This document shows positions 1 to 64,000 of a stretch of DNA of 64,000 bases, one piece after another. The notes under the pieces are model-generated. The model searched no databases, was not told the DNA's origin, and was given only the letters and a program-made list of their open reading frames with translations. Position 1 is the stretch's first letter, and each line of letters starts with the position of its first letter. The translations under genes were made by a program, and so were the position numbers. The DNA is from Salinibacter ruber DSM 13855 (lineage in GTDB: Bacteria; Bacteroidota; Rhodothermia; Rhodothermales; Salinibacteraceae): contig NC_007677.1 of NCBI RefSeq assembly GCF_000013045.1, positions 2,418,001 through 2,482,000 of the forward strand, in the 5' to 3' direction.

Positions 1-476
1 CGCGTGAGCAGGTCCCGGTTTAGGACGACCTCCTCCGTCCCTCGCCACCCGTCGATGACGTCCGCGGCGCGGGCCATGCTGTCCGGATGGGCGTGGCTCG
101 GGGCCATCTCGATCTTGATCGAGGCGGGCAGAAACGTCGGGTCCTCGAAGGCGGAGGCCCCCTCCCCAAACTCCTCCCGAAAAATCCTGGCGGCCTCCTC
201 GTGGGAGATGAACTCGGTCTGCGCGACCCCCGGCATCGTCTGAACCCGAGCGTGGAGGGCCTCCTGAACGTCGTCGGTCGCGTCCTGCTCGATAAAGACC
301 TCCATCTGGCTGGCCTGCTCGCGCAACATCTCCGACACGACCGAGGCCTCGTACCCCACAATGCCGAACACGCCCACCAGCACTAGGGCGACGGCAATGG
401 CGCTCGTGGAAGCGACGGCCGAGAACGTGGCGCGTCGGAGGTTGGCAAAGCCTTCCCGGATGAAGTACGGCAGCAC
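1..476 (-). CDS. ftsX: Cell-division protein FtsX, N-terminal part (cut by window edge)
   Basis: FtsX is the permease-like partner of the FtsE ATPase. The complex sits in the inner membrane at the divisome and activates septal cell-wall hydrolases. About 158 codons are visible. The start reads MLPYFIREGFANLRR, which matches FtsX N-termini, followed by a membrane segment at about residues 18-42 and then the extracytoplasmic domain (MEVFIEQDATDDVQEALHAR, later LPASIKIEM). I chose the GTG at 476 because the conserved YFIREG stretch follows it at once and no ATG lies in frame just upstream. The C-terminal membrane helices and any ftsE lie outside the window. Family assignment is confident from the N-terminal pattern; the exact start is less so. 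Confidence 0.85.
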   Translation of the reverse strand, partial: MLPYFIREGFANLRRATFSAVASTSAIAVALVLVGVFGIVGYEASVVSEMLREQASQMEVFIEQDATDDVQEALHARVQTMPGVAQTEFISHEEAARIFREEFGEGASAFEDPTFLPASIKIEMAPSHAHPDSMARAADVIDGWRGTEEVVLNRDLLT

Positions 477-896
477 GGCAGGAGGGGTCGAGTGTGAAGG
501 AATATGGCCGTAGCGGTAACCTACGAAGACCGGGTCGGAAAGGACAAGCGGAGGCGCACAGGACAATCGCGGGCACGAAACCCGCCGTGCCCCGCTTAAC
601 CTGGAGCTCTTCTGACAATTGTGGGCGCCTCCTCACCCGGCCGGATGAGTCCGGGCGATGCAAAGACCGACGGTCATGCCCTTGCGGAGCTGACTGGCAC
701 AGCCAATCGGGGTGGAGACGACAAACGAGGGCGCTGTTTTGCGCCCTCCGCCTCGGGAGGCAGCAATACGAGAATCAGTCGGGACGAACGGGCAGTTGAT
801 GCGGTGGGCCTGCGGGGGCCAGAAACGCGTCTGGGGCCCGGGCCGCGCTCCGGAGCGCCCCGCCCTGGCCGCTTCCGTTTGCCGCCGGACGGGCAC
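477..896. other. Intergenic region between pheA end and ftsX start
   Basis: About 420 bp without a credible gene. It should hold the ftsX promoter on the minus strand, but I see no convincing -35/-10 pair. The one clear structure is a perfect 8-bp hairpin at 727-748, listed separately. Short open frames here have no recognisable family and look like shadows of high-GC sequence. Confidence 0.5.
727..748. terminator. Perfect 8-bp stem hairpin, possible terminator after pheA
   Basis: GAGGGCGC pairs exactly with GCGCCCTC around a 6-base loop (TGTTTT). It lies about 150 bp beyond the pheA stop on the minus strand. There is no T-tract on either side, so intrinsic termination is only a possibility. 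Confidence 0.3.
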
Positions 897-1757
897 CTAC
901 CGATCGGCCCCCTCGGGATACGTCGCCCCGCGGGGGTAGGAGCCGAGCACCTGAAGCTCCATCGTGATTTCCCGGAGGTGGTCCAGCGCCCGGGCCACCG
1001 CCTCGTCCTCCAGGTCGCCGTGCACGTCGAGATAAAATCGGTAGCGGCCCGGCTGCCCCACCAGGGGCCGGCTTTCGATCTTGGCCAGGTCCAGCTCGCG
1101 GAGCGCGAACACGGCGAGGCTCTTGAAGAGGGCCCCCGGCACATTGTCCTGCAGGACGAACGTGATGGACGTCTTCGGCTCGCCGGCGCCCACCGGGGGC
1201 GCGTCCGTGTCCGCCGGGGCAAGCACGAGAAAGCGGGTAAAGTTCTGTTCGTTGTCCTGGAGCCCCTCGGCGAGGACCTCAAGGCCGTAGCGCTCGGCGG
1301 CCCGTCGGGAGGCCACCGCCGCCGTTGTCGGGGCGCCGGTCTCCGCCACAACCCGGGCCGCCCCGGCCGTGTCCGGCGTGGCCTCCGGCGTCGCGCCCGG
1401 AACGTGGGCCCGGAGCCAGTCCCGACACTGCCCGAGCGCCTGCTGGTGGGACCGTACGACCTCCAGCCCGTCAATCGTCGCCCCCTCCGGCGCCATGAGA
1501 CAGTGGTGAATGCGCAGCTGGAGCTCCCCGATGATCGTCACCGCGTGTGTGCGAAGATGATCGTAGTTGACGCGGACGCTGCCGAACACCGCGTTTTCGA
1601 TGGGCACCACCGCACGGCCCACCGCGTCCTCCTCGACGGCCTCGAAGACATCCTCGAACGTAGCGGACGGATGCACCTCGGCGGCATCGAAGACGCACCG
1701 GACGGCTTCCTCGCTGAAGGCACCGGGCTCTCCCTGAAAGGCAACGTGAGGGGCCAT
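897..1757 (-). CDS. pheA: Prephenate dehydratase with ACT domain
   Basis: Converts prephenate to phenylpyruvate in phenylalanine biosynthesis, in the cytoplasm. The 286-residue protein has the usual monofunctional layout. The catalytic prephenate dehydratase domain (about 1-185) begins VAFQGEPGAFSEEA and contains NFTRFLVL, whose TRF motif carries the catalytic threonine. An ACT regulatory domain follows (about 195-275) with the ESRPL motif that binds phenylalanine for feedback inhibition. There is no chorismate mutase domain, unlike the E. coli fusion. It stands alone, separated from ftsX by 420 bp and from the heat-shock gene by 245 bp. Length and motifs are standard for the family. Confidence 0.95.
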   Translation of the reverse strand: MAPHVAFQGEPGAFSEEAVRCVFDAAEVHPSATFEDVFEAVEEDAVGRAVVPIENAVFGSVRVNYDHLRTHAVTIIGELQLRIHHCLMAPEGATIDGLEVVRSHQQALGQCRDWLRAHVPGATPEATPDTAGAARVVAETGAPTTAAVASRRAAERYGLEVLAEGLQDNEQNFTRFLVLAPADTDAPPVGAGEPKTSITFVLQDNVPGALFKSLAVFALRELDLAKIESRPLVGQPGRYRFYLDVHGDLEDEAVARALDHLREITMELQVLGSYPRGATYPEGADR

Positions 1758-2002
1758 CGTCGTGTGTAGACCGCTGCAGGCAAAGACGTGAGACCGGAAA
1801 GAAATGAATCAGCAGTCCCACGCCCGCAATGGCCCTGCGTTCCGTTCCGCACCGGAAAAAGGAAACGCCTGACCGGACCGGTGGCCCGACCAGGCGTCAC
1901 GATGCGCTTACAGGTCTCGTCCGGCGGCGCGAGCAGTTTCGTCACTGCCCCCCGCCAGACGCCCTCCAACGGGAGCAAACAGAAGGCGTCGGAGACGTAC
2001 GG

Positions 2003-2440
2003 CTACTGGATCTCAATCTGACGGCGCGTGCTCTTCTCCGTCTTCGGGACATTGATGGTCAGCACGCCTTCGTCGTAGGTGGCCTCTACGCGGTCCGGAT
2101 CCACCGCGTCCGGCAGGGTGAACGTGCGGTGGAAGGTGCCAAAGGCGCGCTCCACGCGCACGTACTCTTCGCCGTCCTTCTGCCGCTCACTGGAACGCTC
2201 GCCGCTCACAGTCAGCGTGTTGTTCTGGAGGTTGATAGCAATGTCGTCCTTCGTCATCCCGGGCACGTCCAGGCGAATCCGGAACGCGTCGTCCGTCTCC
2301 GACAGGTCCGTCCGGGGGGCCCAGACGGTCGACGTGTCGTCGTCGCCTCCTCGGCCGAAGAACCGGTCGAAGATGCTGTCCACCTCACGCTGGAGGTCGC
2401 GAACCGTGCGGTTCGGGGTGCGGCGTGTGAGCTGCGTCAT
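2003..2440 (-). CDS. Small heat-shock protein, Hsp20/alpha-crystallin family
   Basis: An ATP-independent holdase that binds unfolding proteins in the cytoplasm and passes them to DnaK/ClpB. The 145 residues comprise a short N-terminal arm (RDLQREVDSIFDRFF), the alpha-crystallin domain (about 42-135, with RIRLDVPGMTKDDIAINLQN and YDEGVLTINVPK) and a short tail. The tail ends QIEIQ, an I-x-I anchor used for oligomerisation. The start has an unusually clear Shine-Dalgarno (AGAGGTGAT, 2446-2454). A 19-bp near-palindrome sits just upstream at 2464-2482, beside a TTGACA at 2484-2489, which suggests repressor-controlled heat-shock expression. No CIRCE element was found. Confidence 0.95.
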   Translation of the reverse strand: MTQLTRRTPNRTVRDLQREVDSIFDRFFGRGGDDDTSTVWAPRTDLSETDDAFRIRLDVPGMTKDDIAINLQNNTLTVSGERSSERQKDGEEYVRVERAFGTFHRTFTLPDAVDPDRVEATYDEGVLTINVPKTEKSTRRQIEIQ

Positions 2441-2445
2441 GGTTG

Positions 2446-2454
2446 ATCACCTCT
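2446..2454 (-). promoter_or_regulatory. Strong ribosome binding site of the hsp20 gene
   Basis: AGAGGTGAT ends 5 nt before the ATG on the minus strand. Most genes in this window have no recognisable Shine-Dalgarno, so this one stands out and fixes the start. Confidence 0.6.
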
Positions 2455-2463
2455 GTACAGGTT

Positions 2464-2482
2464 GTTCGAGAGTCTCACGAAC
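2464..2482 (-). promoter_or_regulatory. Candidate operator: 19-bp near-palindrome upstream of hsp20
   Basis: The arms GTTCGTGAG and CTCTCGAAC match at 8 of 9 positions around a central A. On the minus strand it lies directly downstream of a TTGACA (2489 to 2484), where a repressor would block RNA polymerase. I see no good -10 hexamer at 16-18 nt, so the promoter assignment is tentative. Confidence 0.4.
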
Positions 2483-2656
2483 GTGTCAACCAGGGCGTCA
2501 CACAACGCCCCGTCGTTTGTCGATGCACCCACATTCGGCATCAAGACGTGTACCAGCCGGTGTCCTCCCTGTCGCCGACCGAAATTTCGGCAAGCCGCCC
2601 CCTGCCGTCGTGACAGCGACCTGTAGATGTGACGGTCCCGCAACGCGTGTGCTCCC

Positions 2657-4249
2657 CTACCGTGGCGTCACGTCAATCACGACGGGGAGGTGATCGGACG
2701 CCGTCGGCGTGTCGTCCGCCCGGAGCCCGTGGGCCGAACGCACGTCGGCCGGCAGCGCCGGGGTGTGCAGCACAAACTCGTGGACGACCTCCAGTACGCT
2801 GTCGGTGACGAACGCGTAGTCGAGCCGCCCCGGCGGAAACGAGCTGCCGGGCGCGATCCAGGTGGTGTGCAGGGGCGACGCCACCTGGCGCGGCCTGGTG
2901 TCCAGCAGGGGCGATCCGTCCCAGTCCGGCGCCGCTGGCGGTCCGTACCGGTCGGTGTGTACGATTTCCCCGGTCCGCAGCGTCCGCGGCTGCTGGGCGT
3001 CCCCGACAAAGTTCATGTCCCCGAGCACCACGATCGGGGTCTTCGGCGGAACGTCGAACGGCCCGTCCCCCTGTTTCACCTCTCGAAGAAAGGCCACCAC
3101 GCCGTCCACCACCCGCTGCCGCTGCGCGTTGCGGGAGGGCTCGCCGTCATCGGGGCCGTAGTTGCAGCAGGGCGGGTGCATGTTCACCACCAGGAGGTCC
3201 GTCCCCAGCGCATCGTCCGCGTCGAGCAGGAAGGCGCCACTCACGTTGTTCTCGTACCCTGGAATGGTGTGGGTGTCGAGGATGGGGTATCGGCTGCCGA
3301 GGACGAGATCCTGCCCCTGCTTGGCCCAGTCCCACTCGTCCGGCAGCCCGAGCGCCTCGTCGGCGACCGCCGCCACCTGGTCAGCGGTCTGGTCGTAGAC
3401 CTCCTGAAACGCAATGACGCCCGGATTGGTGGCGTCGAAGATGCGCCGGAAGCTCGGCTGGCGGGTTTCGAAAAAGATTGCACTCTGTTCGCGGTCAAAG
3501 TCGTTGACCGAGTTGTACGAGAGCATCCGCAGGGCCGAGGCGGTCGGCGCGTCGAGGGACGGCGCGTCGAGGGGCGGGTCGGCGTCCGAAAGAACGTACC
3601 CGAGCCCACCGTCGGCGTCCGGCAGCCGGTCCCCGTCGGTCGACAGGCCCACCCGGAGGCTGTCTCCCTCAAACAGGGACCCGTCGTCGGTAGGGGCCGC
3701 CGACCGGTCGAAGGCCACTTCGAACGTCTCGGACGTCACCGTGGGCAGGGACGTGAACCCGAGGGCCGCGTGCGTCACCTCTTCCGCGTCCCCGTTACGA
3801 ACCACTCGGCCGGACCGCTCGCCAAACGTCCAGGCCAGCTCCGCCCCCAGTCCCAGTGCCTGCTGCCCCGTCCCGGGATTGTCGTCCGTATCGAGGTAGA
3901 GCGTCAGGTCGTTGCCTTCCTGGAGATTAACGGCCTCGCCGAGCTCGAGCCGGAGGAAGAGGTATTCGTCATCGTGGGCGATCCACACGCGTTCGAGGTC
4001 GACGCCCTCCCCGTCGTTGGGCGCGTCGGTGTGACGGACCGGGAGCTCCGCCCAATCGCCCCGTTCGCCATCCACGTAGATGCGCGCCGGGTGCGAGGCG
4101 TACCCGTCCACCGGCGCGGCCGTCGGGGACGCGTCCCCCGACGACGCGTCGTCACGCTCGTCGGCGGTGTCCGCCAGTCCCCCACACCCTCCGGCGACGA
4201 AAAGAAACAACAGCGCAACAGAGAGCAGGAGACGCCGAGACATGGACAA
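2657..4249 (-). CDS. Exported lipoprotein: DOMON/CBM9-like domain plus endonuclease/exonuclease/phosphatase domain
   Basis: A 530-residue predicted lipoprotein. The signal peptide MSMSRRLLLSVALLFLFVAG leads to a Cys (lipobox AGGC, near residue 22). Residues about 45-215 resemble a beta-sandwich of the CBM9/DOMON kind (YVDGERGDWAELP, LYLDTDDNPGTG). Residues about 240-530 form an endonuclease/exonuclease/phosphatase fold with its active-site set: FQEV (Glu), VVNMHP, VLGDMNF (Asp, Asn) and ASDHLPV (Asp-His). The protein therefore probably hydrolyses a phosphodiester, such as extracellular DNA or a phospholipid head group, outside the cytoplasmic membrane. Substrate is unknown. It stands alone on the minus strand, divergent from the histidine phosphatase at 4388. 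Confidence 0.8.
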   Translation of the reverse strand: MSMSRRLLLSVALLFLFVAGGCGGLADTADERDDASSGDASPTAAPVDGYASHPARIYVDGERGDWAELPVRHTDAPNDGEGVDLERVWIAHDDEYLFLRLELGEAVNLQEGNDLTLYLDTDDNPGTGQQALGLGAELAWTFGERSGRVVRNGDAEEVTHAALGFTSLPTVTSETFEVAFDRSAAPTDDGSLFEGDSLRVGLSTDGDRLPDADGGLGYVLSDADPPLDAPSLDAPTASALRMLSYNSVNDFDREQSAIFFETRQPSFRRIFDATNPGVIAFQEVYDQTADQVAAVADEALGLPDEWDWAKQGQDLVLGSRYPILDTHTIPGYENNVSGAFLLDADDALGTDLLVVNMHPPCCNYGPDDGEPSRNAQRQRVVDGVVAFLREVKQGDGPFDVPPKTPIVVLGDMNFVGDAQQPRTLRTGEIVHTDRYGPPAAPDWDGSPLLDTRPRQVASPLHTTWIAPGSSFPPGRLDYAFVTDSVLEVVHEFVLHTPALPADVRSAHGLRADDTPTASDHLPVVIDVTPR

Positions 4250-4387
4250 CGAGGGCGTTTGGGATGAACCACGCGGGAGACAGAGGCGCTATATTGCGTG
4301 TCCTGAGGGATGTTCGGGAAACGGGGAGCACGCAGAACCGCGGCCGCCCCAATCGTCGTGCTTTTCATATCCGTCGTCACGAAACGA

Positions 4388-5035
4388 ATGCAGACCCTCT
4401 GGCTCGCCCGCCACGCCAACCGTCAGGACTTCGCGGACCCGAACTGGGCGGCGACAGCCGACTGGCCCGACGACCCCGGCCTCTCTCCCGACGGCGTCGA
4501 GCAGGCCCGGCAACTGGGCCGCCGCGTCGATGCCCTCGACGTCGACCGGATCGTCGCGTCTCCGTACCTCCGCACCGTCCAGACGGCCCACCACGTCGCC
4601 ACGACGACCGGCCACGGCGTCCTCCTGGAGCCGGGATTGGGGGAATGGCTCAACGACGACTGGTTCGACGACGTCCCGAACACACGCGCCCCCACGGCGC
4701 TTGCCGACCGGTTCGGGTCGGTGCTGCCGTCGTCGGCGCCGCCCTGCCGGGAGCCCGCCTACCCAGAGTCAAGGCACCGGGCCCTCGCCCGCCTCGGGGC
4801 TACCGGCACGTGCCTCGCCGACCGGTACGCCGACGAGACGCTGCTCCTCGTGGGCCACGGCATCACGGTGCAGGGCGTTCTGCACGGCCTCGTGGGCAGC
4901 GACGTGCCCGACCCCGGGTGCCCGCTCGCCAGCCTCACGAAAGTTGCGCGGCGGGACGGAGACTGGACCGTTTCCCTCCGGAACGACACGAGCCACCTCG
5001 AAAACGGCACCCGCGCTCCCGACCGACTCGCCTGA
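4388..5035 (+). CDS. Histidine phosphatase (phosphoglycerate mutase-like) family protein
   Basis: A 215-residue member of the phosphohistidine phosphatase superfamily. The catalytic RHA motif (LWLARHANR) is at the N-terminus. A second arginine lies in SPYLRTVQTA and the second catalytic histidine in LLVGHGITVQG near residue 157. The usual RHG is RHA here, which is tolerated in the branch. I chose the ATG at 4388 because it puts the catalytic motif at residues 7-9, as in the family; the longer frame from 4310 adds only unrelated sequence. Substrate cannot be told from sequence: a phosphosugar, nucleotide or phosphoprotein are all possible. It diverges from the 2657-4249 lipoprotein gene. Confidence 0.85.
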   Translation: MQTLWLARHANRQDFADPNWAATADWPDDPGLSPDGVEQARQLGRRVDALDVDRIVASPYLRTVQTAHHVATTTGHGVLLEPGLGEWLNDDWFDDVPNTRAPTALADRFGSVLPSSAPPCREPAYPESRHRALARLGATGTCLADRYADETLLLVGHGITVQGVLHGLVGSDVPDPGCPLASLTKVARRDGDWTVSLRNDTSHLENGTRAPDRLA

Positions 5036-5094
5036 CTCGGGAAGGGGGCAGCCTCCGTCCCCACATGCCCCCGAAGCACGAGGCACCCAGCTTT

Positions 5095-5931
5095 TCAGGA
5101 GCCACCGGACCCGGCAATGCGCGTCCAGAGATCCAGCGTCGGCCGGTCGGGGGTCGGGGCCGAAGGCTGCTGCCTCTGCTGACCCCGGCGTCCCCGCCGC
5201 CGCCCCCGCGGGGACCGACGCCGCCCTCCGCGCCCCGTCACCGACGGGATGCCCCGCGAGGACGGGGTCACGAGATCGGTATCCTCCGGGTCAGGGGTCT
5301 GGAGCCCGATCGCGACGGTATTGTCCAGTTCTCCACGCAGGCCGTGCTCCCAGCGGTCGCCGGTCGTTGCCGACCGGGACGGGGACACGGGCACGGCCAT
5401 TTCGTAAATGAGCGATCCGGTGTCGAGCGTGGCCTGTGCCTTCAGGGCCGAGGACAGCCCTGCGGGCATCCGGTAGCGGACCGTGTCGTTCCGGATGACC
5501 GCGAGGTCCGACGGAAACAGATCGTCGAGGGTCGCCGCCCCTCGCGGCGCGTCGGCCCGGGACGCCCCGCCCCCCTGACCCGCTCCGGCCTGCTGAGCCC
5601 GGCGCCCGAGCGGGTACCGGACCCCGTAGGTGTGCCGCTCTTCGCCGGCCGGGTCGATCCACACGATGAGCCCGTTCTCGGCCACGGACCGGATGAGGTC
5701 GCGGTCCGGAATCACGACGGCCAGATACAGCAGACTGTCGGTCGGCGCGGCGCTCATGGACACGGAGCGGCCGTCCACCCGGGCGAGCGCCCCGCCCCAC
5801 TCCGAAAGCGCCCCGTCAATGGCCGGGGCCTGAGACAGCGAGTGCGACTGCAACGTGGGCGGGCTGCTGCAGCCTCCCCCGAAGACACCGGCGAGGACCA
5901 TCAGGAGGAGGCCAAACCAGACTCTAGACAT
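5095..5931 (-). CDS. Predicted lipoprotein with DOMON/CBM9-like domain
   Basis: About 278 residues from the ATG at 5931: signal peptide MSRVWFGLLLMVLAGVFG, then a lipobox Cys in GGGCSSPP. The frame stays open further upstream, but the signal peptide fixes this start. Residues about 30-200 look like the domain of the 2657-4249 lipoprotein (APAIDGALSEWGG, LLYLAVVIPDRDLI, LIVWIDPAGEER). It is followed by a basic, low-complexity stretch rich in Arg and Gly near residue 230 and a short C-terminus. No catalytic motif is visible. It is probably surface or periplasmic. Function unknown; binding of a carbohydrate or haem would fit the fold but is not shown. Confidence 0.65.
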   Translation of the reverse strand: MSRVWFGLLLMVLAGVFGGGCSSPPTLQSHSLSQAPAIDGALSEWGGALARVDGRSVSMSAAPTDSLLYLAVVIPDRDLIRSVAENGLIVWIDPAGEERHTYGVRYPLGRRAQQAGAGQGGGASRADAPRGAATLDDLFPSDLAVIRNDTVRYRMPAGLSSALKAQATLDTGSLIYEMAVPVSPSRSATTGDRWEHGLRGELDNTVAIGLQTPDPEDTDLVTPSSRGIPSVTGRGGRRRSPRGRRRGRRGQQRQQPSAPTPDRPTLDLWTRIAGSGGS

Positions 5932-6396
5932 AGGCGAGTTCGTTCGATGAGAGAGATGTGGGGGCCGTTCCGGCGCCAAGTCGCTTGCCGCCCGGGCGCA
6001 AAAGGTATCTACACCGGTCGCGAATTGCCAACCGGGGTGGGCGCTCGAAGCCAGCCGATGGAGCTTTCTTGCGAAGGGCTCTTCCGAACAGACGCCTGCG
6101 GGGGAAGTGCCTCCCTCCGTCGATCCGTCGCCGTACGGGAAGAGTGCACGGCGACGAACGGCCCCCACTCCGCCTACGAAAAACAGCTCATCACGCAACT
6201 GGAAGAGACGGCGGGCAGACGTTGCATTGTCTGCCCCCCGACATCATCCCCAACTAAAACAATATTTTGCCGGTATCATACGTACCAGTCAGTTACGACT
6301 TGTAACAGATAGAGGCGCGGTATCGTCCTGTCGATGGTATGACCTGAACAAGGGAATTTTCCCTCATTTCCCTCGGTACAGAGTTCCCATGTCGCT
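5932..6396. other. Divergent intergenic region between lipoprotein and outer-membrane barrel genes
   Basis: About 465 bp. The lipoprotein frame runs open into it as far as 6198 but lacks family-like sequence there. The part from about 6240 to 6380 is clearly richer in A+T than its surroundings and is the likely promoter zone for the plus-strand barrel gene. No RNA gene or repeat seen. Confidence 0.45.
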
Positions 6397-7695
6397 ATGC
6401 TCTATTCTCGGACCTTGAGTTGGGCGGTCATTCTCCTCCTGGCGGTTCCGTGTGCTTCCGCCCAACCCGCGACTGATTCTTCACCATCCGCCCCGTCTCC
6501 AGATGCGGCCCTTGATAGCACCGACTCCGGTATGCCGGCTTCCGAGGAAACCCCGTGGGGCCGCACCGAGTCGTACGTGGGCGATCACGCAGGGGACTAT
6601 GTCGGCACGACGGAGGGCTGGACGAGCCCGTTTGGGCAAGCGTCTGCCGTGTACCGCGCGCCGCCGCCGCTCCGCTACAATCGCGTCGAGGGACTGGTGC
6701 TCGGCCTCCGGCGCAGCCCGCTCTCGCTCCGCGACCCGGACGACACGGCGCGCATTTACGGCCAACTCGGCTACGCCTTTGCGCTGGGGGACCTGCGGTA
6801 CACGATTGGGGTCGAATCGAAACTGATTTGCGACGAGGAGACGGGACTAAAGCTCGGGGCCTCCTACGAGAAGCAGACCCGGACCCCTGACCGGTGGAAG
6901 ACGTCGTACGCGGAGAATTCGCTCGGCGGCATCGGGCTCGGGTACGACTTCTTCGACTACTACGAGGGCGAGGGGCTCTCCGTCTACGCGGTTCAGGCCC
7001 TCCCGGCCACGTTCCGGTTGACCGCGGGCTTTCGGGCCGAAGAGCACCGTCCACTCTCACAAAACACCGGCTGGTCCCTCTTTGACGCGGCCCCATTCCG
7101 CCCAAACCCCGCGGCCGACGCGGGGCGCCTGCAGGCCGGGCTGATCGGCCTGGTGGGCGGACGGATCCGAGACCGCGACGGCCTTCCCACGGGCATGGCC
7201 TTCCGGGCAGCGGCGACAATCGGGACGGCCTTCGGCGGCGACTTCCAGGCCAATCGCTACGAGGTGGACGGACGGGCCTTTCTCTCGCTGTCGGCCGACA
7301 CGCGCCTCGGGCTGCGCCTCCGCGGCGGATACGCGACCGGCAACGCCCCGCCCCAGCAGCAGTTCACGCTTGGCGGCATCGGATCCATTCGGAGCTACGA
7401 CCAGAACGCGCTCCGCGGCACGCGCATGCTGCTGGGCAACGTCGAGTACATCGTCGACGGCGCCACGCTGGACGACGATTTCCTTGACGACCTCTTCCTC
7501 GTGGGGCTGTTCGACGCCGGGTGGGTGGGGCAGCCGGGCACACGGCTCCGCACAGAAGACGTGCTGCCGTCCGCCGGGGTCGGAATCGGGCTGGACGAGC
7601 GGGACGTGCGCCTGGACGTATCCTGGCCGCTCCGGTCCGTGCCCGCAACGGGCTCTGGCCCGTCGATTTGGCTCCGCATCACCCCGAACTTCTAG
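6397..7695 (+). CDS. Outer-membrane beta-barrel protein, Omp85/BamA C-terminal type, without POTRA repeats
   Basis: A 432-residue protein with a signal peptide (MLYSRTLSWAVILLLAVPC..ASAQ), a low-complexity linker of Ser/Pro/Asp to about residue 70, then alternating beta-strands to a C-terminal phenylalanine, the outer-membrane sorting signal. The C-terminal third has the BamA/TamA/FhaC hallmark GGIGSIRSYDQNALRG (the VRGY-like loop motif, here IRSY) followed by LLGNVEYI. There are no POTRA domains before the barrel, so it is not BamA itself. It looks like a stand-alone Omp85-type barrel, which may insert or export a partner. Neighbours give no hint of substrate. Confidence 0.75.
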   Translation: MLYSRTLSWAVILLLAVPCASAQPATDSSPSAPSPDAALDSTDSGMPASEETPWGRTESYVGDHAGDYVGTTEGWTSPFGQASAVYRAPPPLRYNRVEGLVLGLRRSPLSLRDPDDTARIYGQLGYAFALGDLRYTIGVESKLICDEETGLKLGASYEKQTRTPDRWKTSYAENSLGGIGLGYDFFDYYEGEGLSVYAVQALPATFRLTAGFRAEEHRPLSQNTGWSLFDAAPFRPNPAADAGRLQAGLIGLVGGRIRDRDGLPTGMAFRAAATIGTAFGGDFQANRYEVDGRAFLSLSADTRLGLRLRGGYATGNAPPQQQFTLGGIGSIRSYDQNALRGTRMLLGNVEYIVDGATLDDDFLDDLFLVGLFDAGWVGQPGTRLRTEDVLPSAGVGIGLDERDVRLDVSWPLRSVPATGSGPSIWLRITPNF

Positions 7696-7727
7696 GGCGA
7701 GCCGCCCGTCGACCTGGGCCCTGCGTC

Positions 7728-8180
7728 CTACGCGGTTCCCGTCGAGCCGAAGCCGCCGGGCCCCCGCACGGTCTCTTCGAGGGCCTCCCGGTGGACCCAT
7801 TCCACGCGGGCGTGCCGGGCCACCACGAGCTGGGCGATGCGCATGCCGCGCTCAATCGTGAACGGCTCGGCGCCGTGGTTCACGAGCAGAACCTTGACCT
7901 CCCCGCGGTAGTCGGCGTCGATGGTGCCCGGACTGTTGAGGACGGTCACCCCGTGATCGTGAGCCAGCCCGCTCCGCGGCCGGACCTGGCCCTCGTGCCC
8001 CTCCGGCAGCGCAAGTTGCAGGCCCGTGTCCACGAGGGCGCGGGCGCCCGGATCCAGCACGACCGGGGCGTCCGCCGGCACCGCCGCCCGCAGGTCCATG
8101 CCCGCGCTCGCGGACGTCTCGTAGCTCGGAAGGGCGAGCCCCTCGGCGTGGGGCAGGCGCGTGATGGAAACGTCGATCAT
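7728..8180 (-). CDS. dut: Deoxyuridine 5'-triphosphate nucleotidohydrolase
   Basis: Hydrolyses dUTP to dUMP and pyrophosphate, keeping uracil out of DNA and supplying dUMP for thymidylate. The 150 residues show all five trimeric dUTPase motifs in order: [24 protein letters not shown] (with the catalytic Asp), RIAQLVV and the flexible C-terminal GGFGSTG that closes over the substrate. Length is standard for the homotrimeric family. It lies 61 bp downstream of the POT transporter on the same strand and converges with the barrel gene 32 bp away. Confidence 0.97.
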
Positions 8181-8241
8181 CGAAGCGTTCGGGATCGGAG
8201 TGAGAGTGCGAGAAGGGACGTGCGGCCCGCCCGCCGGTCCG

Positions 8242-10176
8242 TTATTCGATGTCGCCCATGAGCCGCTTCACGGGCGGCGCGGCAAGCATCGCGACCAGGC
8301 CGCCCCCGCCGATGATGAGGGCCACCGTCGTAAACAGCCCGGACGGGTCGAGCGTCTCCAGCTGCCCGGCGATGAGCCCGGCGAACAGGTTGCCGAGGGC
8401 CGTAGAGACGAACCAGACGCCCATCATCTGGCCCACGCGGTTCTCCGGCGCGAGCTTCGTCATTGACGACAGGCCCACCGGGGAGAGGGCCAGCTCGCCG
8501 CAGGTGTGCAGGAAGTAGGTGACCACCAGCCAGTGGGCGCCCACCGGATTCTCGGCGGTCGCCTGCGACGCGCCCCAGGCGATCACGAAGAAGCCCGCGG
8601 CCAGGCCCAGGAGGCCGAGCCCAAACTTGACGGGAATGGAGGGGTTGGCGTTGCGGTTGGCAAGCCACGTCCAGAACGACCCGAAGACCGGCGCGAGGAG
8701 GACGATGAACGTCGGGTTGATGTTTTGCAGCATGCTGGCCGGCATGGTCCATCCCCCCGCAATCTGGTAGGCCAGATAGCCGAGGAAGCCGACCACGAGG
8801 GCGCCGAGCAGGCTCACGCCCGCCCGTCCCACCCACCAGAGGTTCTCGCGCCGAAACATGCGGTAGCCGATGTACGCCGCCGGCAGGCCGATCAGGACGA
8901 GGGCCCCCATCAGGGCCGAGGTCTGCGAAAGCGCAAACGGCCCGAAGTCGCGGGCCGTGAGGTCCCGGGCGAACAGGTTGAGCGAGGAGCCCGCCTGTTC
9001 GAAGCCGGACCAGAAGAGGGCCGACAGGAGAAACAGCCAGTAGATGACGAGGTACCGCCGCCGCTTCAGCGACACGTCGTATTGCGGGGCTGCGAGGCGG
9101 GCAATGCTCACCAGCACGAAGAACACGACCGTTGCGCCCACCCCAATCTGGGACGCCAGCGCCGCCCCGTCCACGAACTGATTCGTGACGAGGCTGGCCA
9201 CGACGAAGAAGGCGGTCATCGTCCCCACGCCCGCCCACTCGAGCGTGAGGTAGGCGAAGAAGAGGAGCGTGACGAGAATGATGCCAATTCCCACCGCCTC
9301 GGCCACCTGGGTGAGCGTGATGCTGATGACCCCGGACGTGGCCAGGAACCCAAACGCCACGATCAGGGCCGTCACCAGCGCCGTAAGGAGGTAGAAGGTG
9401 CGGCTCTTTTGTTGGACGGCCTCCTCGTCGTCGGCGTCGAGCAGCCCGGCCTCCCCCAGGTTGGGCGCGCCCAGCTTGTAGGAAATAAGCCCCACAAGCA
9501 TGCCGAAGCCCGCCAGCGAGAAGCCCCAGTGCCAGCTGTAATTCTCGGCCAGCCACCCGCAGAGCGTAGGCCCTAGGATGGCCCCGAAGTTGATCCCCAT
9601 GTAGAAGACCGAGAAGCCCGCGTCACGCCGGGCCCCGCCCTCCGGGTAGAGGTCCCCGACCATCGTGCTGATGTTGGGCTTCAGGAGGCCCGTGCCGATG
9701 ACGATCAGAAACAGCCCGAGGTAGAAGAAGGACACGTCCGGGAGGCCAAAGGCCGGCATCGCCAGGCTGAAGTGCCCTGCGGCGATGATGCAGCCGCCAA
9801 CGAAGACCGACCGCCGCTGGCCCCAGATGTTGTCCGCCACCCAGCCGCCGGGCAGGGCCAGCAGGTAGACGAACGCCGTGTACAGGCCGTAGACCGCCGT
9901 CGCCTTTTCGGTGCCAAAGCCGAGCCCCGGGTTCGTCGCCGCCGCGCCGGCCGGGGCCGTCATGAACAGGACGAGGAGCGCCCGCAGTCCGTAGTAGCTG
10001 AACCGCTCCCACAGCTCCGTAAAGAAGAGCGTGGCGAGGCCGCGCGGGTGCCCGAAGAAATCCCGCCGACCGGCCACGGCCGTGGCCTCTCCCCCCGACG
10101 GCGCCCGGGCGCCTCCATTCTGCATCGACTCGTCGGACGAGGGACCGCTGGCTGCCATTTGTGGCCTAGAAATCAA
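8242..10176 (-). CDS. Proton-dependent oligopeptide transporter (POT/PTR2 family)
   Basis: A 644-residue inner-membrane major-facilitator protein that imports di- and tripeptides with protons. The [14 protein letters not shown] motif near residue 55 matches the ExxERFxYYG proton-coupling motif on helix 1, and [16 protein letters not shown] matches the PTR2 signature on helix 5. Many hydrophobic helices follow; a longer interhelical stretch after the sixth helix contains [19 protein letters not shown]. It diverges from aspS across a 218-bp spacer and precedes dut. Together with the secreted S46 peptidase at 37.9-40.1 kb it fits peptide feeding. Substrate range cannot be read from the sequence. 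Confidence 0.93.
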
Positions 10177-10394
10177 TCGGAAAAACGCGTCGGGGGGCGA
10201 AAGGGGGTGTTCAACTGGACCGTTACAGGATCCGTACGAACGCTGGGAATATAGGAGACACCCGCTGCTCTGTCTAATTCTATGTCTAAATTCACGGTGA
10301 GGACGAACTGGGAATTGACTCTGCCGTTCGGGGTGGTAGTTTTAATGCACCCGCTCTTCCCTCCGTCCTTCACACCCGAACACCCGCGTCCACC
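10177..10394. promoter_or_regulatory. Divergent promoter region of POT transporter and aspS
   Basis: A 218-bp spacer, richer in A+T around 10260-10350 than the flanking genes, so promoters for both directions are expected here. I cannot assign individual hexamers, and no T-box-like stem was recognised before aspS. Confidence 0.35.
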
Positions 10395-12284
10395 ATGGAA
10401 CGCTCCTCCCGCGCCGATCTCATTTCGGAGGATTCCCATCCCGCCCGCACTCACACCTGCGGCGACCTCCGCGCCGAGGACAACGGCGAGGCAGTCGTCC
10501 TCAAAGGATGGGTCGACACCCGGCGCGACCACGGCGGGCTCGTGTTCGTGGACCTGCGCGACCGCTACGGGCTCACCCAGGTCGTCTTTTCGCCGCAGGA
10601 CAACCAGACGGCCTACGAGGTGGCCGGACAGCTGCGCCGGGAGGACGTGATCAGCGTACAGGGAACCGTCCGCCCGCGGGGCGAGGAGGCCGTGAACCCC
10701 GACCTGCCGACCGGGGCCATCGAGGTCAGTGCCGACGACCTGGCGGTGCTCAACACGTCCGAGACGCCGCCCTTCGTCGTGAGTGCCCACGAGGAGCGGC
10801 AGATGAATACGAACGAGGACCTGCGGCTGGCGCACCGCTACCTGGACCTCCGACGGCCGGACCTGCAGGAGAACATCGAACTGCGCCACCGGCTCTACCA
10901 GACGACCCACCGCTACTTCGACGCCCACGACTTTCTGGAGGTGGAGACCCCGGTGCTCATGAAATCCACCCCGGAGGGCGCGCGCGACTTCCTCGTCCCC
11001 AGCCGCCTCCATCCGGGCCGCTTCTACGCGCTGCCGCAGTCGCCGCAGACCTACAAGCAACTGCTCATGGTGGGCGGGCTCGACCGCTACGTCCAGATCG
11101 TAAAGTGCTTCCGCGACGAGGACCTGCGGGCCGACCGCCAGCCAGAGTTTACGCAGATCGACGTGGAGATGACGTTTGCCACCGAGGAGCAGGTCTACGA
11201 GCTTACCGAGGGGCTCATGGCCGACCTCTGGGACACCCTGGAGGACACGACGCTGGAGACGCCCTTTCCGCGCATGACCTACGACGAGGCGCTGCGGACC
11301 TACGGCACCGACAAGCCGGACCTCCGCTTCGACCTGGAGCTGCACGACGTGAGCGACTGCTTCGCCGGCAGCGGCTTCCGCGTCTTCGACTCGATCGTGG
11401 ACGACGGTGGACACATCGTGGCCCTCCGGGTGCCCGGCGAGGGCGACCGGGGGCGCGCCGCCATGGACCGGCTGGAGGACCACGTGACCGACGAGATCGG
11501 CGCCGCCGGGCTCATCTACTTCCAGCTGCCGTCCGACGGCTCCGGAATCGAGCAGAACCTGAGCAGCGACGCCCTGCCCCACGAGTACGGGCGGGCCGCC
11601 GCCGAGCAGGTGGGCGCCGAGGCGGGCGACTTGGTTCTCACGCTGGCCGGCCACTCGCCCACCGTGTTCGAACAGGCCGGCGCCCTGCGCCTCCACATGG
11701 GCGAGGAGCTCGGCCTGCGCCCGCCCGCCGACGAGGGCGACGACGCGTTCCTGTGGGTCACCGACTTTCCGCTGATGGAGTACGACGAGGAGGCCGGGCG
11801 CCCCGTCTCGATGCACCACCCCTTCACGGCGCCCCACCCGGACGACCTCGACCGCCTCGACGAGGACCCGACGCAGGTGCAAGCACGCGCCTACGATCTC
11901 GTCCTCAACGGCAACGAGATTGGCGGCGGCTCCATCCGCATCCACAACCACGAGACGCAGATGCAGGTCTTCGATGTCCTCGGGATCGACGAGGAGGAGG
12001 CGCAGGACCGATTCGGGTTTCTGCTCGACGCCCTCCGCTACGGCGCGCCGCCGCACGGGGGCATCGCACTCGGGCTCGACCGCCTCGTCATGCTGCTGGC
12101 CGGGGCCGATTCGCTCCGCGACGTCATCGCCTTCCCCAAGACCCAGAGCGGCAAGGAGCCAATGGTGAAGTCGCCCGACTGGGTGGACCCCGAGCAGCTG
12201 GAGACCCTCGCCCTCCGCCTCGACCTGCCCCCCGACGTGGAGCCGCCGGCCCGGATCGCCCAGCGCAAGCGCCTGGCGTCTTAG
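10395..12284 (+). CDS. aspS: Aspartyl-tRNA synthetase, bacterial type
   Basis: Charges tRNA-Asp with aspartate in the cytoplasm. The 629-residue protein has the N-terminal OB-fold anticodon domain (GWVDTRRDHGGLVFVDLRDR), the class II catalytic core with motif 2 (CFRDEDLRADRQPEFTQID) and motif 3 (GIALGLDRLVMLL), and the bacterial GAD insertion domain between them. Length and insertion mark the bacterial rather than the archaeal/eukaryotic form. Whether it is discriminating or also charges tRNA-Asn cannot be settled here. The pyrophosphatase-like gene begins 10 bp after its stop on the same strand and is likely co-transcribed. Confidence 0.97.
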   Translation: MERSSRADLISEDSHPARTHTCGDLRAEDNGEAVVLKGWVDTRRDHGGLVFVDLRDRYGLTQVVFSPQDNQTAYEVAGQLRREDVISVQGTVRPRGEEAVNPDLPTGAIEVSADDLAVLNTSETPPFVVSAHEERQMNTNEDLRLAHRYLDLRRPDLQENIELRHRLYQTTHRYFDAHDFLEVETPVLMKSTPEGARDFLVPSRLHPGRFYALPQSPQTYKQLLMVGGLDRYVQIVKCFRDEDLRADRQPEFTQIDVEMTFATEEQVYELTEGLMADLWDTLEDTTLETPFPRMTYDEALRTYGTDKPDLRFDLELHDVSDCFAGSGFRVFDSIVDDGGHIVALRVPGEGDRGRAAMDRLEDHVTDEIGAAGLIYFQLPSDGSGIEQNLSSDALPHEYGRAAAEQVGAEAGDLVLTLAGHSPTVFEQAGALRLHMGEELGLRPPADEGDDAFLWVTDFPLMEYDEEAGRPVSMHHPFTAPHPDDLDRLDEDPTQVQARAYDLVLNGNEIGGGSIRIHNHETQMQVFDVLGIDEEEAQDRFGFLLDALRYGAPPHGGIALGLDRLVMLLAGADSLRDVIAFPKTQSGKEPMVKSPDWVDPEQLETLALRLDLPPDVEPPARIAQRKRLAS

Positions 12285-12294
12285 GTCCTGCCCC

Positions 12295-12753
12295 ATGTCC
12301 GACTCGCTTTATCCCCCCTTGGACCTGCAGGCCCTCCGCTCGGCCGTCCACGAGCACCTTCACTGGGGGACGTGGGCGCGGTGCATCACGAACAACGGGA
12401 TTACGATCGAGCGGCCCCGCACGACGGCCCATCCCGACCATCCGTCCATCGTCTACCCGGTCGACTATGGCTACGTGAACGGCACGCGGGGCGGCGACGG
12501 CGACGCGCTCGACGTGTTCGTGGGCCGCGGCACGACCGGCCTCGTCGGGGCCCTCCTCACAACCGACCACCAGCAGCGGGACCGGGAGGCGAAATTGCTC
12601 TACGACTGCACGCCCCCCGAGGTCTACACGGCCCACGGCTTCATCAACTACGACCGGACGCTGCTGGAGGGCGTGCTGGTGCTCCGCCAAGAGATGCGGA
12701 CCCTCTGGGACGAGGGCGACGGACCGGCCCCACCCTCGGCGCAACGGCCGTAG
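12295..12753 (+). CDS. Inorganic pyrophosphatase-like protein (divergent class I)
   Basis: A 152-residue protein that follows aspS by 10 bp. YPVDYGYVNGTRGGDGDALDV matches the class I pyrophosphatase signature (YPxxYGxI..DGDPLDV), keeping the three metal-binding aspartates. The usual proline is alanine, and a later EAKLL resembles the DAKLV motif. The rest is shorter and divergent from canonical enzymes, and a complete class I enzyme is encoded at 55283-55828. An aspS partner that removes the pyrophosphate released by aminoacylation would make sense in this position, but that is inference. It may instead be a hydrolase for another phosphoanhydride. Confidence 0.7.
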   Translation: MSDSLYPPLDLQALRSAVHEHLHWGTWARCITNNGITIERPRTTAHPDHPSIVYPVDYGYVNGTRGGDGDALDVFVGRGTTGLVGALLTTDHQQRDREAKLLYDCTPPEVYTAHGFINYDRTLLEGVLVLRQEMRTLWDEGDGPAPPSAQRP

Positions 12754-12770
12754 GCGGGACGCACGTCTCT

Positions 12771-13121
12771 TTACGCCCGCCGAATCGTCACCGTGGCCCC
12801 GACCCGGTCGGCAAGCGCCCGGAGCTGGGACGGCGTGACGCCGATGTAGACCGTGTCGACGCCGGTGCACCCCGGGTGCGCGTCGGAGCGGATCCGGTTC
12901 GTCGAGCCGCCGGCATGGTCCGTCCCGCGGTGCCCATTGACCATCACGAGCGTGTCGACGGCGTCGTCCCCGTCCACCGCCCGGATGATCTCGGCGCGGG
13001 AGGCCTTCAGGGCCCGCGAGTAGATGTAGGCGGAGCCGCAGATGATGCCCCCGAATCGCTTGAGGCGGCCCGGCGGGCCCGACGACTGGTTTTCGGGCCC
13101 CTTTGCAGAGTCGTGGTGCAT
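12771..13121 (-). CDS. Conserved-looking hypothetical protein, 116 residues
   Basis: I do not recognise the family. The protein has a polar N-terminus, then GGIICGSAYIYSRAL, AVDTLVMVNGHRGTDHAGG and a C-terminal VTPSQLRALADRVGATVTIR that suggests an alpha/beta fold. Two cysteines and three histidines lie in the central part. No signal peptide or membrane helix. It fills the space between the convergent pyrophosphatase-like gene (17 bp away) and the fused E1 gene, on the same strand as the latter. High coding-like GC3 and lack of a competing frame support it as a real gene. Confidence 0.55.
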   Translation of the reverse strand: MHHDSAKGPENQSSGPPGRLKRFGGIICGSAYIYSRALKASRAEIIRAVDGDDAVDTLVMVNGHRGTDHAGGSTNRIRSDAHPGCTGVDTVYIGVTPSQLRALADRVGATVTIRRA

Positions 13122-13241
13122 CCCGTCGTGCCTTCGCTGTGCCTATTTTCAACCCATTAGAAGCGGACGGAGCGAGCCCGGCGGTCGTTCCGCTAGTCTC
13201 GGTCCCGGCTGAGACGTCCAATTCACACCGGCTCCCGTGCC

Positions 13242-15239
13242 TTAAAACGCCAGCAGGTCCTCCACTTTCGGCCGCAGTCGCGCCGTCGCCGAGAAGATCT
13301 CGTCCTCCAGCGGCTTGGCGTTGGGCACCGGCAGGTCCTCGGCGGCCACCCGTGTGATGGGGGCGTCGAGGAGCTCAAAGCCGATCTCGCCCAGCTCCGC
13401 CGCCACCTCGGCCCCAAAGCCCGCGGTGCGCGACGCCTCGTGCAACACGAGCAGGCGGTTTGTTTTGTCGAGCGACTGACGGACGGTGTCGCGGTCCCAC
13501 GGGACGAGCGTGCGCAGGTCCACCACCTCCAGCTCCACCCCGTTTGCTTCGGCCTGGTGTTCCGCCTCCGCCAGCGCCCAGTGCACCCCCACCCCATAGG
13601 TGACGATGGTCGCGTCGGTGCCCTCCCGCGCCACCCGTGCCTCCCCGAACGGCAGCGTGTATGCCTCCGTCGGCACCGCGCCGCGGACGGACCGGTAAAG
13701 CTTCTTGTGCTCGAAGAAGAGAACCGGGTTGGGGTCGGCCACGGCGGTGCGGAGGAGCCCCTTCGCGTCGCGGGGCGTGGCGGGGACGACCACCTTCAAG
13801 CCCGGCGTGTGGGTGAACCAGGCCTCCCGCGACTGCGAGTGGAACGGCCCAGCCCCGATGCCCCCGCCGAAGGGCGCACGGATCGTTACGTTGACCGGCT
13901 GTCCCCACCGGTAGTGCGTCGTCGCCAGGTTGTTGACGGTCTGGTTGAAGCCGCACGAGATGAAGTCGGCGTACTGCATCTCCACGACCGCCGGGAGGCC
14001 CTCGATGGACAGGCCCATCCCGGCCCCGAGGGCCCCATCCTCGATGATGGGCGTGTTGCGGACGCGCTTGCTGCCGAACTCGTCGACGAACCCGTCGGTC
14101 ACCTTGAACGCCCCGCCGTACTCGGCAATGTCCTGCCCCATCACAATCACCTCGTCGTCGTCCCGCATCGCCGCCCGAAGACCATCCTGAATGGCGTCGA
14201 TGAAGCGCGTCTCCTCCGTGTCCGCGTCGGGCGACGGCGGGTCCGGATCGGGCGACGGGGCAAAGACGGCGTCGCGCTCGGCCTCGGGGGTGCTGGTCAC
14301 CGCCGGCCGGTCGAGGGCCCACTCCGCCAGCTCGTCGACCGCGGACTCGAGCTCGGCCCGGATGCTCTCCATCCGGTCGGCCCCGAGCAGCCCCTCCTCC
14401 CGCACCCGAGCGGCAAAGCGGTCGAGCGGGTCTTTTTCCTTCCACTCCTCGATGAGCTCGTCCGGGACGTACGCAGTGCCGGAGGCCTCCTCGTGGCCCC
14501 GCACGCGAAACGTCTTCATCTCCAGCAGCACCGGCCCCTCGGTCCGGGCGTGCGCCCGTGCCTCCCGAACCGCCTCGATGACGGCGAACACGTCGTTGCC
14601 GTCCACGATCATCCCCGGCATGTCGTAGCCGGCGGCCGCGTCGGCGATGTCGTCCGGGGCCACCGCCTCGTCGGTGGGCGTCGAGAGGCCGTAGCCGTTG
14701 TTCTCCACCAGGAAGAGGACCGGCAGGTCCCACACCGACGCCAGGTTGAGCGCCTCGTGGAAGTCGCCCTCGCGGGTGCCCCCGTCGCCACAGAACGCGC
14801 AGGCGACCCGGTCCGCCTCCCGAAACCGAACGGCCTGCCCCAGCCCGCACGCCACCGGCAGCATGGCGGCCATGTGCGAGATCATGCCCACGAGGTTTTT
14901 CGCCGGCAGCCCGAAGTGAAAGGTCCGGTCCCGGCCGTTCGTAAAGTCCCCCTTCTTCCCCATCAACTGGCAAAAGAGGCGCTCCCGGTCGACGTCGCGC
15001 GTGGTCCACACGCCGAGGTTGCGGTGCATCGGCAGGATGTAGTCGCGGTCGTCCAGCGCCCAGGCGGTGCCCGCGGCGACGGCCTCCTGACCGTACCCGC
15101 TAAACCATTTCGCGATGCGCCCCTGCCGGATGAGCGTCAGCATCTTTTCCTCGATGACACGGGGTTCGAGGAGCGCCCGGCAGAGCGCCTCGGCATCAAG
15201 GTCAGGGCCCGTATTGACAGATGACTCTGGAGAGGACAT
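13242..15239 (-). CDS. 2-oxoacid dehydrogenase E1, fused alpha and beta subunits (branched-chain type)
   Basis: A 665-residue thiamine-diphosphate enzyme that decarboxylates 2-oxoacids and transfers the acyl group to lipoylated E2. Residues about 20-310 are the E1 alpha part: MHRNLGVW, then FCGDGGTREGDFHEALNLAS (GDG...N metal/TPP motif) and VENNGYGLSTP. Residues about 345-665 are the E1 beta part: VIVMGQDIAEYGGAFKVTDG, IIEDGALGAG, VVEMQYADFI and a transketolase C-terminal domain. The two are joined by an acidic Asp/Pro-rich linker near 315-340. Fused E1s of this kind usually act on branched-chain 2-oxoacids, but substrate is inferred. It is the last gene of the minus-strand pdh-tonB run and may share the E2 encoded upstream. 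Confidence 0.9.
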   Translation of the reverse strand: MSSPESSVNTGPDLDAEALCRALLEPRVIEEKMLTLIRQGRIAKWFSGYGQEAVAAGTAWALDDRDYILPMHRNLGVWTTRDVDRERLFCQLMGKKGDFTNGRDRTFHFGLPAKNLVGMISHMAAMLPVACGLGQAVRFREADRVACAFCGDGGTREGDFHEALNLASVWDLPVLFLVENNGYGLSTPTDEAVAPDDIADAAAGYDMPGMIVDGNDVFAVIEAVREARAHARTEGPVLLEMKTFRVRGHEEASGTAYVPDELIEEWKEKDPLDRFAARVREEGLLGADRMESIRAELESAVDELAEWALDRPAVTSTPEAERDAVFAPSPDPDPPSPDADTEETRFIDAIQDGLRAAMRDDDEVIVMGQDIAEYGGAFKVTDGFVDEFGSKRVRNTPIIEDGALGAGMGLSIEGLPAVVEMQYADFISCGFNQTVNNLATTHYRWGQPVNVTIRAPFGGGIGAGPFHSQSREAWFTHTPGLKVVVPATPRDAKGLLRTAVADPNPVLFFEHKKLYRSVRGAVPTEAYTLPFGEARVAREGTDATIVTYGVGVHWALAEAEHQAEANGVELEVVDLRTLVPWDRDTVRQSLDKTNRLLVLHEASRTAGFGAEVAAELGEIGFELLDAPITRVAAEDLPVPNAKPLEDEIFSATARLRPKVEDLLAF

Positions 15240-15336
15240 GTATCTCGTAGTTCGGAACGAAGACTGACGATGGACACTGCGAACAGAGGGCGGGCGAGAC
15301 GAGGGCCGTTGGAAGCGTGCCCCCTCCGGCTCGCTT

Positions 15337-16050
15337 CTATTCCAGTCGGAAGGTGAAGGTGATCGTGCCGGTCTGGTTTTCCTGGGGCGCCCCCGGCGGC
15401 AGTGCGTTGAAGCGCCACTGTTGCAGGGCGTCCATGACGGCGGCCTCCAGTTCGGGATTGCCCTTGAGGAGGGGCACGCGCCGCACGATGCGCCCGTCCG
15501 GGTTGACGGTAATCCGAACCCGGATGCGGGCGTTCACCTTCTCGGCGTACTGGGGAAGGGGCGCCCGCTCGGGATCCCGGTCCAGCCCCTCAATGTCGTA
15601 GGGCGCAGCGGCCTCTTCCTGGGAGCCCGACCCCGGATCGCCCGATTCTTCGCCGGGCTCCTCGCTTGGCTCCTGCTGGTCGGCCTGCTGTTCGGTCTCG
15701 GGCTGGGCCTCGGCCTCCGGCACGGTCGTCTCCTCCTCGGTCGGCGGCACGGACTCCTCGCTCTGCTCCTCCTCCGGAAGGTTGACCGGCTCCGACTCGG
15801 GCTCCTCCGCCGTCTCGTCGGACTCGGCCTCCGGCTCGGGCGCCTCCTCCTGCGGCTCCGGCGTCGTCGTTTTCTCCACCTGCTCGGTGGCCTCCACCGG
15901 CTGCCCGGGCGAGAACTCGCCAAACTCCACCTCCACGTAGCCGAGCTGGGCCGGGCGGGGGCGCGACGCCGTCAGGAAGGCGAAGAGAAGGGCGAGCCCC
16001 CCGTGAAGGATGACGGTGGTGGCGACCCCGATCCAATCGCTACGGGACAT
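15337..16050 (-). CDS. Energy transducer TonB
   Basis: Couples the inner-membrane proton gradient to TonB-dependent outer-membrane receptors. The 237 residues have the classic layout. A single N-terminal membrane helix (about 8-27) is followed by a periplasm-spanning region rich in Glu and Pro (about 50-150, very acidic here: EPQEEAPEPEAE, EEPESEPVNLPEEE). The TonB C-terminal domain follows (about 165-237): LPQYAEKVNARIRVRITVNPDGRIVR.. and ALQQWRFNALPPG. ExbB/ExbD are not in the window. The strongly acidic linker, instead of the usual Lys-Pro repeat, fits a halophile. It sits between the phosphoesterase and fused E1 genes on the same strand. Confidence 0.9.
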   Translation of the reverse strand: MSRSDWIGVATTVILHGGLALLFAFLTASRPRPAQLGYVEVEFGEFSPGQPVEATEQVEKTTTPEPQEEAPEPEAESDETAEEPESEPVNLPEEEQSEESVPPTEEETTVPEAEAQPETEQQADQQEPSEEPGEESGDPGSGSQEEAAAPYDIEGLDRDPERAPLPQYAEKVNARIRVRITVNPDGRIVRRVPLLKGNPELEAAVMDALQQWRFNALPPGAPQENQTGTITFTFRLE

Positions 16051-16169
16051 GGGACGCGCGCAGTTGTGGAAGCAGGCGGGCGATCAGTGTTGTCGGTCGT
16101 AGAAACGTTGGACGGCCTCGGCCCGACAAAAGTTCGTCGCGTCGGCCCCTTGCCCCACCTCAGATCTCG

Positions 16170-16973
16170 TCAGCCGGCGTGGTCGAAGCGCGTCACGCCG
16201 TCGCGGACGAAGCGGCCCTCGTCGGGCACGTACCGCCGTTCCTCGACGGAGAAGGCCTCCGGCTCCACGGAGACGACGTTGTAGAAGTTGATTGGGCCCG
16301 TCGGTTCGCGCCAGCGATTGCTCGTCGCCGTGCCCGCGCTGGCAACGACGATGCGCGGGGTGCCCGGAATGATTTCGAGGGGCTGGATCGCAGAAATGTG
16401 GAGGTGCCCGCAGAGAATGAGGTCAATGCCCACCTCGCCCGCCACCGCGAGGGTCTGCTGGGCCTGCCGGGCCACGGGGTGCGGGCTGATGGGCCCGATG
16501 GCCGTGGGGTGGAGCTGGTGGTGCACCACGAGCACCTTGAAGCGGTCGTCCCCCGTCCCCGAGAAGAACGCACGCATGGCGGCCCGGTCGGCCGGACCGA
16601 TGCGCCCCCCCTTGATCGACGGCCCGTACGCGGACGTGAGGCCGAGCGCGGCCACGCCGCCGGCCTCGAAGGTCGGGGCGAGGTCCTCCGTAATGAACTG
16701 CCTATAGCGCTCCAGGGGCGTCCGGAGTCGCTTTAGGGGGCGCCACCACGGATAAACGTCGTGGTTGCCCGCCACGACGAGGGTGGGCGGGCCCAGCGCG
16801 TCGAGCAGGTTTCGGGCCGCCCGGTACTCCGCCGGACGGGCCCGTTGTGTCAGGTCGCCGCTCACCGCGACGAGGTCGATGCCCGCCGCGTTGATCTCGT
16901 CCAGAAGCGCCTCCACCACTCCGGAGTCCGCAATGCGCCCGAAGTGAAGGTCGGAGATGTGAGCAATGGTCAT
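16170..16973 (-). CDS. Metallophosphoesterase, CpdA-like
   Basis: A 267-residue calcineurin-like phosphoesterase, cytoplasmic (no signal peptide). All metal-site motifs are present: HISDLHFG (DxH) at the N-terminus, AVSGDLTQRA (GDxxxR-like), VVAGNHDVYP (GNHD), VVHHQLHP and CGHLHISAI (GHxH). The closest well-known relatives are class III cyclic nucleotide phosphodiesterases (CpdA/Rv0805), so cAMP hydrolysis is possible; other phosphodiesters are not excluded. It lies 33 bp downstream of pdhC on the same strand and probably belongs to the same transcript. Confidence 0.85.
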   Translation of the reverse strand: MTIAHISDLHFGRIADSGVVEALLDEINAAGIDLVAVSGDLTQRARPAEYRAARNLLDALGPPTLVVAGNHDVYPWWRPLKRLRTPLERYRQFITEDLAPTFEAGGVAALGLTSAYGPSIKGGRIGPADRAAMRAFFSGTGDDRFKVLVVHHQLHPTAIGPISPHPVARQAQQTLAVAGEVGIDLILCGHLHISAIQPLEIIPGTPRIVVASAGTATSNRWREPTGPINFYNVVSVEPEAFSVEERRYVPDEGRFVRDGVTRFDHAG

Positions 16974-17006
16974 AGCGCCGAACGCGGGCCTCGTAACCGT
17001 TCAACG

Positions 17007-18404
17007 CTACAGCAACAGGTTCATGGGTTCCTCCAGGTAGGACTTCACCGTGTCGAGGAAGTGGGCCCCCTTGGCCCCATCCACGACGCGGTGGTCGCAG
17101 GAGAGGGTCACCTTCATGCGCTTCCCCGGCACCACCTCGCCGTCCTCCACGACGGGCGTGTCGCGGATTTCGCCGATCGCCAGGATGGCCGAGTTGGGCG
17201 GGTTGATGATGGCCGTGAACTCCTCGATGCCGAACATCCCGAGGTTGCTCGTGGTGAAGGTCGCCCCTTCAAACTCCTCCGGCTCCAGGTCGCGGTCGCG
17301 GGCCCGCTCGGCCAAGGCCCGCGTCTCGCGGGCGAGCTCCGAGAGCCCCTTCCGGTCCGCGTCGCGAATGACGGGGGTGATCAGCCCCTCGTCGATGGCG
17401 ACGGCAATGCCGATGTGCACGCGGTTGTGCTTGTGGATTTCGCCCTCGTCGGGGCGGTAGGCGGCGTTGACGTACGGGTGGTCGTGCAGCGAGAGGGCGC
17501 ACGCCTTGGTGATGAAGTCGTTGAAGGAGATTTTCGCGCGGCCCTGCTCCTCCGCCAGATCATTGAGGTCCTCGCGCACCTCGATCGCGCGCTCCACGTC
17601 GATGTCGACCGTCAGGTAGTAGTGCGGGGCCGAGTACTTGCTCTCCGCGAGGCGCCGGGCGATGGTCTCCCGCATCTGCGTGATGCCTTCGGACTCGTAC
17701 GCGGCCTCCTCGTCCGGCATCGCGTAGGACGGCGCCTCCGGGACGGACGGCTCGGGCTGGGGCGCCGGCTCCGGTTCGGTTGTCGGCTCCGGTTCGGGCG
17801 TCGATTCGGGCGCGGCCTCCTGCTTCTCGACATGGGTTTCCACGTCCCGACGCACGATGCGCCCCTCGGGCCCGGATCCGTCGACCTGCGCCAGTTCCAC
17901 GTCGTGCTCCTGCGCAATGCGGCGGGCCAGAGGAGACGCCTTGATGCGGCGCCCCTCCGCGTCGGTCCCGGCGGGCACCGGCTCCGGCATCCGTTCGGAC
18001 AACTGCCCGTCCCCGCTCGGCTCCGGCGCGGGCTCGGGCTCCACCTCCGGCTCGGCTGATGCATCCTCGGCATCGGCGTCCGAATCGACCTCGGCGTCCG
18101 GGTCGGCCTCGGGCTCCGCGGCCCCGTCCCCGCCGGCGTCATCCACGAGATCGGAGATGTCCTCCCCGGCCTCCCCAATCACGGCGATCAGCTCCCCGAT
18201 GGGCACGGCGTCCCCCTCTCCGATCACTTGTTTGAGCAGCACCCCCTCGTCGAAGGCCTCCAGGTCCATCGTAGCCTTGTCCGTTTCCACCTGGGCCAGC
18301 ACGTCGCCCGCCGACACCTCCTCGCCCTCGTCCACGAGCCAGGCGGAAAGCACCCCCTCCTCCATGGTGTCGCTCAACTTGGGCATTTCAATTGGAATCG
18401 CCAT
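17007..18404 (-). CDS. pdhC: Pyruvate dehydrogenase complex E2, dihydrolipoamide acetyltransferase
   Basis: Accepts the acetyl group from E1 on its lipoyl arm and transfers it to CoA. The 465 residues contain one N-terminal lipoyl domain (about 1-78, lipoylated Lys in VETDKATMDLEA) and a long acidic Glu/Asp/Pro linker. Next come a peripheral subunit-binding domain (IKASPLARRIAQEHDVELAQ..) and a second acidic linker. The catalytic domain ends in LSCDHRVVDGAKGAHFLDT with the HxxxDG active site and a hydrophobic LLL C-terminus. Gene order (pdhA, pdhB, pdhC) supports the pyruvate complex. The spacer from pdhB is 95 nt and has a hairpin and a shared 13-bp element. Confidence 0.93.
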   Translation of the reverse strand: MAIPIEMPKLSDTMEEGVLSAWLVDEGEEVSAGDVLAQVETDKATMDLEAFDEGVLLKQVIGEGDAVPIGELIAVIGEAGEDISDLVDDAGGDGAAEPEADPDAEVDSDADAEDASAEPEVEPEPAPEPSGDGQLSERMPEPVPAGTDAEGRRIKASPLARRIAQEHDVELAQVDGSGPEGRIVRRDVETHVEKQEAAPESTPEPEPTTEPEPAPQPEPSVPEAPSYAMPDEEAAYESEGITQMRETIARRLAESKYSAPHYYLTVDIDVERAIEVREDLNDLAEEQGRAKISFNDFITKACALSLHDHPYVNAAYRPDEGEIHKHNRVHIGIAVAIDEGLITPVIRDADRKGLSELARETRALAERARDRDLEPEEFEGATFTTSNLGMFGIEEFTAIINPPNSAILAIGEIRDTPVVEDGEVVPGKRMKVTLSCDHRVVDGAKGAHFLDTVKSYLEEPMNLLL

Positions 18405-18433
18405 GGGTCAATGTCGAGTGTCAAAGTGTAGTA

Positions 18434-18446
18434 CAAATGTCGAATG
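18434..18446 (-). repeat. 13-bp element shared by the two pdh spacers, copy upstream of pdhC
   Basis: Minus-strand CATTCGACATTTG, 29 nt before the pdhC ATG. An identical copy precedes pdhB (19507-19519). Related words (ACTCGACATT) follow it, so it looks like part of a short-word repeat. Confidence 0.6.
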
Positions 18447-18452
18447 TAAAGG

Positions 18453-18477
18453 GGCACGGGCCCCAAAGGCCCGCGCC
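18453..18477 (-). terminator. GC-rich hairpin in pdhB-pdhC spacer
   Basis: 10-bp stem with one mismatch (GGCGCGGGCC / GGCCCGTGCC) and a 5-base loop. No T-tract. Its place inside an operon suggests mRNA processing or partial attenuation rather than a true terminator. Confidence 0.4.
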
Positions 18478-18499
18478 GAGCGCCGGGGCTTGCGGGGCG

Positions 18500-19483
18500 T
18501 TACTCGGCGTAGAGGACCCGGAGGCACTTGTCGACCGTCTCGTCGGCGCCCGGCATGTACTCGTCCATGAGGTTCGGCGCGTACGGGGCCGGGGTGTCCG
18601 GGGCCGTCACGCGCAGGATGGGCGCGTCGAGGTAGTCGAACGCACGGTCCTGCACCTGATGGGTAATCTCCGAGGCCACGCTGGTGAAGGGGGTGCTCTC
18701 GTCGATGACGACCAGCCGATTGGTCTTCACGACCGACTCCACGATCGTCTCGATGTCGAGCGGCTTGATGGTGCGCGGGTCGATCACTTCCGCCTCGTAG
18801 CCCTGCTCTTCGAGGGTCTCCGCGGCGTCCATCGCGATGTGGTAGCTCTTGCTGTGCGCCACGATCGTCACGTCATCGCCCTCCCGCGCCACGCGGGCCG
18901 AGCCGATCGGGATCGTGTAGTCGCTTTCCTCGCTCACCTCCCGCTTCATGCCGTACATGAGCTCACTCTCGAGAAAGACCACCGGGTCGTCGTCCCGGAT
19001 GGCCGTCTTGAGCAGCCCCTTGCCGTCGTCCGGCACGGAGGGCGACACGACCTTGAGGCCGGGAATGTTCGAGTAGAGCGCCTCCGTGGAGTTGGAGTGG
19101 GTGGCCCCGAGCTGGCCGGCCGCCCCGTTGGGGCCGCGGAAGACAATCGGGACGTCGAACTGGCCGCCCGACATGTAGCGCATGTTGGGCGCGTTGTTGA
19201 TGACCTGGTCGAAGGCCACGAACGAGAAGTTGAACGTCATGAACTCGACGATGGGCCGGAGCCCGTTCATCGCCGCCCCAATGCCGAGCCCCGCAAATCC
19301 GAGCTCACTAATCGGCGAGTCGATGACCCGGTCGGACCCGAAGTGATCGAGCATGCCCTTGCTTACCTTGTAGGCGCCGTCGTACTCGGCCACCTCCTCC
19401 CCAATGAGGAAGATGTCGTCGTCGCGCTCCATTTCCTCGGTCATTGCTTCCCGGAGCGCCGTGCGGAATTCCAGCGTAGCCAT
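18500..19483 (-). CDS. pdhB: Pyruvate dehydrogenase E1 component, beta subunit
   Basis: Pairs with PdhA to bind thiamine diphosphate and decarboxylate pyruvate. From the ATG at 19483 the protein has 327 residues, the standard length: FRTALREAMTEEMERDDDIF, IGEEVAEYDGAYKVSKGML (the conserved Glu that activates TPP), DSPISELGFAGLGIGAAM and a C-terminal transketolase domain (VIDPRTIKPLD, LVVIDESTPF). The frame extends 26 codons upstream, but that part lies in the spacer with the hairpin and 13-bp repeat, so I reject the longer start. It sits 95 nt after pdhA and 95 nt before pdhC. Confidence 0.94.
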   Translation of the reverse strand: MATLEFRTALREAMTEEMERDDDIFLIGEEVAEYDGAYKVSKGMLDHFGSDRVIDSPISELGFAGLGIGAAMNGLRPIVEFMTFNFSFVAFDQVINNAPNMRYMSGGQFDVPIVFRGPNGAAGQLGATHSNSTEALYSNIPGLKVVSPSVPDDGKGLLKTAIRDDDPVVFLESELMYGMKREVSEESDYTIPIGSARVAREGDDVTIVAHSKSYHIAMDAAETLEEQGYEAEVIDPRTIKPLDIETIVESVVKTNRLVVIDESTPFTSVASEITHQVQDRAFDYLDAPILRVTAPDTPAPYAPNLMDEYMPGADETVDKCLRVLYAE

Positions 19484-19506
19484 ATTCAAGTGCGAGTTTC
19501 GAAGTG

Positions 19507-19519
19507 CAAATGTCGAATG
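19507..19519 (-). repeat. 13-bp element shared by the two pdh spacers, copy upstream of pdhB
   Basis: Minus-strand CATTCGACATTTG, 23 nt before the pdhB ATG, identical to 18434-18446. Confidence 0.6.
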
Positions 19520-19537
19520 GGGAAAGCGGAGAGTGGC

Positions 19538-19555
19538 GGGCCGTGGGACCGGCCC
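19538..19555 (-). terminator. GC-rich hairpin in pdhA-pdhB spacer
   Basis: 6-bp perfect stem (GGGCCG / CGGCCC) with a 6-base loop, in the same relative place as the hairpin of the pdhB-pdhC spacer. No T-tract. Confidence 0.35.
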
Positions 19556-19578
19556 CAACACTCAGACGTTCACGGGAC

Positions 19579-20991
19579 CTAGGCGATAAAGGGGTAGTCC
19601 TCCTGGGTGTAAATGTCGTCGTAGATGGCCTCTTCGTCCGGGAAGGACGCCTCGTTTGCCGCGTCGATGGCGTCTTTGACCCGCTCCTTCACCTCCTCGT
19701 CGATCGCCTCCATGTCGGCCTCGGTGGCCAGGCCCCGGTCGAGGATGTAGTCCTGGAGGCGGTTGATGGCATCTTGGCTCTGGCGCTGATCGAGCTCGCC
19801 TTCCCCCCGGTACTCGGCCGGGTCGGTGATGGAGTGGCCCTGGTAGCGATACGTGCGCACCTCCAGGAGCGACGGCTGATCGTTGCGGGCGTAGTTCTCC
19901 ACGTGGTCCTGGACCGCCTTGTTGACGCTGAACACGTCCATGCCGCTGGCCAGGGACGCGGGAAAGTCGAAGTTGTAGCCGTGCTTGAAGAGGTCGGGCT
20001 TGCTGAAGGCACGGTCCACCGCCGTGCCCATCGCGTACTGGTTGTTCTCGCAGACAAAGACGATGGGCAGTTCGTAGATGCCGGCCAGGTTGCACGCCTC
20101 GCGGAACGCCCCCTGGTGCATCGCCCCGTCCCCGAAGAAGCAGAGGCACACGTTGTCCTCGCCCCGATACTTGTGGGCGAAGGCGAGGCCCGCGCCGAGC
20201 GGCAGGTGGGCGCCGACGATGGCGTGCCCGCCCATCATTTTCTTCTCGGCGTCGAAGAAGTGCATCGAGCCGCCCTTCCCCTTCGAGCAGCCCGTCTCTT
20301 TGCCAAACAGCTCCGCCATGCCCGCCTCGGGCGTGATGCCCATCGCCAGCCCCATGCCGTGGTCGCGGTAGGCGGTAATGACCGAGTCGTCCCCCAGCTC
20401 AATGGCGTTGACGCTGCCGGTCGAGACCGCCTCCTGCCCAATGTAGAGGTGCAGAAAGCCCGAGATCTTCTGGCGCTGGTACATCTGGCGGCACCGGTTC
20501 TCGAAGCGCCGCTGCAGCAGCATGTTGCGGAGCAGGTCGAGCACCTCATCGTCCGCAATGCCCAGCTCGTCGTGCCCGTACGTGTCGGCGGGATAGGTCT
20601 CGTAGGTAACCGTTTCTTCGAGCGGCCCCTCGGGAATGTCGATGGTCTGCCGGGTGGCCGCCCCGCCCGCAGACGAGTCGGCGTCGCCCTCCGAGAGCGG
20701 GCTCGGGCGCTTCTCGGTGGTTGCGGCGCCGGTGGAGGTGCCGTTGGCCCCTCCGGTGGTCGGGGCCCCCGTGCCCGCTCCCTCGAGGGCATTCTGGATG
20801 TCTTGGGCGTAGGCCGGGCCGATGCCGGACAGGTCTTCCAGCGACTCCACGTCTCGCAGGTCGGCGAGGCTCGTGACGCCGGCCTGCTTGAGTCGGGACG
20901 CGTGGGGGAACCCCTCCGGAAAGTCGGCTCCGCCGTTGAGGCTTCCATTCGAACCGGAACTGGAGTTTGGGGCCGAGGTGTCGTCAGCCAT
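19579..20991 (-). CDS. pdhA: Pyruvate dehydrogenase E1 component, alpha subunit, with N-terminal helix-hairpin-helix-like extension
   Basis: TPP-dependent E1 alpha, 470 residues, about 110 longer than typical. The catalytic part (about 130-470) holds LLRNMLLQRRFENRCRQMY, YRDHGMGLAMGI, FFGDGAMHQGAFREACNLAG (GDG..N TPP/Mg motif), VFVCENNQYAMGT and YRYQGHSITDPAEYR with the phosphorylation-loop region. The first 130 residues are not part of the E1 fold. They contain LKQAGVTSLADLRDVESLED followed by LSGIGPAYAQDIQNAL, which reads as a helix-hairpin-helix motif, and then a Gly/Thr/Ser-rich linker. It is the first gene of the pdh run; a TTGACA (21120-21125) lies 129 nt upstream. Confidence 0.93.
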   Translation of the reverse strand: MADDTSAPNSSSGSNGSLNGGADFPEGFPHASRLKQAGVTSLADLRDVESLEDLSGIGPAYAQDIQNALEGAGTGAPTTGGANGTSTGAATTEKRPSPLSEGDADSSAGGAATRQTIDIPEGPLEETVTYETYPADTYGHDELGIADDEVLDLLRNMLLQRRFENRCRQMYQRQKISGFLHLYIGQEAVSTGSVNAIELGDDSVITAYRDHGMGLAMGITPEAGMAELFGKETGCSKGKGGSMHFFDAEKKMMGGHAIVGAHLPLGAGLAFAHKYRGEDNVCLCFFGDGAMHQGAFREACNLAGIYELPIVFVCENNQYAMGTAVDRAFSKPDLFKHGYNFDFPASLASGMDVFSVNKAVQDHVENYARNDQPSLLEVRTYRYQGHSITDPAEYRGEGELDQRQSQDAINRLQDYILDRGLATEADMEAIDEEVKERVKDAIDAANEASFPDEEAIYDDIYTQEDYPFIA

Positions 20992-21336
20992 GACAAGCGG
21001 CGAGGTTGGGTGAGTAGAACCATGCGTCGGCGAGTGCCGGCCCCGTCAGTCAGGAGCAACACCGGACAGTCGCCGCGTAGGGCTGGACGGATCCACGATG
21101 CCAGCCGAAGAAGCAATTTTGTCAAGCCCTTGTATCTCACTATTCCCCCCTCGGTTTCGACACATCCACGCCCGCTGAAACCCGTTTTTCATTAAAACCT
21201 GCCGGCGGACTCGGAAATGCCCCGGTGCATCATTTATGTAGATTTCCCGTGTTGGCATCCGGTTCGTCAACGGCCGCTCCGCGTCCGCGGCCGGTTCCGC
21301 ACTTTCGTCCGTTCTCACGCTTTTCCCTCTCCTCCG
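20992..21336. other. Divergent promoter region of pdhA and the glycosyltransferase
   Basis: 345 bp without a gene. A+T content rises between about 21110 and 21240. TTGACA on the minus strand at 21125-21120 is a good -35 candidate for pdhA, but the -10 position (TGGCAT at 16 nt) is weak. A plus-strand frame runs open through 21217-21336 without family-like sequence. Confidence 0.45.
21120..21125 (-). promoter_or_regulatory. pdhA: Candidate -35 box (TTGACA) of the pdh operon
   Basis: Exact TTGACA on the minus strand. The best -10 candidate is poor, so only the -35 is called. It implies a leader of roughly 100 nt. Confidence 0.3.
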
Positions 21337-22098
21337 GTGTCCGACCCGTCTCCGTCATCCTCCGACGCGTCTCCCCCCGACGCCCTGGTCATCATCCCCA
21401 CCTACAACGAGGCCGATAACATTGGCCCGGTAATCGACCAGGTGCTGGAGCAGTCGCCCCCTCTTTCTGTCCTCGTCGTGGACGACAACTCGACCGACGG
21501 GACCGCCGACCTCGTGCGGTCGAAGAAGACGGACGCGCTCGACCGGGTTCACCTGATCGAGCGAAGCGGCAAGCTGGGCCTGGGCACCGCCTACCTCCGC
21601 GGCTTCCGGTACGCCCTGGCGCAGGACTACACCTACATCTGCGAGATGGACGCCGACCGCTCCCACGACCCCAACGACCTGCCGCGCCTCATCGCGCCGG
21701 TGCGGGAGGGGGAGGTGGCCCTCGCCATCGGGTCGCGCTACGTGGAGGGAGTGCGCGTGATCAACTGGCCGCTTTCCCGCCTCGTCCTCTCCTACGGGGC
21801 CGGCGTCTACACCCGCGCCATCACCCGCCTGCCCCTCCTGGACGTGACCGCCGGCTTCAAGTGCTTCCACCGGCGCGTGCTGGAGACCCTGCCGCTCGAC
21901 CGCGTCAACTCCGACGGCTACGCCTTTCAGGTCGAGATGCACTACCGCACCTGGCGGGCGGGCTTTCCGTTCACGGAGGTGCCGGTCGTCTTCACGGAGC
22001 GGACCGAAGGGGAGTCGAAGATGCGACGCGAAATCGTGGTGGAGGCGGCCCTGAAGGTGTGGGAGCTTCGGCTCCAAGACCTCCTCGGGCGGCTGTAG
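21337..22098 (+). CDS. Polyprenol-phosphate glycosyltransferase, GT2 (dolichol-phosphate mannosyltransferase-like)
   Basis: Transfers a sugar, probably mannose, from a nucleotide sugar to polyprenyl phosphate at the cytoplasmic membrane face. About 253 residues from the GTG at 21337. GT2 motifs: VIIPTYNEADNI, VVDDNSTDGTADLV, KLGLGTAYLRGFRYAL, then EMDADRSHDPNDLPRL with the metal-binding DxD. GSRYVEG and SDGYAFQVEMHYRTW follow, as in DPM1-type enzymes. There is no C-terminal membrane domain, so it is the short soluble form. The start is uncertain: no ATG lies before the conserved region, and the frame is open to 21217. Stands alone between pdhA (divergent) and icd. Confidence 0.88.
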   Translation: MSDPSPSSSDASPPDALVIIPTYNEADNIGPVIDQVLEQSPPLSVLVVDDNSTDGTADLVRSKKTDALDRVHLIERSGKLGLGTAYLRGFRYALAQDYTYICEMDADRSHDPNDLPRLIAPVREGEVALAIGSRYVEGVRVINWPLSRLVLSYGAGVYTRAITRLPLLDVTAGFKCFHRRVLETLPLDRVNSDGYAFQVEMHYRTWRAGFPFTEVPVVFTERTEGESKMRREIVVEAALKVWELRLQDLLGRL

Positions 22099-22243
22099 TC
22101 CGCGGCCGCCGGGGCCCACGCTTCTCGTCGTCTTTTCGGTTTTCTAATGAAGGGAGTCGCCGCCGCGTGTTACCTTGGCCGGTACCAGTGCGCCTGCCAC
22201 TCCTGCCTGTTCATCCTTTCTCTCCCAACAACTCGACCCAACC

Positions 22244-23479
22244 ATGAGCCCCTCCGGCGAACGCATCACAGTCGACGACGGCACCCTCCACGTCCCCGAT
22301 ACCCCCATCATCCCCTACATCGAGGGCGACGGCGTGGGGGCCGACATCTGGGCCGCGGCCCGTCCGGTGTTCGATGCCGCCGTGGAGACGGCCTACGACG
22401 GCGAGCGCGCCATCGAATGGACGGAAGTGCTGGCCGGCGAGAAGGCCAAGGAGCACACCGGCGACCTCCTCCCCGAGAACACGGTGGAAACCATCCGCGA
22501 GCACCGCGTCGCCATCAAGGGCCCCCTCACGACCCCCGTCGGCGCCGGCTTCCGGTCGCTGAACGTCGCCCTGCGCCAGAAGCTGGACCTCTACGCCAAC
22601 GTCCGTCCCACCTACTACATCGACGGCGTGCCCTCGCCGATGAAAAATCCGGAGCAGATGGACATGGTCACGTTCCGGGAAAACACCGAGGACGTGTACG
22701 CCGGCATCGAGTGGGAGGCCGGGACCGAGGGCGCGGAGCAGGTCCGGGCGTTCGTCGAGGACCAGATGGGCTTCGACGACACCATCCACGACGGGCCGGT
22801 GGGCATCGGGATCAAGCCGATCACCGAGTTTGGGACCAAGCGGCTCGTCCGCGAGGCCATCGACTACGCCCTGGAGTCCGACGGCCACCAGTTTGTCACC
22901 CTCGTCCACAAGGGCAACATCATGAAGTTCACCGAAGGCGCCTTCCGCGACTGGGGCTACGAGGTCGCCCGCGAGGAGTACGGCGACGCGGTGATCACCG
23001 AGGACACCCTCTGGGAGGAGCGCGACGGCGATCCGCCCGAAGACGCGGTCGTGGTGAACGACCGGATCGCCGACAACATGCTGCAGCAGGTGCAGACACG
23101 GACCGACCAGTACGACGTGCTGGCGATGCCGAACCTGAACGGCGACTACCTGTCGGACGCCTGCGGGGCCCAGATCGGCGGCCTCGGCGTGGCGCCGGGC
23201 GCCAACTTCGGCGACGCCGCCTGCCTGGCCGAGCCCGTTCACGGCTCCGCGAACAAGTACGCCGGCCAGGACAAGGTCAACCCGTCGGCGCTCATTCTGT
23301 CGGGCCGCCTCATGTTCGAGTACATGGGCTGGGACGAGGCCTCCGCGGTCATCCTCGAGAGCCTGGCGGAGACGATCCAGCAGAAGCGCGTGACGTACGA
23401 CTTCGAGCGCAACCTGGAGGACGCCGAGCTGCTCAAGTGCAGCGAGTTCGGGCAGGCCGTGGTGGAAAACATGAGATAA
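22244..23479 (+). CDS. icd: Isocitrate dehydrogenase, NADP-type of the E. coli family
   Basis: Oxidises isocitrate to 2-oxoglutarate in the TCA cycle. 411 residues from the ATG at 22244. Active-site features: KGPLTTPVGAGFRSLNVALR (substrate loop with the serine that is phosphorylated in E. coli), DMVTFRENTEDVYAGIEW, KGNIMKFTEGAFRDWGYEVA and LNGDYLSDACGAQIGGLGVA. The C-terminal EPVHGSANKYAGQDKVNPSA is the cofactor-binding part; the following region should decide NADP against NAD but I cannot settle it by eye. The protein is strongly acidic, as expected for a salt-in halophile. No kinase/phosphatase gene is nearby. Confidence 0.94.
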   Translation: MSPSGERITVDDGTLHVPDTPIIPYIEGDGVGADIWAAARPVFDAAVETAYDGERAIEWTEVLAGEKAKEHTGDLLPENTVETIREHRVAIKGPLTTPVGAGFRSLNVALRQKLDLYANVRPTYYIDGVPSPMKNPEQMDMVTFRENTEDVYAGIEWEAGTEGAEQVRAFVEDQMGFDDTIHDGPVGIGIKPITEFGTKRLVREAIDYALESDGHQFVTLVHKGNIMKFTEGAFRDWGYEVAREEYGDAVITEDTLWEERDGDPPEDAVVVNDRIADNMLQQVQTRTDQYDVLAMPNLNGDYLSDACGAQIGGLGVAPGANFGDAACLAEPVHGSANKYAGQDKVNPSALILSGRLMFEYMGWDEASAVILESLAETIQQKRVTYDFERNLEDAELLKCSEFGQAVVENMR

Positions 23480-23586
23480 CTGTTCCGGACGACCGGCTCC
23501 CCCCCTCAGCGAAAGAGCGGCATCGTGGCGGCCCCACGGTGCCGTTTTTCTGTTTGCCCCGTTCTTTTGATACACTGCATTCGCTC

Positions 23587-24234
23587 ATGGCCTTCTCGCT
23601 CTCTCGCCTCGTACCCCGCCTTGCCGAGCGCCTGGGCGGCCCGCTGCCGGGCCACGAGGCGCACCTCCGCATGGCGCCCCAAAATCCGAGCCGGCGGGCC
23701 GACCTCTCGGTGGAGGCGCGGGACTGTCGGGACGCCGGGGTGCTCCTGCTCCTGCACCCGGACGAGGCGGATCCGTCTGTGGTGCTGACCGTCCGGCGCG
23801 ACCACCTTCCCGACCATGCCGGCCAGATTTCGTTTCCGGGAGGGCGACGGGAACGCGGCGAGTCGCTCTCGGACACGGCCCTGCGGGAGGCGGAGGAAGA
23901 GATCAACCTGCCCCCGGCGTCCGTGGACGTGCTCGGCGCCCTGACGCCGCTCTTCATCCCGCCCTCCAATTTTTGCGTGCATCCCTTCGTGGGCCACACG
24001 CCCTCCCCCGCGTCCCTCCGCCCCACCGACGCGGAGGTCGGACGGATTCTGCAGGTTCCCCTCGCGCGTCTCTTGGATCCGGCCGCCCGCACGACCGAGA
24101 CGCGCCCCCTCAACGGGAGGGACGTGGACGTGCCGTACTACGACGTGGCCGGCCATACTGTCTGGGGGGCCACCGCCATGATGCTGGCCGAGTTCCTGGC
24201 CGTGGTGCGGGACGCGACGGCGTCGGCCGAATAA
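23587..24234 (+). CDS. Nudix hydrolase, CoA pyrophosphatase (NudL-like)
   Basis: Probably cleaves CoA or acyl-CoA derivatives into phosphopantetheine and 3',5'-ADP. 215 residues. LPDHAGQISFPGGRRERGES joins the CoA-specific NuCoA region to the Nudix box GRRERGESLSDTALREAEEEI, in which all the metal-binding glutamates and the arginine are present. Start at the ATG at 23587 gives MAFSLSRLVPRLAERL, as in relatives; the open frame upstream is the shadow of icd. It follows icd by 107 bp on the same strand. Confidence 0.9.
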   Translation: MAFSLSRLVPRLAERLGGPLPGHEAHLRMAPQNPSRRADLSVEARDCRDAGVLLLLHPDEADPSVVLTVRRDHLPDHAGQISFPGGRRERGESLSDTALREAEEEINLPPASVDVLGALTPLFIPPSNFCVHPFVGHTPSPASLRPTDAEVGRILQVPLARLLDPAARTTETRPLNGRDVDVPYYDVAGHTVWGATAMMLAEFLAVVRDATASAE

Positions 24235-24243
24235 CCCCCGCCC

Positions 24244-25482
24244 CTATTCGGTGCCGTCGGGATTCGATGCCGCTTCCGCCCCCACGAGCGAGCGCCAGCC
24301 CACCCGTCCCCACCGCTCCGGGGCGTAGCGCTGGATCCACCGCCGGTCGACCCAGTGCTTGAGTCGGAGGGACCACGTGCGGGCCGTCCACAGGGGACCC
24401 GCCGTCCAGATGGCGCGGCGCGTTCCGGTAGAGAGCAGCAGCGGCGCGACCGGGTACGGGCGAAAGACCGTCAGGTCCGACGCGGCCGGGGCCGAGCCGT
24501 CCCCCGCGAGTCGACGTACAGTGGTGTCGAGGTTTGCCCGGAGGTCCGGCCCCTGCTTCACGGCGTGCACGCCCACCTTGTCCAGGTCCAACTCCGGAAT
24601 GGTTCCGCAATCGCCGGCGGCGAAGATGCGGGGATGGGTGGGGGTGCGCAGGCGCCGGGTTACGTGCAGGAAGCCCCGCCCATCGGTCGAAAGCCCGCTT
24701 TCACGGAGCAGCGGCGGAGCGACGGCCCCGGTGCTCCAGAGCACCGCGTCGGGATGGATCGTGTCGTGTTCGCCCGAGTCCGTTCGCATGTCTACCTGAG
24801 CGCGACCTTCATCGGATCCGTGCACCTCGTCGACGGTCGTCGCCGTCCGGATGGTCGCGCCTCGTTCCCGGAGCAGCCGGGCCGCGTAGGCGCGCATGCC
24901 CTCCGGAAACCCCGGCAGGATCTTCCCCGACTGCTCCACAATCGTCAGCGAGAGGTCCGCCGCCCGGCCGGCCCCGGCGAACCGGCCCGTGATGTTGAGG
25001 GCCACCTCCACCCCAGCCGCCCCGCCCCCTACGATCGTCAGGCCGAGCGTCTCCGTCGGGGCATCGAGCACCTGCTTCAGATGGGGACGGAGGGCACGGA
25101 CGCGGTAGATCGGCTTCGTGCCCACCGCGGCGTCGGGCAGGGCCGGATTCACCCCCCCGACATCGATCGCCAACACGTCGTAGGGGATGGTGTCCCCCTC
25201 GGCCGTCGTGACCATGCGGGCCTCCGGATCGAGGGCCGTGGCCCGGTCCGCCACGTGCGTGGCCCCCGCCTCACGGGCCAGCCTCCGCAGGTCCACGCGG
25301 ATGTCGTCAACCGCGTACACCCCGCCCAGGTGCTCCGGCACCATGCCCGAGTAGTAGAGCCAGCGTTGGGGATCAACGAGGGTTACCTTGACCCCCGCGT
25401 CGGTCCATTCCCGGGCATGGGCGAGGCTGGGAAGCATGGCGTGTCCCCCTCCGACGAGGACGAGATGCAACGGATCAGACAT
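24244..25482 (-). CDS. FAD-dependent pyridine nucleotide-disulfide oxidoreductase, NDH-2/SelD-associated type
   Basis: About 412 residues with two Rossmann domains. The FAD motif is LHLVLVGGGHAMLPSLAHA at the N-terminus, and LTIVGGGAAGVEVALNI near residue 155 is the NAD(P)H motif. FAAGDCGTIPEL near 305 is the second FAD contact. YYSGMVPEHLGGVYAVDDI resembles a subfamily found alone or fused to selenophosphate synthetase; no SelD domain is present here. A redox-active CxxC pair is not visible, so it behaves more like a type II NADH dehydrogenase. Electron acceptor unknown. A start six codons upstream (25500) is possible. Convergent with the Nudix gene, 9 bp apart. Confidence 0.8.
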   Translation of the reverse strand: MSDPLHLVLVGGGHAMLPSLAHAREWTDAGVKVTLVDPQRWLYYSGMVPEHLGGVYAVDDIRVDLRRLAREAGATHVADRATALDPEARMVTTAEGDTIPYDVLAIDVGGVNPALPDAAVGTKPIYRVRALRPHLKQVLDAPTETLGLTIVGGGAAGVEVALNITGRFAGAGRAADLSLTIVEQSGKILPGFPEGMRAYAARLLRERGATIRTATTVDEVHGSDEGRAQVDMRTDSGEHDTIHPDAVLWSTGAVAPPLLRESGLSTDGRGFLHVTRRLRTPTHPRIFAAGDCGTIPELDLDKVGVHAVKQGPDLRANLDTTVRRLAGDGSAPAASDLTVFRPYPVAPLLLSTGTRRAIWTAGPLWTARTWSLRLKHWVDRRWIQRYAPERWGRVGWRSLVGAEAASNPDGTE

Positions 25483-25561
25483 CGGACTGCGATCCATCAA
25501 GAGCGTAAGGCGGCGAAAGCCCCCACGAGGTTAGGGACAATTGTGGCGTACAAAACCTCCA

Positions 25562-25771
25562 TCAGTTGCGCTGCTCGTGTCGCGTCGAGAGGCCCATGGG
25601 GAGGTACACAGGGCACGTTCCGACGAAGCTCGTGAGGAGAAACGCCACGGCCCCGACGCCCAGGACGAGCGCCGTGGTGCCGCCGAGGGTGCCCGTGGCG
25701 TACAGCACGCCAACCACGAAGGCGGCGACGGTGCGAAGGATTCGGTCGAGGGATCCCATGTTTTGGGTCAT
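25562..25771 (-). CDS. DUF2892 (YgaP-like) small membrane protein
   Basis: 69 residues from the ATG at 25771: SLDRILRTVAAFVVGVLYAT and LGGTTALVLGVGAVAFLLTS make two membrane helices, followed by FVGTCPVYLPMGLST with the family's conserved TxxCP motif. DUF2892 proteins are inner-membrane proteins of unclear role, often near rhodanese or efflux genes. A TetR operator (25831-25850) lies 60 bp upstream, so this gene belongs to the efflux regulon, and a second DUF2892 gene closes the acrAB operon (33188). The conserved cysteine could bind thiols or metal; this is inference. Confidence 0.8.
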   Translation of the reverse strand: MTQNMGSLDRILRTVAAFVVGVLYATGTLGGTTALVLGVGAVAFLLTSFVGTCPVYLPMGLSTRHEQRN

Positions 25772-25830
25772 AAGGGGGTATGAGTTCGGAATGGACGCAG
25801 CGAGCGCCGTACCGTACTGGCGGCGGCATT

Positions 25831-25850
25831 GTGAGTGATTGATCACTCAC
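25831..25850. promoter_or_regulatory. TetR-type operator 1, upstream of DUF2892 gene
   Basis: GTGAGTGATTGATCACTCAC: 20-bp inverted repeat, arms matching at 9 of 10 positions, between the divergent DUF2892 and tetR genes. Confidence 0.75.
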
Positions 25851-25947
25851 AACTGACACCGGTGCCAATGTGAGAGGTTCCGGTAGGGATGCACGATCCG
25901 CCCGACACGACAGAATCGCCCCTCTTATTTGAACTCCTCACGAACCG

Positions 25948-25977
25948 TTGAACCTGTGCGAGTAGGCAGCATAGAGT
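25948..25977 (+). promoter_or_regulatory. Candidate promoter of tetR
   Basis: TTGAAC (25948-25953), 18-bp spacer, TAGAGT (25972-25977). The predicted start point falls on operator 2, which would give direct autorepression. Hexamer matches are only moderate. Confidence 0.35.
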
Positions 25978-25981
25978 GGTT

Positions 25982-25997
25982 GTGAGTGATCACTCAC
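25982..25997. promoter_or_regulatory. TetR-type operator 2, upstream of tetR
   Basis: GTGAGTGATCACTCAC: perfect 16-bp palindrome, 48 bp before the tetR ATG. Confidence 0.8.
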
Positions 25998-26044
25998 TCA
26001 TTCCTCCCTCTATTTGGGGCTTTCTCTCCCACTCGCCTACGCCC

Positions 26045-26614
26045 ATGACCAAGCGAGACGACATTTGCGAGGCCGCCCTCACTCTCTTCGCCGAGAACGG
26101 CATCGAGGCCACAACGACCCGCGAAATTGCGGAGCACGCCGGGGCCGCCGAGGGGACGCTCTACCGCCATTTCGACGGCAAGGCCGACCTCGCCCAGTGG
26201 CTCTACCGGCGCTGCCTGAATCAACTCCGCGACACCCTTACGGATGCCGACGAGGCGACATCCACCCCGACCGATCGGTTGGAGGCCCTCGTACGCGGCG
26301 TGTTTGACTTTTACGCCTCGAGGCCCGCCTCGTGCACCTACCTGCTCTCGGCCCGGGAATCGGGCGCCGTGGGCGCGAGTGAGAGCGACGCGCCGCCCTC
26401 CCCAGTCCACCTGTTTGCGAGCGTGCTCGACGAGGGCACGCGGCAGGGCGTCTTTCGGGAAACCTCATCCCCCCTCGTCGCCGGATGGATTCTCGCGATG
26501 GTTCAGCGTACCGTTCTCTTTTTGAAGACCGAGGCCCTCTCTTTGAGCACGCAGGACGCGATCGACCAGACGGTCGACGCGGCCCGCCGCCTGGCGATGC
26601 CCTCTCCGCGCTGA
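26045..26614 (+). CDS. TetR/AcrR-family transcriptional repressor of the efflux cluster
   Basis: 189 residues. The N-terminal helix-turn-helix is typical: DDICEAALTLFAENGIEATT, REIAEHAGAAEGTLYRHFDG, KADLAQWLYRR. The C-terminal ligand-binding region is alpha-helical (about 60-189). I chose the ATG at 26045 because it precedes the helix-turn-helix by the usual few residues; a longer frame from a GTG at 25976 would be encoded by the operator itself. Three copies of one inverted repeat lie before tetR, before the divergent DUF2892 gene and at the start of tolC. Together they define a local regulon with autoregulation. Inducer unknown; it is probably an efflux substrate. Confidence 0.92.
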   Translation: MTKRDDICEAALTLFAENGIEATTTREIAEHAGAAEGTLYRHFDGKADLAQWLYRRCLNQLRDTLTDADEATSTPTDRLEALVRGVFDFYASRPASCTYLLSARESGAVGASESDAPPSPVHLFASVLDEGTRQGVFRETSSPLVAGWILAMVQRTVLFLKTEALSLSTQDAIDQTVDAARRLAMPSPR

Positions 26615-26663
26615 GACGCGAAGGCGCCGCGACCGTTTCTCCACTACGAACCCGACCCCCCAC

Positions 26664-28076
26664 ATGTATTTTCCAGTTGTGAGCGAACGATCACTCACGT
26701 CCGGCCCGCGAATCGGAGGTGCGCTGTGGATACTGATGTTCGGCATCATTGCGCTTCTTCCCGTTCGGGGGGCGGCGCAGCCGGCCGCGGTCGTCGATGA
26801 CGACACGTCCGCCACGTTATCCCTGTCGCTGGACGAGACGCTGGCCCGGGCCCAGGAGGAGAGCTTTCCGGCCCGGTCGGCGGAGGCGACGCGGCGGGCG
26901 GCAACGGCCCGCAAGCGGCAGTCGCTCGGCGTCTTCCTCCCCCGGATCACCGCCCGTGAGCAGGGGCTGTTCACCACCGATCCCGTCAATGCCTTCGGCA
27001 GCAAGCTGCGGCAGGAGCGCTTTGCGCAGCAGGACCTTCAGTTGGGGGCCCTCAACACGCCGGATCGGGTGGACCAGTACGGCACGCAGTTGGAGATCGA
27101 GCAACCGATTTTGAACCTGGACGGCATCTTTGAGCGGCGCGCAGCGTCCGACGCGGCCCGCGCCGCCGGCCACAAGGCCGAGCGCACGGAGGCCATCGTC
27201 GCGTTCCGGGCCAAGAAGGGCTACTACGGACTGCTGCTGGCCGAACGGCGGGTGGGCGTGATCGACTCGGCCCTCGCCGCCGCCCGTGCCACTCGCGACC
27301 AGGCGCAGGCCCTCTTCGAGGAGGGCATCATCAACCGGGCCGACCGGCTGGCGGCCGCGGTGCGCGTCTCAGAACTGGAAAGCCGGCGCAGCGAGGCGGT
27401 CGCTCGACGCGACAACGCCGCCGATCAGCTGCGGGTGCTCATCGGACTGGAGGATGACGTGCGCATCGAGCCCACCGACTCACTGACGCGCGAATCCGCC
27501 CTGGTGGGCGACGTCTCCCTCGACGCCGTCAACCAGCGACGCTCCGACATGCAGGCCCTGCGCGCCCGGGCCGAGGCGGCCCGGCAGAAGACCCGGTCCC
27601 GGTGGCTCGCGTTCGTGCCCACCCTCAACGCCCGCGGCACCACGGGCTGGTACGACGACACGCCCTTCGGCACGAACGGGCAGAGCTGGACGGCCGGCGT
27701 CTCGCTGTCGTGGAGCCTGTTCGAAGGCTATCAGCAGATCGGACGGGCCCAGGAGGCCGAGGCGCAGCAGCAGCGCGCCGAGATTGCCTTAGAGCAACAG
27801 GCCCTCGAAAACGACGTCGAGATCACGTCCGCGCGACGCGACCTGCGGGCCGCGCAGGAACGCATCGACCAGGCCCGGACGGCCGTGGCCCAGGCGGAAG
27901 AGAGCCTGCGCATTCGGTCCGACCGCTACGCCGAAGGCATGGCCCGCACCACGGATCTGCTTCAGGCCGAGGCCACCCTCGCCGAACGGCGCCTCGCCTA
28001 CCTCCGGGCCCTCTACCAGCACAACATCACGGTCTACCGCCTCGAGCTGCTTACGGAGCAGTCGATGACCCGATAA
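26664..28076 (+). CDS. TolC-family outer-membrane efflux protein
   Basis: Outer-membrane/periplasmic channel of a tripartite RND pump. About 470 residues, mostly long alpha-helices with two duplicated outer-efflux-protein repeats: LSLDETLARAQEESFPARSA near the start, EQPILNLDGIFERRAASDAA, FRAKKGYYGLLLAERRVGVI and GVSLSWSLFEGYQQIGRAQE. A signal peptide ends at RGAAQ near residue 39. The start is uncertain: ATG at 26664 lies in a possible -10 (TATTTT) just before operator 3, and GTG 26679 or ATG 26736 are in-frame alternatives. First gene of the tolC-acrA-acrB-PII-DUF2892 operon. Confidence 0.9.
   Translation: MYFPVVSERSLTSGPRIGGALWILMFGIIALLPVRGAAQPAAVVDDDTSATLSLSLDETLARAQEESFPARSAEATRRAATARKRQSLGVFLPRITAREQGLFTTDPVNAFGSKLRQERFAQQDLQLGALNTPDRVDQYGTQLEIEQPILNLDGIFERRAASDAARAAGHKAERTEAIVAFRAKKGYYGLLLAERRVGVIDSALAAARATRDQAQALFEEGIINRADRLAAAVRVSELESRRSEAVARRDNAADQLRVLIGLEDDVRIEPTDSLTRESALVGDVSLDAVNQRRSDMQALRARAEAARQKTRSRWLAFVPTLNARGTTGWYDDTPFGTNGQSWTAGVSLSWSLFEGYQQIGRAQEAEAQQQRAEIALEQQALENDVEITSARRDLRAAQERIDQARTAVAQAEESLRIRSDRYAEGMARTTDLLQAEATLAERRLAYLRALYQHNITVYRLELLTEQSMTR
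26679..26698. promoter_or_regulatory. TetR-type operator 3, at the 5' end of the tolC frame
   Basis: GTGAGCGAACGATCACTCAC: 20-bp inverted repeat with arms matching at 8 of 10 positions, the same sequence family as operators 1 and 2. It overlaps the first codons of the longest tolC frame. Confidence 0.7.
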
Positions 28077-28127
28077 TCCATCTTGCCTCTCGTTCCCATG
28101 GCTTCTTTCACCGCCTCCCTCCCGCCC

Positions 28128-29219
28128 ATGACCGCACGTGGCTCCCTTATCCTTCCGCTCGTTCTCGGTCTGCTCCTCTCCGCCTGTGGCGGGGACGCCC
28201 CCACGCCCCCCGCGGATGAGAGGGATCCGGTTGCCGTCGAGACCGCGACCGCGGCGACGACGACCGCCCCCCAGGCCAGACGCTACACCGGCACCATTCA
28301 GGGCACGCGCCGGGTCCCCCTCTCCACCAAAATGATGGGCACCATCACGCGCCTCTCGGTCGAGGAGGGCGACCGTGTACAGAAGGGGGAGACGCTCGTC
28401 CGCATCCGCAGCCAGAACGTGGAGGCCCAGCGCGAGCAGGTGCAGGCCCGCCTGCGGGAGGCCCGCGCCGCCCGCGACAACGCCGAGACCCAGTTCGAGC
28501 GGATACGGGCGCTCCGCGAGAAAGACAGCGCCACGGAGCAGGAGTTCGACAACGCGCAGACCGCCTACGAGCGGGCCCAGGCGCAGGTAGAGGCCCTCGA
28601 AAGCCGCCTGGCGGAGACCGAGGACATGCTCACCTACGCCACGCTGGAGGCGCCCATCGACGGCTACGTGGTCGAGAAGCAGTCCGAGCAAGGCGCCCTG
28701 GCCGCCCCGGGCCGACCGCTGCTCACCGTCGAGACGCTCGACGACCTGAAGGCCGTGGTGCAGGTGCCGGCGGAGGACGTGAATCAGTTCGCGGTGGGCG
28801 ACAGCACGACCGTCACGATCGGAGCGGCCGCCAACGTGCACAAGCAGGGCGTGGTCACGCAGGTGAACCCGTCCGGCAACGCTGTGAGCCGGCAGTTCAC
28901 CGTGCAGGTGCGCCTGCCCCGCACGGCCCCGGACGACCGGGAGGCCGCCACCGCCCTCAAGTCCGGGATGTACGCTGAGGTCCGCCACCAGACCGGGACT
29001 CATTCGACGCTGACGGTCCCGCGGGCCGCCCTCATCGAGCACGGCCAGCTGACGGGCCTCTACGCCGTACGCGATGGCCATGCGCTGCTGCGCTGGGTAC
29101 GGACCGGTTCGCAGCGCGGGAACCGCATCGAGGTGCTCTCGGGCCTGCGTCCGGGCGAGACCTACGTGACTGACGCGACGCCCCGCATCGCAAACGGGCA
29201 GCCCATCCAGGCCGAGTAG
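28128..29219 (+). CDS. RND efflux membrane-fusion protein (AcrA-like lipoprotein)
   Basis: Periplasmic adaptor linking the inner-membrane pump to the TolC channel. From the ATG at 28128 it has 363 residues. The signal peptide MTARGSLILPLVLGLLLSAC ends in a lipobox Cys. A lipoyl half-motif (RVPLSTKMMGTITRLSVEEG) is followed by a coiled-coil hairpin (about 80-155, EAQREQVQARLREARAARDN). The second lipoyl half (LEAPIDGYVVEKQSEQGA), a beta-barrel and a membrane-proximal domain (VPRAALIEHGQLTGLYAV, LRPGETYVTD) complete it. An upstream ATG at 28098 is an alternative start. It is 51 bp after tolC and 46 bp before acrB. Confidence 0.93.
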   Translation: MTARGSLILPLVLGLLLSACGGDAPTPPADERDPVAVETATAATTTAPQARRYTGTIQGTRRVPLSTKMMGTITRLSVEEGDRVQKGETLVRIRSQNVEAQREQVQARLREARAARDNAETQFERIRALREKDSATEQEFDNAQTAYERAQAQVEALESRLAETEDMLTYATLEAPIDGYVVEKQSEQGALAAPGRPLLTVETLDDLKAVVQVPAEDVNQFAVGDSTTVTIGAAANVHKQGVVTQVNPSGNAVSRQFTVQVRLPRTAPDDREAATALKSGMYAEVRHQTGTHSTLTVPRAALIEHGQLTGLYAVRDGHALLRWVRTGSQRGNRIEVLSGLRPGETYVTDATPRIANGQPIQAE

Positions 29220-29265
29220 CCCCGTCTCTCCCTCCCGTCGCTCCACGCACCAGTCGTTTCGTTCC

Positions 29266-32200
29266 ATGGCTACGACCTCCGGCATCGCGGGCCGCATCGC
29301 CCGCACCTTCATCAACAGCAAGCTCACCCCCCTCCTGATGGCGGCCTTTCTCGGCATCGGGCTCTACAGCGCCTGGGTAACGCCGAAGGAGGAGGACCCC
29401 CAGATCGAGGTCCCGATGATGGACATCGCCGTGCAGTACCCGGGCGCCACGCCGCAGGAGGTGAAGAGCCGCGTCGCGGAGCCGATCGAACGGCTGGCCT
29501 CGAATATCGACGGCGTCGAGTACGTCTACTCGACGGCGATGCCGGGCCGGGCGATGGTGTCGGTCCGCTACTACGTCGGCGAGGACCCGTCGACCAGCAC
29601 CGTGAAGCTCTACGAGGAGCTGCTGAAGAACATGGACGAGATGCCCCCGGGGGCGAGCCGGCCCCTCATCAAGAGCCGGGAGGTGGACGACGTGCCCATC
29701 CTGACGCTCACCCTCCACAGTGAGACGACGGGCGACTACGAGCTGCGCCGGATCGGGGAGGAGATGGCCGCCGACCTCAAGACGACCGACGGCGTGGCGG
29801 AGGTAAACGTGCACGGCGGCCGTCCCCGGCAGGTGCGCGTGGCGCTTCAGCCCAACCAGCTGGCCGCCCACGGGCTGGACCCGCCGTCCGTCGCCGAACA
29901 GCTCCGGGCCGCCAACCAGGAGACCGACGCCGGGGCCTTTCAGCGAATGGACGAGTCCTACCTCGTGGAGACCGGCGGCTTCCTCACCTCGGTCGACGAC
30001 GTGAAGACCCTCGTCGTGGGCATGCACCAGGGCAGTCCGGTCTACCTGAAGCAGGTGGCCGAGGTCACCGACGGGCCCGCCGAGCCGAAGAACTACGTGT
30101 CCTTTTCCTACGGGGCGGGCACGCCGCGGCCCGACAGCCTGGCGCCGGGCGGCACGCGATCGGCCGTTACGGTGGCCGTCGCCAAGCGGAACGGCCGCGA
30201 CGCCATGACGATCGCCGAGCACTCGCTCGACAAGCTGGAGACACTGGAGCAGACCCTCGTGCCGGAGGGCGTGACCGTGAGCACGACGCGCAACTACGGC
30301 GAGACGGCCTCGGAGAAGACCAACGAGCTCATGCTCCACCTGCTCGCGGCCATCCTCGCCGTGACGTTCGTTGTGAGCCTCGCCATGGGCTGGCGCGGCG
30401 GCCTCGTGGTCTTTCTATCCGTGCCCATCAGCTTTGCGCTTACCCTCTTCGTCTACTACTTCTTCGGCTACACGCTGAACCGGATTACCCTCTTTGCACT
30501 CATCTTCGTAACGGGGATCGTGGTCGACGACTCCATCATCGTGGCCGAAAACATCGAGCGCCACTTTAAGATGGGGCGCCTGCCGAAGCTGCAGTCGGCC
30601 CTCGCCGCGGTCGACGAGGTGGGCAACCCCACCATCCTCGCCACGCTGACGGTCATCGCCGCCGTCCTGCCGATGGCCTTCGTGTCCGGCCTCATGGGGC
30701 CGTACATGAGCCCGATGCCGATCGGGGCCTCGGTGGCCATGACGTTCTCGCTCGTGGTGGCGCTCGTGATTGCGCCCTACCTGGCCTTTCGACTGATTCC
30801 CTCGCACGAAGACCTCACCGGCGAGGAAGGCGGCGGGGACGACGACAATGAAGAGAACGACTCCGAGTACGAGCTCGAAGAGACGGCGGTCTACCGCGCG
30901 TACGCCGCCACCATCGAGCCGCTGCTCGACAGCGCCTGGAAGCGGTGGGCCTTCCTCGGGGGCACGACCCTTCTGCTGCTCGGCTCGGTGTCCCTCTTCT
31001 ACTTTCGGGCCGTGACGGTGAAGATGCTGCCCTTCGACGACAAAAACGAATTCCAGGTCGTGGTGGACATGCCGGAGGGCACGCCGCTGGAGCGCACGAA
31101 CGCCGTGCTGCACGAGATGGCCGCCGACCTCACCGACCGCCCCGTCGTGACCGACGTGCAGACGTACGCCGGGGACGCCGCGCCGGTCAACCTGAACGGG
31201 CTCGTGCGCCACTACGACCTGCGCTCGGCCCCGCACCAGGGCGACCTGCAGGTGAACCTGCGTGCGGCCGAGCACCGCACCCGCCAGAGCCACGCCATCG
31301 CCAAGGACCTGCGCGGCCCGCTCCAAGAGATTGGGGAGAAATACGACGCCGCCGTCAAGGTCGCCGAGGTCCCGCCCGGCCCGCCCGTGCGCGCTACGCT
31401 CGTGGCCGAGATTTACGGGCCGGACAGGGCAACCCAGCGCGCCCTGGCCGACAGCGTCCGGCAGGCCTTCGAGGCCACCGAGGGCGTGGTGGACGTGGAC
31501 TGGGGCGTGGAGGCCGACCAGACGAAGTACACCTTCACGGTCGACAAGGAGAAGGCCATGCGCGTCGGCGTGCCCACCGCCCGCGTCACCCAAACCATGA
31601 AGATGGCGCTGGACGGTCGGGAGGTGACGACCCTGCACGATCCCGACGAGCGCGATCCGGTGGGCGTGCAGCTTCGCCTCGGTGAGGAGCGCCGGGCGAG
31701 CCTCGCGGACCTGCAGAACGTACCGGTCCAGTCGCCGGCCGGCCCGACCGTGCCGATGGCCGACCTCGTCGAGGTGGAGGAGACGACGCGCGACAAGCAC
31801 ATTAGCCGCAAAAACCAGCGGCGCGTCATTTACGTGACGGGCAACGTAGCCGGGGCCATCGAGAGCCCGGTCTACGCCATGCTCGACATGCAGGAGCGCC
31901 TGGACGCCATCGAGGCGCCGCCGGGCTACTCCTTCGACCAGCTGTACACCGGCCCCCCCGAGGCCCGAAGCAACTACGCGCTGAAGTGGGACGGGGAGTG
32001 GCGCGTCACCTACAAGGTGTTCCGCGACCTGGGCATCGCCTTCGCCATCGTGCTGCTGCTGATCTACATCCTCATCGTGGGGTGGTTTCAGGACCTCACC
32101 GTGCCCCTGGTGATGATGATCGCCATTCCACTGTCGCTCATCGGCATCGTGCTGGGGCACTGGCTCCTGGGGGCGTTCTTTACCGCCACCTCCATGATCG

Positions 32201-32511
32201 GCTTCATCGCCCTCGCGGGCATCATGGTGCGCAACGGGGTCTTGCTGATCGACTTCGTAAACATCAGCCTCGATCAGGGCGCCTCGCTGCGTCAGGCCGT
32301 CATCGAGGCCGGGGCCGTGCGGACGCGCCCCATTTTGCTGACGGCCGGCACCGTGGTGATCGGAGCAACCGTCATCCTGTTCGACCCCATCTTCCAGGGC
32401 CTGGCCATCTCGCTGATCGGGGGCGCGATCGCCTCCACGGCGCTCACGCTCCTGATCGTGCCGCTCGTCTACTACATGATTGAGTCACGAATCATGAGTC
32501 ACGAGTCATGA
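29266..32511 (+). CDS. RND-family efflux pump, inner-membrane permease (AcrB-like)
   Basis: Proton-driven pump that exports small molecules or ions through AcrA/TolC. 1081 residues with the expected 12 membrane helices and two large periplasmic loops: helix 1 near 20-38, the helix 2-6 block after about 350 (LLAAILAVTFVVSLAMGWRG). The helix 4 proton-relay pair of aspartates is in FVTGIVVDDSIIVAENIERH. An acidic cytoplasmic loop (GGGDDDNEENDSEYELEE) precedes helix 7. The second half ends VPLVYYMIESRIMSHES, and its last codons are encoded by a 14-bp direct repeat. It lacks the methionine clusters of copper/silver pumps as far as I can see, so a drug or organic substrate is more likely. Confidence 0.93.
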   Translation: MATTSGIAGRIARTFINSKLTPLLMAAFLGIGLYSAWVTPKEEDPQIEVPMMDIAVQYPGATPQEVKSRVAEPIERLASNIDGVEYVYSTAMPGRAMVSVRYYVGEDPSTSTVKLYEELLKNMDEMPPGASRPLIKSREVDDVPILTLTLHSETTGDYELRRIGEEMAADLKTTDGVAEVNVHGGRPRQVRVALQPNQLAAHGLDPPSVAEQLRAANQETDAGAFQRMDESYLVETGGFLTSVDDVKTLVVGMHQGSPVYLKQVAEVTDGPAEPKNYVSFSYGAGTPRPDSLAPGGTRSAVTVAVAKRNGRDAMTIAEHSLDKLETLEQTLVPEGVTVSTTRNYGETASEKTNELMLHLLAAILAVTFVVSLAMGWRGGLVVFLSVPISFALTLFVYYFFGYTLNRITLFALIFVTGIVVDDSIIVAENIERHFKMGRLPKLQSALAAVDEVGNPTILATLTVIAAVLPMAFVSGLMGPYMSPMPIGASVAMTFSLVVALVIAPYLAFRLIPSHEDLTGEEGGGDDDNEENDSEYELEETAVYRAYAATIEPLLDSAWKRWAFLGGTTLLLLGSVSLFYFRAVTVKMLPFDDKNEFQVVVDMPEGTPLERTNAVLHEMAADLTDRPVVTDVQTYAGDAAPVNLNGLVRHYDLRSAPHQGDLQVNLRAAEHRTRQSHAIAKDLRGPLQEIGEKYDAAVKVAEVPPGPPVRATLVAEIYGPDRATQRALADSVRQAFEATEGVVDVDWGVEADQTKYTFTVDKEKAMRVGVPTARVTQTMKMALDGREVTTLHDPDERDPVGVQLRLGEERRASLADLQNVPVQSPAGPTVPMADLVEVEETTRDKHISRKNQRRVIYVTGNVAGAIESPVYAMLDMQERLDAIEAPPGYSFDQLYTGPPEARSNYALKWDGEWRVTYKVFRDLGIAFAIVLLLIYILIVGWFQDLTVPLVMMIAIPLSLIGIVLGHWLLGAFFTATSMIGFIALAGIMVRNGVLLIDFVNISLDQGASLRQAVIEAGAVRTRPILLTAGTVVIGATVILFDPIFQGLAISLIGGAIASTALTLLIVPLVYYMIESRIMSHES
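32482..32509 (+). repeat. Two tandem 14-bp repeats at the 3' end of acrB
   Basis: GAGTCACGAATCAT and GAGTCACGAGTCAT in direct succession, followed by GACTCA. They encode the last residues of AcrB and overlap its stop codon. Confidence 0.8.
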
Positions 32512-32835
32512 CTCAAGGATCGGGGAGCGCGAATCGCGACGGGTGTCTTTTGGAGCGGTTGGGCCTCTCTCGTACCCGTCATTTGCGGGTCGAAGGCGGA
32601 GGGCCACTGCAACGGCTGCACCGTAATGCAGTGACGACGGACTCAGCCCTCACGGGTACGACGACCAGGGGCACGACTGGTGAGACCATCGACTTTCCCG
32701 GTGATAGAATCCGCAGTGGACAGTACACTCCGACTGGTGCAACCGACCCTCGGCACTCCTGATTGACGGGTTTGATTGACGGGTTCGACAGCATCCAAAT
32801 ACCAAAATGATCCAATGACGCAATCTACCAATGCC
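32512..32835. other. Intergenic region between acrB and the PII-like gene
   Basis: 324 bp without a gene. It holds a 13-bp tandem repeat at 32761-32786 and scattered short repeated words near the acrB end. No terminator with a T-tract seen, so read-through from acrB is likely. Confidence 0.5.
32761..32786 (+). repeat. Tandem 13-bp direct repeat
   Basis: GATTGACGGGTTT followed directly by GATTGACGGGTTC, 50 bp before the PII-like gene. Each copy contains TTGACG, a -35-like hexamer. Confidence 0.7.
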
Positions 32836-33141
32836 ATGAAACTCGTCGCCATCATGACCCTCGACGCCTACCGCGACGACGTGCACGCTCTGCTCCGCGA
32901 CCGCGAGATCGAGGTCTTCAGTGAACTCGACATTGAGGGCCATCATCAGTCGTCCGCGGCGGGAGCGGCGCCCGCCTGGTTCGGCAGCAGCACGCCCCCT
33001 GCGGACTCGACCCTCACCTGGGCCTTCCTCGACGACGACCAGGCCGACCACCTGCTCGATGCCATCGCGGACTTCAACGAGCGCCGCGACCTGGAGCGCC
33101 CGGTCCGTGGATTCCGAATGGACGTGGACCGGGCCGTCTGA
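32836..33141 (+). CDS. PII-like small protein associated with RND efflux
   Basis: 101 residues from the ATG at 32836 (KLVAIMTLDAYRDDVHALLR, EIEVFSELDIEGHH, STLTWAFLDDDQADHLLDAI). The pattern, an initial beta-strand, a helix, a SELDIEG strand and a long T-loop-like insertion, is that of PII-like proteins of the DUF3240 kind that accompany metal/RND pumps. The uridylylation tyrosine and ATP-binding motifs of GlnB are absent. Four residues around WFGSSTPPA form the loop. A sensor that gates or regulates AcrB is the most likely role, by inference. Two more in-frame ATGs (32776 and 32815) precede this start but add only polar residues. Confidence 0.65.
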   Translation: MKLVAIMTLDAYRDDVHALLRDREIEVFSELDIEGHHQSSAAGAAPAWFGSSTPPADSTLTWAFLDDDQADHLLDAIADFNERRDLERPVRGFRMDVDRAV

Positions 33142-33187
33142 CCCCCGCTCGCATTCGCCGTTCTCCCCACCTTCCCCCCCAGTTTCG

Positions 33188-33439
33188 ATGTCCGCCAACG
33201 CCCCTACCTCCCCCGACACGTCCGACGCCCCAACGTCCGGCGTCTGCCGCGTGCCCTCGACCGAAGAACAAATCGTCCGCCTGCTGGCCGGCACCGTCTC
33301 CCTCACGGGCCTGGCCCTCGGCTTCTTCGTGAGTCCCTGGTGGTACCTGCTCACCGTCTTCGCGGGGCTCAACGTCATCCAGAGTGCCGTCACCGGCTTC
33401 TGTCCCCCCGAGATCGTCTATCGCTGGATCAACCAGTAG
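33188..33439 (+). CDS. DUF2892 small membrane protein, last gene of the efflux operon
   Basis: 83 residues. A polar N-terminus (to about 25) is followed by EQIVRLLAGTVSLTGLALGF, FFVSPWWYLLTVFAGLNVIQ and AVTGFCPPEIVYRWINQ. That is two membrane helices and the conserved TGFCP motif of DUF2892. It is 46 bp after the PII-like gene and shares the family with the divergent gene at 25562-25771, so both ends of the TetR cluster carry one copy. Confidence 0.8.
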   Translation: MSANAPTSPDTSDAPTSGVCRVPSTEEQIVRLLAGTVSLTGLALGFFVSPWWYLLTVFAGLNVIQSAVTGFCPPEIVYRWINQ

Positions 33440-33467
33440 CGAGGCGCCGCCCGGAATGCCCCCGGCG

Positions 33468-34064
33468 CTACTCGTGCGGATGGGCGCCCCGGACGAGGTG
33501 CCAGTGGTGGCGCTGATGATGCTGCCCGTAGGCCAGCAGGCCGATGTAGCCGAGTCCGCGAATTTTGTCGACCTCCCGCGGATTCGGGGTCGTAACGCGC
33601 AGCACGTAGGCGTCGCCGTCCTCAGTGACCGTCATCGTCCAGCCCGTCTCCTGGCGCAGCATGTGCGGGTGCGCGTCGAGCACCCGGTCGAGCGATGCAC
33701 GGGCCGCCTCCTGCGTGGGCCGTACACGAAGACGGACGCCCCCATCGATGGGCGTCTGTGCCTCCACGGCCACGTCCATCGCCACGCGCTCCATGTCGAG
33801 CAGATGCTGGCGCAGGGCCGCCATGTCGACCCGGGACCAGTCCGTCGTTGAATCGGCTTCGAGCCGCCGGACCGCCTCCTGTACCGTCCCGAAGACAGAC
33901 TGTCCTGAGGCCTGGAGTACGGGCGAGGGGGACGACATTGCGCCTCCCGAACCATGATGCCGTCCCTGGTCGTGCTGCTGTGCCGAGGCGACCGGCCCAA
34001 AGAGAACCGGTCCGGCGACAAGAACGAGCACGGACATGCAGAACCGGAATGAAGATGCGGTCAT
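33468..34064 (-). CDS. Exported hypothetical protein, His-rich at both ends
   Basis: About 198 residues from the ATG at 34064: signal peptide MTASSFRFCMSVLVLVAGPV ending near ASAQ, then QHDQGRHHGSGG. A helical middle follows (GTVQEAVRRLEADSTTDWSR, MAALRQHLLDMERVAMDVAV), with a C-terminal YGQHHQRHHWHLVRGAHPH. No family recognised. The clustered histidines at both ends suggest metal binding in the periplasm. It converges with the efflux operon (28 bp from the DUF2892 stop) and could be functionally linked, but no TetR operator precedes it. Confidence 0.65.
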   Translation of the reverse strand: MTASSFRFCMSVLVLVAGPVLFGPVASAQQHDQGRHHGSGGAMSSPSPVLQASGQSVFGTVQEAVRRLEADSTTDWSRVDMAALRQHLLDMERVAMDVAVEAQTPIDGGVRLRVRPTQEAARASLDRVLDAHPHMLRQETGWTMTVTEDGDAYVLRVTTPNPREVDKIRGLGYIGLLAYGQHHQRHHWHLVRGAHPHE

Positions 34065-34095
34065 ACGGGATATCGGGTCCATTGGTACAGAGAGT

Positions 34096-34725
34096 CTACG
34101 AGGTGGACGGCCGGCACCACACGAGACGAACCGTCGCCGCGGGGCCCCGGTGCATGCCCTCGTCGAGGGTCGGCTCGGCCGCTTCGAGATGGTCGATGCC
34201 CGCCTCGGCGAAGTGCCCGCGGAGCTCGTCGGCGGTGACCATCATGGCAGGATCGGGCGGGCCGCCGCTCGTGTAGCCGTCCGTGCGCTGCTCCGGGCGA
34301 AACCACTCCGCCACGAGGCGCCCCCCGGGCCGCAAACAGCGCTGAACGAGGCGGTACAGGCCCGGTCGCTCGTCGGCGGGAAGGTGGAGAAACGTGACGA
34401 CGACCGCGTCCCACGCCCGGGCGGGCTTCCACTCGCGCACATCGGCCTGGATCGCCTCGACCTCCACCCCGGCCTCCGTCGCGAGGCGTTCCGTCTTGCG
34501 GAGCCCCTCCACGGCGTAGTCGACCGCGGTGACCGTATGGCCCTCCCGGGCCAGGTGCACGGCGTTGCGCCCCTCGCCCGCCCCGAGCAGGAGAACCTCA
34601 CCGGCCTCCGGCAGCCACGTCCGGGCGGCGCTCGCGACGAAGCGGTTGGGGGCCTCGCCGTACACGTACTCCTCGTTGGCAAAGCGGTCGTTCCAGAACG
34701 CAGCGGGCTTGGGCATGGCGGCCAT
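34096..34725 (-). CDS. SAM-dependent methyltransferase (TehB/class I)
   Basis: 209 residues, cytoplasmic. FWNDRFANEEYVYGEAPNRF at the N-terminus and VLLLGAGEGRNAVHLAREGH (SAM motif I) place it with the small tellurite-resistance/thiopurine methyltransferase-like class I enzymes. VTAVDYAVEGLRKTERLA and LRPGGRLVAEWF are motifs II and III. Substrate unknown; toxic oxyanions or small thiols are typical for relatives. Same strand as, and 31 bp from, the exported protein gene downstream, so the two may share a transcript. Confidence 0.85.
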   Translation of the reverse strand: MAAMPKPAAFWNDRFANEEYVYGEAPNRFVASAARTWLPEAGEVLLLGAGEGRNAVHLAREGHTVTAVDYAVEGLRKTERLATEAGVEVEAIQADVREWKPARAWDAVVVTFLHLPADERPGLYRLVQRCLRPGGRLVAEWFRPEQRTDGYTSGGPPDPAMMVTADELRGHFAEAGIDHLEAAEPTLDEGMHRGPAATVRLVWCRPSTS

Positions 34726-34763
34726 TGACGGTTCGAATGCCGGCGGGACGGTGCGAGAAAAGA

Positions 34764-35534
34764 CTACTTCTGGCTCAACGGCCTCGTCACCGCCCCAAAG
34801 TTAATGCGATCGGCGTCCTGGGCCATCACACGGAGGCGCGTGGCGCCGCCCTCCGGCACGGAGACCGTGCCCCTGTACTCGTTGGTGGTGCCGGCGAACG
34901 CGAGCGGCGCCTCGGCCACGACGGCCCCGTCCCGAAGCAGCTGCGCGCGGATCGTGTACCTGTTCGCGTCCCACATCCCTCCCGGCTCCGTGGGGCACCC
35001 ACAGAGCATGCGCACCCGGGCCCGAACCGACAACTCCGCCCCCGGTTGGGGCCCTGTCGACGAGGGCTTTAGCACCTCCACGATGAAGCCGTGCAGGGTG
35101 AGCGTGATGCCGTCGCCCGTGACGTCCTCCCCCGGCACGAGAAGCACCGTTTTCGAAGCCGTCTGTGTCGCCTGCGGATAGTCGAGCGGCCCCTCAGCGG
35201 TGACGCGGACGCGGGTCGGCTCGGTCAGGTCGAGGGTCGTTTCGTACTGGGCCGCGCCGGGCACGTCGTAAGTGGTCGCGCCCCGCTCGCGGGGCTGCCG
35301 CATGATCTTGTCGGTGCTGCCCGAGTCCCCCGTCTGGCGGCCCTCGGCGAGCACCTCTCCGGTGCGGGCGTGTTCGATCGTGATGCGGGCCCCGCCCACC
35401 GGGTCTTGAATGAGCTTGGCGTCGTTGGAAACGGCCCGGACCACCACCGTGGTCGGCACGGCGTCCTGCGCGACCGCCTTCGGGGCGAGCAGCAGCACAA
35501 GGGGAACGATGGCAATCCACCGAAGACGATGCAT
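34764..35534 (-). CDS. Exported protein of unknown function, beta-rich
   Basis: 256 residues from the ATG at 35534: signal peptide MHRLRWIAIVPLVLLLAPKA ending VAQ. The rest is predicted all-beta: TVVVRAVSNDAKLIQDPVGG and GARITIEHARTGEVLAEGRQ in the first half look like a carboxypeptidase-regulatory/transthyretin-type sandwich. The second half, with MLCGCPTEPGGMWDANRY (two cysteines), looks like an immunoglobulin-like fold. No catalytic motif. Probably periplasmic or surface-exposed. A longer frame from 35753 is rejected, because the signal peptide starts at 35534. Confidence 0.65.
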   Translation of the reverse strand: MHRLRWIAIVPLVLLLAPKAVAQDAVPTTVVVRAVSNDAKLIQDPVGGARITIEHARTGEVLAEGRQTGDSGSTDKIMRQPRERGATTYDVPGAAQYETTLDLTEPTRVRVTAEGPLDYPQATQTASKTVLLVPGEDVTGDGITLTLHGFIVEVLKPSSTGPQPGAELSVRARVRMLCGCPTEPGGMWDANRYTIRAQLLRDGAVVAEAPLAFAGTTNEYRGTVSVPEGGATRLRVMAQDADRINFGAVTRPLSQK

Positions 35535-35893
35535 GGGCGGGGAATGGGACGTGGAACGGGGACGAGAAATCGTGGGCCCTCTATATCTGCGACTCGGGGA
35601 ACCGATCCCACGCCGTCCGCTCCTCCCTGGCTTTGGTGCGTGCTCCCAGAATGCACCACGACCGTGCAGGGGAAACACCCACAACAAACCTGCCCGAAAT
35701 GTGATAAACTTATAACACGATTTCTTCTTGGCCCTTGTCGAAAGACATGGCAATCAAGCGGGCGCCGACGCCCGACGAGTCGGTGGCCGTAGCCGGCTCG
35801 GGAATGGCCCGCGGCGGCCCCGCGGTGCAGGCGTCAATCGGACCCTTCATTCCCTCATTCCCTCTCGTTCTGTTCACAACCCCCCATCCCCCC
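35535..35893. other. Divergent intergenic region, exported protein / universal stress protein
   Basis: 359 bp. A markedly A+T-rich patch at about 35690-35730 includes an imperfect inverted repeat (35701-35718) and is the likely promoter/operator zone for one or both genes. The plus-strand frame into the stress gene runs open from 35735 but is not family-like. Confidence 0.5.
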
Positions 35894-36838
35894 ATGCTTT
35901 CCATTCAACGCATTCTTTTTCCGACCGACTTCTCGGACGGGGCGAGGCGCGCCTTTCCCCAGGCCGCCCACCTGGCCGACTGGCACGACGCCGGCCTTCA
36001 CATCCTGAACGTGACGGGGCGGCACCGCCACGACCACGAGGAGACGACAGCGAATTTTCCCATCGCCACCGACACGCTCACGAAGTGGCTGCGCCGCCCC
36101 GAAAAATCGGTGCGTGGCGCCAACTGGCCGGACCTGGAGGCCCTCCCCATCACCCAGGAGCAGGTCGAGTCGGCCGAGCCCGCCGAGCGCATCCTGGCCT
36201 ACGCCGAGGACGAGGCGATCGACCTGATCGTGATGGGCACCCACGGCCGCCGCGGGGTCGACCGCATGCTGTTCGGCAGCGTCACCGAAGAGGTGGTCCG
36301 CAAGGCCCCCTGCCCCACCCTTACGGTCCGGGCCGACGCGGACGTGGCGCCGGACCAGGCCGTCCGCCGCGTGCTCGCCCCGGTCGACTTTTCCGACGCC
36401 TCCCGGTCGGCGGTCCGGCACGCGAAAGAGATTGCCCTCACCTACGGGGCGGAGATTGACCTTCTGCACGTCGTGGAGGAGCCGTTTTACCCGCCGGCCT
36501 ACGGCCTCGGCGAGACGGGCTTTCCCACCGATAAGGTGATCGGAAGCGTGGAAGACGAGCTTGCCGACCTGGCCCGGTCGGAGGTCGGCTACGAGCACGT
36601 GATGATCGAGGCCCGCACCGGCGAACCGTCGCGCGAGATTCTCAACTACATCGACGAGAACGAGGTGGACCTCACCGTCATCGCCAGCCACGGGCGCACC
36701 GGCCTGGACCGCATGCTGATCGGGAGCGTGGCCGAGCGGGTGGTCCGCCAGTCCCCCACGCCGGTGTTTGTCGCTAAGCCGGACCGCGCGGCGCTCGTGT
36801 CGTCGGATGCGGCAGAGGCCGCTTCGGCCCGCGACTAA
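35894..36838 (+). CDS. Universal stress protein, two tandem UspA domains
   Basis: 314 residues from the ATG at 35894. Domain 1 (about 1-150) starts IQRILFPTDFSDGARRAFPQ and domain 2 (about 155-305) starts VRRVLAPVDFSDASRSAVRH. Each ends with the ATP-binding glycine loop: GTHGRRGVDRMLFGS and SHGRTGLDRMLIGS. Both sites look intact, so it should bind ATP. Cytoplasmic; induced by starvation or stress in relatives. Earlier in-frame starts (35735, 35747) are rejected because the Usp fold begins here. Confidence 0.93.
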   Translation: MLSIQRILFPTDFSDGARRAFPQAAHLADWHDAGLHILNVTGRHRHDHEETTANFPIATDTLTKWLRRPEKSVRGANWPDLEALPITQEQVESAEPAERILAYAEDEAIDLIVMGTHGRRGVDRMLFGSVTEEVVRKAPCPTLTVRADADVAPDQAVRRVLAPVDFSDASRSAVRHAKEIALTYGAEIDLLHVVEEPFYPPAYGLGETGFPTDKVIGSVEDELADLARSEVGYEHVMIEARTGEPSREILNYIDENEVDLTVIASHGRTGLDRMLIGSVAERVVRQSPTPVFVAKPDRAALVSSDAAEAASARD

Positions 36839-36943
36839 GGCCGAGCGCGTCCCCTCGCGGGGGCGACGATGGAACCCGTCTCGCCCCGCCCCGGTCCCGC
36901 GTAACGGAGGCAGTAATCTTTTCAGGGACCAGGCACTGGTGTT

Positions 36944-37867
36944 GTGAAGCGGATTCTATTCGTCTTTCTGGATGGGATCGGGCTGGGCCCGGCCGGGCCG
37001 GACAACCCGCTCTCGAACGACGCCGGCGCGGCCTTTCGGCGGCTGGCCGGCGGGGCGCCCTGGGTTCGGGGGCTCCCCAAGTGGGCCGCCCCCAATCACG
37101 TCGTCCGCCCCCTCGACGCCACGCTGGGGATGGACGGACTGCCCCAGAGCGGCACCGGACAGGCCACCCTCTTCACCGGCGTGAACTGTGCCGAGCGGGT
37201 GGGGCGCCACTTCGGGCCGTACCCTCACTCCGCCACCCACGACGTGCTGGACCACGAGAACCTCTTCCATCGCGTGCAGGGCCTGCCAGCGGTCCCCGAC
37301 GGGGGCGTCGCGTTCGCGAACGCGTTTCCGCCCCAGTTCTTCGAGGCCCCGTCGCGGCGGTGGACCGTCACGACGCGCTGCTGCGCGGGGGCCGGCGTGC
37401 CGCTTCGCGACCAGGAGGCCCTCCGGGCCCGCCGGGCCGTGCCCGCAGACCTGACGGCGGAGGGGTGGCGGGACGCCCTCCAGCTCGACGTCTCCCCCCG
37501 CACCCCCGCCGACACTGCCCAAGCATTGTTCGACACCCACCGCAGTCACGCGCTCACGCTGTTCGAGTTCTTCCACACGGACAAGGTGGGCCACGAACGG
37601 ATCGACCTCGCCCCGGGCGTGCTCCTGGAGCGACTGAACCGCTTCCTGGAACGGTTGCTCGACCTCCTCGATCCCGTCCAGGACACCCTCGTCGTGACGA
37701 GTGACCACGGCAACCTGGAGGACACCCGCCACACCCAGCACACCCGCAACCCCGTGCCGCTTCTGGCCTACGGATGGGCCGCGCCGCACCTGGCTGATGC
37801 TCGCACGCTGGCCGACGTGACCCCCGGCATCGTCGAGGCGTTCCGGACCGGACTCGACGGCCGGTGA
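36944..37867 (+). CDS. Alkaline-phosphatase-superfamily metalloenzyme (phosphopentomutase/phosphoglycerate mutase-like)
   Basis: 307 residues, GTG start. Metal-binding motifs of the superfamily are visible: ILFVFLDGIGLGP with the first Asp, GTGQATLFTG with the nucleophile Thr/Ser region, FHTDKVGHERI and VTSDHGNLED near the C-terminus. It lacks the large cap domain of cofactor-independent phosphoglycerate mutase and is much shorter (about 510 residues there), so the substrate is unknown. Cytoplasmic. Its stop codon and that of the convergent peptidase gene share a perfect palindrome (37863-37876). Confidence 0.75.
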   Translation: MKRILFVFLDGIGLGPAGPDNPLSNDAGAAFRRLAGGAPWVRGLPKWAAPNHVVRPLDATLGMDGLPQSGTGQATLFTGVNCAERVGRHFGPYPHSATHDVLDHENLFHRVQGLPAVPDGGVAFANAFPPQFFEAPSRRWTVTTRCCAGAGVPLRDQEALRARRAVPADLTAEGWRDALQLDVSPRTPADTAQALFDTHRSHALTLFEFFHTDKVGHERIDLAPGVLLERLNRFLERLLDLLDPVQDTLVVTSDHGNLEDTRHTQHTRNPVPLLAYGWAAPHLADARTLADVTPGIVEAFRTGLDGR

Positions 37868-37876
37868 CGCGTCACC
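37863..37876. repeat. Perfect 14-bp palindrome spanning two convergent stop codons
   Basis: GGTGACGCGTCACC. The TGA of the plus-strand gene (37865-37867) and the minus-strand TGA (37874-37872) both lie inside it. Confidence 0.7.
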
Positions 37877-40097
37877 CCTCGGGCCCCTCCCCACTCGTGG
37901 TGATCTCCTCGACGAGGCGATCGGCCCCGTAGACCGTGCGGAGGGCCTCCAGGATGCCCCGCCCGTCGACCGCCACCGCCCGGGCGCCGTTCCGGCGGTA
38001 CAGGTACTCGTTGGGAAGGGCCTCCATGTTGCTGTCGAAGACCACCCCGACGACTTCGAGGTCTTTGTTCAGCAGTGCCGACCCGGAGCTGCCGCCCGAG
38101 ATGTCGACGGTGGAGACGAGGTTGAGGGGGGTGTCGAGGTCGATCGAGTCGACGGCCGTGGCCCACCGTGCAGGAAGCGACCACGCCTCCTCGTTGTGGG
38201 AAAAGTACCGGTCGTACAGCCCGTAGAAGGTCGTGAAGGGCGGGGCCGTCGTCCCGTTGTATTGGTACGCCCGCACGCGGCCGTCCGAGAGCCGCAGCGA
38301 GCGCGTGGCGTCCGGCGGAAACGTGGTCCCGTAGACCGAAAGCCGGGCCCGCGAGAGGCGCGCATTGAGGGTTCGCTCCGACGCCCGCACGTCCTGCATC
38401 TGGCGGTTCGTGTTCAGGAACATGGGCGCCAGCGCCTCGATGACCGGCACCGACGGGTCGTCGCTCTTGCGGTACCCCTCGTCGAGCAGAGTGAGGAACC
38501 GCGTCGAGTCCATCAGTGCACTTTTTTCCACCAGCCGGGCGGCCACCTCCTCCGGCGTGCGCGTCTTGAAGAGTCGCTGGACGGTGGGGTGATCGGCGCC
38601 GTAGGCCGACCGGATCTCCTCAAATTGTGCCACCAAGAACTCCTTTTCGAGCCCGGCGGGCCAGTCGGTTACCTGCTCGGCGTCCTCCCGAATGGCCTCC
38701 AGCCGATCAGGGGGCGCGCCGCGTGTGCGGAGGAAGTCGTAGTAGTACCCGTGAAGCGCCCGCACCAGAATCCGGGACCCGAGCTCCAGATTCGCGAACG
38801 TCACGAAGGCCCCGGCCTTCTCCGCCATCACGACCTTGGACTGCTGAAGGCCCCCAATCCGCTCCACGATCGTCCCGTACGACTGCCGCAACGAGTCGAC
38901 GGCCCGGATGGAGTCTTGGAGGGCCTGGATCGCCGCGCCGCGCCGCGCGAGGAGGTACGAGTCGCGGAGCCCTCGGAGCTGACCCGTCTGCCCTTTGATC
39001 GTGTTCTCGATCGAGAAATAGGTATTTCGAAGGCCGTAGCGGTCGGACGAGTCGGGATTGCTGCGGATGTAGGTCTCGAGCAGGTCGCCCCGCGTCCGGA
39101 GGGCCTCAAGCCGATCGGGCAGCGCGTGGTCCCGCTGGTACTCGAGCTGCGAGACCATGTCGAGGCGACTCGTGGAGCCCGGGTGCCCCACGGCAAAGAC
39201 CGACTCGTTGGGCTGGGCCCCCTCTGTGTCCCACGAGAAGTGGTGCTCGGGGCGGAGGGGCTCGCCCTCCGAGGTGTAGACCCGAAAGAAGGCCACGTCC
39301 AGCGCGTACCGGGGATACGTGAAGTTGTCCTCCGTTCCCCCGAAGTACCCGAGCTGCAGCTCCGGGGCCATCACGAGCCGGACGTCCTCGTACCGGCGGT
39401 ACGTGTAGGCCGTGTACCGCGCCCCCTGGTACAGCGCCTTGACCTCCACGCGGAGCGAGCTGTCCCGCGTGCTGGCCTCGGCCGTCAACTGTTCTTGGAG
39501 CGACTGGACGCGCTGCTCGCGGGCCTGTGCCCCGGCCTCTCGCCCCTCGCGGAGCCCGTCGTACACCGTCCCGGTGACGTTCTCCGCCTCGACGAGCTGG
39601 TCGACATGCAAATCGGGGGCGCGACGCTCGTCGCTGCGGGCCGCCGCGTAGAACCCGTTCTTCAAGAGGGCCTCCCCGTCTCGACGGACGTCCGTGATGT
39701 GCTCCCGCGCGCAGTGATGGTTGGTCATCACGAGCCCCCTCGACGACACGAACGACGCCGAGCACCCACTGCCGAACCGAAGCGCGCCCCGCCGGGCCTT
39801 CGTGCGCCACTCGTCGTCGGGGGTGACGCCGTGGGCCTCCTGGAAGTAGGACGTGGGCAGGTTCTCGACCGTCCACATTCGCCCGCGGTCGAACCGCTGG
39901 GCCCGGACGGTGTCGGAGGGCGACGGGACCGACGCCGCCTCCGTGGCGGTCGCCCCCAGCGTGTCGTCCACGGACTCGGTCTCGTCGGGACGTTCCACGA
40001 CGGGCACCGATACGGTGCCCCCGCTCCCCCCACAGCCCGAGAGGAGCACGGCCCCAATTCCCAATATTGCGACAAGACGCCAAACGGAAGTGCGCAT
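37872..40097 (-). CDS. S46-family dipeptidyl-peptidase (DPP7/DPP11-like), lipoprotein
   Basis: Removes dipeptides from the N-termini of oligopeptides in the periplasm; the family is typical of Bacteroidota-like bacteria that live on peptides. 741 residues from the ATG at 40097; signal peptide with lipobox Cys (VLLSGCGG). The chymotrypsin-like triad is intact: His in GLVMTNHHCAREHI, Asp in YPRYALDVAFFRVY, Ser in ISGGSSGSALLN. The middle is the helical domain specific to S46. DPP7 versus DPP11 specificity depends on one residue near the Ser that I cannot align with confidence. A degenerate paralogue lies 55 bp upstream on the same strand. Confidence 0.93.
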   Translation of the reverse strand: MRTSVWRLVAILGIGAVLLSGCGGSGGTVSVPVVERPDETESVDDTLGATATEAASVPSPSDTVRAQRFDRGRMWTVENLPTSYFQEAHGVTPDDEWRTKARRGALRFGSGCSASFVSSRGLVMTNHHCAREHITDVRRDGEALLKNGFYAAARSDERRAPDLHVDQLVEAENVTGTVYDGLREGREAGAQAREQRVQSLQEQLTAEASTRDSSLRVEVKALYQGARYTAYTYRRYEDVRLVMAPELQLGYFGGTEDNFTYPRYALDVAFFRVYTSEGEPLRPEHHFSWDTEGAQPNESVFAVGHPGSTSRLDMVSQLEYQRDHALPDRLEALRTRGDLLETYIRSNPDSSDRYGLRNTYFSIENTIKGQTGQLRGLRDSYLLARRGAAIQALQDSIRAVDSLRQSYGTIVERIGGLQQSKVVMAEKAGAFVTFANLELGSRILVRALHGYYYDFLRTRGAPPDRLEAIREDAEQVTDWPAGLEKEFLVAQFEEIRSAYGADHPTVQRLFKTRTPEEVAARLVEKSALMDSTRFLTLLDEGYRKSDDPSVPVIEALAPMFLNTNRQMQDVRASERTLNARLSRARLSVYGTTFPPDATRSLRLSDGRVRAYQYNGTTAPPFTTFYGLYDRYFSHNEEAWSLPARWATAVDSIDLDTPLNLVSTVDISGGSSGSALLNKDLEVVGVVFDSNMEALPNEYLYRRNGARAVAVDGRGILEALRTVYGADRLVEEITTSGEGPEG

Positions 40098-40152
40098 GCA
40101 GATGGGTCTTACGACACAGAAGAGAATACGGTGCAACGCCGAAGCATGTCCC

Positions 40153-42231
40153 TCAGGGCGACCGGTCGGGCGAGCGGCCCCCGAACAGTTCGTCGACCAG
40201 CGCGTCCGCCCCGTACACGGCCGTCAGGGCCTCGCGCAGGCCGCGCACGTCCGTCCCCACGGTCCGCATCCGCTCCGGCAGGAAGAGGTACGCGCCCGCC
40301 ACGCCCTGAATGTTGGGCCCCGCGGCGACCCCGACCAGCTCCAGGGATTGGTTGAGGAGCGGCGCCCCATTGTTACTGACCGCCCCGTCGACGGAGGCCA
40401 CGAGGGTAAGGGGCGTCGAGCGGTCCATCCGTTCCCCCGCCTTGTGCCACCGCTCCGGGAGGGCCCAAGGCGTCTCCCCGCCAAACGCACGGTTCCGTTC
40501 GTAGAGGCCAAAGACGGTGGTGAAGGGCGGGGCCGTCGTTCCGTTGTACGGGTAGCCCCGGACGCGCCCGTCCGTCAACCGGGGGGCGGTGCCGTCCGTC
40601 AGCACGGGGGCCGACCGGGCGGCCCGACGGGCGTCTGCAAGACGCCGAGTGAGGCGGCGTTCGGCCCGCGTGAGGCCCCGCCACTGCTCGTGGAAGGAGC
40701 GGGCCCGCGCCCCGACCACGGCGGCCACGTCGGCCGCAGGGCCGTCGGTGGGGAACGCGTCCGTCCCGTCCCCCGAGGCCGACGCGAGCTGCTCGACGAC
40801 CGAGGCGGCGCGCTCGGCGGGCGACTGTCCCCCGAGGAGCCGCCCCACGGCGGCGGTGTCCGGGCGGAGGTGCCGCCGGAGGGCCTCCAGCCGGGCGGCC
40901 AGCAGGGCGGTCTCGACCGGCCCTGACGAAGACTGAAGGGAGTCCGCGGCGGTCATTGAGGCGTGCGAGGACGCGGTGCGCGTCGGCGACTCCTGTCTTT
41001 CCTCCCGAAGCAACCGACGGTACGTGGACGAGCCGTGCGGCCCGCCCTCCGCGGCCCCGAAGGCCCGGTAGCCGGCGCCAAGCGTTCGTTTGGTGTTCTG
41101 AATCGCAGCCAGGCTGTCCAGCACCCCCCCGAACCGCCGCTGGAGGGCCGGGTCTCGGCGAAGGGCCCGCCGGAGCCGCTCGTCTCGCTGCGCGAGACGG
41201 GCCCGCACATACTCGTTCCGCAGGGCCTCCAGGCGCGCCCGGGTCTGTTTCAGGGCCCGCTTGGCATCACGGAGGGCACTGCGCTGAGGGGGGGACGCCT
41301 CGGTGGTATCGAGACGGGCTCGCAGGGCCTGGGCCCGCGTCTCCAGGCGGTCGCGCCGCGCCGGCAGCACCAGGTCCCGCCGCGTGGCGAGCTGCGCCGC
41401 ACTCTCTGCCCGGTGGGGGGCCGTGGGCAGTCCGGCCGAAAACACGGCGTCTCCGGGGCGTGCCCCCTGCCCAGAGGGATCGAAAAAGTGGTTGGGGGCC
41501 AACGGCTGCCCCTCCGACGTGTAGATGCGAAGCAGTGCCACATCGAAGGCCGACCGCGGATACGTCAGCGCCGCGTCGGTGCCCCCGAATGCGCTGATTC
41601 GCCGGTCCGGCAGCAGGGCAACGCGCACGTCCTCGTGGCGCCGGTAGGTGTACGCCGTGTATGCGCCTTCCCCGTCGGCCGCCACCTCCACGTGCCGACC
41701 CGACTCGGCCTCCGTCTGGAGCCGCCCTTGGACCGCGGATATCGCGGCCGCCTTGGCGGTATCCTGTCGGGCCGTCCGCACCGCCGCCGTCACGTCGCTC
41801 GTCCGGACCAGGCGATCGGCGTGCAAGGCCGGCACGGCGCGCTCATCGGCGGGCCGCGCGGCCACGATGGCGGTGTCGCCTTGAGAATTGAGGTGCCGTC
41901 GCACGCAGCGGGCCGTCGTAAGGGCCAGCCCGTCCGCCGAGACCAGCGCCCCCGTGCATCCAGGGAGCCGCAGGACACTTCGGCGCAGGTGGGCCGCCCA
42001 GGCGCTGTCCACCTCCATCCCGTACCGACGCACAAGCCGGTCGGCCGGCGGCGCAACAAGGCTCCAGATTCGTCCCGCGTCCGACGCCTCCGCCACGACC
42101 GTGTCGCCCGGCGCGGCCGGGCCAAAGCGCGGCGCCCCCCGGTCCTGCGCCTGCGCCTGCGGCCCCATTCCGAGGCCGCCCCACAGCAGACTCGCCACGC
42201 CGATGATAAGTACGGAGCCTCGGAGCGTCAT
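40153..42231 (-). CDS. S46 peptidase paralogue, predicted catalytically inactive
   Basis: 692 residues from the ATG at 42231, signal peptide MTLRGSVLIIGVASLLWGGL ending QAQ. It aligns along its length with the neighbouring S46 peptidase (shared YPRSAFDVALLRIYTSEGQP, TVFGLYERN, LLNQSLELVGV). The His region reads LALTTARCVRRHL where the active enzyme has TNHHC, and the Ser region reads VSNNGAPLLN where it has GGSSGSALLN. His and Ser are therefore both lost; only the Asp remains. The reading frame is intact and of normal length, so this is a retained pseudoenzyme rather than a broken gene. It may bind peptides or assist its neighbour. Confidence 0.85.
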   Translation of the reverse strand: MTLRGSVLIIGVASLLWGGLGMGPQAQAQDRGAPRFGPAAPGDTVVAEASDAGRIWSLVAPPADRLVRRYGMEVDSAWAAHLRRSVLRLPGCTGALVSADGLALTTARCVRRHLNSQGDTAIVAARPADERAVPALHADRLVRTSDVTAAVRTARQDTAKAAAISAVQGRLQTEAESGRHVEVAADGEGAYTAYTYRRHEDVRVALLPDRRISAFGGTDAALTYPRSAFDVALLRIYTSEGQPLAPNHFFDPSGQGARPGDAVFSAGLPTAPHRAESAAQLATRRDLVLPARRDRLETRAQALRARLDTTEASPPQRSALRDAKRALKQTRARLEALRNEYVRARLAQRDERLRRALRRDPALQRRFGGVLDSLAAIQNTKRTLGAGYRAFGAAEGGPHGSSTYRRLLREERQESPTRTASSHASMTAADSLQSSSGPVETALLAARLEALRRHLRPDTAAVGRLLGGQSPAERAASVVEQLASASGDGTDAFPTDGPAADVAAVVGARARSFHEQWRGLTRAERRLTRRLADARRAARSAPVLTDGTAPRLTDGRVRGYPYNGTTAPPFTTVFGLYERNRAFGGETPWALPERWHKAGERMDRSTPLTLVASVDGAVSNNGAPLLNQSLELVGVAAGPNIQGVAGAYLFLPERMRTVGTDVRGLREALTAVYGADALVDELFGGRSPDRSP

Positions 42232-42375
42232 AAACCGGTGGGGGATCAGCAGCAAGCAGGGCAGGTGGATCGGACACGGCATCCGTACAGCCCGACACCA
42301 ACGCGGATCCATAGGAACCTCGATCCCATGTTACGATTCCTATTTCTGGCAGCACCGATGCCCGACGTTCCGCAT

Positions 42376-42460
42376 GCGAAAGTGGCGGAATTGGTAGACG
42401 CGCGAGACTTAGGATCTCGTGGGGCCTAGCCCCGTGGGGGTTCGAGTCCCCCCTTTCGCA
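42376..42460 (+). tRNA. tRNA-Leu(TAG)
   Basis: 85-nt class II tRNA. The acceptor arms GCGAAAG (42376-42382) and CTTTCGC (42453-42459) pair perfectly; the anticodon stem CGAGA/TCTCG encloses CTTAGGA with anticodon TAG at 42410-42412. A long variable arm (GGGGCC..CCCC) is present and the T-arm GGGGGTTCGAGTCCCCC is canonical. The discriminator is A (42460), as required for leucine. CCA is not encoded. Confidence 0.98.
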
Positions 42461-42472
42461 CAAGCAGAAGAC

Positions 42473-42491
42473 GCCCCTCAGCGTTCGGGGC
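42473..42491 (+). terminator. Hairpin downstream of tRNA-Leu
   Basis: GCCCC pairs with GGGGC around a 9-base loop, 12 bp after the tRNA. No T-tract follows, so it is only a possible terminator or processing site. Confidence 0.3.
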
Positions 42492-42590
42492 AGGGAGGCA
42501 GACGGAATGCTCCCAGTCCGTCCCTTGAAAGGGGCAGCGGGGGCAGCCGCCGACCTTGAGGTCGCGCCGCCCCGGCCCGGAGGGGACATC

Positions 42591-43103
42591 TCAAGCGGAA
42601 AGGCCCTGCCGGTCGAGAATCGCTCCGTTCGCGTCGAGGTCGTCGAGGTAGCGCTTCAGCTCGGACGAGTCGGTCGCCCCGGCAATCCGCCGGAACTGCC
42701 CCAGGCCGACCACCCGAAAATACAGGTCGGCCAGGTAGGAAGCGTCCGTCCACTCCAGGCGAACCGCCCGCCCACCGAGGACCTGTTCGGGGTCGTCGTA
42801 GAACGACTCGAGATGCTCACGGACCCTCGTCTCGGCATCTTCTCGGGCCAGTCCGAGAAAGTAGGAGAGATCGGGACGGCCCTCCCCCAGGTCGACGGCC
42901 TCGGGGACGGTTCCAAGGGTTCGGAAGGCGCGGGCAATCAAGGTGTCGGCGTCGCGGGTGAAGAACACGTAGTACTCCAGGTGAACCAGTGGGTCCGGCG
43001 GCAGGCCGTCTTCGGCCCGCCCCACCACGATGGCCACCGGGCGTCCCTTTCCGGGAACCCGAGGGCCGTTGCAGACGCGAAAGGTCGATAACGGAAGGTC
43101 CAT
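42591..43103 (-). CDS. Hypothetical protein, 170 residues
   Basis: I do not recognise it. No signal peptide or membrane segment. It opens MDLPLSTFRVCNGPRVPGKG and continues with a beta-rich stretch (VAIVVGRAEDGL, LVHLEYYVFFT). A helical part (FLGLAREDAETRVREHLESF) and a C-terminal ELKRYLDDLDANGAIL follow. It lies on the minus strand just after tRNA-Leu on the plus strand, facing it. Normal high-GC codon use supports a real gene. It might be a small binding protein; no better guess. Confidence 0.55.
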   Translation of the reverse strand: MDLPLSTFRVCNGPRVPGKGRPVAIVVGRAEDGLPPDPLVHLEYYVFFTRDADTLIARAFRTLGTVPEAVDLGEGRPDLSYFLGLAREDAETRVREHLESFYDDPEQVLGGRAVRLEWTDASYLADLYFRVVGLGQFRRIAGATDSSELKRYLDDLDANGAILDRQGLSA

Positions 43104-43387
43104 CGGTGGAAAAACGCCTCCTATCGGGGCGTCGGCTGTGAGGGATTAGCGTGAGGAGGCCAGATCCGTGGCGGCGCAGACCGGTCCGGGTGCGGAAGTA
43201 GACGAACCGGGCCCCGAGCAGGGCCCGAAACGGGAAAAACAGCTCAGAACTCGCCGGAGCACGGCATTTCCGGAATCCGGCACGGGGGACGCAGGTTTGA
43301 TTGACGCTGGCGGAACAGGTGCTCTTCTGCCCGTCACCCCCACCGAGACCAGGCCTACGGCACTGCGCATCTCAAACCCATCCCTTC

Positions 43388-44098
43388 ATGGACGTCGACT
43401 ACACGCTCCGGCACCGCAACCGGGGCACCCTGTTCAAAATCGCGCCCGAAGAGCTTCACCGGCGGCTTCGGTACCTTGATCAGAACGTTGAGGGCGGCGT
43501 CGCGGCCCACGAGCGCCCCGACACGCGGCCGGGCGTCGACGCGTCCGAGACGATTTACGTTCTGGACATGCTCAGTGAGCCCGCCGATCGCCTCGTCGCC
43601 ATCGAGCGCCGGGACGAGGCCCGCCTTCAGGGCCATGCGTCCCTGATGTCGGAGCCGGCCGCGATGCCGGTCCCCCGCGGCGCGGAGGACCTGATTGCCT
43701 TCGCCGAGAAGGCCAAAAACGGCGGCAACTACAATGCGGCCAACGCGGCCTTCGCCCTCGCGCTTCACGCGTACTTTCCGAGCGTCACGTGCTCGCTGTC
43801 CATCCGGGAGCGCCCCAAGACCCCGACGGGCGACATGACGGACGGCTACTACGACCTCGCCTACATCCGGGACCGCGAGGAGGAAACCTGCATCCCCATT
43901 CCAAAACTGCAGGGGGCGGTGGCCTACTGGTTCGCGGCCCACGCCGACCGGCGGGAGCCAATCGACCACAACCGGGACACCTCGGGGGCAGGGCCGACCA
44001 TCGCGGACCTGGAGACGGCGGTCGGGCCGGCGACGGTGCGGGAAGCGGCCCGGTCCATTCTGGACGATGACTTCGTGCGCGAGCGGTACGGAGCGTAG
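43388..44098 (+). CDS. Hypothetical protein, 236 residues
   Basis: Family not recognised. The ATG at 43388 gives MDVDYTLRHRNRGTLFKIAP, an N-terminal beta-strand pattern, followed by ETIYVLDMLSEPADRLVAIE. A helical middle (EDLIAFAEKAKNGGNYNAAN) and YYDLAYIRDREEETCIPIPK near residue 160 follow, with a helical, acidic C-terminus. No signal peptide. The length, acidity and codon use fit a real cytoplasmic gene. It stands alone between an unknown gene on the minus strand and the PAS protein, with which it converges. Confidence 0.55.
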   Translation: MDVDYTLRHRNRGTLFKIAPEELHRRLRYLDQNVEGGVAAHERPDTRPGVDASETIYVLDMLSEPADRLVAIERRDEARLQGHASLMSEPAAMPVPRGAEDLIAFAEKAKNGGNYNAANAAFALALHAYFPSVTCSLSIRERPKTPTGDMTDGYYDLAYIRDREEETCIPIPKLQGAVAYWFAAHADRREPIDHNRDTSGAGPTIADLETAVGPATVREAARSILDDDFVRERYGA

Positions 44099-44170
44099 CG
44101 CCGCCGGTGTGCGGAACGGTCGGCGGTGCCGGCCGCGCTGCGGGCCGGCGGCCGGGCGCCACTCGGTCCT

Positions 44171-44605
44171 CTATGCGGCCGGCGCCTCGCGCTGCACCGC
44201 AACGTGGTAGATGGACGCCCCCAGCGTCTCGCCGGAATCCGCCCCGTCCACATCCATCTCGCTCTCGGCAACGGGAATGACCTTCCACTCCATCGTAAAT
44301 TCGGAGCCGTCCTTTCGGTAGTTGGTCGCCCGGCCGTGAAAGACCTCTCCGGCCCCAAGCTTCCGGCCGAGGCGGTCCAGCACCTCCTGCTCGGTCTTGG
44401 GGCCCTGCAGGACCCCGGGCGTCTCCCCCATCACCTCCTCGGCCTCGTAGCCCGTCAGGTCCACGAACGCGTCGTTGACGTAGACGATCTCGCCGGGCTC
44501 CTCCGCACCGGAGGCACGAGTGATGGTGAGGGCGTTGAAGGAGTGGTCGGCCACGGCCGTCAGCAGGTGCCGGGCAAACGCGTCGGGGAGATCGGGGTCA
44601 AGCAT
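44171..44605 (-). CDS. Single PAS-domain protein, LOV-like but without the flavin cysteine
   Basis: 144 residues from the ATG at 44605, essentially one PAS domain. It has the LOV-like sequence order IVYVNDAFVDLTGYEAEEVM, GETPGVLQG, then RATNYRKDGSEFTMEWKVIP. In LOV photoreceptors the second block is GxNCRFLQG, and the Cys forms the photoadduct with FMN; here the same place reads GETPGVLQG, so the Cys is replaced by Pro. NYRKDG is otherwise typical of LOV proteins. It has no attached kinase, cyclase or helix-turn-helix. It could bind flavin or haem without photochemistry, or act as a partner subunit. Confidence 0.8.
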   Translation of the reverse strand: MLDPDLPDAFARHLLTAVADHSFNALTITRASGAEEPGEIVYVNDAFVDLTGYEAEEVMGETPGVLQGPKTEQEVLDRLGRKLGAGEVFHGRATNYRKDGSEFTMEWKVIPVAESEMDVDGADSGETLGASIYHVAVQREAPAA

Positions 44606-44994
44606 ACAGGAAGGAGCAACTGGGCAGATAGAGGGGCAAGCGCGCAACGAGAATCGGGGTTCGACCCTCGGGAGTTGTCGCCACGCGGCGCCTCCCGTAC
44701 GGTTTCCTGCAGCGGTCCTCTGCCGGTGGATTTACCGTATCGGAAGATTCGTGGAGGCCAACGGCGGTACGAAGGGCTGCCCGAACGGTCTCCCCCCGGA
44801 CCGAAAGGCGGACGGGAGTGAGGCCCGGCAGGCGGTGCGGAGTGCCCCACAGCGCAGGGGCGCGGCGAACAGGCTGGGGAATCCCGGCACGACCGCCACG
44901 AAAGGCATCCAGAAGCCCCAACCGGGCGAACTCACGCGCCCGAGAGGGTTTGAAGGGACCCACGGCACCCCTTTCAGCCAGACGCAGCGCTACC
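44606..44994. other. Divergent intergenic region, PAS gene / pentapeptide-like gene
   Basis: 389 bp without a recognisable gene. Near 44660-44680 there is a decayed tRNA T-arm-like stretch (see rejected items). Promoters for both flanking genes are expected but not recognised. Confidence 0.4.
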
Positions 44995-45333
44995 ATGACG
45001 AAGCAAAACGGACACAGCGACTCTTCGGGCGGGTCTCAATCGGACCGCGACGAGTCGGGCCGCGACGACGTGGTCGGGCAAAGCTTTTCGAGTGAGCGCG
45101 TCCTGCTCGACGGGACGCACTTCGAGGACTGCACCTTCGACACCTGCACCCTCGTGTACGGGGGCGGGAAGCCCCCCCACTTTGTGCGGTGCGACTTTGC
45201 CGCCCCGCGGTTCGTGTTTGAGGACGCGGCCCAGAACACGATTCAACTCATGAGCGCAATCTACAACGGCATCGACGAGCGCATCATCGAAAAGACCTTC
45301 GACGAGATTCGGAAGGGATTCGGCCCCGCGTAG
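44995..45333 (+). CDS. Small protein with pentapeptide-repeat-like stretch
   Basis: 112 residues from the ATG at 44995. Polar, acidic N-terminus (to about 27), then VLLDGTHFEDCTFDTCTLVY and PHFVRCDFAAPRFVFEDAAQ. The spacing of Phe and Cys/Asp (F-DC-F-TC-L, RCDF) resembles the right-handed beta-helix of pentapeptide repeats, but covers only about ten coils' worth of residues at most. The C-terminal third is helical (NGIDERIIEKTFDEIRKGFG). Function unknown; short pentapeptide-like proteins are not assigned roles. Alone, convergent with the MazG gene. Confidence 0.6.
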   Translation: MTKQNGHSDSSGGSQSDRDESGRDDVVGQSFSSERVLLDGTHFEDCTFDTCTLVYGGGKPPHFVRCDFAAPRFVFEDAAQNTIQLMSAIYNGIDERIIEKTFDEIRKGFGPA

Positions 45334-45395
45334 GACTGGTTTCCTCCGGGAGCGAGGATGGACTGCGGCAGCCTCGCCCAAACACCCGGTCGCGG

Positions 45396-45740
45396 TCAGG
45401 CGTCCTCGACAGGGTACTTCTTCTTCGTTTTCTCCAGCTTCGCCCCGAGCGCCTCCAGCGGGTCGATCCCCGTCCGCTCACAGAAGAGGAGGAGGGAGAT
45501 CAGCACGTCCCCCACCTCGTCCTCGACCGCCTTCCGGCCCTCCTCGGACCGGAGATGTTCCGCAACGTCACGGTCGTCCTTCCACAGAAACTCCTCTTCC
45601 AGTTCGCTCGCCTCCACCGCCACGGCCCGTGAGAGGTGGCGTGGCGTGTGGTATTGGTTCCAGTCGCGGGCCTCGCGGAAGCGGGTGACTCGGGCGATGG
45701 CCTCCTCGATGGAGGCCGGGGGCGTGGGGGCATCGGGCAT
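45396..45740 (-). CDS. MazG-like nucleotide pyrophosphohydrolase (RS21-C6/dCTPase type)
   Basis: 114 residues: a short all-alpha NTP pyrophosphatase. The metal-binding helices are clear, with VEASELEEEFLW carrying the ExxE motif and VEDEVGDVLISLLLF the ExxD-type motif. HTPRHLSRAVAVEASELEEE matches small dCTP-cleaving members. Such enzymes clear non-canonical or excess dNTPs, in keeping with house-cleaning beside dut elsewhere in the window. Cytoplasmic, standard length for the family. Divergent from polB across 425 bp. Confidence 0.88.
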   Translation of the reverse strand: MPDAPTPPASIEEAIARVTRFREARDWNQYHTPRHLSRAVAVEASELEEEFLWKDDRDVAEHLRSEEGRKAVEDEVGDVLISLLLFCERTGIDPLEALGAKLEKTKKKYPVEDA

Positions 45741-46165
45741 GAGGAATGTTGCGGCAACGAAGAAGCGGGTGCCTGGAACGATACAGCCCGCTCCCCCACT
45801 TGATCGCCCGCTGCCGTAACGAATTCACATCCCGGGGACGACGGACCGCGGCCCAGCAACGGAAGACGTGCCCTTGCCCCTGTGCGTGCCGCCGCAATGC
45901 CGGAATGGGGGCACGTTCTCGGCGCTCTCCGACGTCCCCCTCGGACGGCCGGTGGGATACGTTCTCGAAACCTCGCCGGGACACTTGGGATCTAGACGGA
46001 CGATGTCCCGTGAGGGCTATACGCCTTCTTCATGCGCCCTCCGTCCATCCGGAAGACCGACGCCGATCTCGCCAGCGGGGTGGGACGTTGGTTGCTCGCT
46101 GTTGGCTCCCCGGGCTCGCGATCCGGGTTGTTCGCACTCACTCTCAATAGAGCGCCCCCGGTCCG
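45741..46165. other. Divergent intergenic region, mazG-like / polB
   Basis: 425 bp. No gene, RNA or strong repeat recognised. A weak inverted repeat CCCGG/CCGGG lies near 46112-46130. Open frames across it show no family-like sequence. Confidence 0.4.
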
Positions 46166-49100
46166 ATGTCGTCTCCGCCGGCCGTCAACACCCCCGCCCC
46201 CGCCGACGCGACCCAGTCGGCGGCGGACACGGCCCTGTTCGGGAAAGACCCCATGCCCCGCCTCGTGGACGTCCACCCGATGATGGACCGTCCGTCGAAC
46301 GAGCCGGCTCGGGTGCGCGTCTACCAGCGGTCGGAGGACTTTGCCTCCATCCACGAGCAGGAGGACACCTTCTTTCCGTTTTTCTTCCTCTCCGACTTCT
46401 CGCTGCTCGCGGATCGGTACCGGAATGGGGACGTCCACACGGCCACGCCGCTCAACGGCGACAACTTCTACCAGTACCTGCTGACCTTCGAGACGTGGAG
46501 CGACTACTGGGACGCCCTCCGGCAGGTCGAACACCGATCGGACAGCGACCAGCAAGCGCCCGACGAGCTCTACCGGGTCGGGTCCCCCGCCCAGCAGTAC
46601 CTCATGCAGACCGGGCGGTCGTGCCTTCTCGGCATGACGCTGGACGACCTGCACCGCCTGCAGCTCGACATTGAGGTGTACTCCGAGGGCAGCTTCCCCA
46701 ACGCCGACCGCCCCGACGACAAGGTGATTATCGTGGCCCTCTCCGACAATCGGGGCTGGGACGAGGTGCTGCACCTCCGCGACGGGATCGGGGAGGAGCA
46801 GCTGCTCCAGGAGCTCGTCTATGTCCTCCAGGAGCGGGACCCGGACGTGATCGAGGGCCACAACATCTTCGAGTTCGACCTCGCCTACCTCCTCGACCGC
46901 TGCGCCCTGCACGGCGTCGACTTTGCCATTGGGCGCGACGGGTCGGTCCCCCGCACCTACGACTCCAGCATGCGCTTCGCGGAGCGGACGGTCGACTACC
47001 CGGCCGTCGACATCGTGGGGCGCCACGTCATCGACACCTACTTCCAGGTGATGTCCTTCGACGTGTTCAGCCGCGACCTCCCGGACTACAGCCTCAAAAC
47101 GGCCGCCCGCTACTTCGACCTCGCCCCCGAGGAGCGCACCTACATCGAGGGCACCGAGATCGCCAAGGCCTGGCGCACCGACCGGGCGACGCTGCTGGAG
47201 TACGCGCTCGACGACGTGATCGAGACGAAGCGGCTGGCGGGCCACCTCTCCGGCTCCACCTTCTACCTCGCCCAGATGCTCCCGATGACCTATGGCTCGT
47301 CGGCGCGGCGCGGCCCTGCGGGCAAGATCGAGAGCCTCTTCGTGCGGGAGTACCTGCGCCGGCGCCACGCCCTGCCCCGCAGCGAGTGGGGCAGCCAGTC
47401 GATGGGCGGCTACACCGACATCTTCATCACGGGCGTCCTGGGCCCCATCGTCTACGCCGACGTGGAGAGCCTGTACCCGTCCATCATGCTCAACTACGAC
47501 GTGCAGCCGTCCGGCGACACGCTGGACCTCTTCCCGCAGCTCCTGGAGCGGCTCACGGACCTGCGCCTGAAGACGAAACAGGACATGAAGGACGCCGAGG
47601 AGGAGGAAGTCCGCAGCGAGCTCGACGCACGGCAGAGCTCTTACAAGGTGCTCATCAATTGCTTCGACCCAGAGACAGAGGTCGTAACTGTCGATGGCAT
47701 TAGGCACGTCGAGGAAATCGAGGTTGGAGACCGCGTCTACTCTCTCAATCCGGACACCGGCGCGGTCGAGATCAAGCCCGTCACAGCCACCCAGTCTCAG
47801 CACTACGCGGGCCCGATGGTCGAGATAAAAAACCAGCACACTGATTTTCTGGTTACCCCGAACCACCGGTTCCTAACACAGAGGTTCACGTCCGGTGAAT
47901 ACACGGACCTGGAGTGGGAAACGGCCGGCGACATGCTGGGGGACCGGATTCGTCGCCGTTTGCCCTCTCTCCGCTCACTTCCCGCTACTCAAGAGAGACC
48001 GGGTCCGATTTCTCTATCTGCCGTGTGCGATCGACTTGCGATTGAGCACAAAACAGGCCCGCGCGGCATCAAGGAGCTTCGTCGACAAGCACGCTGGCAG
48101 CCGGAAGAATACGAATTGACCGACTGGCTTCGCATTCTTGGGTGGTTCGCAACGGAAGGAACGCTCTACAAAAGCAAAGCGCGGCAGTATGAGAATGGAA
48201 ATGTGCGCGGCGTCTCGTACCAGACGACCCTCTGCCAAAAAAACGACATAGGACGTTCTGAAATTGCGACCTTACTCAACCGGACAGGCATTACGTACAG
48301 CTCCGACCAGAACGACCACTCTTTCTGTTCGAAAGTGCTGTATGAAATCCTGGAGGCCGAGTGCGGATCGGACAGTTTCTCGAAGCACCTTCCCCCCTGG
48401 ATCTTTCAGCTTGGGCCCAAGGACCTGAAGATTGTATTTGACACCTTGATGCAAGGGGATAGCGCCGCAAATGGGGATCGTTTCACAACCTCCAGCAATC
48501 AGTTGGCCGAAGATTTTATCCGCCTTGCAATGCACATAGGGCGTCGCGCCTTTCACATGCCGAATGATGGCAGCCACCGAATTCAAGTAAATACGGTTCG
48601 GGGCCAGCGCCCGACGATCAAGCCGAAGCATCGGCAACAGGTGGACTACGACGGAATGATCCACTGCCTGACCGTTGCTGACAACCACACGGTGCTCGCA
48701 GGGCGCAATCGTAAGTTCAACTGGACGGGTCAGAGCTTCTACGGCCTCCTCGGCTTTGGCCTCTCGGCCTTCAACGACTTCGAAGAGGCCGATCGCGTGG
48801 CGCGGACGGGGCAACAAATTCTGCGCCAGTTGATCGACGAAATCCGGGCGCGCGGCGGCACCGTGATCGAGGTCGACACCGACGGGGTCCTGTTCGTGCC
48901 CCCGGAGGACGTGCGGGGGGAGCAGGCCGAGATCGACTACACCGTGAGCCTGACGGAGGCCATGCCGGAGGGCATCCGCGTCGGGTTCGACGGGCGGTTC
49001 AAGAAGATGCTGTCGTACAAGAAGAAAAACTATGCCCTCCTCACCTACGACGACGAGTTGAAGTTTAAGGGCTCCTCCCTCATCTCCCGCTCCAACGAGC

Positions 49101-49654
49101 CGTTCGGGCGCGACTTCGTCCGGAAGGCCATCCGCCGCCTCCTCGACCACGACGTGGCGGGCCTGCACGAGCTCTACGTGGACACCCGCGACAAAATCGT
49201 CAACAGCGACTGGGAGGGCGTGGAGCGCTTCGCTCGCACCGAGACGCTCAAAGACACGCTGGAGCAGTACGAGGCCGACGTGGAGGCGGGCCAGCGCCCC
49301 CGCGCCGCCACCTACGAACTCGCCAAGGAGAAGCAGAACCGCACGGGCAAGCCCGTGAAGAAGGGCGACCGCATCACGTACTACATCACCGGCGACGACG
49401 CCACCGTCACGGCCTTCAAGCACTGCCGGCGGGCCGAGGAGTGGGACCCCGAGGATCCGGACGAGAACACCGCCTACTACTTGAAACGACTCGACGAGTT
49501 TGCGAGCAAGTTCGAGCCCTTCTTCGACGAGGCCGACTTCCGCCTCGTGTTCTCCCCCGAGGATCTGTTCGGCTTCTCCGCCGACGGAATCGAGATTCAG
49601 CGGGAGGAACATGCGTCCGACTACGCCGAGGATCAGGAGGATGTCCCTTTTTGA
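46166..49654 (+). CDS. polB: Family B DNA polymerase interrupted by an intein
   Basis: A 1162-residue precursor; without the 358-residue intein the polymerase is about 804 residues. The exonuclease motifs are intact: LQLDIEVYSEG (Asp, Glu), EGHNIFEFDLAYL and YALDDVIET (YxxxD). The polymerase motifs are intact: VYADVESLYPSIMLNYD (DxxSLYPS), KVLIN..SFYG (KxxxNSxYG), split by the intein, and VIEVDTDGVLF (DTD). KKKNYAL is the KKxY element. So it is probably an active proofreading polymerase for repair or damage tolerance, like bacterial Pol II. Start at the ATG at 46166 is the first in frame. Stands alone; upstream is mazG-like and downstream a DUF4139 gene. Confidence 0.95.
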   Translation: MSSPPAVNTPAPADATQSAADTALFGKDPMPRLVDVHPMMDRPSNEPARVRVYQRSEDFASIHEQEDTFFPFFFLSDFSLLADRYRNGDVHTATPLNGDNFYQYLLTFETWSDYWDALRQVEHRSDSDQQAPDELYRVGSPAQQYLMQTGRSCLLGMTLDDLHRLQLDIEVYSEGSFPNADRPDDKVIIVALSDNRGWDEVLHLRDGIGEEQLLQELVYVLQERDPDVIEGHNIFEFDLAYLLDRCALHGVDFAIGRDGSVPRTYDSSMRFAERTVDYPAVDIVGRHVIDTYFQVMSFDVFSRDLPDYSLKTAARYFDLAPEERTYIEGTEIAKAWRTDRATLLEYALDDVIETKRLAGHLSGSTFYLAQMLPMTYGSSARRGPAGKIESLFVREYLRRRHALPRSEWGSQSMGGYTDIFITGVLGPIVYADVESLYPSIMLNYDVQPSGDTLDLFPQLLERLTDLRLKTKQDMKDAEEEEVRSELDARQSSYKVLINCFDPETEVVTVDGIRHVEEIEVGDRVYSLNPDTGAVEIKPVTATQSQHYAGPMVEIKNQHTDFLVTPNHRFLTQRFTSGEYTDLEWETAGDMLGDRIRRRLPSLRSLPATQERPGPISLSAVCDRLAIEHKTGPRGIKELRRQARWQPEEYELTDWLRILGWFATEGTLYKSKARQYENGNVRGVSYQTTLCQKNDIGRSEIATLLNRTGITYSSDQNDHSFCSKVLYEILEAECGSDSFSKHLPPWIFQLGPKDLKIVFDTLMQGDSAANGDRFTTSSNQLAEDFIRLAMHIGRRAFHMPNDGSHRIQVNTVRGQRPTIKPKHRQQVDYDGMIHCLTVADNHTVLAGRNRKFNWTGQSFYGLLGFGLSAFNDFEEADRVARTGQQILRQLIDEIRARGGTVIEVDTDGVLFVPPEDVRGEQAEIDYTVSLTEAMPEGIRVGFDGRFKKMLSYKKKNYALLTYDDELKFKGSSLISRSNEPFGRDFVRKAIRRLLDHDVAGLHELYVDTRDKIVNSDWEGVERFARTETLKDTLEQYEADVEAGQRPRAATYELAKEKQNRTGKPVKKGDRITYYITGDDATVTAFKHCRRAEEWDPEDPDENTAYYLKRLDEFASKFEPFFDEADFRLVFSPEDLFGFSADGIEIQREEHASDYAEDQEDVPF
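47660..48733 (+). mobile_element. Intein in PolB with degenerate-looking LAGLIDADG endonuclease domain
   Basis: 358 codons (residues 499-856) splitting the KVLIN^SFYG motif. It starts with Cys (CFDPETEVVTVDGIRHVEE, block A) and has the TxxH of block B (FLVTPNHRFLTQ). The centre carries LAGLIDADG-like blocks (WLRILGWFATEGTLY and LKIVFDTLMQGDS), in which one acidic residue is Glu and the second motif is poorly kept. The C-terminal blocks read MIHCLTVADNHTVLAGRN and KFNWTGQ, then Ser of the extein. The final residue is therefore Gln, not Asn, and the residue before it Gly, not His. Parts of it have visibly lower GC: 28 of 60 bases at 48241-48300 and again at 48481-48540, against 43 of 60 at 48841-48900 in the flanking extein. 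Confidence 0.95.
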
Positions 49655-49755
49655 TTTTGATTGGTGCTCGTATTGCGTATCATCACTTTTGATTGTGACG
49701 AAATACGGCATACAAAATCCCGGACTTTCTGCTCCCAACCATCCTCTTCGGTTCC

Positions 49756-51786
49756 GTGTCCGCCCCACGCCTCCGTGCTGGTCTTTTCCTCCTGCTCCTT
49801 CCGCTGAGCGCGGCCGCCCAGTCCGACCCGACGGTCCCCATCGAAAAGGTCGTCTTCTTTAAGAGTGGGGTCAGCTACGTCGAGCACCGCGGCACGGTGC
49901 AGGGCACGACGACGATGACGCTGCGCTTCCGGGACGAGCAGATGAAGGACGTGCTCAAGTCGCTGGTGCTTCAGGACCTCAGCGGCGGACGGGTCGGCAC
50001 GATCAACTATCCGTCGCAGGACCCGCTTTCGCGCACCCTTGAGGGGTTTCAGGTGGACCTCTCCGAGCCAGGCGGGTTGGGCAGACTGAGCAACCAGCTT
50101 CGCGGCGCGGCCGTGACGCTCGCGACGGGGGACACGACAGTCGGGGGCACGATTGTAAGTGCCGACCCGCAGGACGGCCCGAATGGAGCCACGCAGTGGC
50201 ACCTTACGCTCTACGGGGACGGGGGCCTCCAGTCGGTCGCGCTCGACCACGTGCAGCACCTGCGCTTCGAGGACCCGGCGCTGCAGGCGGAGATGCGGAA
50301 GGCCCTTGACGCGGTGGCCCGGGCGCGCAACCAGGACGAGAACGCCGTCCGGCTGCGGTTCAGCGGACAAGGGACCCGTCGCGTGCGGGCCGGCTACGTG
50401 GTGGAAGCCCCGGTCTGGAAGACCAGCTACCGCCTCCTGCTGCCCGATGCCAACGAGGGCCAGGGACAGATGCAGGGCTGGGCCATCGTCGAGAACCAGA
50501 CAGATGCCGACTGGGAGGGTGTCGACCTCACGCTCGTCAGCGGGCGCCCGGTCTCGTTCGTGCAGGACCTCTACACGCCCACCTACGTCGACCGTCCCGT
50601 CGTGGCCCCCACCGCTGGCGAGCCCCTCCCCCCGAAGCAGTACCGCGAAGGGATTTCCAGCGACACAGCAACCGCCGCGACACAGGGAGACGTGGACTTC
50701 AATGCAAGCCTTGACAGGAGCCGACGGGTGGAGGCGGGCCAATCGGCCCTGAAGGCCGGGGCGGCGCAGGCCGAATCGGCCCCGCAGATGGACCCGTCGC
50801 AGGGCGTCACCGCCACGGCCACCACCGCGGAGGCCGGGGCGTTTTTCCAGTACACCGTGGACGACGTGTCCCTGCCCCGGCGCCGCTCGGCGATGCTGCC
50901 CATCGTCACCGAGCCCCTCCAGGTCGAGCGCATCAGCCTCTACGACCCGGACGTGCACCCAACGCACCCGTTGCACGGGGCCCGGCTGACCAACACGACC
51001 GGCCAGCACCTCGCCGCCGGGCCGATGTCCGTCTTCGACGCGGGCAGCTACGCGGGGGACGCGCGGATGGGCGACACGCCGCCGGGGGACACCCGATTCG
51101 TGACCTACGCCCTCAACCAGAACGTGCAGGTGGATGCCGGCGGTGGGCGCACGGAGGAGACGGTCCAGACCGGCACGATCGTCGAGGGCGTCCTGACCAT
51201 GACCCGCAAGCGCGTGGCGTCCCAGACCTACACGATCGAAAACGAGGGCGAGACCGCGGCCTCCCTCATCATCGAGCACCCGCGGCGCAGCGGGTGGACG
51301 CTCGCGGCTCCTTCAGACGTCGAGGAACGCACTGCATCGGTGTACCGGTTGCGCATGACCGTCGGCGCGGGGGAGACCGGCGAACTCGCGGTCGAGGAGA
51401 CGAAGATGCTGACCCGCAGGCACCAGCTTCTCGGAACGGACCGCGATCAGCTTCTCTCCTACGCCCGCACCGGTGCGCTCCCCGACGACGTGCAAGACGC
51501 CTTGAAGGAGGCCGCCGACCTGCAGCAGAAGGTGTCCCGGACGAAGAACCAACTGTCGCAGGCGCGCCGGGACCTCGACCGCCTCCGGAGCGAGCAGTCC
51601 CGCATCCGCGAGAACATGAAGGCCGTGGAGCAGTCGAGCGACTACTACCAGCGTCTGCTCGACAAGCTCTCGTCCACGGAAGACCGGATCGAGTCCTTGA
51701 ATGAGCGCATTGCCACGCTCGAAGAGGAACGGGGCGAACGCAGCGATCGGCTGGGACGGTATTTGCAGGACCTCACGATTGATTGA
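49756..51786 (+). CDS. Exported DUF4139/DUF4140-domain protein
   Basis: 676 residues with a GTG start; signal peptide RLRAGLFLLLLPLSAAAQ. The first part (about 25-130, IEKVVFFKSGVSYVEHRG) resembles the beta-strand domain that begins DUF4140 proteins. The middle is a long beta-rich DUF4139 region with TSYRLLLPDANEGQGQMQGW. The last 80 residues are coiled coil (DALKEAADLQQKVSRTKNQL, SSTEDRIESLNERIATLEEE). A spacer near 285-345 is Ala/Gln/Thr-rich. The family is widely found but its role is unknown; a periplasmic structural or mucoidy-related role has been suggested for relatives. Preceded by an A+T-rich 100-bp spacer after polB. Confidence 0.75.
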   Translation: MSAPRLRAGLFLLLLPLSAAAQSDPTVPIEKVVFFKSGVSYVEHRGTVQGTTTMTLRFRDEQMKDVLKSLVLQDLSGGRVGTINYPSQDPLSRTLEGFQVDLSEPGGLGRLSNQLRGAAVTLATGDTTVGGTIVSADPQDGPNGATQWHLTLYGDGGLQSVALDHVQHLRFEDPALQAEMRKALDAVARARNQDENAVRLRFSGQGTRRVRAGYVVEAPVWKTSYRLLLPDANEGQGQMQGWAIVENQTDADWEGVDLTLVSGRPVSFVQDLYTPTYVDRPVVAPTAGEPLPPKQYREGISSDTATAATQGDVDFNASLDRSRRVEAGQSALKAGAAQAESAPQMDPSQGVTATATTAEAGAFFQYTVDDVSLPRRRSAMLPIVTEPLQVERISLYDPDVHPTHPLHGARLTNTTGQHLAAGPMSVFDAGSYAGDARMGDTPPGDTRFVTYALNQNVQVDAGGGRTEETVQTGTIVEGVLTMTRKRVASQTYTIENEGETAASLIIEHPRRSGWTLAAPSDVEERTASVYRLRMTVGAGETGELAVEETKMLTRRHQLLGTDRDQLLSYARTGALPDDVQDALKEAADLQQKVSRTKNQLSQARRDLDRLRSEQSRIRENMKAVEQSSDYYQRLLDKLSSTEDRIESLNERIATLEEERGERSDRLGRYLQDLTID

Positions 51787-51992
51787 CGCACCGTTTGTGT
51801 TTGCGACTGTGCCCCCGCCCGGGGAGCCGTCCCCTGCAGGAGACCCCCTCTGCGCAGACGACGACCCTGCAAATTGCCCGTCGGCCCTTGCCTCTCTGAA
51901 GAGCAATTGGGAGTTTACGTTGGTTCCTGCCTGGATGATACCGCGAAGACCCCGACACTGAACGTTTCGTCCTACAACCGAATGGTCCACCC

Positions 51993-52184
51993 ATGAAGCG
52001 CACACTCGCCGCCGGGGCCTTTAGCCTCGCCATCGGTGCCGTCTCCCTTCTGCTCCTCGCCTCCGTCGTCTATTCCTGCCGGAGCGGGGGTGACCCGCAC
52101 CACGAGCGGTCCGACGCGTCCCTCGACACGCCCCCCGTGGAGGACGCCCGCTCCGCCCCACCTGACCACCGGGCCTCTGCCTGA
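51993..52184 (+). CDS. Small membrane-anchored or lipoprotein of unknown function
   Basis: 63 residues: RTLAAGAFSLAIGAVSLLLL is a membrane helix or signal sequence, followed by ASVVYSCRSG with a possible but imperfect lipobox (VYSC), then a polar tail. It lies 74 bp upstream of the DUF3311 gene on the same strand. Function unknown. Short, so gene status rests on the helix and position. Confidence 0.45.
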   Translation: MKRTLAAGAFSLAIGAVSLLLLASVVYSCRSGGDPHHERSDASLDTPPVEDARSAPPDHRASA

Positions 52185-52257
52185 CTCTCCCTCAACGGGG
52201 ACGCCGTTGCTTCCAGCCGGCGCTGCCCCCCTGTCGCCCGCACTCACGGCCCCACCG

Positions 52258-52533
52258 ATGCCCATGGACGATCAGGCCGACGACATTCCTCAGGGACTCG
52301 TGGTTCCCGGCCTCGGGGATGAGTCCCGGCGTGCCGCCCTGTGGGCGTTTCTCGTCGTGAGCGTGCTCTCGGGGCTGGCCCTCGTCTGGCCCGTCTACCC
52401 GCTGGCGGTAGACCTGACGCCCTACGTCTTCGGCCTGCCCTTCTCGTTCGCCTGGACGGTGGGCTGGCTCGTCGTTATGTTCGTCGCCCTGGTGCTTCTG
52501 TACCGCACCGACGCGCCCGCCCCCGCAGACTGA
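52258..52533 (+). CDS. DUF3311 small membrane protein, partner of sodium-solute symporter
   Basis: 91 residues from the ATG at 52258 (another ATG at 52264). After a polar N-terminus of about 25, two membrane helices: ALWAFLVVSVLSGLALVWPV and FSFAWTVGWLVVMFVALVLL with the FAWTVGW stretch typical of DUF3311. Such proteins are usually encoded just upstream of a sodium-solute symporter, as here (43 bp), and are likely accessory subunits of it. Confidence 0.8.
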   Translation: MPMDDQADDIPQGLVVPGLGDESRRAALWAFLVVSVLSGLALVWPVYPLAVDLTPYVFGLPFSFAWTVGWLVVMFVALVLLYRTDAPAPAD

Positions 52534-52576
52534 GCCCCGTTCCCTCGCCCGCCTCTCTGGTTGTCGCCGTGTCCCC

Positions 52577-54079
52577 ATGCCCGAGTGGGCCGTCATTCTG
52601 TCCATCTGCGGCCTCTACCTCGTCCTGGTGCTGGGCCTCGGGGTCTGGTCGGGGCGCACGGTCTCCGCGAGCGTGGACGGGTACGTGGCCGGCGACCGGA
52701 CGCTGGGCGTGATTGTGCTCTACTTTGTGCTCGGGGCCTCGGTCTTCTCGTCGTTTGCGTTCCTCGGCGCCCCCGGCTGGGCCTACTCGCGGGGCGCGGC
52801 CGCCTTCTACATCATCGCCTACGGCACGGTGGGGATGGTGCCCTTCTACTTCCTCGGCCCGCGCGCCCGGCAGGTCGGCGAGGCGTTCGGGTTCGTCACC
52901 CAGGCCGAGATGCTGGCCCACCGGTACGACAGCCGCACGCTCTCGGTGGTGCTGGCCGCGCTCAGCGTCGTCGCGTTCGTGCCCTACCTGACCCTCCAGA
53001 TGAAGGGGGCGGGCCTGCTGCTGTCAACCATCTCCGACGGCGTCGTGCCCCAGTGGCTCGGGGCGCTCGCGGCCTACGGCGTGGTGCTGGTCTACGTCTT
53101 CGCCAGCGGCATGATGGCGATTGGGTGGACGAACACGGTGCAGGGCCTCTTCATGATGGCCGTCGCCTGGTTCCTGGGGCTCTACCTGCCGGAGACGCTG
53201 CACGGGGGCATCCAGCCCATGTTCGAGGCGATCGCGGCAAGCGACAAGGCGGCCATGCTCGACGTCCCGGGCCTCGCGGCGGACGGGTCGCCCTGGAGCT
53301 GGGCCGGCTACAGCTCGGCCGTCATCGTGTCGGCCGTCGGCTTCTCGATGTGGCCGCACCTCTTCATGCGCGCCTTCACGGCCAAGAGCGACCGCACCCT
53401 CAAGCTGACGGTGGTGCTATACCCCACCTTCCAGCTGTTCCTCGTGCCCATCCTGCTGATCGGCTTCGCGGGCGTGCTGGCGTTTCCGGGAGTCGCGCCG
53501 CCCGATACGATTGTCCCGCACCTGCTCACTCAGATCGAGCTGTCGCCCGTCCTGGTGGGGCTCGTGTGCGCGGGGGCCCTGGCCGCCTCCATGTCGTCGG
53601 GGGACGCGATCCTGCACGCCGCCGCCTCCATCGGCCTGCGCGACGGCATCAAGCCGCTGCTCGCCGCCCCCATGACCGACACCCGGCAGCGCCAGTGGAT
53701 TCGCGGGCTCGTCGTCGCCACGAGCGCCACGGCCTACTACTTCGCAGTCTTTTCGGAGGTCGGCATCGTGGCGCTCCTGCTTGGGGCCTACGGCGGCGTC
53801 GCGCAGATCTTCCCGCTCGTCTTTGCGGCCTTCTACTGGCCCCGCGCCACCGGCGCCGGCGCCCTGGCGGGCCTGCTGGCAGGGATCGGGGTGAACACCC
53901 TCTTTCTCGTCGCCCCGCACCTCCGCCCCTTCCCGCTGCACGAGGGCGTCTACGGGCTCGCCGCGAACATCGCCGTCTTCCTCACGGTGAGCCTCCTCAC
54001 CCCGCCCCACGACCGGGACCGCCTCCGGGCGTACACGCACTCCGACCGGCTGGCCGCCGACGAGACGGTTGCCTCCTAG
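52577..54079 (+). CDS. Sodium:solute symporter (SSS family)
   Basis: A 500-residue inner-membrane secondary transporter with about 13 helices. Family-like segments: YLVLVLGLGVWSGRTVSASV, DGYVAGDRTLG, SSFAFLGAPGWAYSRGAAAF, FVTQAEMLAHRYDSRTLSVV and ASMSSGDAILHAAAS, which includes the sodium-site serines (ASMSSGDA). Substrate cannot be assigned; the DUF3311 pairing is seen with monocarboxylate- or pantothenate-type SSS transporters, so an organic acid is plausible. In a hypersaline setting sodium is abundant, which suits such a carrier. Confidence 0.88.
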   Translation: MPEWAVILSICGLYLVLVLGLGVWSGRTVSASVDGYVAGDRTLGVIVLYFVLGASVFSSFAFLGAPGWAYSRGAAAFYIIAYGTVGMVPFYFLGPRARQVGEAFGFVTQAEMLAHRYDSRTLSVVLAALSVVAFVPYLTLQMKGAGLLLSTISDGVVPQWLGALAAYGVVLVYVFASGMMAIGWTNTVQGLFMMAVAWFLGLYLPETLHGGIQPMFEAIAASDKAAMLDVPGLAADGSPWSWAGYSSAVIVSAVGFSMWPHLFMRAFTAKSDRTLKLTVVLYPTFQLFLVPILLIGFAGVLAFPGVAPPDTIVPHLLTQIELSPVLVGLVCAGALAASMSSGDAILHAAASIGLRDGIKPLLAAPMTDTRQRQWIRGLVVATSATAYYFAVFSEVGIVALLLGAYGGVAQIFPLVFAAFYWPRATGAGALAGLLAGIGVNTLFLVAPHLRPFPLHEGVYGLAANIAVFLTVSLLTPPHDRDRLRAYTHSDRLAADETVAS

Positions 54080-54155
54080 CCCAACGGCACGGCGCTTGCT
54101 TCACTATTCCTTTCTACACAGCTCGCTTCCTACTCTCAACTCCTCCTCTTCCCCC

Positions 54156-55160
54156 ATGCACACCCTCCAAGCCCGCCTCCTTCCGTTCCTGATCGTCCTC
54201 GCCGTCCTGGTCGTCCCGCCGAGCCAGGCCCAAAATCGGGACACCGACGAACTCGGCGGCGCCCTGAGCAGCATCGGCCAGCAGTATGCCGACAACTACA
54301 CGCAGCCGATCACCGACGCCCTCGGGGCCAACCTGAACGCCGGGCTCTTCCGCACCGCGGAGGTCGGGGGCGAAGGCATCGTCCCCGTGATTGACCTCTA
54401 CGTCGGCGTGGCTGGTATGGGTGCCTTAACGTCCGGATCCCAGACGGCCTTTCGGCTGGATCAGGATCAGATTTCAACCGACGACGGACGGACCCTTACG
54501 ATCACCTACCCCGATGAGGACCTTCCCACAGTGTTTGGGGAAGAGACGTCTCCGGGACAGGCGATCATCTCCGACAATGATCCCTTGACGCCCAACGAGA
54601 CGGTCGACCTTCCCCCTGGCCTGCTCAACACCTCGATCGCCCCCCTCGCGGTCCCCCAAATCGGCGCCGGCACGGTTCTGGGGACCGACGCCCAGGTCCG
54701 CTTTCTTCCCGAGACGAGCGTCAGCGACTACGGCTCCGTCTCCCTCTTCGGCCTCTCCGTGCGGCACAGCCTCAGCCAGTACATTCCCCTCTCGCCCGTT
54801 AACCTCGCCGTGCAGGGCACGTGGCAGAGCCTGTCCCTCTCCGGCAGTGACGACAGCATCAATTCCGGCGAGATCGTCGACGCCTCCGGCTGGGCCCTCA
54901 ACGCGCAGGTGAGCAAGAGCGTCCCCGTCGCCCCCATCACGTTCTACGGCGGCCTGCAGTACGAGCAGTTCGGGGTCAACGTGGGCTACACGTTCCAGAC
55001 GAGTGCCGGCACGTCGACCGTATCGTTCGAGCAGGACGCCTCGAACAACGTCCGGGCCCTCGCGGGCGTGTCCGTCACCCTCGCCGTCATTCAGCTCAAC
55101 GTCGACTACGCCCTGGCCAGCAACAACACCGTGAGTGCGGGCGTGGGCATCACGCTGTAG
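54156..55160 (+). CDS. Exported protein, probable outer-membrane beta-barrel (DUF6588-like)
   Basis: 334 residues from the ATG at 54156: signal peptide MHTLQARLLPFLIVLAVLVV ending SQAQ. The remainder is all beta: NLNAGLFRTAEVGGEGIVPV near residue 70, and repeated amphipathic strands to the C-terminus (VIQLNVDYALASNNTVSAGV, ending GITL). This organisation resembles small outer-membrane proteins in Bacteroidota-like genomes. No motif gives a function. Convergent with ppa, 122 bp away. Confidence 0.65.
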   Translation: MHTLQARLLPFLIVLAVLVVPPSQAQNRDTDELGGALSSIGQQYADNYTQPITDALGANLNAGLFRTAEVGGEGIVPVIDLYVGVAGMGALTSGSQTAFRLDQDQISTDDGRTLTITYPDEDLPTVFGEETSPGQAIISDNDPLTPNETVDLPPGLLNTSIAPLAVPQIGAGTVLGTDAQVRFLPETSVSDYGSVSLFGLSVRHSLSQYIPLSPVNLAVQGTWQSLSLSGSDDSINSGEIVDASGWALNAQVSKSVPVAPITFYGGLQYEQFGVNVGYTFQTSAGTSTVSFEQDASNNVRALAGVSVTLAVIQLNVDYALASNNTVSAGVGITL

Positions 55161-55282
55161 GTCCCCGTGCCGGGCCCCTCCCGACGGCCCGTGCCGAACG
55201 GATGCGAGGGGCCCAAAACACCCGGGCTTGAGTGCGATCGCGGGCAGCCTTGCTCCTGCAGACTCGTCTGGAACGTTACGGG

Positions 55283-55828
55283 TTACCCGTCCCGCATCGG
55301 GGCAATCTCCTCCTCGTAGCGTTGGAGGGCCCCGTCGACGATTCCTTTAGCCCGGTCCGGCCCGAAGAAGTCTTTCACCTGGACGGTCTTGTCCTCCAGG
55401 GCCTTATAGTCCTGAAAGAACCGGCGCAGCTCTCGGAGGCGATGGTCGGGAAGCTCCTTGATGTGCCAGTAGTCGTTGAAGGCCGGGTCGTCCAGGTGGA
55501 TGCAGATGATTTTCGCGTCCTCCTCATCGTCGTCGAGCATGTTCATGAGGCCGATGGGCCGGGCGCGCAGAATGCTCAGCGGGTCGACGCTCTCCTGGGC
55601 CAGCACGAGCATGTCGAGCGGGTCCCCGTCGTCCGCGTAGGTGCGCGGAATAAAGCCGTAGTTGGCCGGATAGACGACCGAGGAGTGGAGCATCCGGTCC
55701 ACCCGAAGCAGCCCGCTCTCTTTGTCCAACTCGTACTTGACCTTGCAGCCCTGCGGAATTTCGATGATGCAGCTGAACATGTCGGGGGCTTCCCCCCCCA
55801 CAGCAATGTCGTGCCAGGGATGGCTCAT
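55283..55828 (-). CDS. ppa: Inorganic pyrophosphatase, class I
   Basis: Hydrolyses pyrophosphate and so drives polymer synthesis. 181 residues. The signature [20 protein letters not shown] is complete with the three metal-binding aspartates, and [20 protein letters not shown] supplies the later Asp/Lys of the site. [19 protein letters not shown] at the N-terminus holds the catalytic lysines and glutamate. Unlike the aspS neighbour at 12295-12753, all class I positions are kept, so this is the main cellular enzyme. Confidence 0.96.
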
Positions 55829-56100
55829 GGGCGGTCGGCGGGCGGTGGACGAAAACGAACGTGCAGAATTCCTGCGGGAAGGGATTGAGGGCGTGCGTCG
55901 TCTCCCTGTTGTGTGCTCGGACGAGGGCTCGTGTTAGAACCTGTTTCAATTCATGCCCCGAGGCTGCGGGCGGCATCGATGGCCTGCAAATCGGGACCGG
56001 GCTCGGGCGGTCGATCCGCTACGGCCCTCGACCATATCCCGGGTCTCGGCCCATCGGTGCGCGTCCTCGCGGGTCGGTTCACAATCAACATACCAGGCTC

Positions 56101-56769
56101 TTAGGCCCCCGCGTCCGTTTGGGGGGATGTTTTCAGGCGCTGGGACGGATCGAACGACCGCTCCGACCCGAGCCACACCGCAAGGGCGGCACTCGTGATG
56201 TGCGTGGCCGACGGGTCGAACGACAGGCCGTCGGTCTGCGTCTCGCCCAGCGCCTCCATGTCGCCGTCGATCTCGTCGAGCCGCTCGGACAGGGCCTGCA
56301 CGTCTCGGGCCAGCCGGGAGGCCGCCTCGGTGGCGTGGTTTTCAAGGCGGAGCCGCCCGTCGCGGTGGAGGTTGACGAATCGACGCAGGACATCCCCGCC
56401 GCCGAGATGGACCCCAATCTCGTCGGGGTCGCCGGCCACCGCCCCCCCTCCACTCGTAAGGGTTGCGGCGACGGGGTCCATGCCCCGATCTTCGAGGGCC
56501 CCCACGAGCGCCGCCCCAAAGTCGGCCCCTCGGTTCACGATCAGACTCGTGCGGCCGATGTAGGGCTGGTCGGCCACGAGGCCCTGGACGTGATCGGCGA
56601 GGTCGTCGGCCGACGCCACATCGGCGTGGTCTCGGATGCGGTTGAGCCGGTAGGCTGCCGGCTCGTCGGAATCCTCTTTCGACTTCTCGAACAGCGCGTG
56701 GGTGACGTCCGGGGCGCCGTCCCCGTCGGCAGGGGAGACGTCGACGCCCAGAAAGAATGCGTGGGCCAT
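56101..56769 (-). CDS. Hypothetical protein, RNase H-like fold suspected
   Basis: 222 residues. FFLGVDVSPADG opens with a beta-strand ending in Asp, as in RNase H-fold nucleases and phage terminase nuclease domains; YIGRTSLIVNRGADFGAALV is a second strand-like region, with DEIGVHLGGGDVLRR and a helical C-terminus (VQALSERLDEIDGDMEAL). No signal peptide. A possible terminase-like nuclease without any phage context, or a metabolic RNase H-like protein; I cannot verify the fold by eye. It lies 114 bp downstream of egtD on the same strand. Confidence 0.5.
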   Translation of the reverse strand: MAHAFFLGVDVSPADGDGAPDVTHALFEKSKEDSDEPAAYRLNRIRDHADVASADDLADHVQGLVADQPYIGRTSLIVNRGADFGAALVGALEDRGMDPVAATLTSGGGAVAGDPDEIGVHLGGGDVLRRFVNLHRDGRLRLENHATEAASRLARDVQALSERLDEIDGDMEALGETQTDGLSFDPSATHITSAALAVWLGSERSFDPSQRLKTSPQTDAGA

Positions 56770-56883
56770 ATCGGGCGGGGAGCTGAGTGACTTGAAGTGT
56801 GACGAGCAGGGCCCATACGGATGGACCGCACCGTCTACTCGTTCCGTCTCCGGGGGACGGGGGCCGCCCGATGCCCCGTAAAT

Positions 56884-57870
56884 TCACGCCGAATCGGAGC
56901 GGGTGGTGCAGTACTGCACACTAAAGTATGAGCGATCGTCCGTCCACACCGACTCGACCTCGAACCCCGTGTCGGCCGCGAGGCTCGCGAAGCCGTCGAG
57001 CGTGTACTTGTGTGAGTCTTCGGTATGAATGGTCTCGCCCGCGTCGAACGCGAACGACTCGTCGGCCACAGTTACCGACTGCGCCGTCGTGCTGCGGAGG
57101 TGGCTCTCCACGCAGCCGCGCTCTTCGTTCCAGAGGACCTGGTGCTCGAAGGCATCCAGGTCGAAGGTGGCATCCAGCTCTCGATTCATACGACGGAGCA
57201 GGTTTTTGCTGAAGGCCGCCGTCACCCCCTCGGCGTCGTCGTAGGCGGCCGTCATCACGTCTACGTCCTTTTTCAAGTCCACGCCAATCAGCAGCCCGCC
57301 CTCCGGCCCCACCGTGTGGGCAATCTGTTCGAGAAACGCGCGGGCCTGGTCCCGGGGAAAGTTTCCAATCGTGGAGCCCGGGTAGTAGCCCACGGTCCGG
57401 TGTGCCGACCGCGGCGGCTCGGGCAACTCGAAGGACGTTGTGTAGTCCGCGCACACCGGCTGGATGGGGACCGCCGGGTAGTCCTCCGCGAGCGCCTCGG
57501 CGCTTTCGAGGAGGTGGCTCTTCGAGATGTCGACCGGCACGTACGCCGCCAGGTCCTCCCCCATCTGCTCCAGCAGGATGCGGGTCTTCAGGCTGCTGCC
57601 ACTGCCGTACTCCACGAGGCGCGCCGCCGGCCCGATGGCCTCGGCCATGGCGGACACGTTCTCCCGCATGATTCCAATCTCTGTGCGGGTGGGATAGTAC
57701 TCCTCGAGCTCGCAGATCTTGTCAAAGAGCTTCGACCCTCGATCGTCGTAGAGAAACTTGGACGGAATTTGCTTCTGGTCCTTGCGAAATCCACGCAGCG
57801 TCGCCTTCCGGAAGGACTCGGTGGTGGGCGCCTGGTCGAGGATGGGGTGAATGCTGGTTGAGGTAGGCAT
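56884..57870 (-). CDS. egtD: L-histidine N-alpha-methyltransferase EgtD
   Basis: Trimethylates histidine to hercynine with SAM, the first step of ergothioneine synthesis. 328 residues, standard length. Family-specific sequence: KFLYDDRGSKLFDKICELEE, YYPTRTEIGIMREN, LVEYGSGSSLKTRILLEQM (SAM site), VGYYPGSTIGNFPRDQARAF and a C-terminal region with EDSHKYTLDGF. No egtB (sulfoxide synthase) is within the window, so the partner must be elsewhere or hercynine is made alone. Confidence 0.93.
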   Translation of the reverse strand: MPTSTSIHPILDQAPTTESFRKATLRGFRKDQKQIPSKFLYDDRGSKLFDKICELEEYYPTRTEIGIMRENVSAMAEAIGPAARLVEYGSGSSLKTRILLEQMGEDLAAYVPVDISKSHLLESAEALAEDYPAVPIQPVCADYTTSFELPEPPRSAHRTVGYYPGSTIGNFPRDQARAFLEQIAHTVGPEGGLLIGVDLKKDVDVMTAAYDDAEGVTAAFSKNLLRRMNRELDATFDLDAFEHQVLWNEERGCVESHLRSTTAQSVTVADESFAFDAGETIHTEDSHKYTLDGFASLAADTGFEVESVWTDDRSYFSVQYCTTRSDSA

Positions 57871-58042
57871 ACACCTAGGGTGTCAGTGGAAAAGGAGAGG
57901 GTGACGGCCCGGCTCGAACGGGTGCTTTGCCGGGACTTTGAGATCAGCCTTAAACAACGGGGCCCCCGCCGCGAAATCAACTTCGTACGGACGTGCCCGG
58001 AGGCGTCGTGGAATCGTTACAGGCTGTGCGCTGGGCCCCGAT

Positions 58043-58894
58043 CTACGCGTCCAGGTCGGCCAGGGGATCCGGGTGGCGGAATTGATAGTCGCACCGGTCT
58101 TTGACCTTCTGATTGTCGACGCGCTTTCCGGTGGTGGGGTCCGACTCGTCGAAGGTCGGCGGCTCGAGCCCGAGCACTTCTGCCGCACGGGTGTAGAGGG
58201 CCTGGCGGGTCGGATGAGCGTCCGCGCAGGCGTTGAAGACCTCCCCCTGAGCATTCTGGTCGAGAAGGGTCGCGAGCAGCGCCACACAGTCGTCCTGATG
58301 GATTAGGTTGACCGGCGCCTCCGGCCGCCCAATGTCGGACCGTCCCGCAAGAAAGCGCCCAGGGTGTCGGTCGCCCCCGTAAAGCCCCCCGAACCGCACG
58401 ATCGTGGTGGCGAATGACGAATCGCGCATCAGCCTCTCCTCGGCGGCCAGCACGGCGCGTCCGGTCGAGCGGCGCGTCCCCGGCAGGGCGTCCGGCCGGC
58501 CCGGCGGTTGGTCGGCCTCCGTGACCGTCCGCTCCACGGTCGGGTACACCCCGGTCGAGCTCGCAAACAGGACCCACTCGACCGCCCCGTGGGCGGCCGC
58601 CTCGCGCACCGCATCGATCTGGCGACGGTAGTGCGCTTTCGCGTCGTCGGCCGTCCGGGAGGGGGGGACATTCAGGACGAGGATCGGCGACGCAAAAAAC
58701 GCCGATTCGTCCTCCCCGGTGAGCTCCGGGGTGAGGGTGAGGAGGTACGGCTCGACGCCGTCTTCACGCAGGGCGTCGACCTTCTCAGGCGTGGTGGTCG
58801 AGCCACGCACGCGAACATCCTGGGCCACGAGGTGCTGGGCCAACGGCCGGCCGAGCCAGCCGCAGCCGAGAATACTGACATCCGAGTCGATCAT
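58043..58894 (-). CDS. NAD(P)-dependent epimerase/reductase, YeeZ-like
   Basis: 283 residues of the extended SDR fold. SILGCGWLGRPLAQHLVAQD is the GxxGxxG nucleotide site; ILVLNVPPSRTADDAKAHYR and FASSTGVYPTVE are typical of YeeZ/NAD-dependent epimerase-like proteins, with VNLIHQDDCVALLATLL in the substrate half. The SDR Tyr-Lys pair is replaced or missing, so catalysis is uncertain. Substrate unknown. Stands alone between egtD and the HsdR-N-like gene, all on the minus strand. Confidence 0.8.
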   Translation of the reverse strand: MIDSDVSILGCGWLGRPLAQHLVAQDVRVRGSTTTPEKVDALREDGVEPYLLTLTPELTGEDESAFFASPILVLNVPPSRTADDAKAHYRRQIDAVREAAAHGAVEWVLFASSTGVYPTVERTVTEADQPPGRPDALPGTRRSTGRAVLAAEERLMRDSSFATTIVRFGGLYGGDRHPGRFLAGRSDIGRPEAPVNLIHQDDCVALLATLLDQNAQGEVFNACADAHPTRQALYTRAAEVLGLEPPTFDESDPTTGKRVDNQKVKDRCDYQFRHPDPLADLDA

Positions 58895-59029
58895 TCAGGG
58901 CGGGGTCTAATTCGTCCGAGCAGCGCCTCCCTCCGGTGTGTGCAACGACGGAAGGCTTCGGACGCCGCACAGCGAGGGCTGTTTCCTCATTGGCCCCGCC
59001 TCGCCCCGTTTCGGACCGTGCTCGGGCCC

Positions 59030-59830
59030 CTACAGGTCGTTGAGGGCGCGTTTCACAATATCCTTCTCGAAGACCCCGGTCCTTCTTTGTGTATCCGCGT
59101 CCGTTCCGCCCGGCGGCACCGGCGACTCCGCTCGGGGCGCGGGGCGCTCGTTGTCGTCTTCGGTCGCCCCTAGCAACTCGTCCAGGACGTTCTGCACCAC
59201 CGACCGCAGCCGGTCGAGCTCGTCCCCCGAGACGGTCTCGTCGCAAATCTGCGTCGCGACAAACTGGACCAGCGGCGCGTCGGGGGCGTCCCGCTGTTGT
59301 GTGAGGTACGATCGAACCTGACGGCTGCGGGTCCACGCACGCATGGCCGCACCGACGGCGTCCGCTTCGAATACCGGCCGGGCGAGCCGTCGCAACACGT
59401 CGACCTCGTTGGACGAGTGGTCGAGAAGGTCAAAGTCCAAGGCCGGCCCGTCGGGGGGCTCCGCCTCCCCCTCGTCGACTGCGCAAAACTGAAACCGAAT
59501 GCCATTTGTGAACAGGACGAGCGGGACGTCCATCGCCTCGGCGTGCCGGAGCAGAGCGGGGGAGCCCGGCGCCTCCAGCGGCTTCGTCGCCGCCGTGCAC
59601 TCGACCAGCATCACCGGTCGCCCGTCTCGCTTGAGGGCATAATCCACCGTCTCGTCCTCCCCCTCCACGCTTGCCTCCGGCTCCACGGCCCGCACGTCGA
59701 AGGGGTCGTATCCGAGTGCGTCGAAGAACGGAAGGACGAGTGCAGTTTCGGTCGTTTTCTGGCAATCGAGGGCGGCCCGCTGCCCGTCGGCCCGGGCCCG
59801 AAGCATCGAGAGTCGATCGGCGAGGTCCAT
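59030..59830 (-). CDS. HsdR N-terminal-domain-like nuclease-fold protein
   Basis: 266 residues from the ATG at 59830; the 16 codons before it are polar filler. TTETALVLPFFDALGYDPFD and VRAVEPEASVEGEDETVDYA match the N-terminal PD-(D/E)XK domain of type I restriction R subunits. The core motif reads DYALKRDGRPVMLVECTAAT; the family has ExK where this has ECT, so the catalytic Lys is replaced by Thr. It has no helicase domain. Related single-domain proteins exist; role unknown. No hsdM or hsdS near it. Upstream (60047) is an esterase on the same strand. Confidence 0.75.
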   Translation of the reverse strand: MDLADRLSMLRARADGQRAALDCQKTTETALVLPFFDALGYDPFDVRAVEPEASVEGEDETVDYALKRDGRPVMLVECTAATKPLEAPGSPALLRHAEAMDVPLVLFTNGIRFQFCAVDEGEAEPPDGPALDFDLLDHSSNEVDVLRRLARPVFEADAVGAAMRAWTRSRQVRSYLTQQRDAPDAPLVQFVATQICDETVSGDELDRLRSVVQNVLDELLGATEDDNERPAPRAESPVPPGGTDADTQRRTGVFEKDIVKRALNDL

Positions 59831-60046
59831 GGGAGCGGGGGCACCAGGAGGAAGAACAGCGAGGGCCCTTTTCAATCCTCAAATACGATGCCAATGCCGT
59901 TCCTCCTGGTGTGCGCCCCGAACGTCTTCCCGACCGCCAGGACGGTTCGCGGTGCAGATGCCGCCCTGGCGCACGCTCGCGGCCTCTTCCGGTGGCCTCC
60001 TTCGCAGACAGAGCCGTCCAAAAATCTCGGCGATTGGCCGGACGGG

Positions 60047-61159
60047 TTACTCCGAAAAGGCAAGCCGACCCGAGAAAAACGGAAGAACGTGGTTCTCCAC
60101 CCGCGCGTCGATCCGGCTGACGTGCGTCCCCGGGTCGTAAATCTCGACGGTGTGGTCGATGCCATACGCCGCGAGCCCCTCCGCAAACGCCCGAGTGTTC
60201 GAGGCGATGGGCTGGTCTTGAGCACCCGCGTCCAGGCCGATCGCCGCGAGCCGCCGCAGCTCCGGAACGTGCTGGTGCATCAGCGCGAGGGGCGCGTTGG
60301 CGGCCCACTCGGCCACCACGCCCGGTTGACGGGCGCCGTTCGCCCACGGCAGGTCGAGGTAGAGGGGCGGGTCGTTCGGGTCCGGCGACCAGGCCGCCGC
60401 CCAGGCCAGCACAATCTTCGTCAGGAAGTCGGCCTCCGGCACCTGATCGGGGTGCGTGATGGCCCGAGCCTCGGCCACGGCGGCGCTGTCCGGCTCCAGG
60501 CGCGCCTCCAGGCAACACGGGCTCATGGCGTAGAGGCTCGAAAACACGTCCGGCCGCTTCATCCCGATCCGAAGGGTTCCGTACCCGCCCATCGAGTGGC
60601 CGGCCAGCCCCCGGCTGTCCCGGTCCGGGAGGGTCCGGTAGTTCCGGTCGACGTAGCCGACGAGCTCCTCCGCGACGAACGTTTCCCAGTCCCCCGTGGT
60701 GACGGAGCTGGAGTACATGCTGCCCTCGTAGGCCGTGAAGGCGTTGGGGACGACCAGAATCATCTCGCGGACCGTGCCGGCCTCCATGCCCCGCTCCAGC
60801 GCGGCGGGCACATTTACGAAGTGCTCCTCCCACCCAAACCAGCCCCGGTCGGAATCGGTGAAGCCGTGTAGCACGTACACCACCGGGTAGCGGCGCTCCG
60901 GCGACGCGTCGTAGCTCGGCGGCAGGTACACCGACACCGGGCGATCGGGGTCGTCCCCCACCAGATTGCCTTCGAGGCTCGTCCCGTGCACCGTCACGCG
61001 TTCGAGGGCGCCGTCCAGTGGGGTCACCGGCCGCGGGGCGTCCTGCGCGAGCCCCGCCGCAGGCAGAAGGGCCGCGGCCCAAAGGCCCAGCGCGAGCAGG
61101 CCTCGGCGAAACGCCGCCGTTCCGCGGAGCAGGACGGCCCAAGAAACGGAGTCGTTCAT
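60047..61159 (-). CDS. Exported esterase, alpha/beta hydrolase (feruloyl/S-formylglutathione hydrolase-like)
   Basis: 370 residues with a signal peptide (ALGLWAAALLPAAGLAQ). The alpha/beta hydrolase features include YPVVYVLHGFTDSDRGWFGW and the nucleophile elbow LAGHSMGGYGTLRIG (GHSMG), with a C-terminal His in YDPGTHVSRIDARVENHVLP. The family (esterase D/putative esterase) acts on small aryl or glycan esters; the exact substrate is unknown. It is in the periplasm or outside. Followed by the HsdR-N-like gene and preceded by the SMC-like ATPase on the same strand (45 bp). Confidence 0.85.
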   Translation of the reverse strand: MNDSVSWAVLLRGTAAFRRGLLALGLWAAALLPAAGLAQDAPRPVTPLDGALERVTVHGTSLEGNLVGDDPDRPVSVYLPPSYDASPERRYPVVYVLHGFTDSDRGWFGWEEHFVNVPAALERGMEAGTVREMILVVPNAFTAYEGSMYSSSVTTGDWETFVAEELVGYVDRNYRTLPDRDSRGLAGHSMGGYGTLRIGMKRPDVFSSLYAMSPCCLEARLEPDSAAVAEARAITHPDQVPEADFLTKIVLAWAAAWSPDPNDPPLYLDLPWANGARQPGVVAEWAANAPLALMHQHVPELRRLAAIGLDAGAQDQPIASNTRAFAEGLAAYGIDHTVEIYDPGTHVSRIDARVENHVLPFFSGRLAFSE

Positions 61160-61204
61160 CGAGACAGATGCACGTTTGACGTGAGAGAATGCAGGGGGAT
61201 GTCG

Positions 61205-64000
61205 TCAGGTGGACCCGTCTTTCGTTTCCGTGGGGGACCCGTCCTTGAGGGTGGGGGCACGGTCGCAGATTCGACGGAGCACGGCCTCGACCTCGTCCCG
61301 GCGGACGCGTCCGGCCTCGAGGTCCTCGCTTACCGCCTCCAGGGCCCGGCGCCACCACGCCTCCGGGGGACGCTCCGCCTCCGACGTCAGATGGCCCTCC
61401 GCCCGGAAGTAGGCCTCCAGCTCGTCCACCTTGTCGGAGCGGAAGCGCTTGACGGCCCCGTTTCTCAGCCCGTCGAGGATGCGTGCGGCCTCCCCGCCGA
61501 CGCGCTCCGCCAGGGCGGTCACGTCGTCGATAAAGGTGTCGGACACGGCGTCCGTGGCCTCCAGGGCCGCCCGCCCCACAGGGGTGCCGCGTCCCACGCG
61601 CCACGCGGCGGCCCAGTGCTCCACCGCACGGGCCAGTGCCTCCAAACGCCGGTAGGTCGACGGATCCAGGTCAATGAGCGAAAGGGCGTCCCGCTCGGCC
61701 AGGCCGGCAAGCTGCCCCCACCGCCGATAGGCGGCCTCCACGGCACGGCACAGCCGGTCCGCATCGTCGGTCAGGTACCACAGGTGCAACGCCGCAACCT
61801 CATTCCGGGGCGTCCAGACCGGGACGTCGAGGTGGCGCGCAAGGGCCTCGTGGCTGCGCTCCTCAGGGGGCGGGAGCGCCGGCGACGCAGGCCGGCCCGG
61901 TCGGAGGCCACCGGTTTCACGCGTGCCGCCGGCCGCAACGCTTTCCCCATCGGCCCCGGACAGCGTGTGGACCGCGAGTGCCGTGTCGGTCTCGTCGAGC
62001 TGCCGCCGCCACTTCGCGACTTCGTCGGACTGTGCCGTCAGGTAGACCACCTGACGCCCCTCGGCGGCGATCGTACGAACCGCCTCGATCATGGCCGCGG
62101 CCTTCCCGTCGTCGCTGTTGGCCAGGGCCTCGTCCAAAACGAGGGGCGGCCGGATGCCCTGCTCCTGGGTCTCGACGAAGGCCATGCGGACGGCAAGTAG
62201 AAGCTGGACCTTGGTGCCCCCGGACAGTTCCTGGAGCGCGAGCCCACGCCCGGCGTCCGTCACCACGCGGAACGTGCTCTCCGCCCGGTCGAGGTCCAGG
62301 CGGTAGCGGTCGCTCGTGATGTGCCGGAAGAGCTCGTCGGCACGGGCAAAGACGGCCGGCAGATCCTGATTTCGGGTCCGCTCGTGAACGACATCCGCGA
62401 GGGCCTGCCCGACGACCCGCCGCAGGTCCCGGCGGCCTCGACGCCGCAGCGCCTGGCGGGCCGACTGGTGCTCCGCGAGCGCTTCCTCGAGGTCGTGGTC
62501 CGTCTTGGCGTCCTCGACCTGCTGCTGAATGCGGCTAATCCGGTCGGAAAGGGCGTCGACCCGTTCGGCCTGCCGGGCCGCCTCCTCTTTCCGCCGCTCC
62601 AGCTCTTCGGCCGTCGCCCCGAGCATCGATTCCTCGAAGCCCTCCCGTTCCTTGAGGCGCTCGCGTTCCAGCTCGACGGACCGCTCGGCCCGATTCAGGG
62701 CCTCCTCGGCGGCCTCGTACTCGTCGAACTGCGCGCACCACTCCGCGACCGTCTCGTCGCTCTCGTCGTCCAGCCCAAGCCGGTCAAACAGCTGCGCGAT
62801 CTCGTCGTCGATCCGTTCCACCTGCTCCGTCGCCTGGTCGAGACGCTGCTGCGCGTTTTCCCGGTCGGCATGGGCCGCCTCAAGGGCCCGTTGGTCCTCT
62901 CGGAGTTGCTCCAGGGCCGCCTGGCCGTCGCTGATGTCCTCCACGTGGTCGTCCCCGTACGGCTCGACGAGCGCCTCCACCTTCTCCCGCCACGTCTCCG
63001 CCTGTCGCTCGGCCTCTCGCATTTTCTCTTCGGCCCCCATGCCCTCCGTCCACGCCTCCTGCCAGGCCCCCAGCCGCTGCACGAACCAGAGCAGTGAGTG
63101 GGCACTGAGCCCCGGATCTACGTGAAGCCGGTCGGCGAGCTCGCCCTCGCGCTCATCCAACTCGGCCTGTTTGTCCTCGATGGCGTCTGCCTCGTCGGCG
63201 TGGCGGGCCCACTCCTGTGCCTTCGCCGCCTCCAGCCGCGCGTCCGTCCAGTCCTGGAGGAGGGAGTCGAGGTGGGCGTGGACTGCATCCACCGACCAGG
63301 TTGAGGGCGTGGGGAGGTCGAGCCGTTCGAAGCGGTGCTCCAGATCGGGCCGACGCGTTTCCGTCGCGACGCCGGTCGAGCGGGTAGCGAAATACGCAGC
63401 GACGGCCACGACGGCGCCCGCCCCGGCCACGACCCAGCCCAGGGGCGCCCCGCCAAGTCCCAGCACGGCACCCCCCACGACCACAGTGCCAGCCCCCGCG
63501 AGGACCACATAGCGAAGGACCCGCCCCCGTCCTTTCCCGTCGGAAGCCGACGCCGGCTCCCGCAGCCACTCCGCAAGCTGCTCGACGCCACGGCGAAGTT
63601 GCTCCGGGCTGGTCTCGGGGTCGGCCTCCCCGAACCGCCGCTCCAGGGCGCGGAGCGCCGCCTTTCGCCCCTGCACCTCCAGGCGTGACTCGGCCAGCGA
63701 CTGGACCGCGTCGACCGCCGGCCCGTCGATCTGGGCGGCCGCCTCCTTGTCGTCCCCCGACAGGCGCTCCCACTCCGCCGCCTCCGTCTTGGCCGCCCGG
63801 GCTCGTTCGCGCTCCGCCTGTTCGAGGGCTGTTCGCGCCTCGTCCCATTCCTGTAGGGCCGTCCGGAGCGTGTCGAGGGTGCCGTCCGGGAGCCCGTCCG
63901 CCGGCAGCCGGCTTTCGGCGATGCGCGCCTCCGCCTCTGTCCGCTGCGCGGTGGCCTCCTCTCGTTTCTCGACCGCCGCCTCCCGATCGGCCCGGAGGCG
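61205..64000 (-). CDS. SMC-like ATPase with membrane segments (YhaN/SbcC-like), 5' end outside window
   Basis: About 931 codons are visible; the frame is open to the window end, so the N-terminal Walker A is not seen. Long coiled coils fill both sides of a hydrophobic pair near 63380-63525 (VLAGAGTVVVGGAVLGLGG, WVVAGAGAVVAVAAYFAT) that should be membrane helices, as in YhaN-type proteins. The ATPase C-terminal half follows: LQELSGGTKVQLLLAVRMAF (signature motif) and RPPLVLDEALANSDDGKAAA (Walker B). About 240 residues follow the ATPase; they look helical (WYLTDDADRLCRAVEAAYRR) and are not part of the usual fold. Likely acts with a nuclease in repair or defence, but the partner is not visible. 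Confidence 0.8.
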   Translation of the reverse strand, partial: RLRADREAAVEKREEATAQRTEAEARIAESRLPADGLPDGTLDTLRTALQEWDEARTALEQAERERARAAKTEAAEWERLSGDDKEAAAQIDGPAVDAVQSLAESRLEVQGRKAALRALERRFGEADPETSPEQLRRGVEQLAEWLREPASASDGKGRGRVLRYVVLAGAGTVVVGGAVLGLGGAPLGWVVAGAGAVVAVAAYFATRSTGVATETRRPDLEHRFERLDLPTPSTWSVDAVHAHLDSLLQDWTDARLEAAKAQEWARHADEADAIEDKQAELDEREGELADRLHVDPGLSAHSLLWFVQRLGAWQEAWTEGMGAEEKMREAERQAETWREKVEALVEPYGDDHVEDISDGQAALEQLREDQRALEAAHADRENAQQRLDQATEQVERIDDEIAQLFDRLGLDDESDETVAEWCAQFDEYEAAEEALNRAERSVELERERLKEREGFEESMLGATAEELERRKEEAARQAERVDALSDRISRIQQQVEDAKTDHDLEEALAEHQSARQALRRRGRRDLRRVVGQALADVVHERTRNQDLPAVFARADELFRHITSDRYRLDLDRAESTFRVVTDAGRGLALQELSGGTKVQLLLAVRMAFVETQEQGIRPPLVLDEALANSDDGKAAAMIEAVRTIAAEGRQVVYLTAQSDEVAKWRRQLDETDTALAVHTLSGADGESVAAGGTRETGGLRPGRPASPALPPPEERSHEALARHLDVPVWTPRNEVAALHLWYLTDDADRLCRAVEAAYRRWGQLAGLAERDALSLIDLDPSTYRRLEALARAVEHWAAAWRVGRGTPVGRAALEATDAVSDTFIDDVTALAERVGGEAARILDGLRNGAVKRFRSDKVDELEAYFRAEGHLTSEAERPPEAWWRRALEAVSEDLEAGRVRRDEVEAVLRRICDRAPTLKDGSPTETKDGST

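Follow-up and report, generated by a model that had tools for sequence, protein, structure and literature searches.

We identified an intein within polB of Salinibacter ruber DSM 13855, a gene that encodes the sole family-B DNA polymerase found in this genome (a 3,551,823-bp chromosome and a second contig, 3,587,328 bp in total). The window, i.e. the whole 64,000-nucleotide stretch of DNA that was analysed, carries the following features of the gene and its insert.

46166..49654, + strand: polB ORF, the intein-containing precursor, 1162 aa, with Pfam domains DNA_pol_B and DNA_pol_B_exo1
46166..47659, + strand: N-extein, 498 aa, last residues KVLIN
47660..48733, + strand: intein, 358 aa, Cys1 to Gln358, flanked by KVLIN and SFYG
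47660..47698, + strand: block A (residues 1-13) with the Cys1 nucleophile, C1 being invariant in A1, A4 and A5
47855..47866, + strand: block B core TPNH (T66, H69), both residues invariant
47990..48601, + strand: LAGLIDADG homing endonuclease region, about residues 111-314, a profile match to PI-PkoII residues 268-448
48134..48160, + strand: endonuclease block C, ILGWFATEG, acidic residue E166
48443..48466, + strand: endonuclease block E around LMQGDSA, acidic residue D267
48650..48703, + strand: block F (residues 331-348), Cys336 at F:4 and His343 at F:13, both invariant in A1 and A4
48710..48733, + strand: block G, RKFNWTGQ, with Gly357 penultimate and Gln358 terminal, invariant in ten Salinibacteraceae and four viral copies
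48734..49654, + strand: C-extein, 306 aa plus stop, the +1 residue being Ser of SFYG

The junctions read ...SSYKVLIN / CFDPETEV...HTVLAGRNRKFNWTGQ / SFYGLLGF..., the final intein residues being RKFNWTGQ. Pfam DNA_pol_B and exonuclease domains were found on both sides of the intein, and the NCBIfam model TIGR01445 (intein_Nterm) matches residues 499-571 with 25.2 bits against a curated cut-off of 24.5. In the same domain-model search no C-terminal intein model matched the precursor, which an unusual block G would lead one to expect. Intein-free homologues run unbroken across the joined extein (e.g. G003, 92.5% over 804 aa), and KxLINSFYG is also uninterrupted in the PolBs of intein-free phages. 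Since intein-free alleles span the joint, the boundary is fixed and is not a matter of choice. This confirms the original prediction of an intein that splits KxxxN^SxYG of a family-B polymerase and has TGQ as its last residues, the final two being Gly357-Gln358. An alternative boundary ending in a normal HN, which had been named as grounds for abandoning that reading, was looked for and rejected, as no such sequence is present and the joint is set by the intein-free alleles.

By organism and gene, this is the S. ruber PolB intein of Soucy et al. 2014 (YP_446104.1; PMC4071816). Table 3 of that paper lists two alleles, polB-a and polB-b, under one accession; the genome analysed here has one PolB with one intein. 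The word glutamine is absent from Soucy et al. 2014 (PMC4071816), and our literature search found no paper linking the Salinibacter intein to Gln. A second intein lies at another locus of the S. ruber genome (L190, G000:C1:175534); its host gene looks like a ribonucleotide reductase, and this intein ends in FN followed by Cys.

Class and predicted fold

Most features by which class 1 inteins are recognised are present. Residue 1, where Cys or Ser is expected, is an invariant Cys, block B contains TxxH (T66-H69), the Ser of SFYG supplies the Cys/Ser/Thr nucleophile at +1, and the predicted model has a HINT fold, with Z 14-18 to the HINT domains of many inteins. The canonical though not obligatory Asn end with a penultimate His is replaced by Gly357-Gln358; lack of HN is tolerated in functional class 1 inteins and so is compatible with membership (PMC4031507, which also describes the roles of positions F:4 and F:13 in block F). 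The final Gln before the +1 nucleophile, Q358, is the defining feature of Gln-terminated inteins of the Pab PolII and CIV RNR type. Assignment to class 3 was considered in view of C336 at F:4 and rejected, as Cys1 is present and the residue two after H69 is Phe71, not Trp.

The structure was predicted with AlphaFold2 from 19 alignment rows (mean pLDDT 93.9, pTM 0.90). The best PDB match of the model is PI-PkoII, the PolB intein 2 of Thermococcus kodakarensis (2cw7), with Z 27.3 over 337 residues and a Foldseek E of 3.7e-19. PI-PkoII is like the S. ruber intein in fold over the full length and shares its type of endonuclease, in which two LAGLIDADG motifs carry acidic residues, Glu in block C and Asp in block E; E166 and D267 align with these. 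It is however longer (537 aa versus 358) and only about 20% identical. Its polymerase motif is the same (KxLAN^SxYG), its first residue is Ser and its end is HN.

The Gly-Gln terminus and the splicing pathway

In a survey of 60 related genomes, S. ruber's own included, inteins occupy the motif-B site of PolB in ten, all Salinibacteraceae, and every one of them ends in Gly-Gln (GQ). The other nine copies are 45-96% identical to the S. ruber intein, and C1, T66, H69, C336, H343, G357 and Q358 are invariant among the ten. Two of these are mini-inteins without an endonuclease (G020, 188 aa, and G026, 189 aa) that retain every splicing residue and GQ, and part of the endonuclease of the G017 intein is missing through a large internal deletion. 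In the latter intein (L038) we also observed a short tandem repeat around residues 170-190, in which YTSKR occurs three times. Over the long term the splicing part has a low dN/dS (S. ruber versus G012, 0.083/1.018). PolB need not be essential, and a need for splicing is therefore indicated solely by the conservation of the splicing residues.

The same terminus is found in viruses. Eight complete viral PolB inteins (L061, L063, L163, L164, L166, L169, L170 and L171), about 30-41% identical to the S. ruber intein and inserted at KxxxN|SxYG-type sites, share its splicing residues and GQ end, and L173, which is cut at its start, is likewise GQ-ended. L061 comes from a 484-kb uncultured phage (megaphage) and has lost the acidic residues of the endonuclease while retaining the splicing residues and GQ. 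Other relatives differ at the end: L172 and L185 have Gly-Asn at an unchanged motif-B site, while in L174, L177 and L180 the insertion has shifted one position, to NS^CYG, with Phe-Asn or Pro-Asn as termini. Mapped on a tree of 32 inteins, GQ requires four changes, against a mean of 10.4 after shuffling. In remoter phage inteins, found in other genes, the usual ending is RRNGKxxWxGN, and thus a penultimate Gly is widespread in this kind of intein. Across the sequences compared, Gly-Gln is an old and strictly kept trait of an intein group shared with phages, and not an oddity of one copy. A phylum-wide search found no additional copy at the motif-B PolB site, and a plasmid search returned a single relative, a weak one located within a radical SAM gene.

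Several further inteins were seen in these genomes. The viral PolB of L169 holds two, the GQ-ended one at motif B and an HN-ended one at the GDTD motif. In two relatives, L041 and L044 (G001:C26 and G017:C51), PolB is interrupted at its exonuclease II motif (EGHN^C) by a second, different intein; it starts CFPxGTP and ends THN, and the S. ruber copy is without it. Three Salinibacteraceae genomes carry a UvrB intein at Walker A (L058, L059 and L060; GATGTGK | S...HN | TFT).

Very probably the S. ruber element is a class 1 intein that is active and has a LAGLIDADG endonuclease nested within it, and it belongs to a mobile PolB-site lineage in which Gly-Gln is old and selected; its invariant residues are the ones that such an intein, cleaving by Gln cyclisation, should have. 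Gln-ended inteins follow the same pathway with cyclisation of Gln and are known to splice, and the penultimate His is absent in about 5% of functional inteins (PMC4031507). In addition, replacing the penultimate Gly of a phage intein by His slows its splicing, which goes to completion with the native Gly, and an upstream His in block F is able to substitute for the penultimate His (PMC5050341). From these reports we infer a likely path through Cys1, Ser+1, Gln358 and His343. Cys1, assisted by T66 and H69, would undergo the N-S acyl shift; the N-extein would then be passed to the polymerase Ser+1 as a branched ester; cyclisation of Gln358 to a glutarimide would free the intein, with His343 of block F standing in, by analogy, for the missing penultimate His; and an O-N shift would finally yield intact PolB with KVLINSFYG.

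The known systems resemble the S. ruber intein in different respects. The PolII inteins of Pyrococcus abyssi and P. horikoshii share the C-terminal Gln and a DNA polymerase host (PMC4031507, PMC8229266), but they are mini-inteins in the large subunit of PolII/PolD, that of P. abyssi (Pab) is reported to be slow, and that of P. horikoshii (Pho), unlike the S. ruber intein, retains the penultimate His. The phage intein mentioned above, from gp51 (RDF) of mycobacteriophage Bethlehem (PMC5050341), is class 1 as well, although its host gene is another one and its terminal residue is assumed to be Asn.

The original prediction held that an intein ending in this way must splice through Gln cyclisation or be slow. 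Cyclisation as the expected route is supported by analogy with the Gln-terminal inteins that use it (PMC4031507), whereas slowness does not follow, given that phage inteins often have a penultimate Gly and that one such intein splices fully and is slowed by His (PMC5050341). The intein could nevertheless be crippled, loss of HN having led to slow splicing or mostly to cleavage in a cell that tolerates a poor supply of PolB, and the Gln-ended Pab and Mma PolII inteins are indeed slow and improve with Asn (PMC4031507). We consider this very unlikely. A damaged terminus would be expected to revert, vary or disappear, yet GQ is invariant over ten hosts and kept in most viral copies, including copies free of the endonuclease; moreover, the native Gln of the CIV RNR intein splices better than Asn, and the phage intein with penultimate Gly points the same way. 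Rather than a defect, Gly-Gln is probably an unusual variant of known chemistry that works.

Mobility, endonuclease state and source

The intein is mobile, and the intein and polymerase trees conflict. On an extein tree of 38 polymerases the presence of the intein corresponds to seven changes, all of them forced by well-supported branches, and a tree on which the carriers were forced together was rejected (AU p 5e-35). G012 has the intein whereas G001, with an almost identical polymerase, has none. The inteins of G025 and G017 group with the mini-inteins while their polymerases group with that of G019; the extein grouping was rejected on the intein data (AU p 1.5e-8) and the intein grouping on the extein data (p 3.9e-6). 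Horizontal movement, as originally proposed, is thus real. An intein tree mirroring the polymerase tree, which had been suggested as evidence to the contrary, was not obtained, although the shallow branches agree.

Between S. ruber and G010, the intein has a synonymous divergence of 0.029 and the extein one of 0.097 (p 0.0017), the lower intein value resting on few substitutions. This fits recent exchange, but it carries little weight as the flanks have recombined. In the 150 bases 3' of the intein (48734-48883 of the window) the two differ by about 9%, with 13 synonymous changes, far more than in the intein. From the last 190 bases of polB (49466-49654) onward they are only about 50-80% identical, while G010 and G003 remain similar over this stretch, mostly at 90-95%. 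On these alignments a recombination or rearrangement point adjoins polB.

The LAGLIDADG blocks had been described as degenerate on account of Glu as one of the acidic residues, and loss of the endonuclease had been suggested. Both acidic residues are present, E166 in LGWFATEG and D267 in LMQGDS, and E166 is conserved in every aligned full-length copy except that of the megaphage L061. Glu in block C was therefore rejected as a sign of degeneracy: intact relatives carry it, as does PI-PkoII (LLGYYVSEG), which is reported to be an active endonuclease (PMC6759347). What stands of the suggestion is possible early decay, to which the recent substitutions point. Over the long term the endonuclease region is under strong selection (S. 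ruber versus G012, dN 0.124 and dS 1.483). Versus G010, however, it shows 12 nonsynonymous and two synonymous changes, which fits no selection (p 0.75) and differs from the extein with its 11 nonsynonymous and 35 synonymous changes (Fisher p 5e-5), and recent substitutions in the S. ruber lineage look neutral. That the endonuclease of the S. ruber copy is already inactive has, in our view, a little less than an even chance. Besides the unselected pattern, S. ruber alone has Ser at position 268, beside D267, where most relatives have Gly, and the G010 intein carries W162G and has one residue deleted. Set against this are the two retained catalytic acids, the low long-term dN/dS, and the near-identical polymerases with and without the intein in G012 and G001, which imply recent gain or loss within the group. 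Selection on the endonuclease would thus have been long-standing and apparently relaxed in the recent S. ruber lineage.

Base composition had been offered as a further sign of recent transfer. GC is 0.559 and GC3 0.659 in the intein, compared with 0.668 and 0.946 in the N-extein and 0.642 and 0.909 in the C-extein. The same drop in GC3 occurs in all ten Salinibacteraceae hosts and in the viral copy L063. In the copies compared, low intein GC is a standing property that is uninformative about this one; as it is common to deeply diverged copies and to every host, it does not date the transfer and was rejected for that use.

Haloarchaeal genomes are mostly GC-rich, and low GC is therefore no pointer to co-resident haloarchaea, the source from which a recent import had been proposed. 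Such an import seems unlikely and the proposal is unsupported by the inteins sampled, although Soucy et al. 2014 (PMC4071816) report S. ruber PolB inteins as falling among those of Halobacteria in their allele trees, the intein has a lower GC3 than its extein, and the motif-B site is occupied in PolBs like those of haloarchaeal viruses (the L170 polymerase shares 54% identity with that of Halorubrum tailed virus 25). Low GC3 is common to every copy, including deeply diverged ones, and in our tree of 32 inteins, where the haloarchaeal side is represented by virus-like copies, the inteins of haloarchaeal-virus-like polymerases form a clade of their own (100/99) apart from the Salinibacter clade (100/100). 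The annotated PolB genes of the haloviruses HRTV-25 and HF2, at 828 and 855 codons, are too short for such an intein. A better candidate, though one we hold to be rather less than evenly probable, is that viruses are the main carriers and that the PolB of Salinibacteraceae was colonised from a phage polymerase. Viral PolBs hold related inteins at the identical site, and the Salinibacter phages M8CC-19 and SRUTV-1 have a homologous, intein-free PolB (about 41-45% to the N-extein) with a vacant and intact KxLINSFYG. One tree placed L164 among the Salinibacteraceae copies (97/97, AU p 0.045), but this placement was unsettled once more rows were added, and we make no claim that L164 is nested in that clade. 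In addition, no intein-bearing Salinibacter phage was found. The GQ lineage itself moves between Salinibacteraceae chromosomes and is present in viral PolB genes.

Implications of a Gly-Gln intein lineage

The S. ruber locus on its own is a largely ordinary result: a catalogued intein whose class is known and whose terminus is uncommon. The usual description of Gln-ended inteins is of isolated variants that are often slow. In the present case a single Gly-Gln end has persisted over deep divergence, in cells and viruses and even where the endonuclease has been lost, and some relatives at this very position end in Gly-Asn; it thereby becomes directly testable whether cyclisation of Gln is a disadvantage or a step that has been tuned. 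It also means that one polymerase site holds related inteins in chromosomes and in viruses.

We tentatively propose, as a possibility that is less likely than not, that a motif-B PolB intein lineage extends across halophilic bacteria and the viruses of bacteria and archaea, with GQ as its ancestral and optimal end and with switches to Gly-Asn (L172 and L185) or, with a one-residue shift of the site, to Pro-Asn or Phe-Asn (L174, L177 and L180). If this is true, the GQ lineage would be a natural experiment on the tuning of the final splicing step, and splicing may perhaps provide a salt-dependent release of active polymerase.
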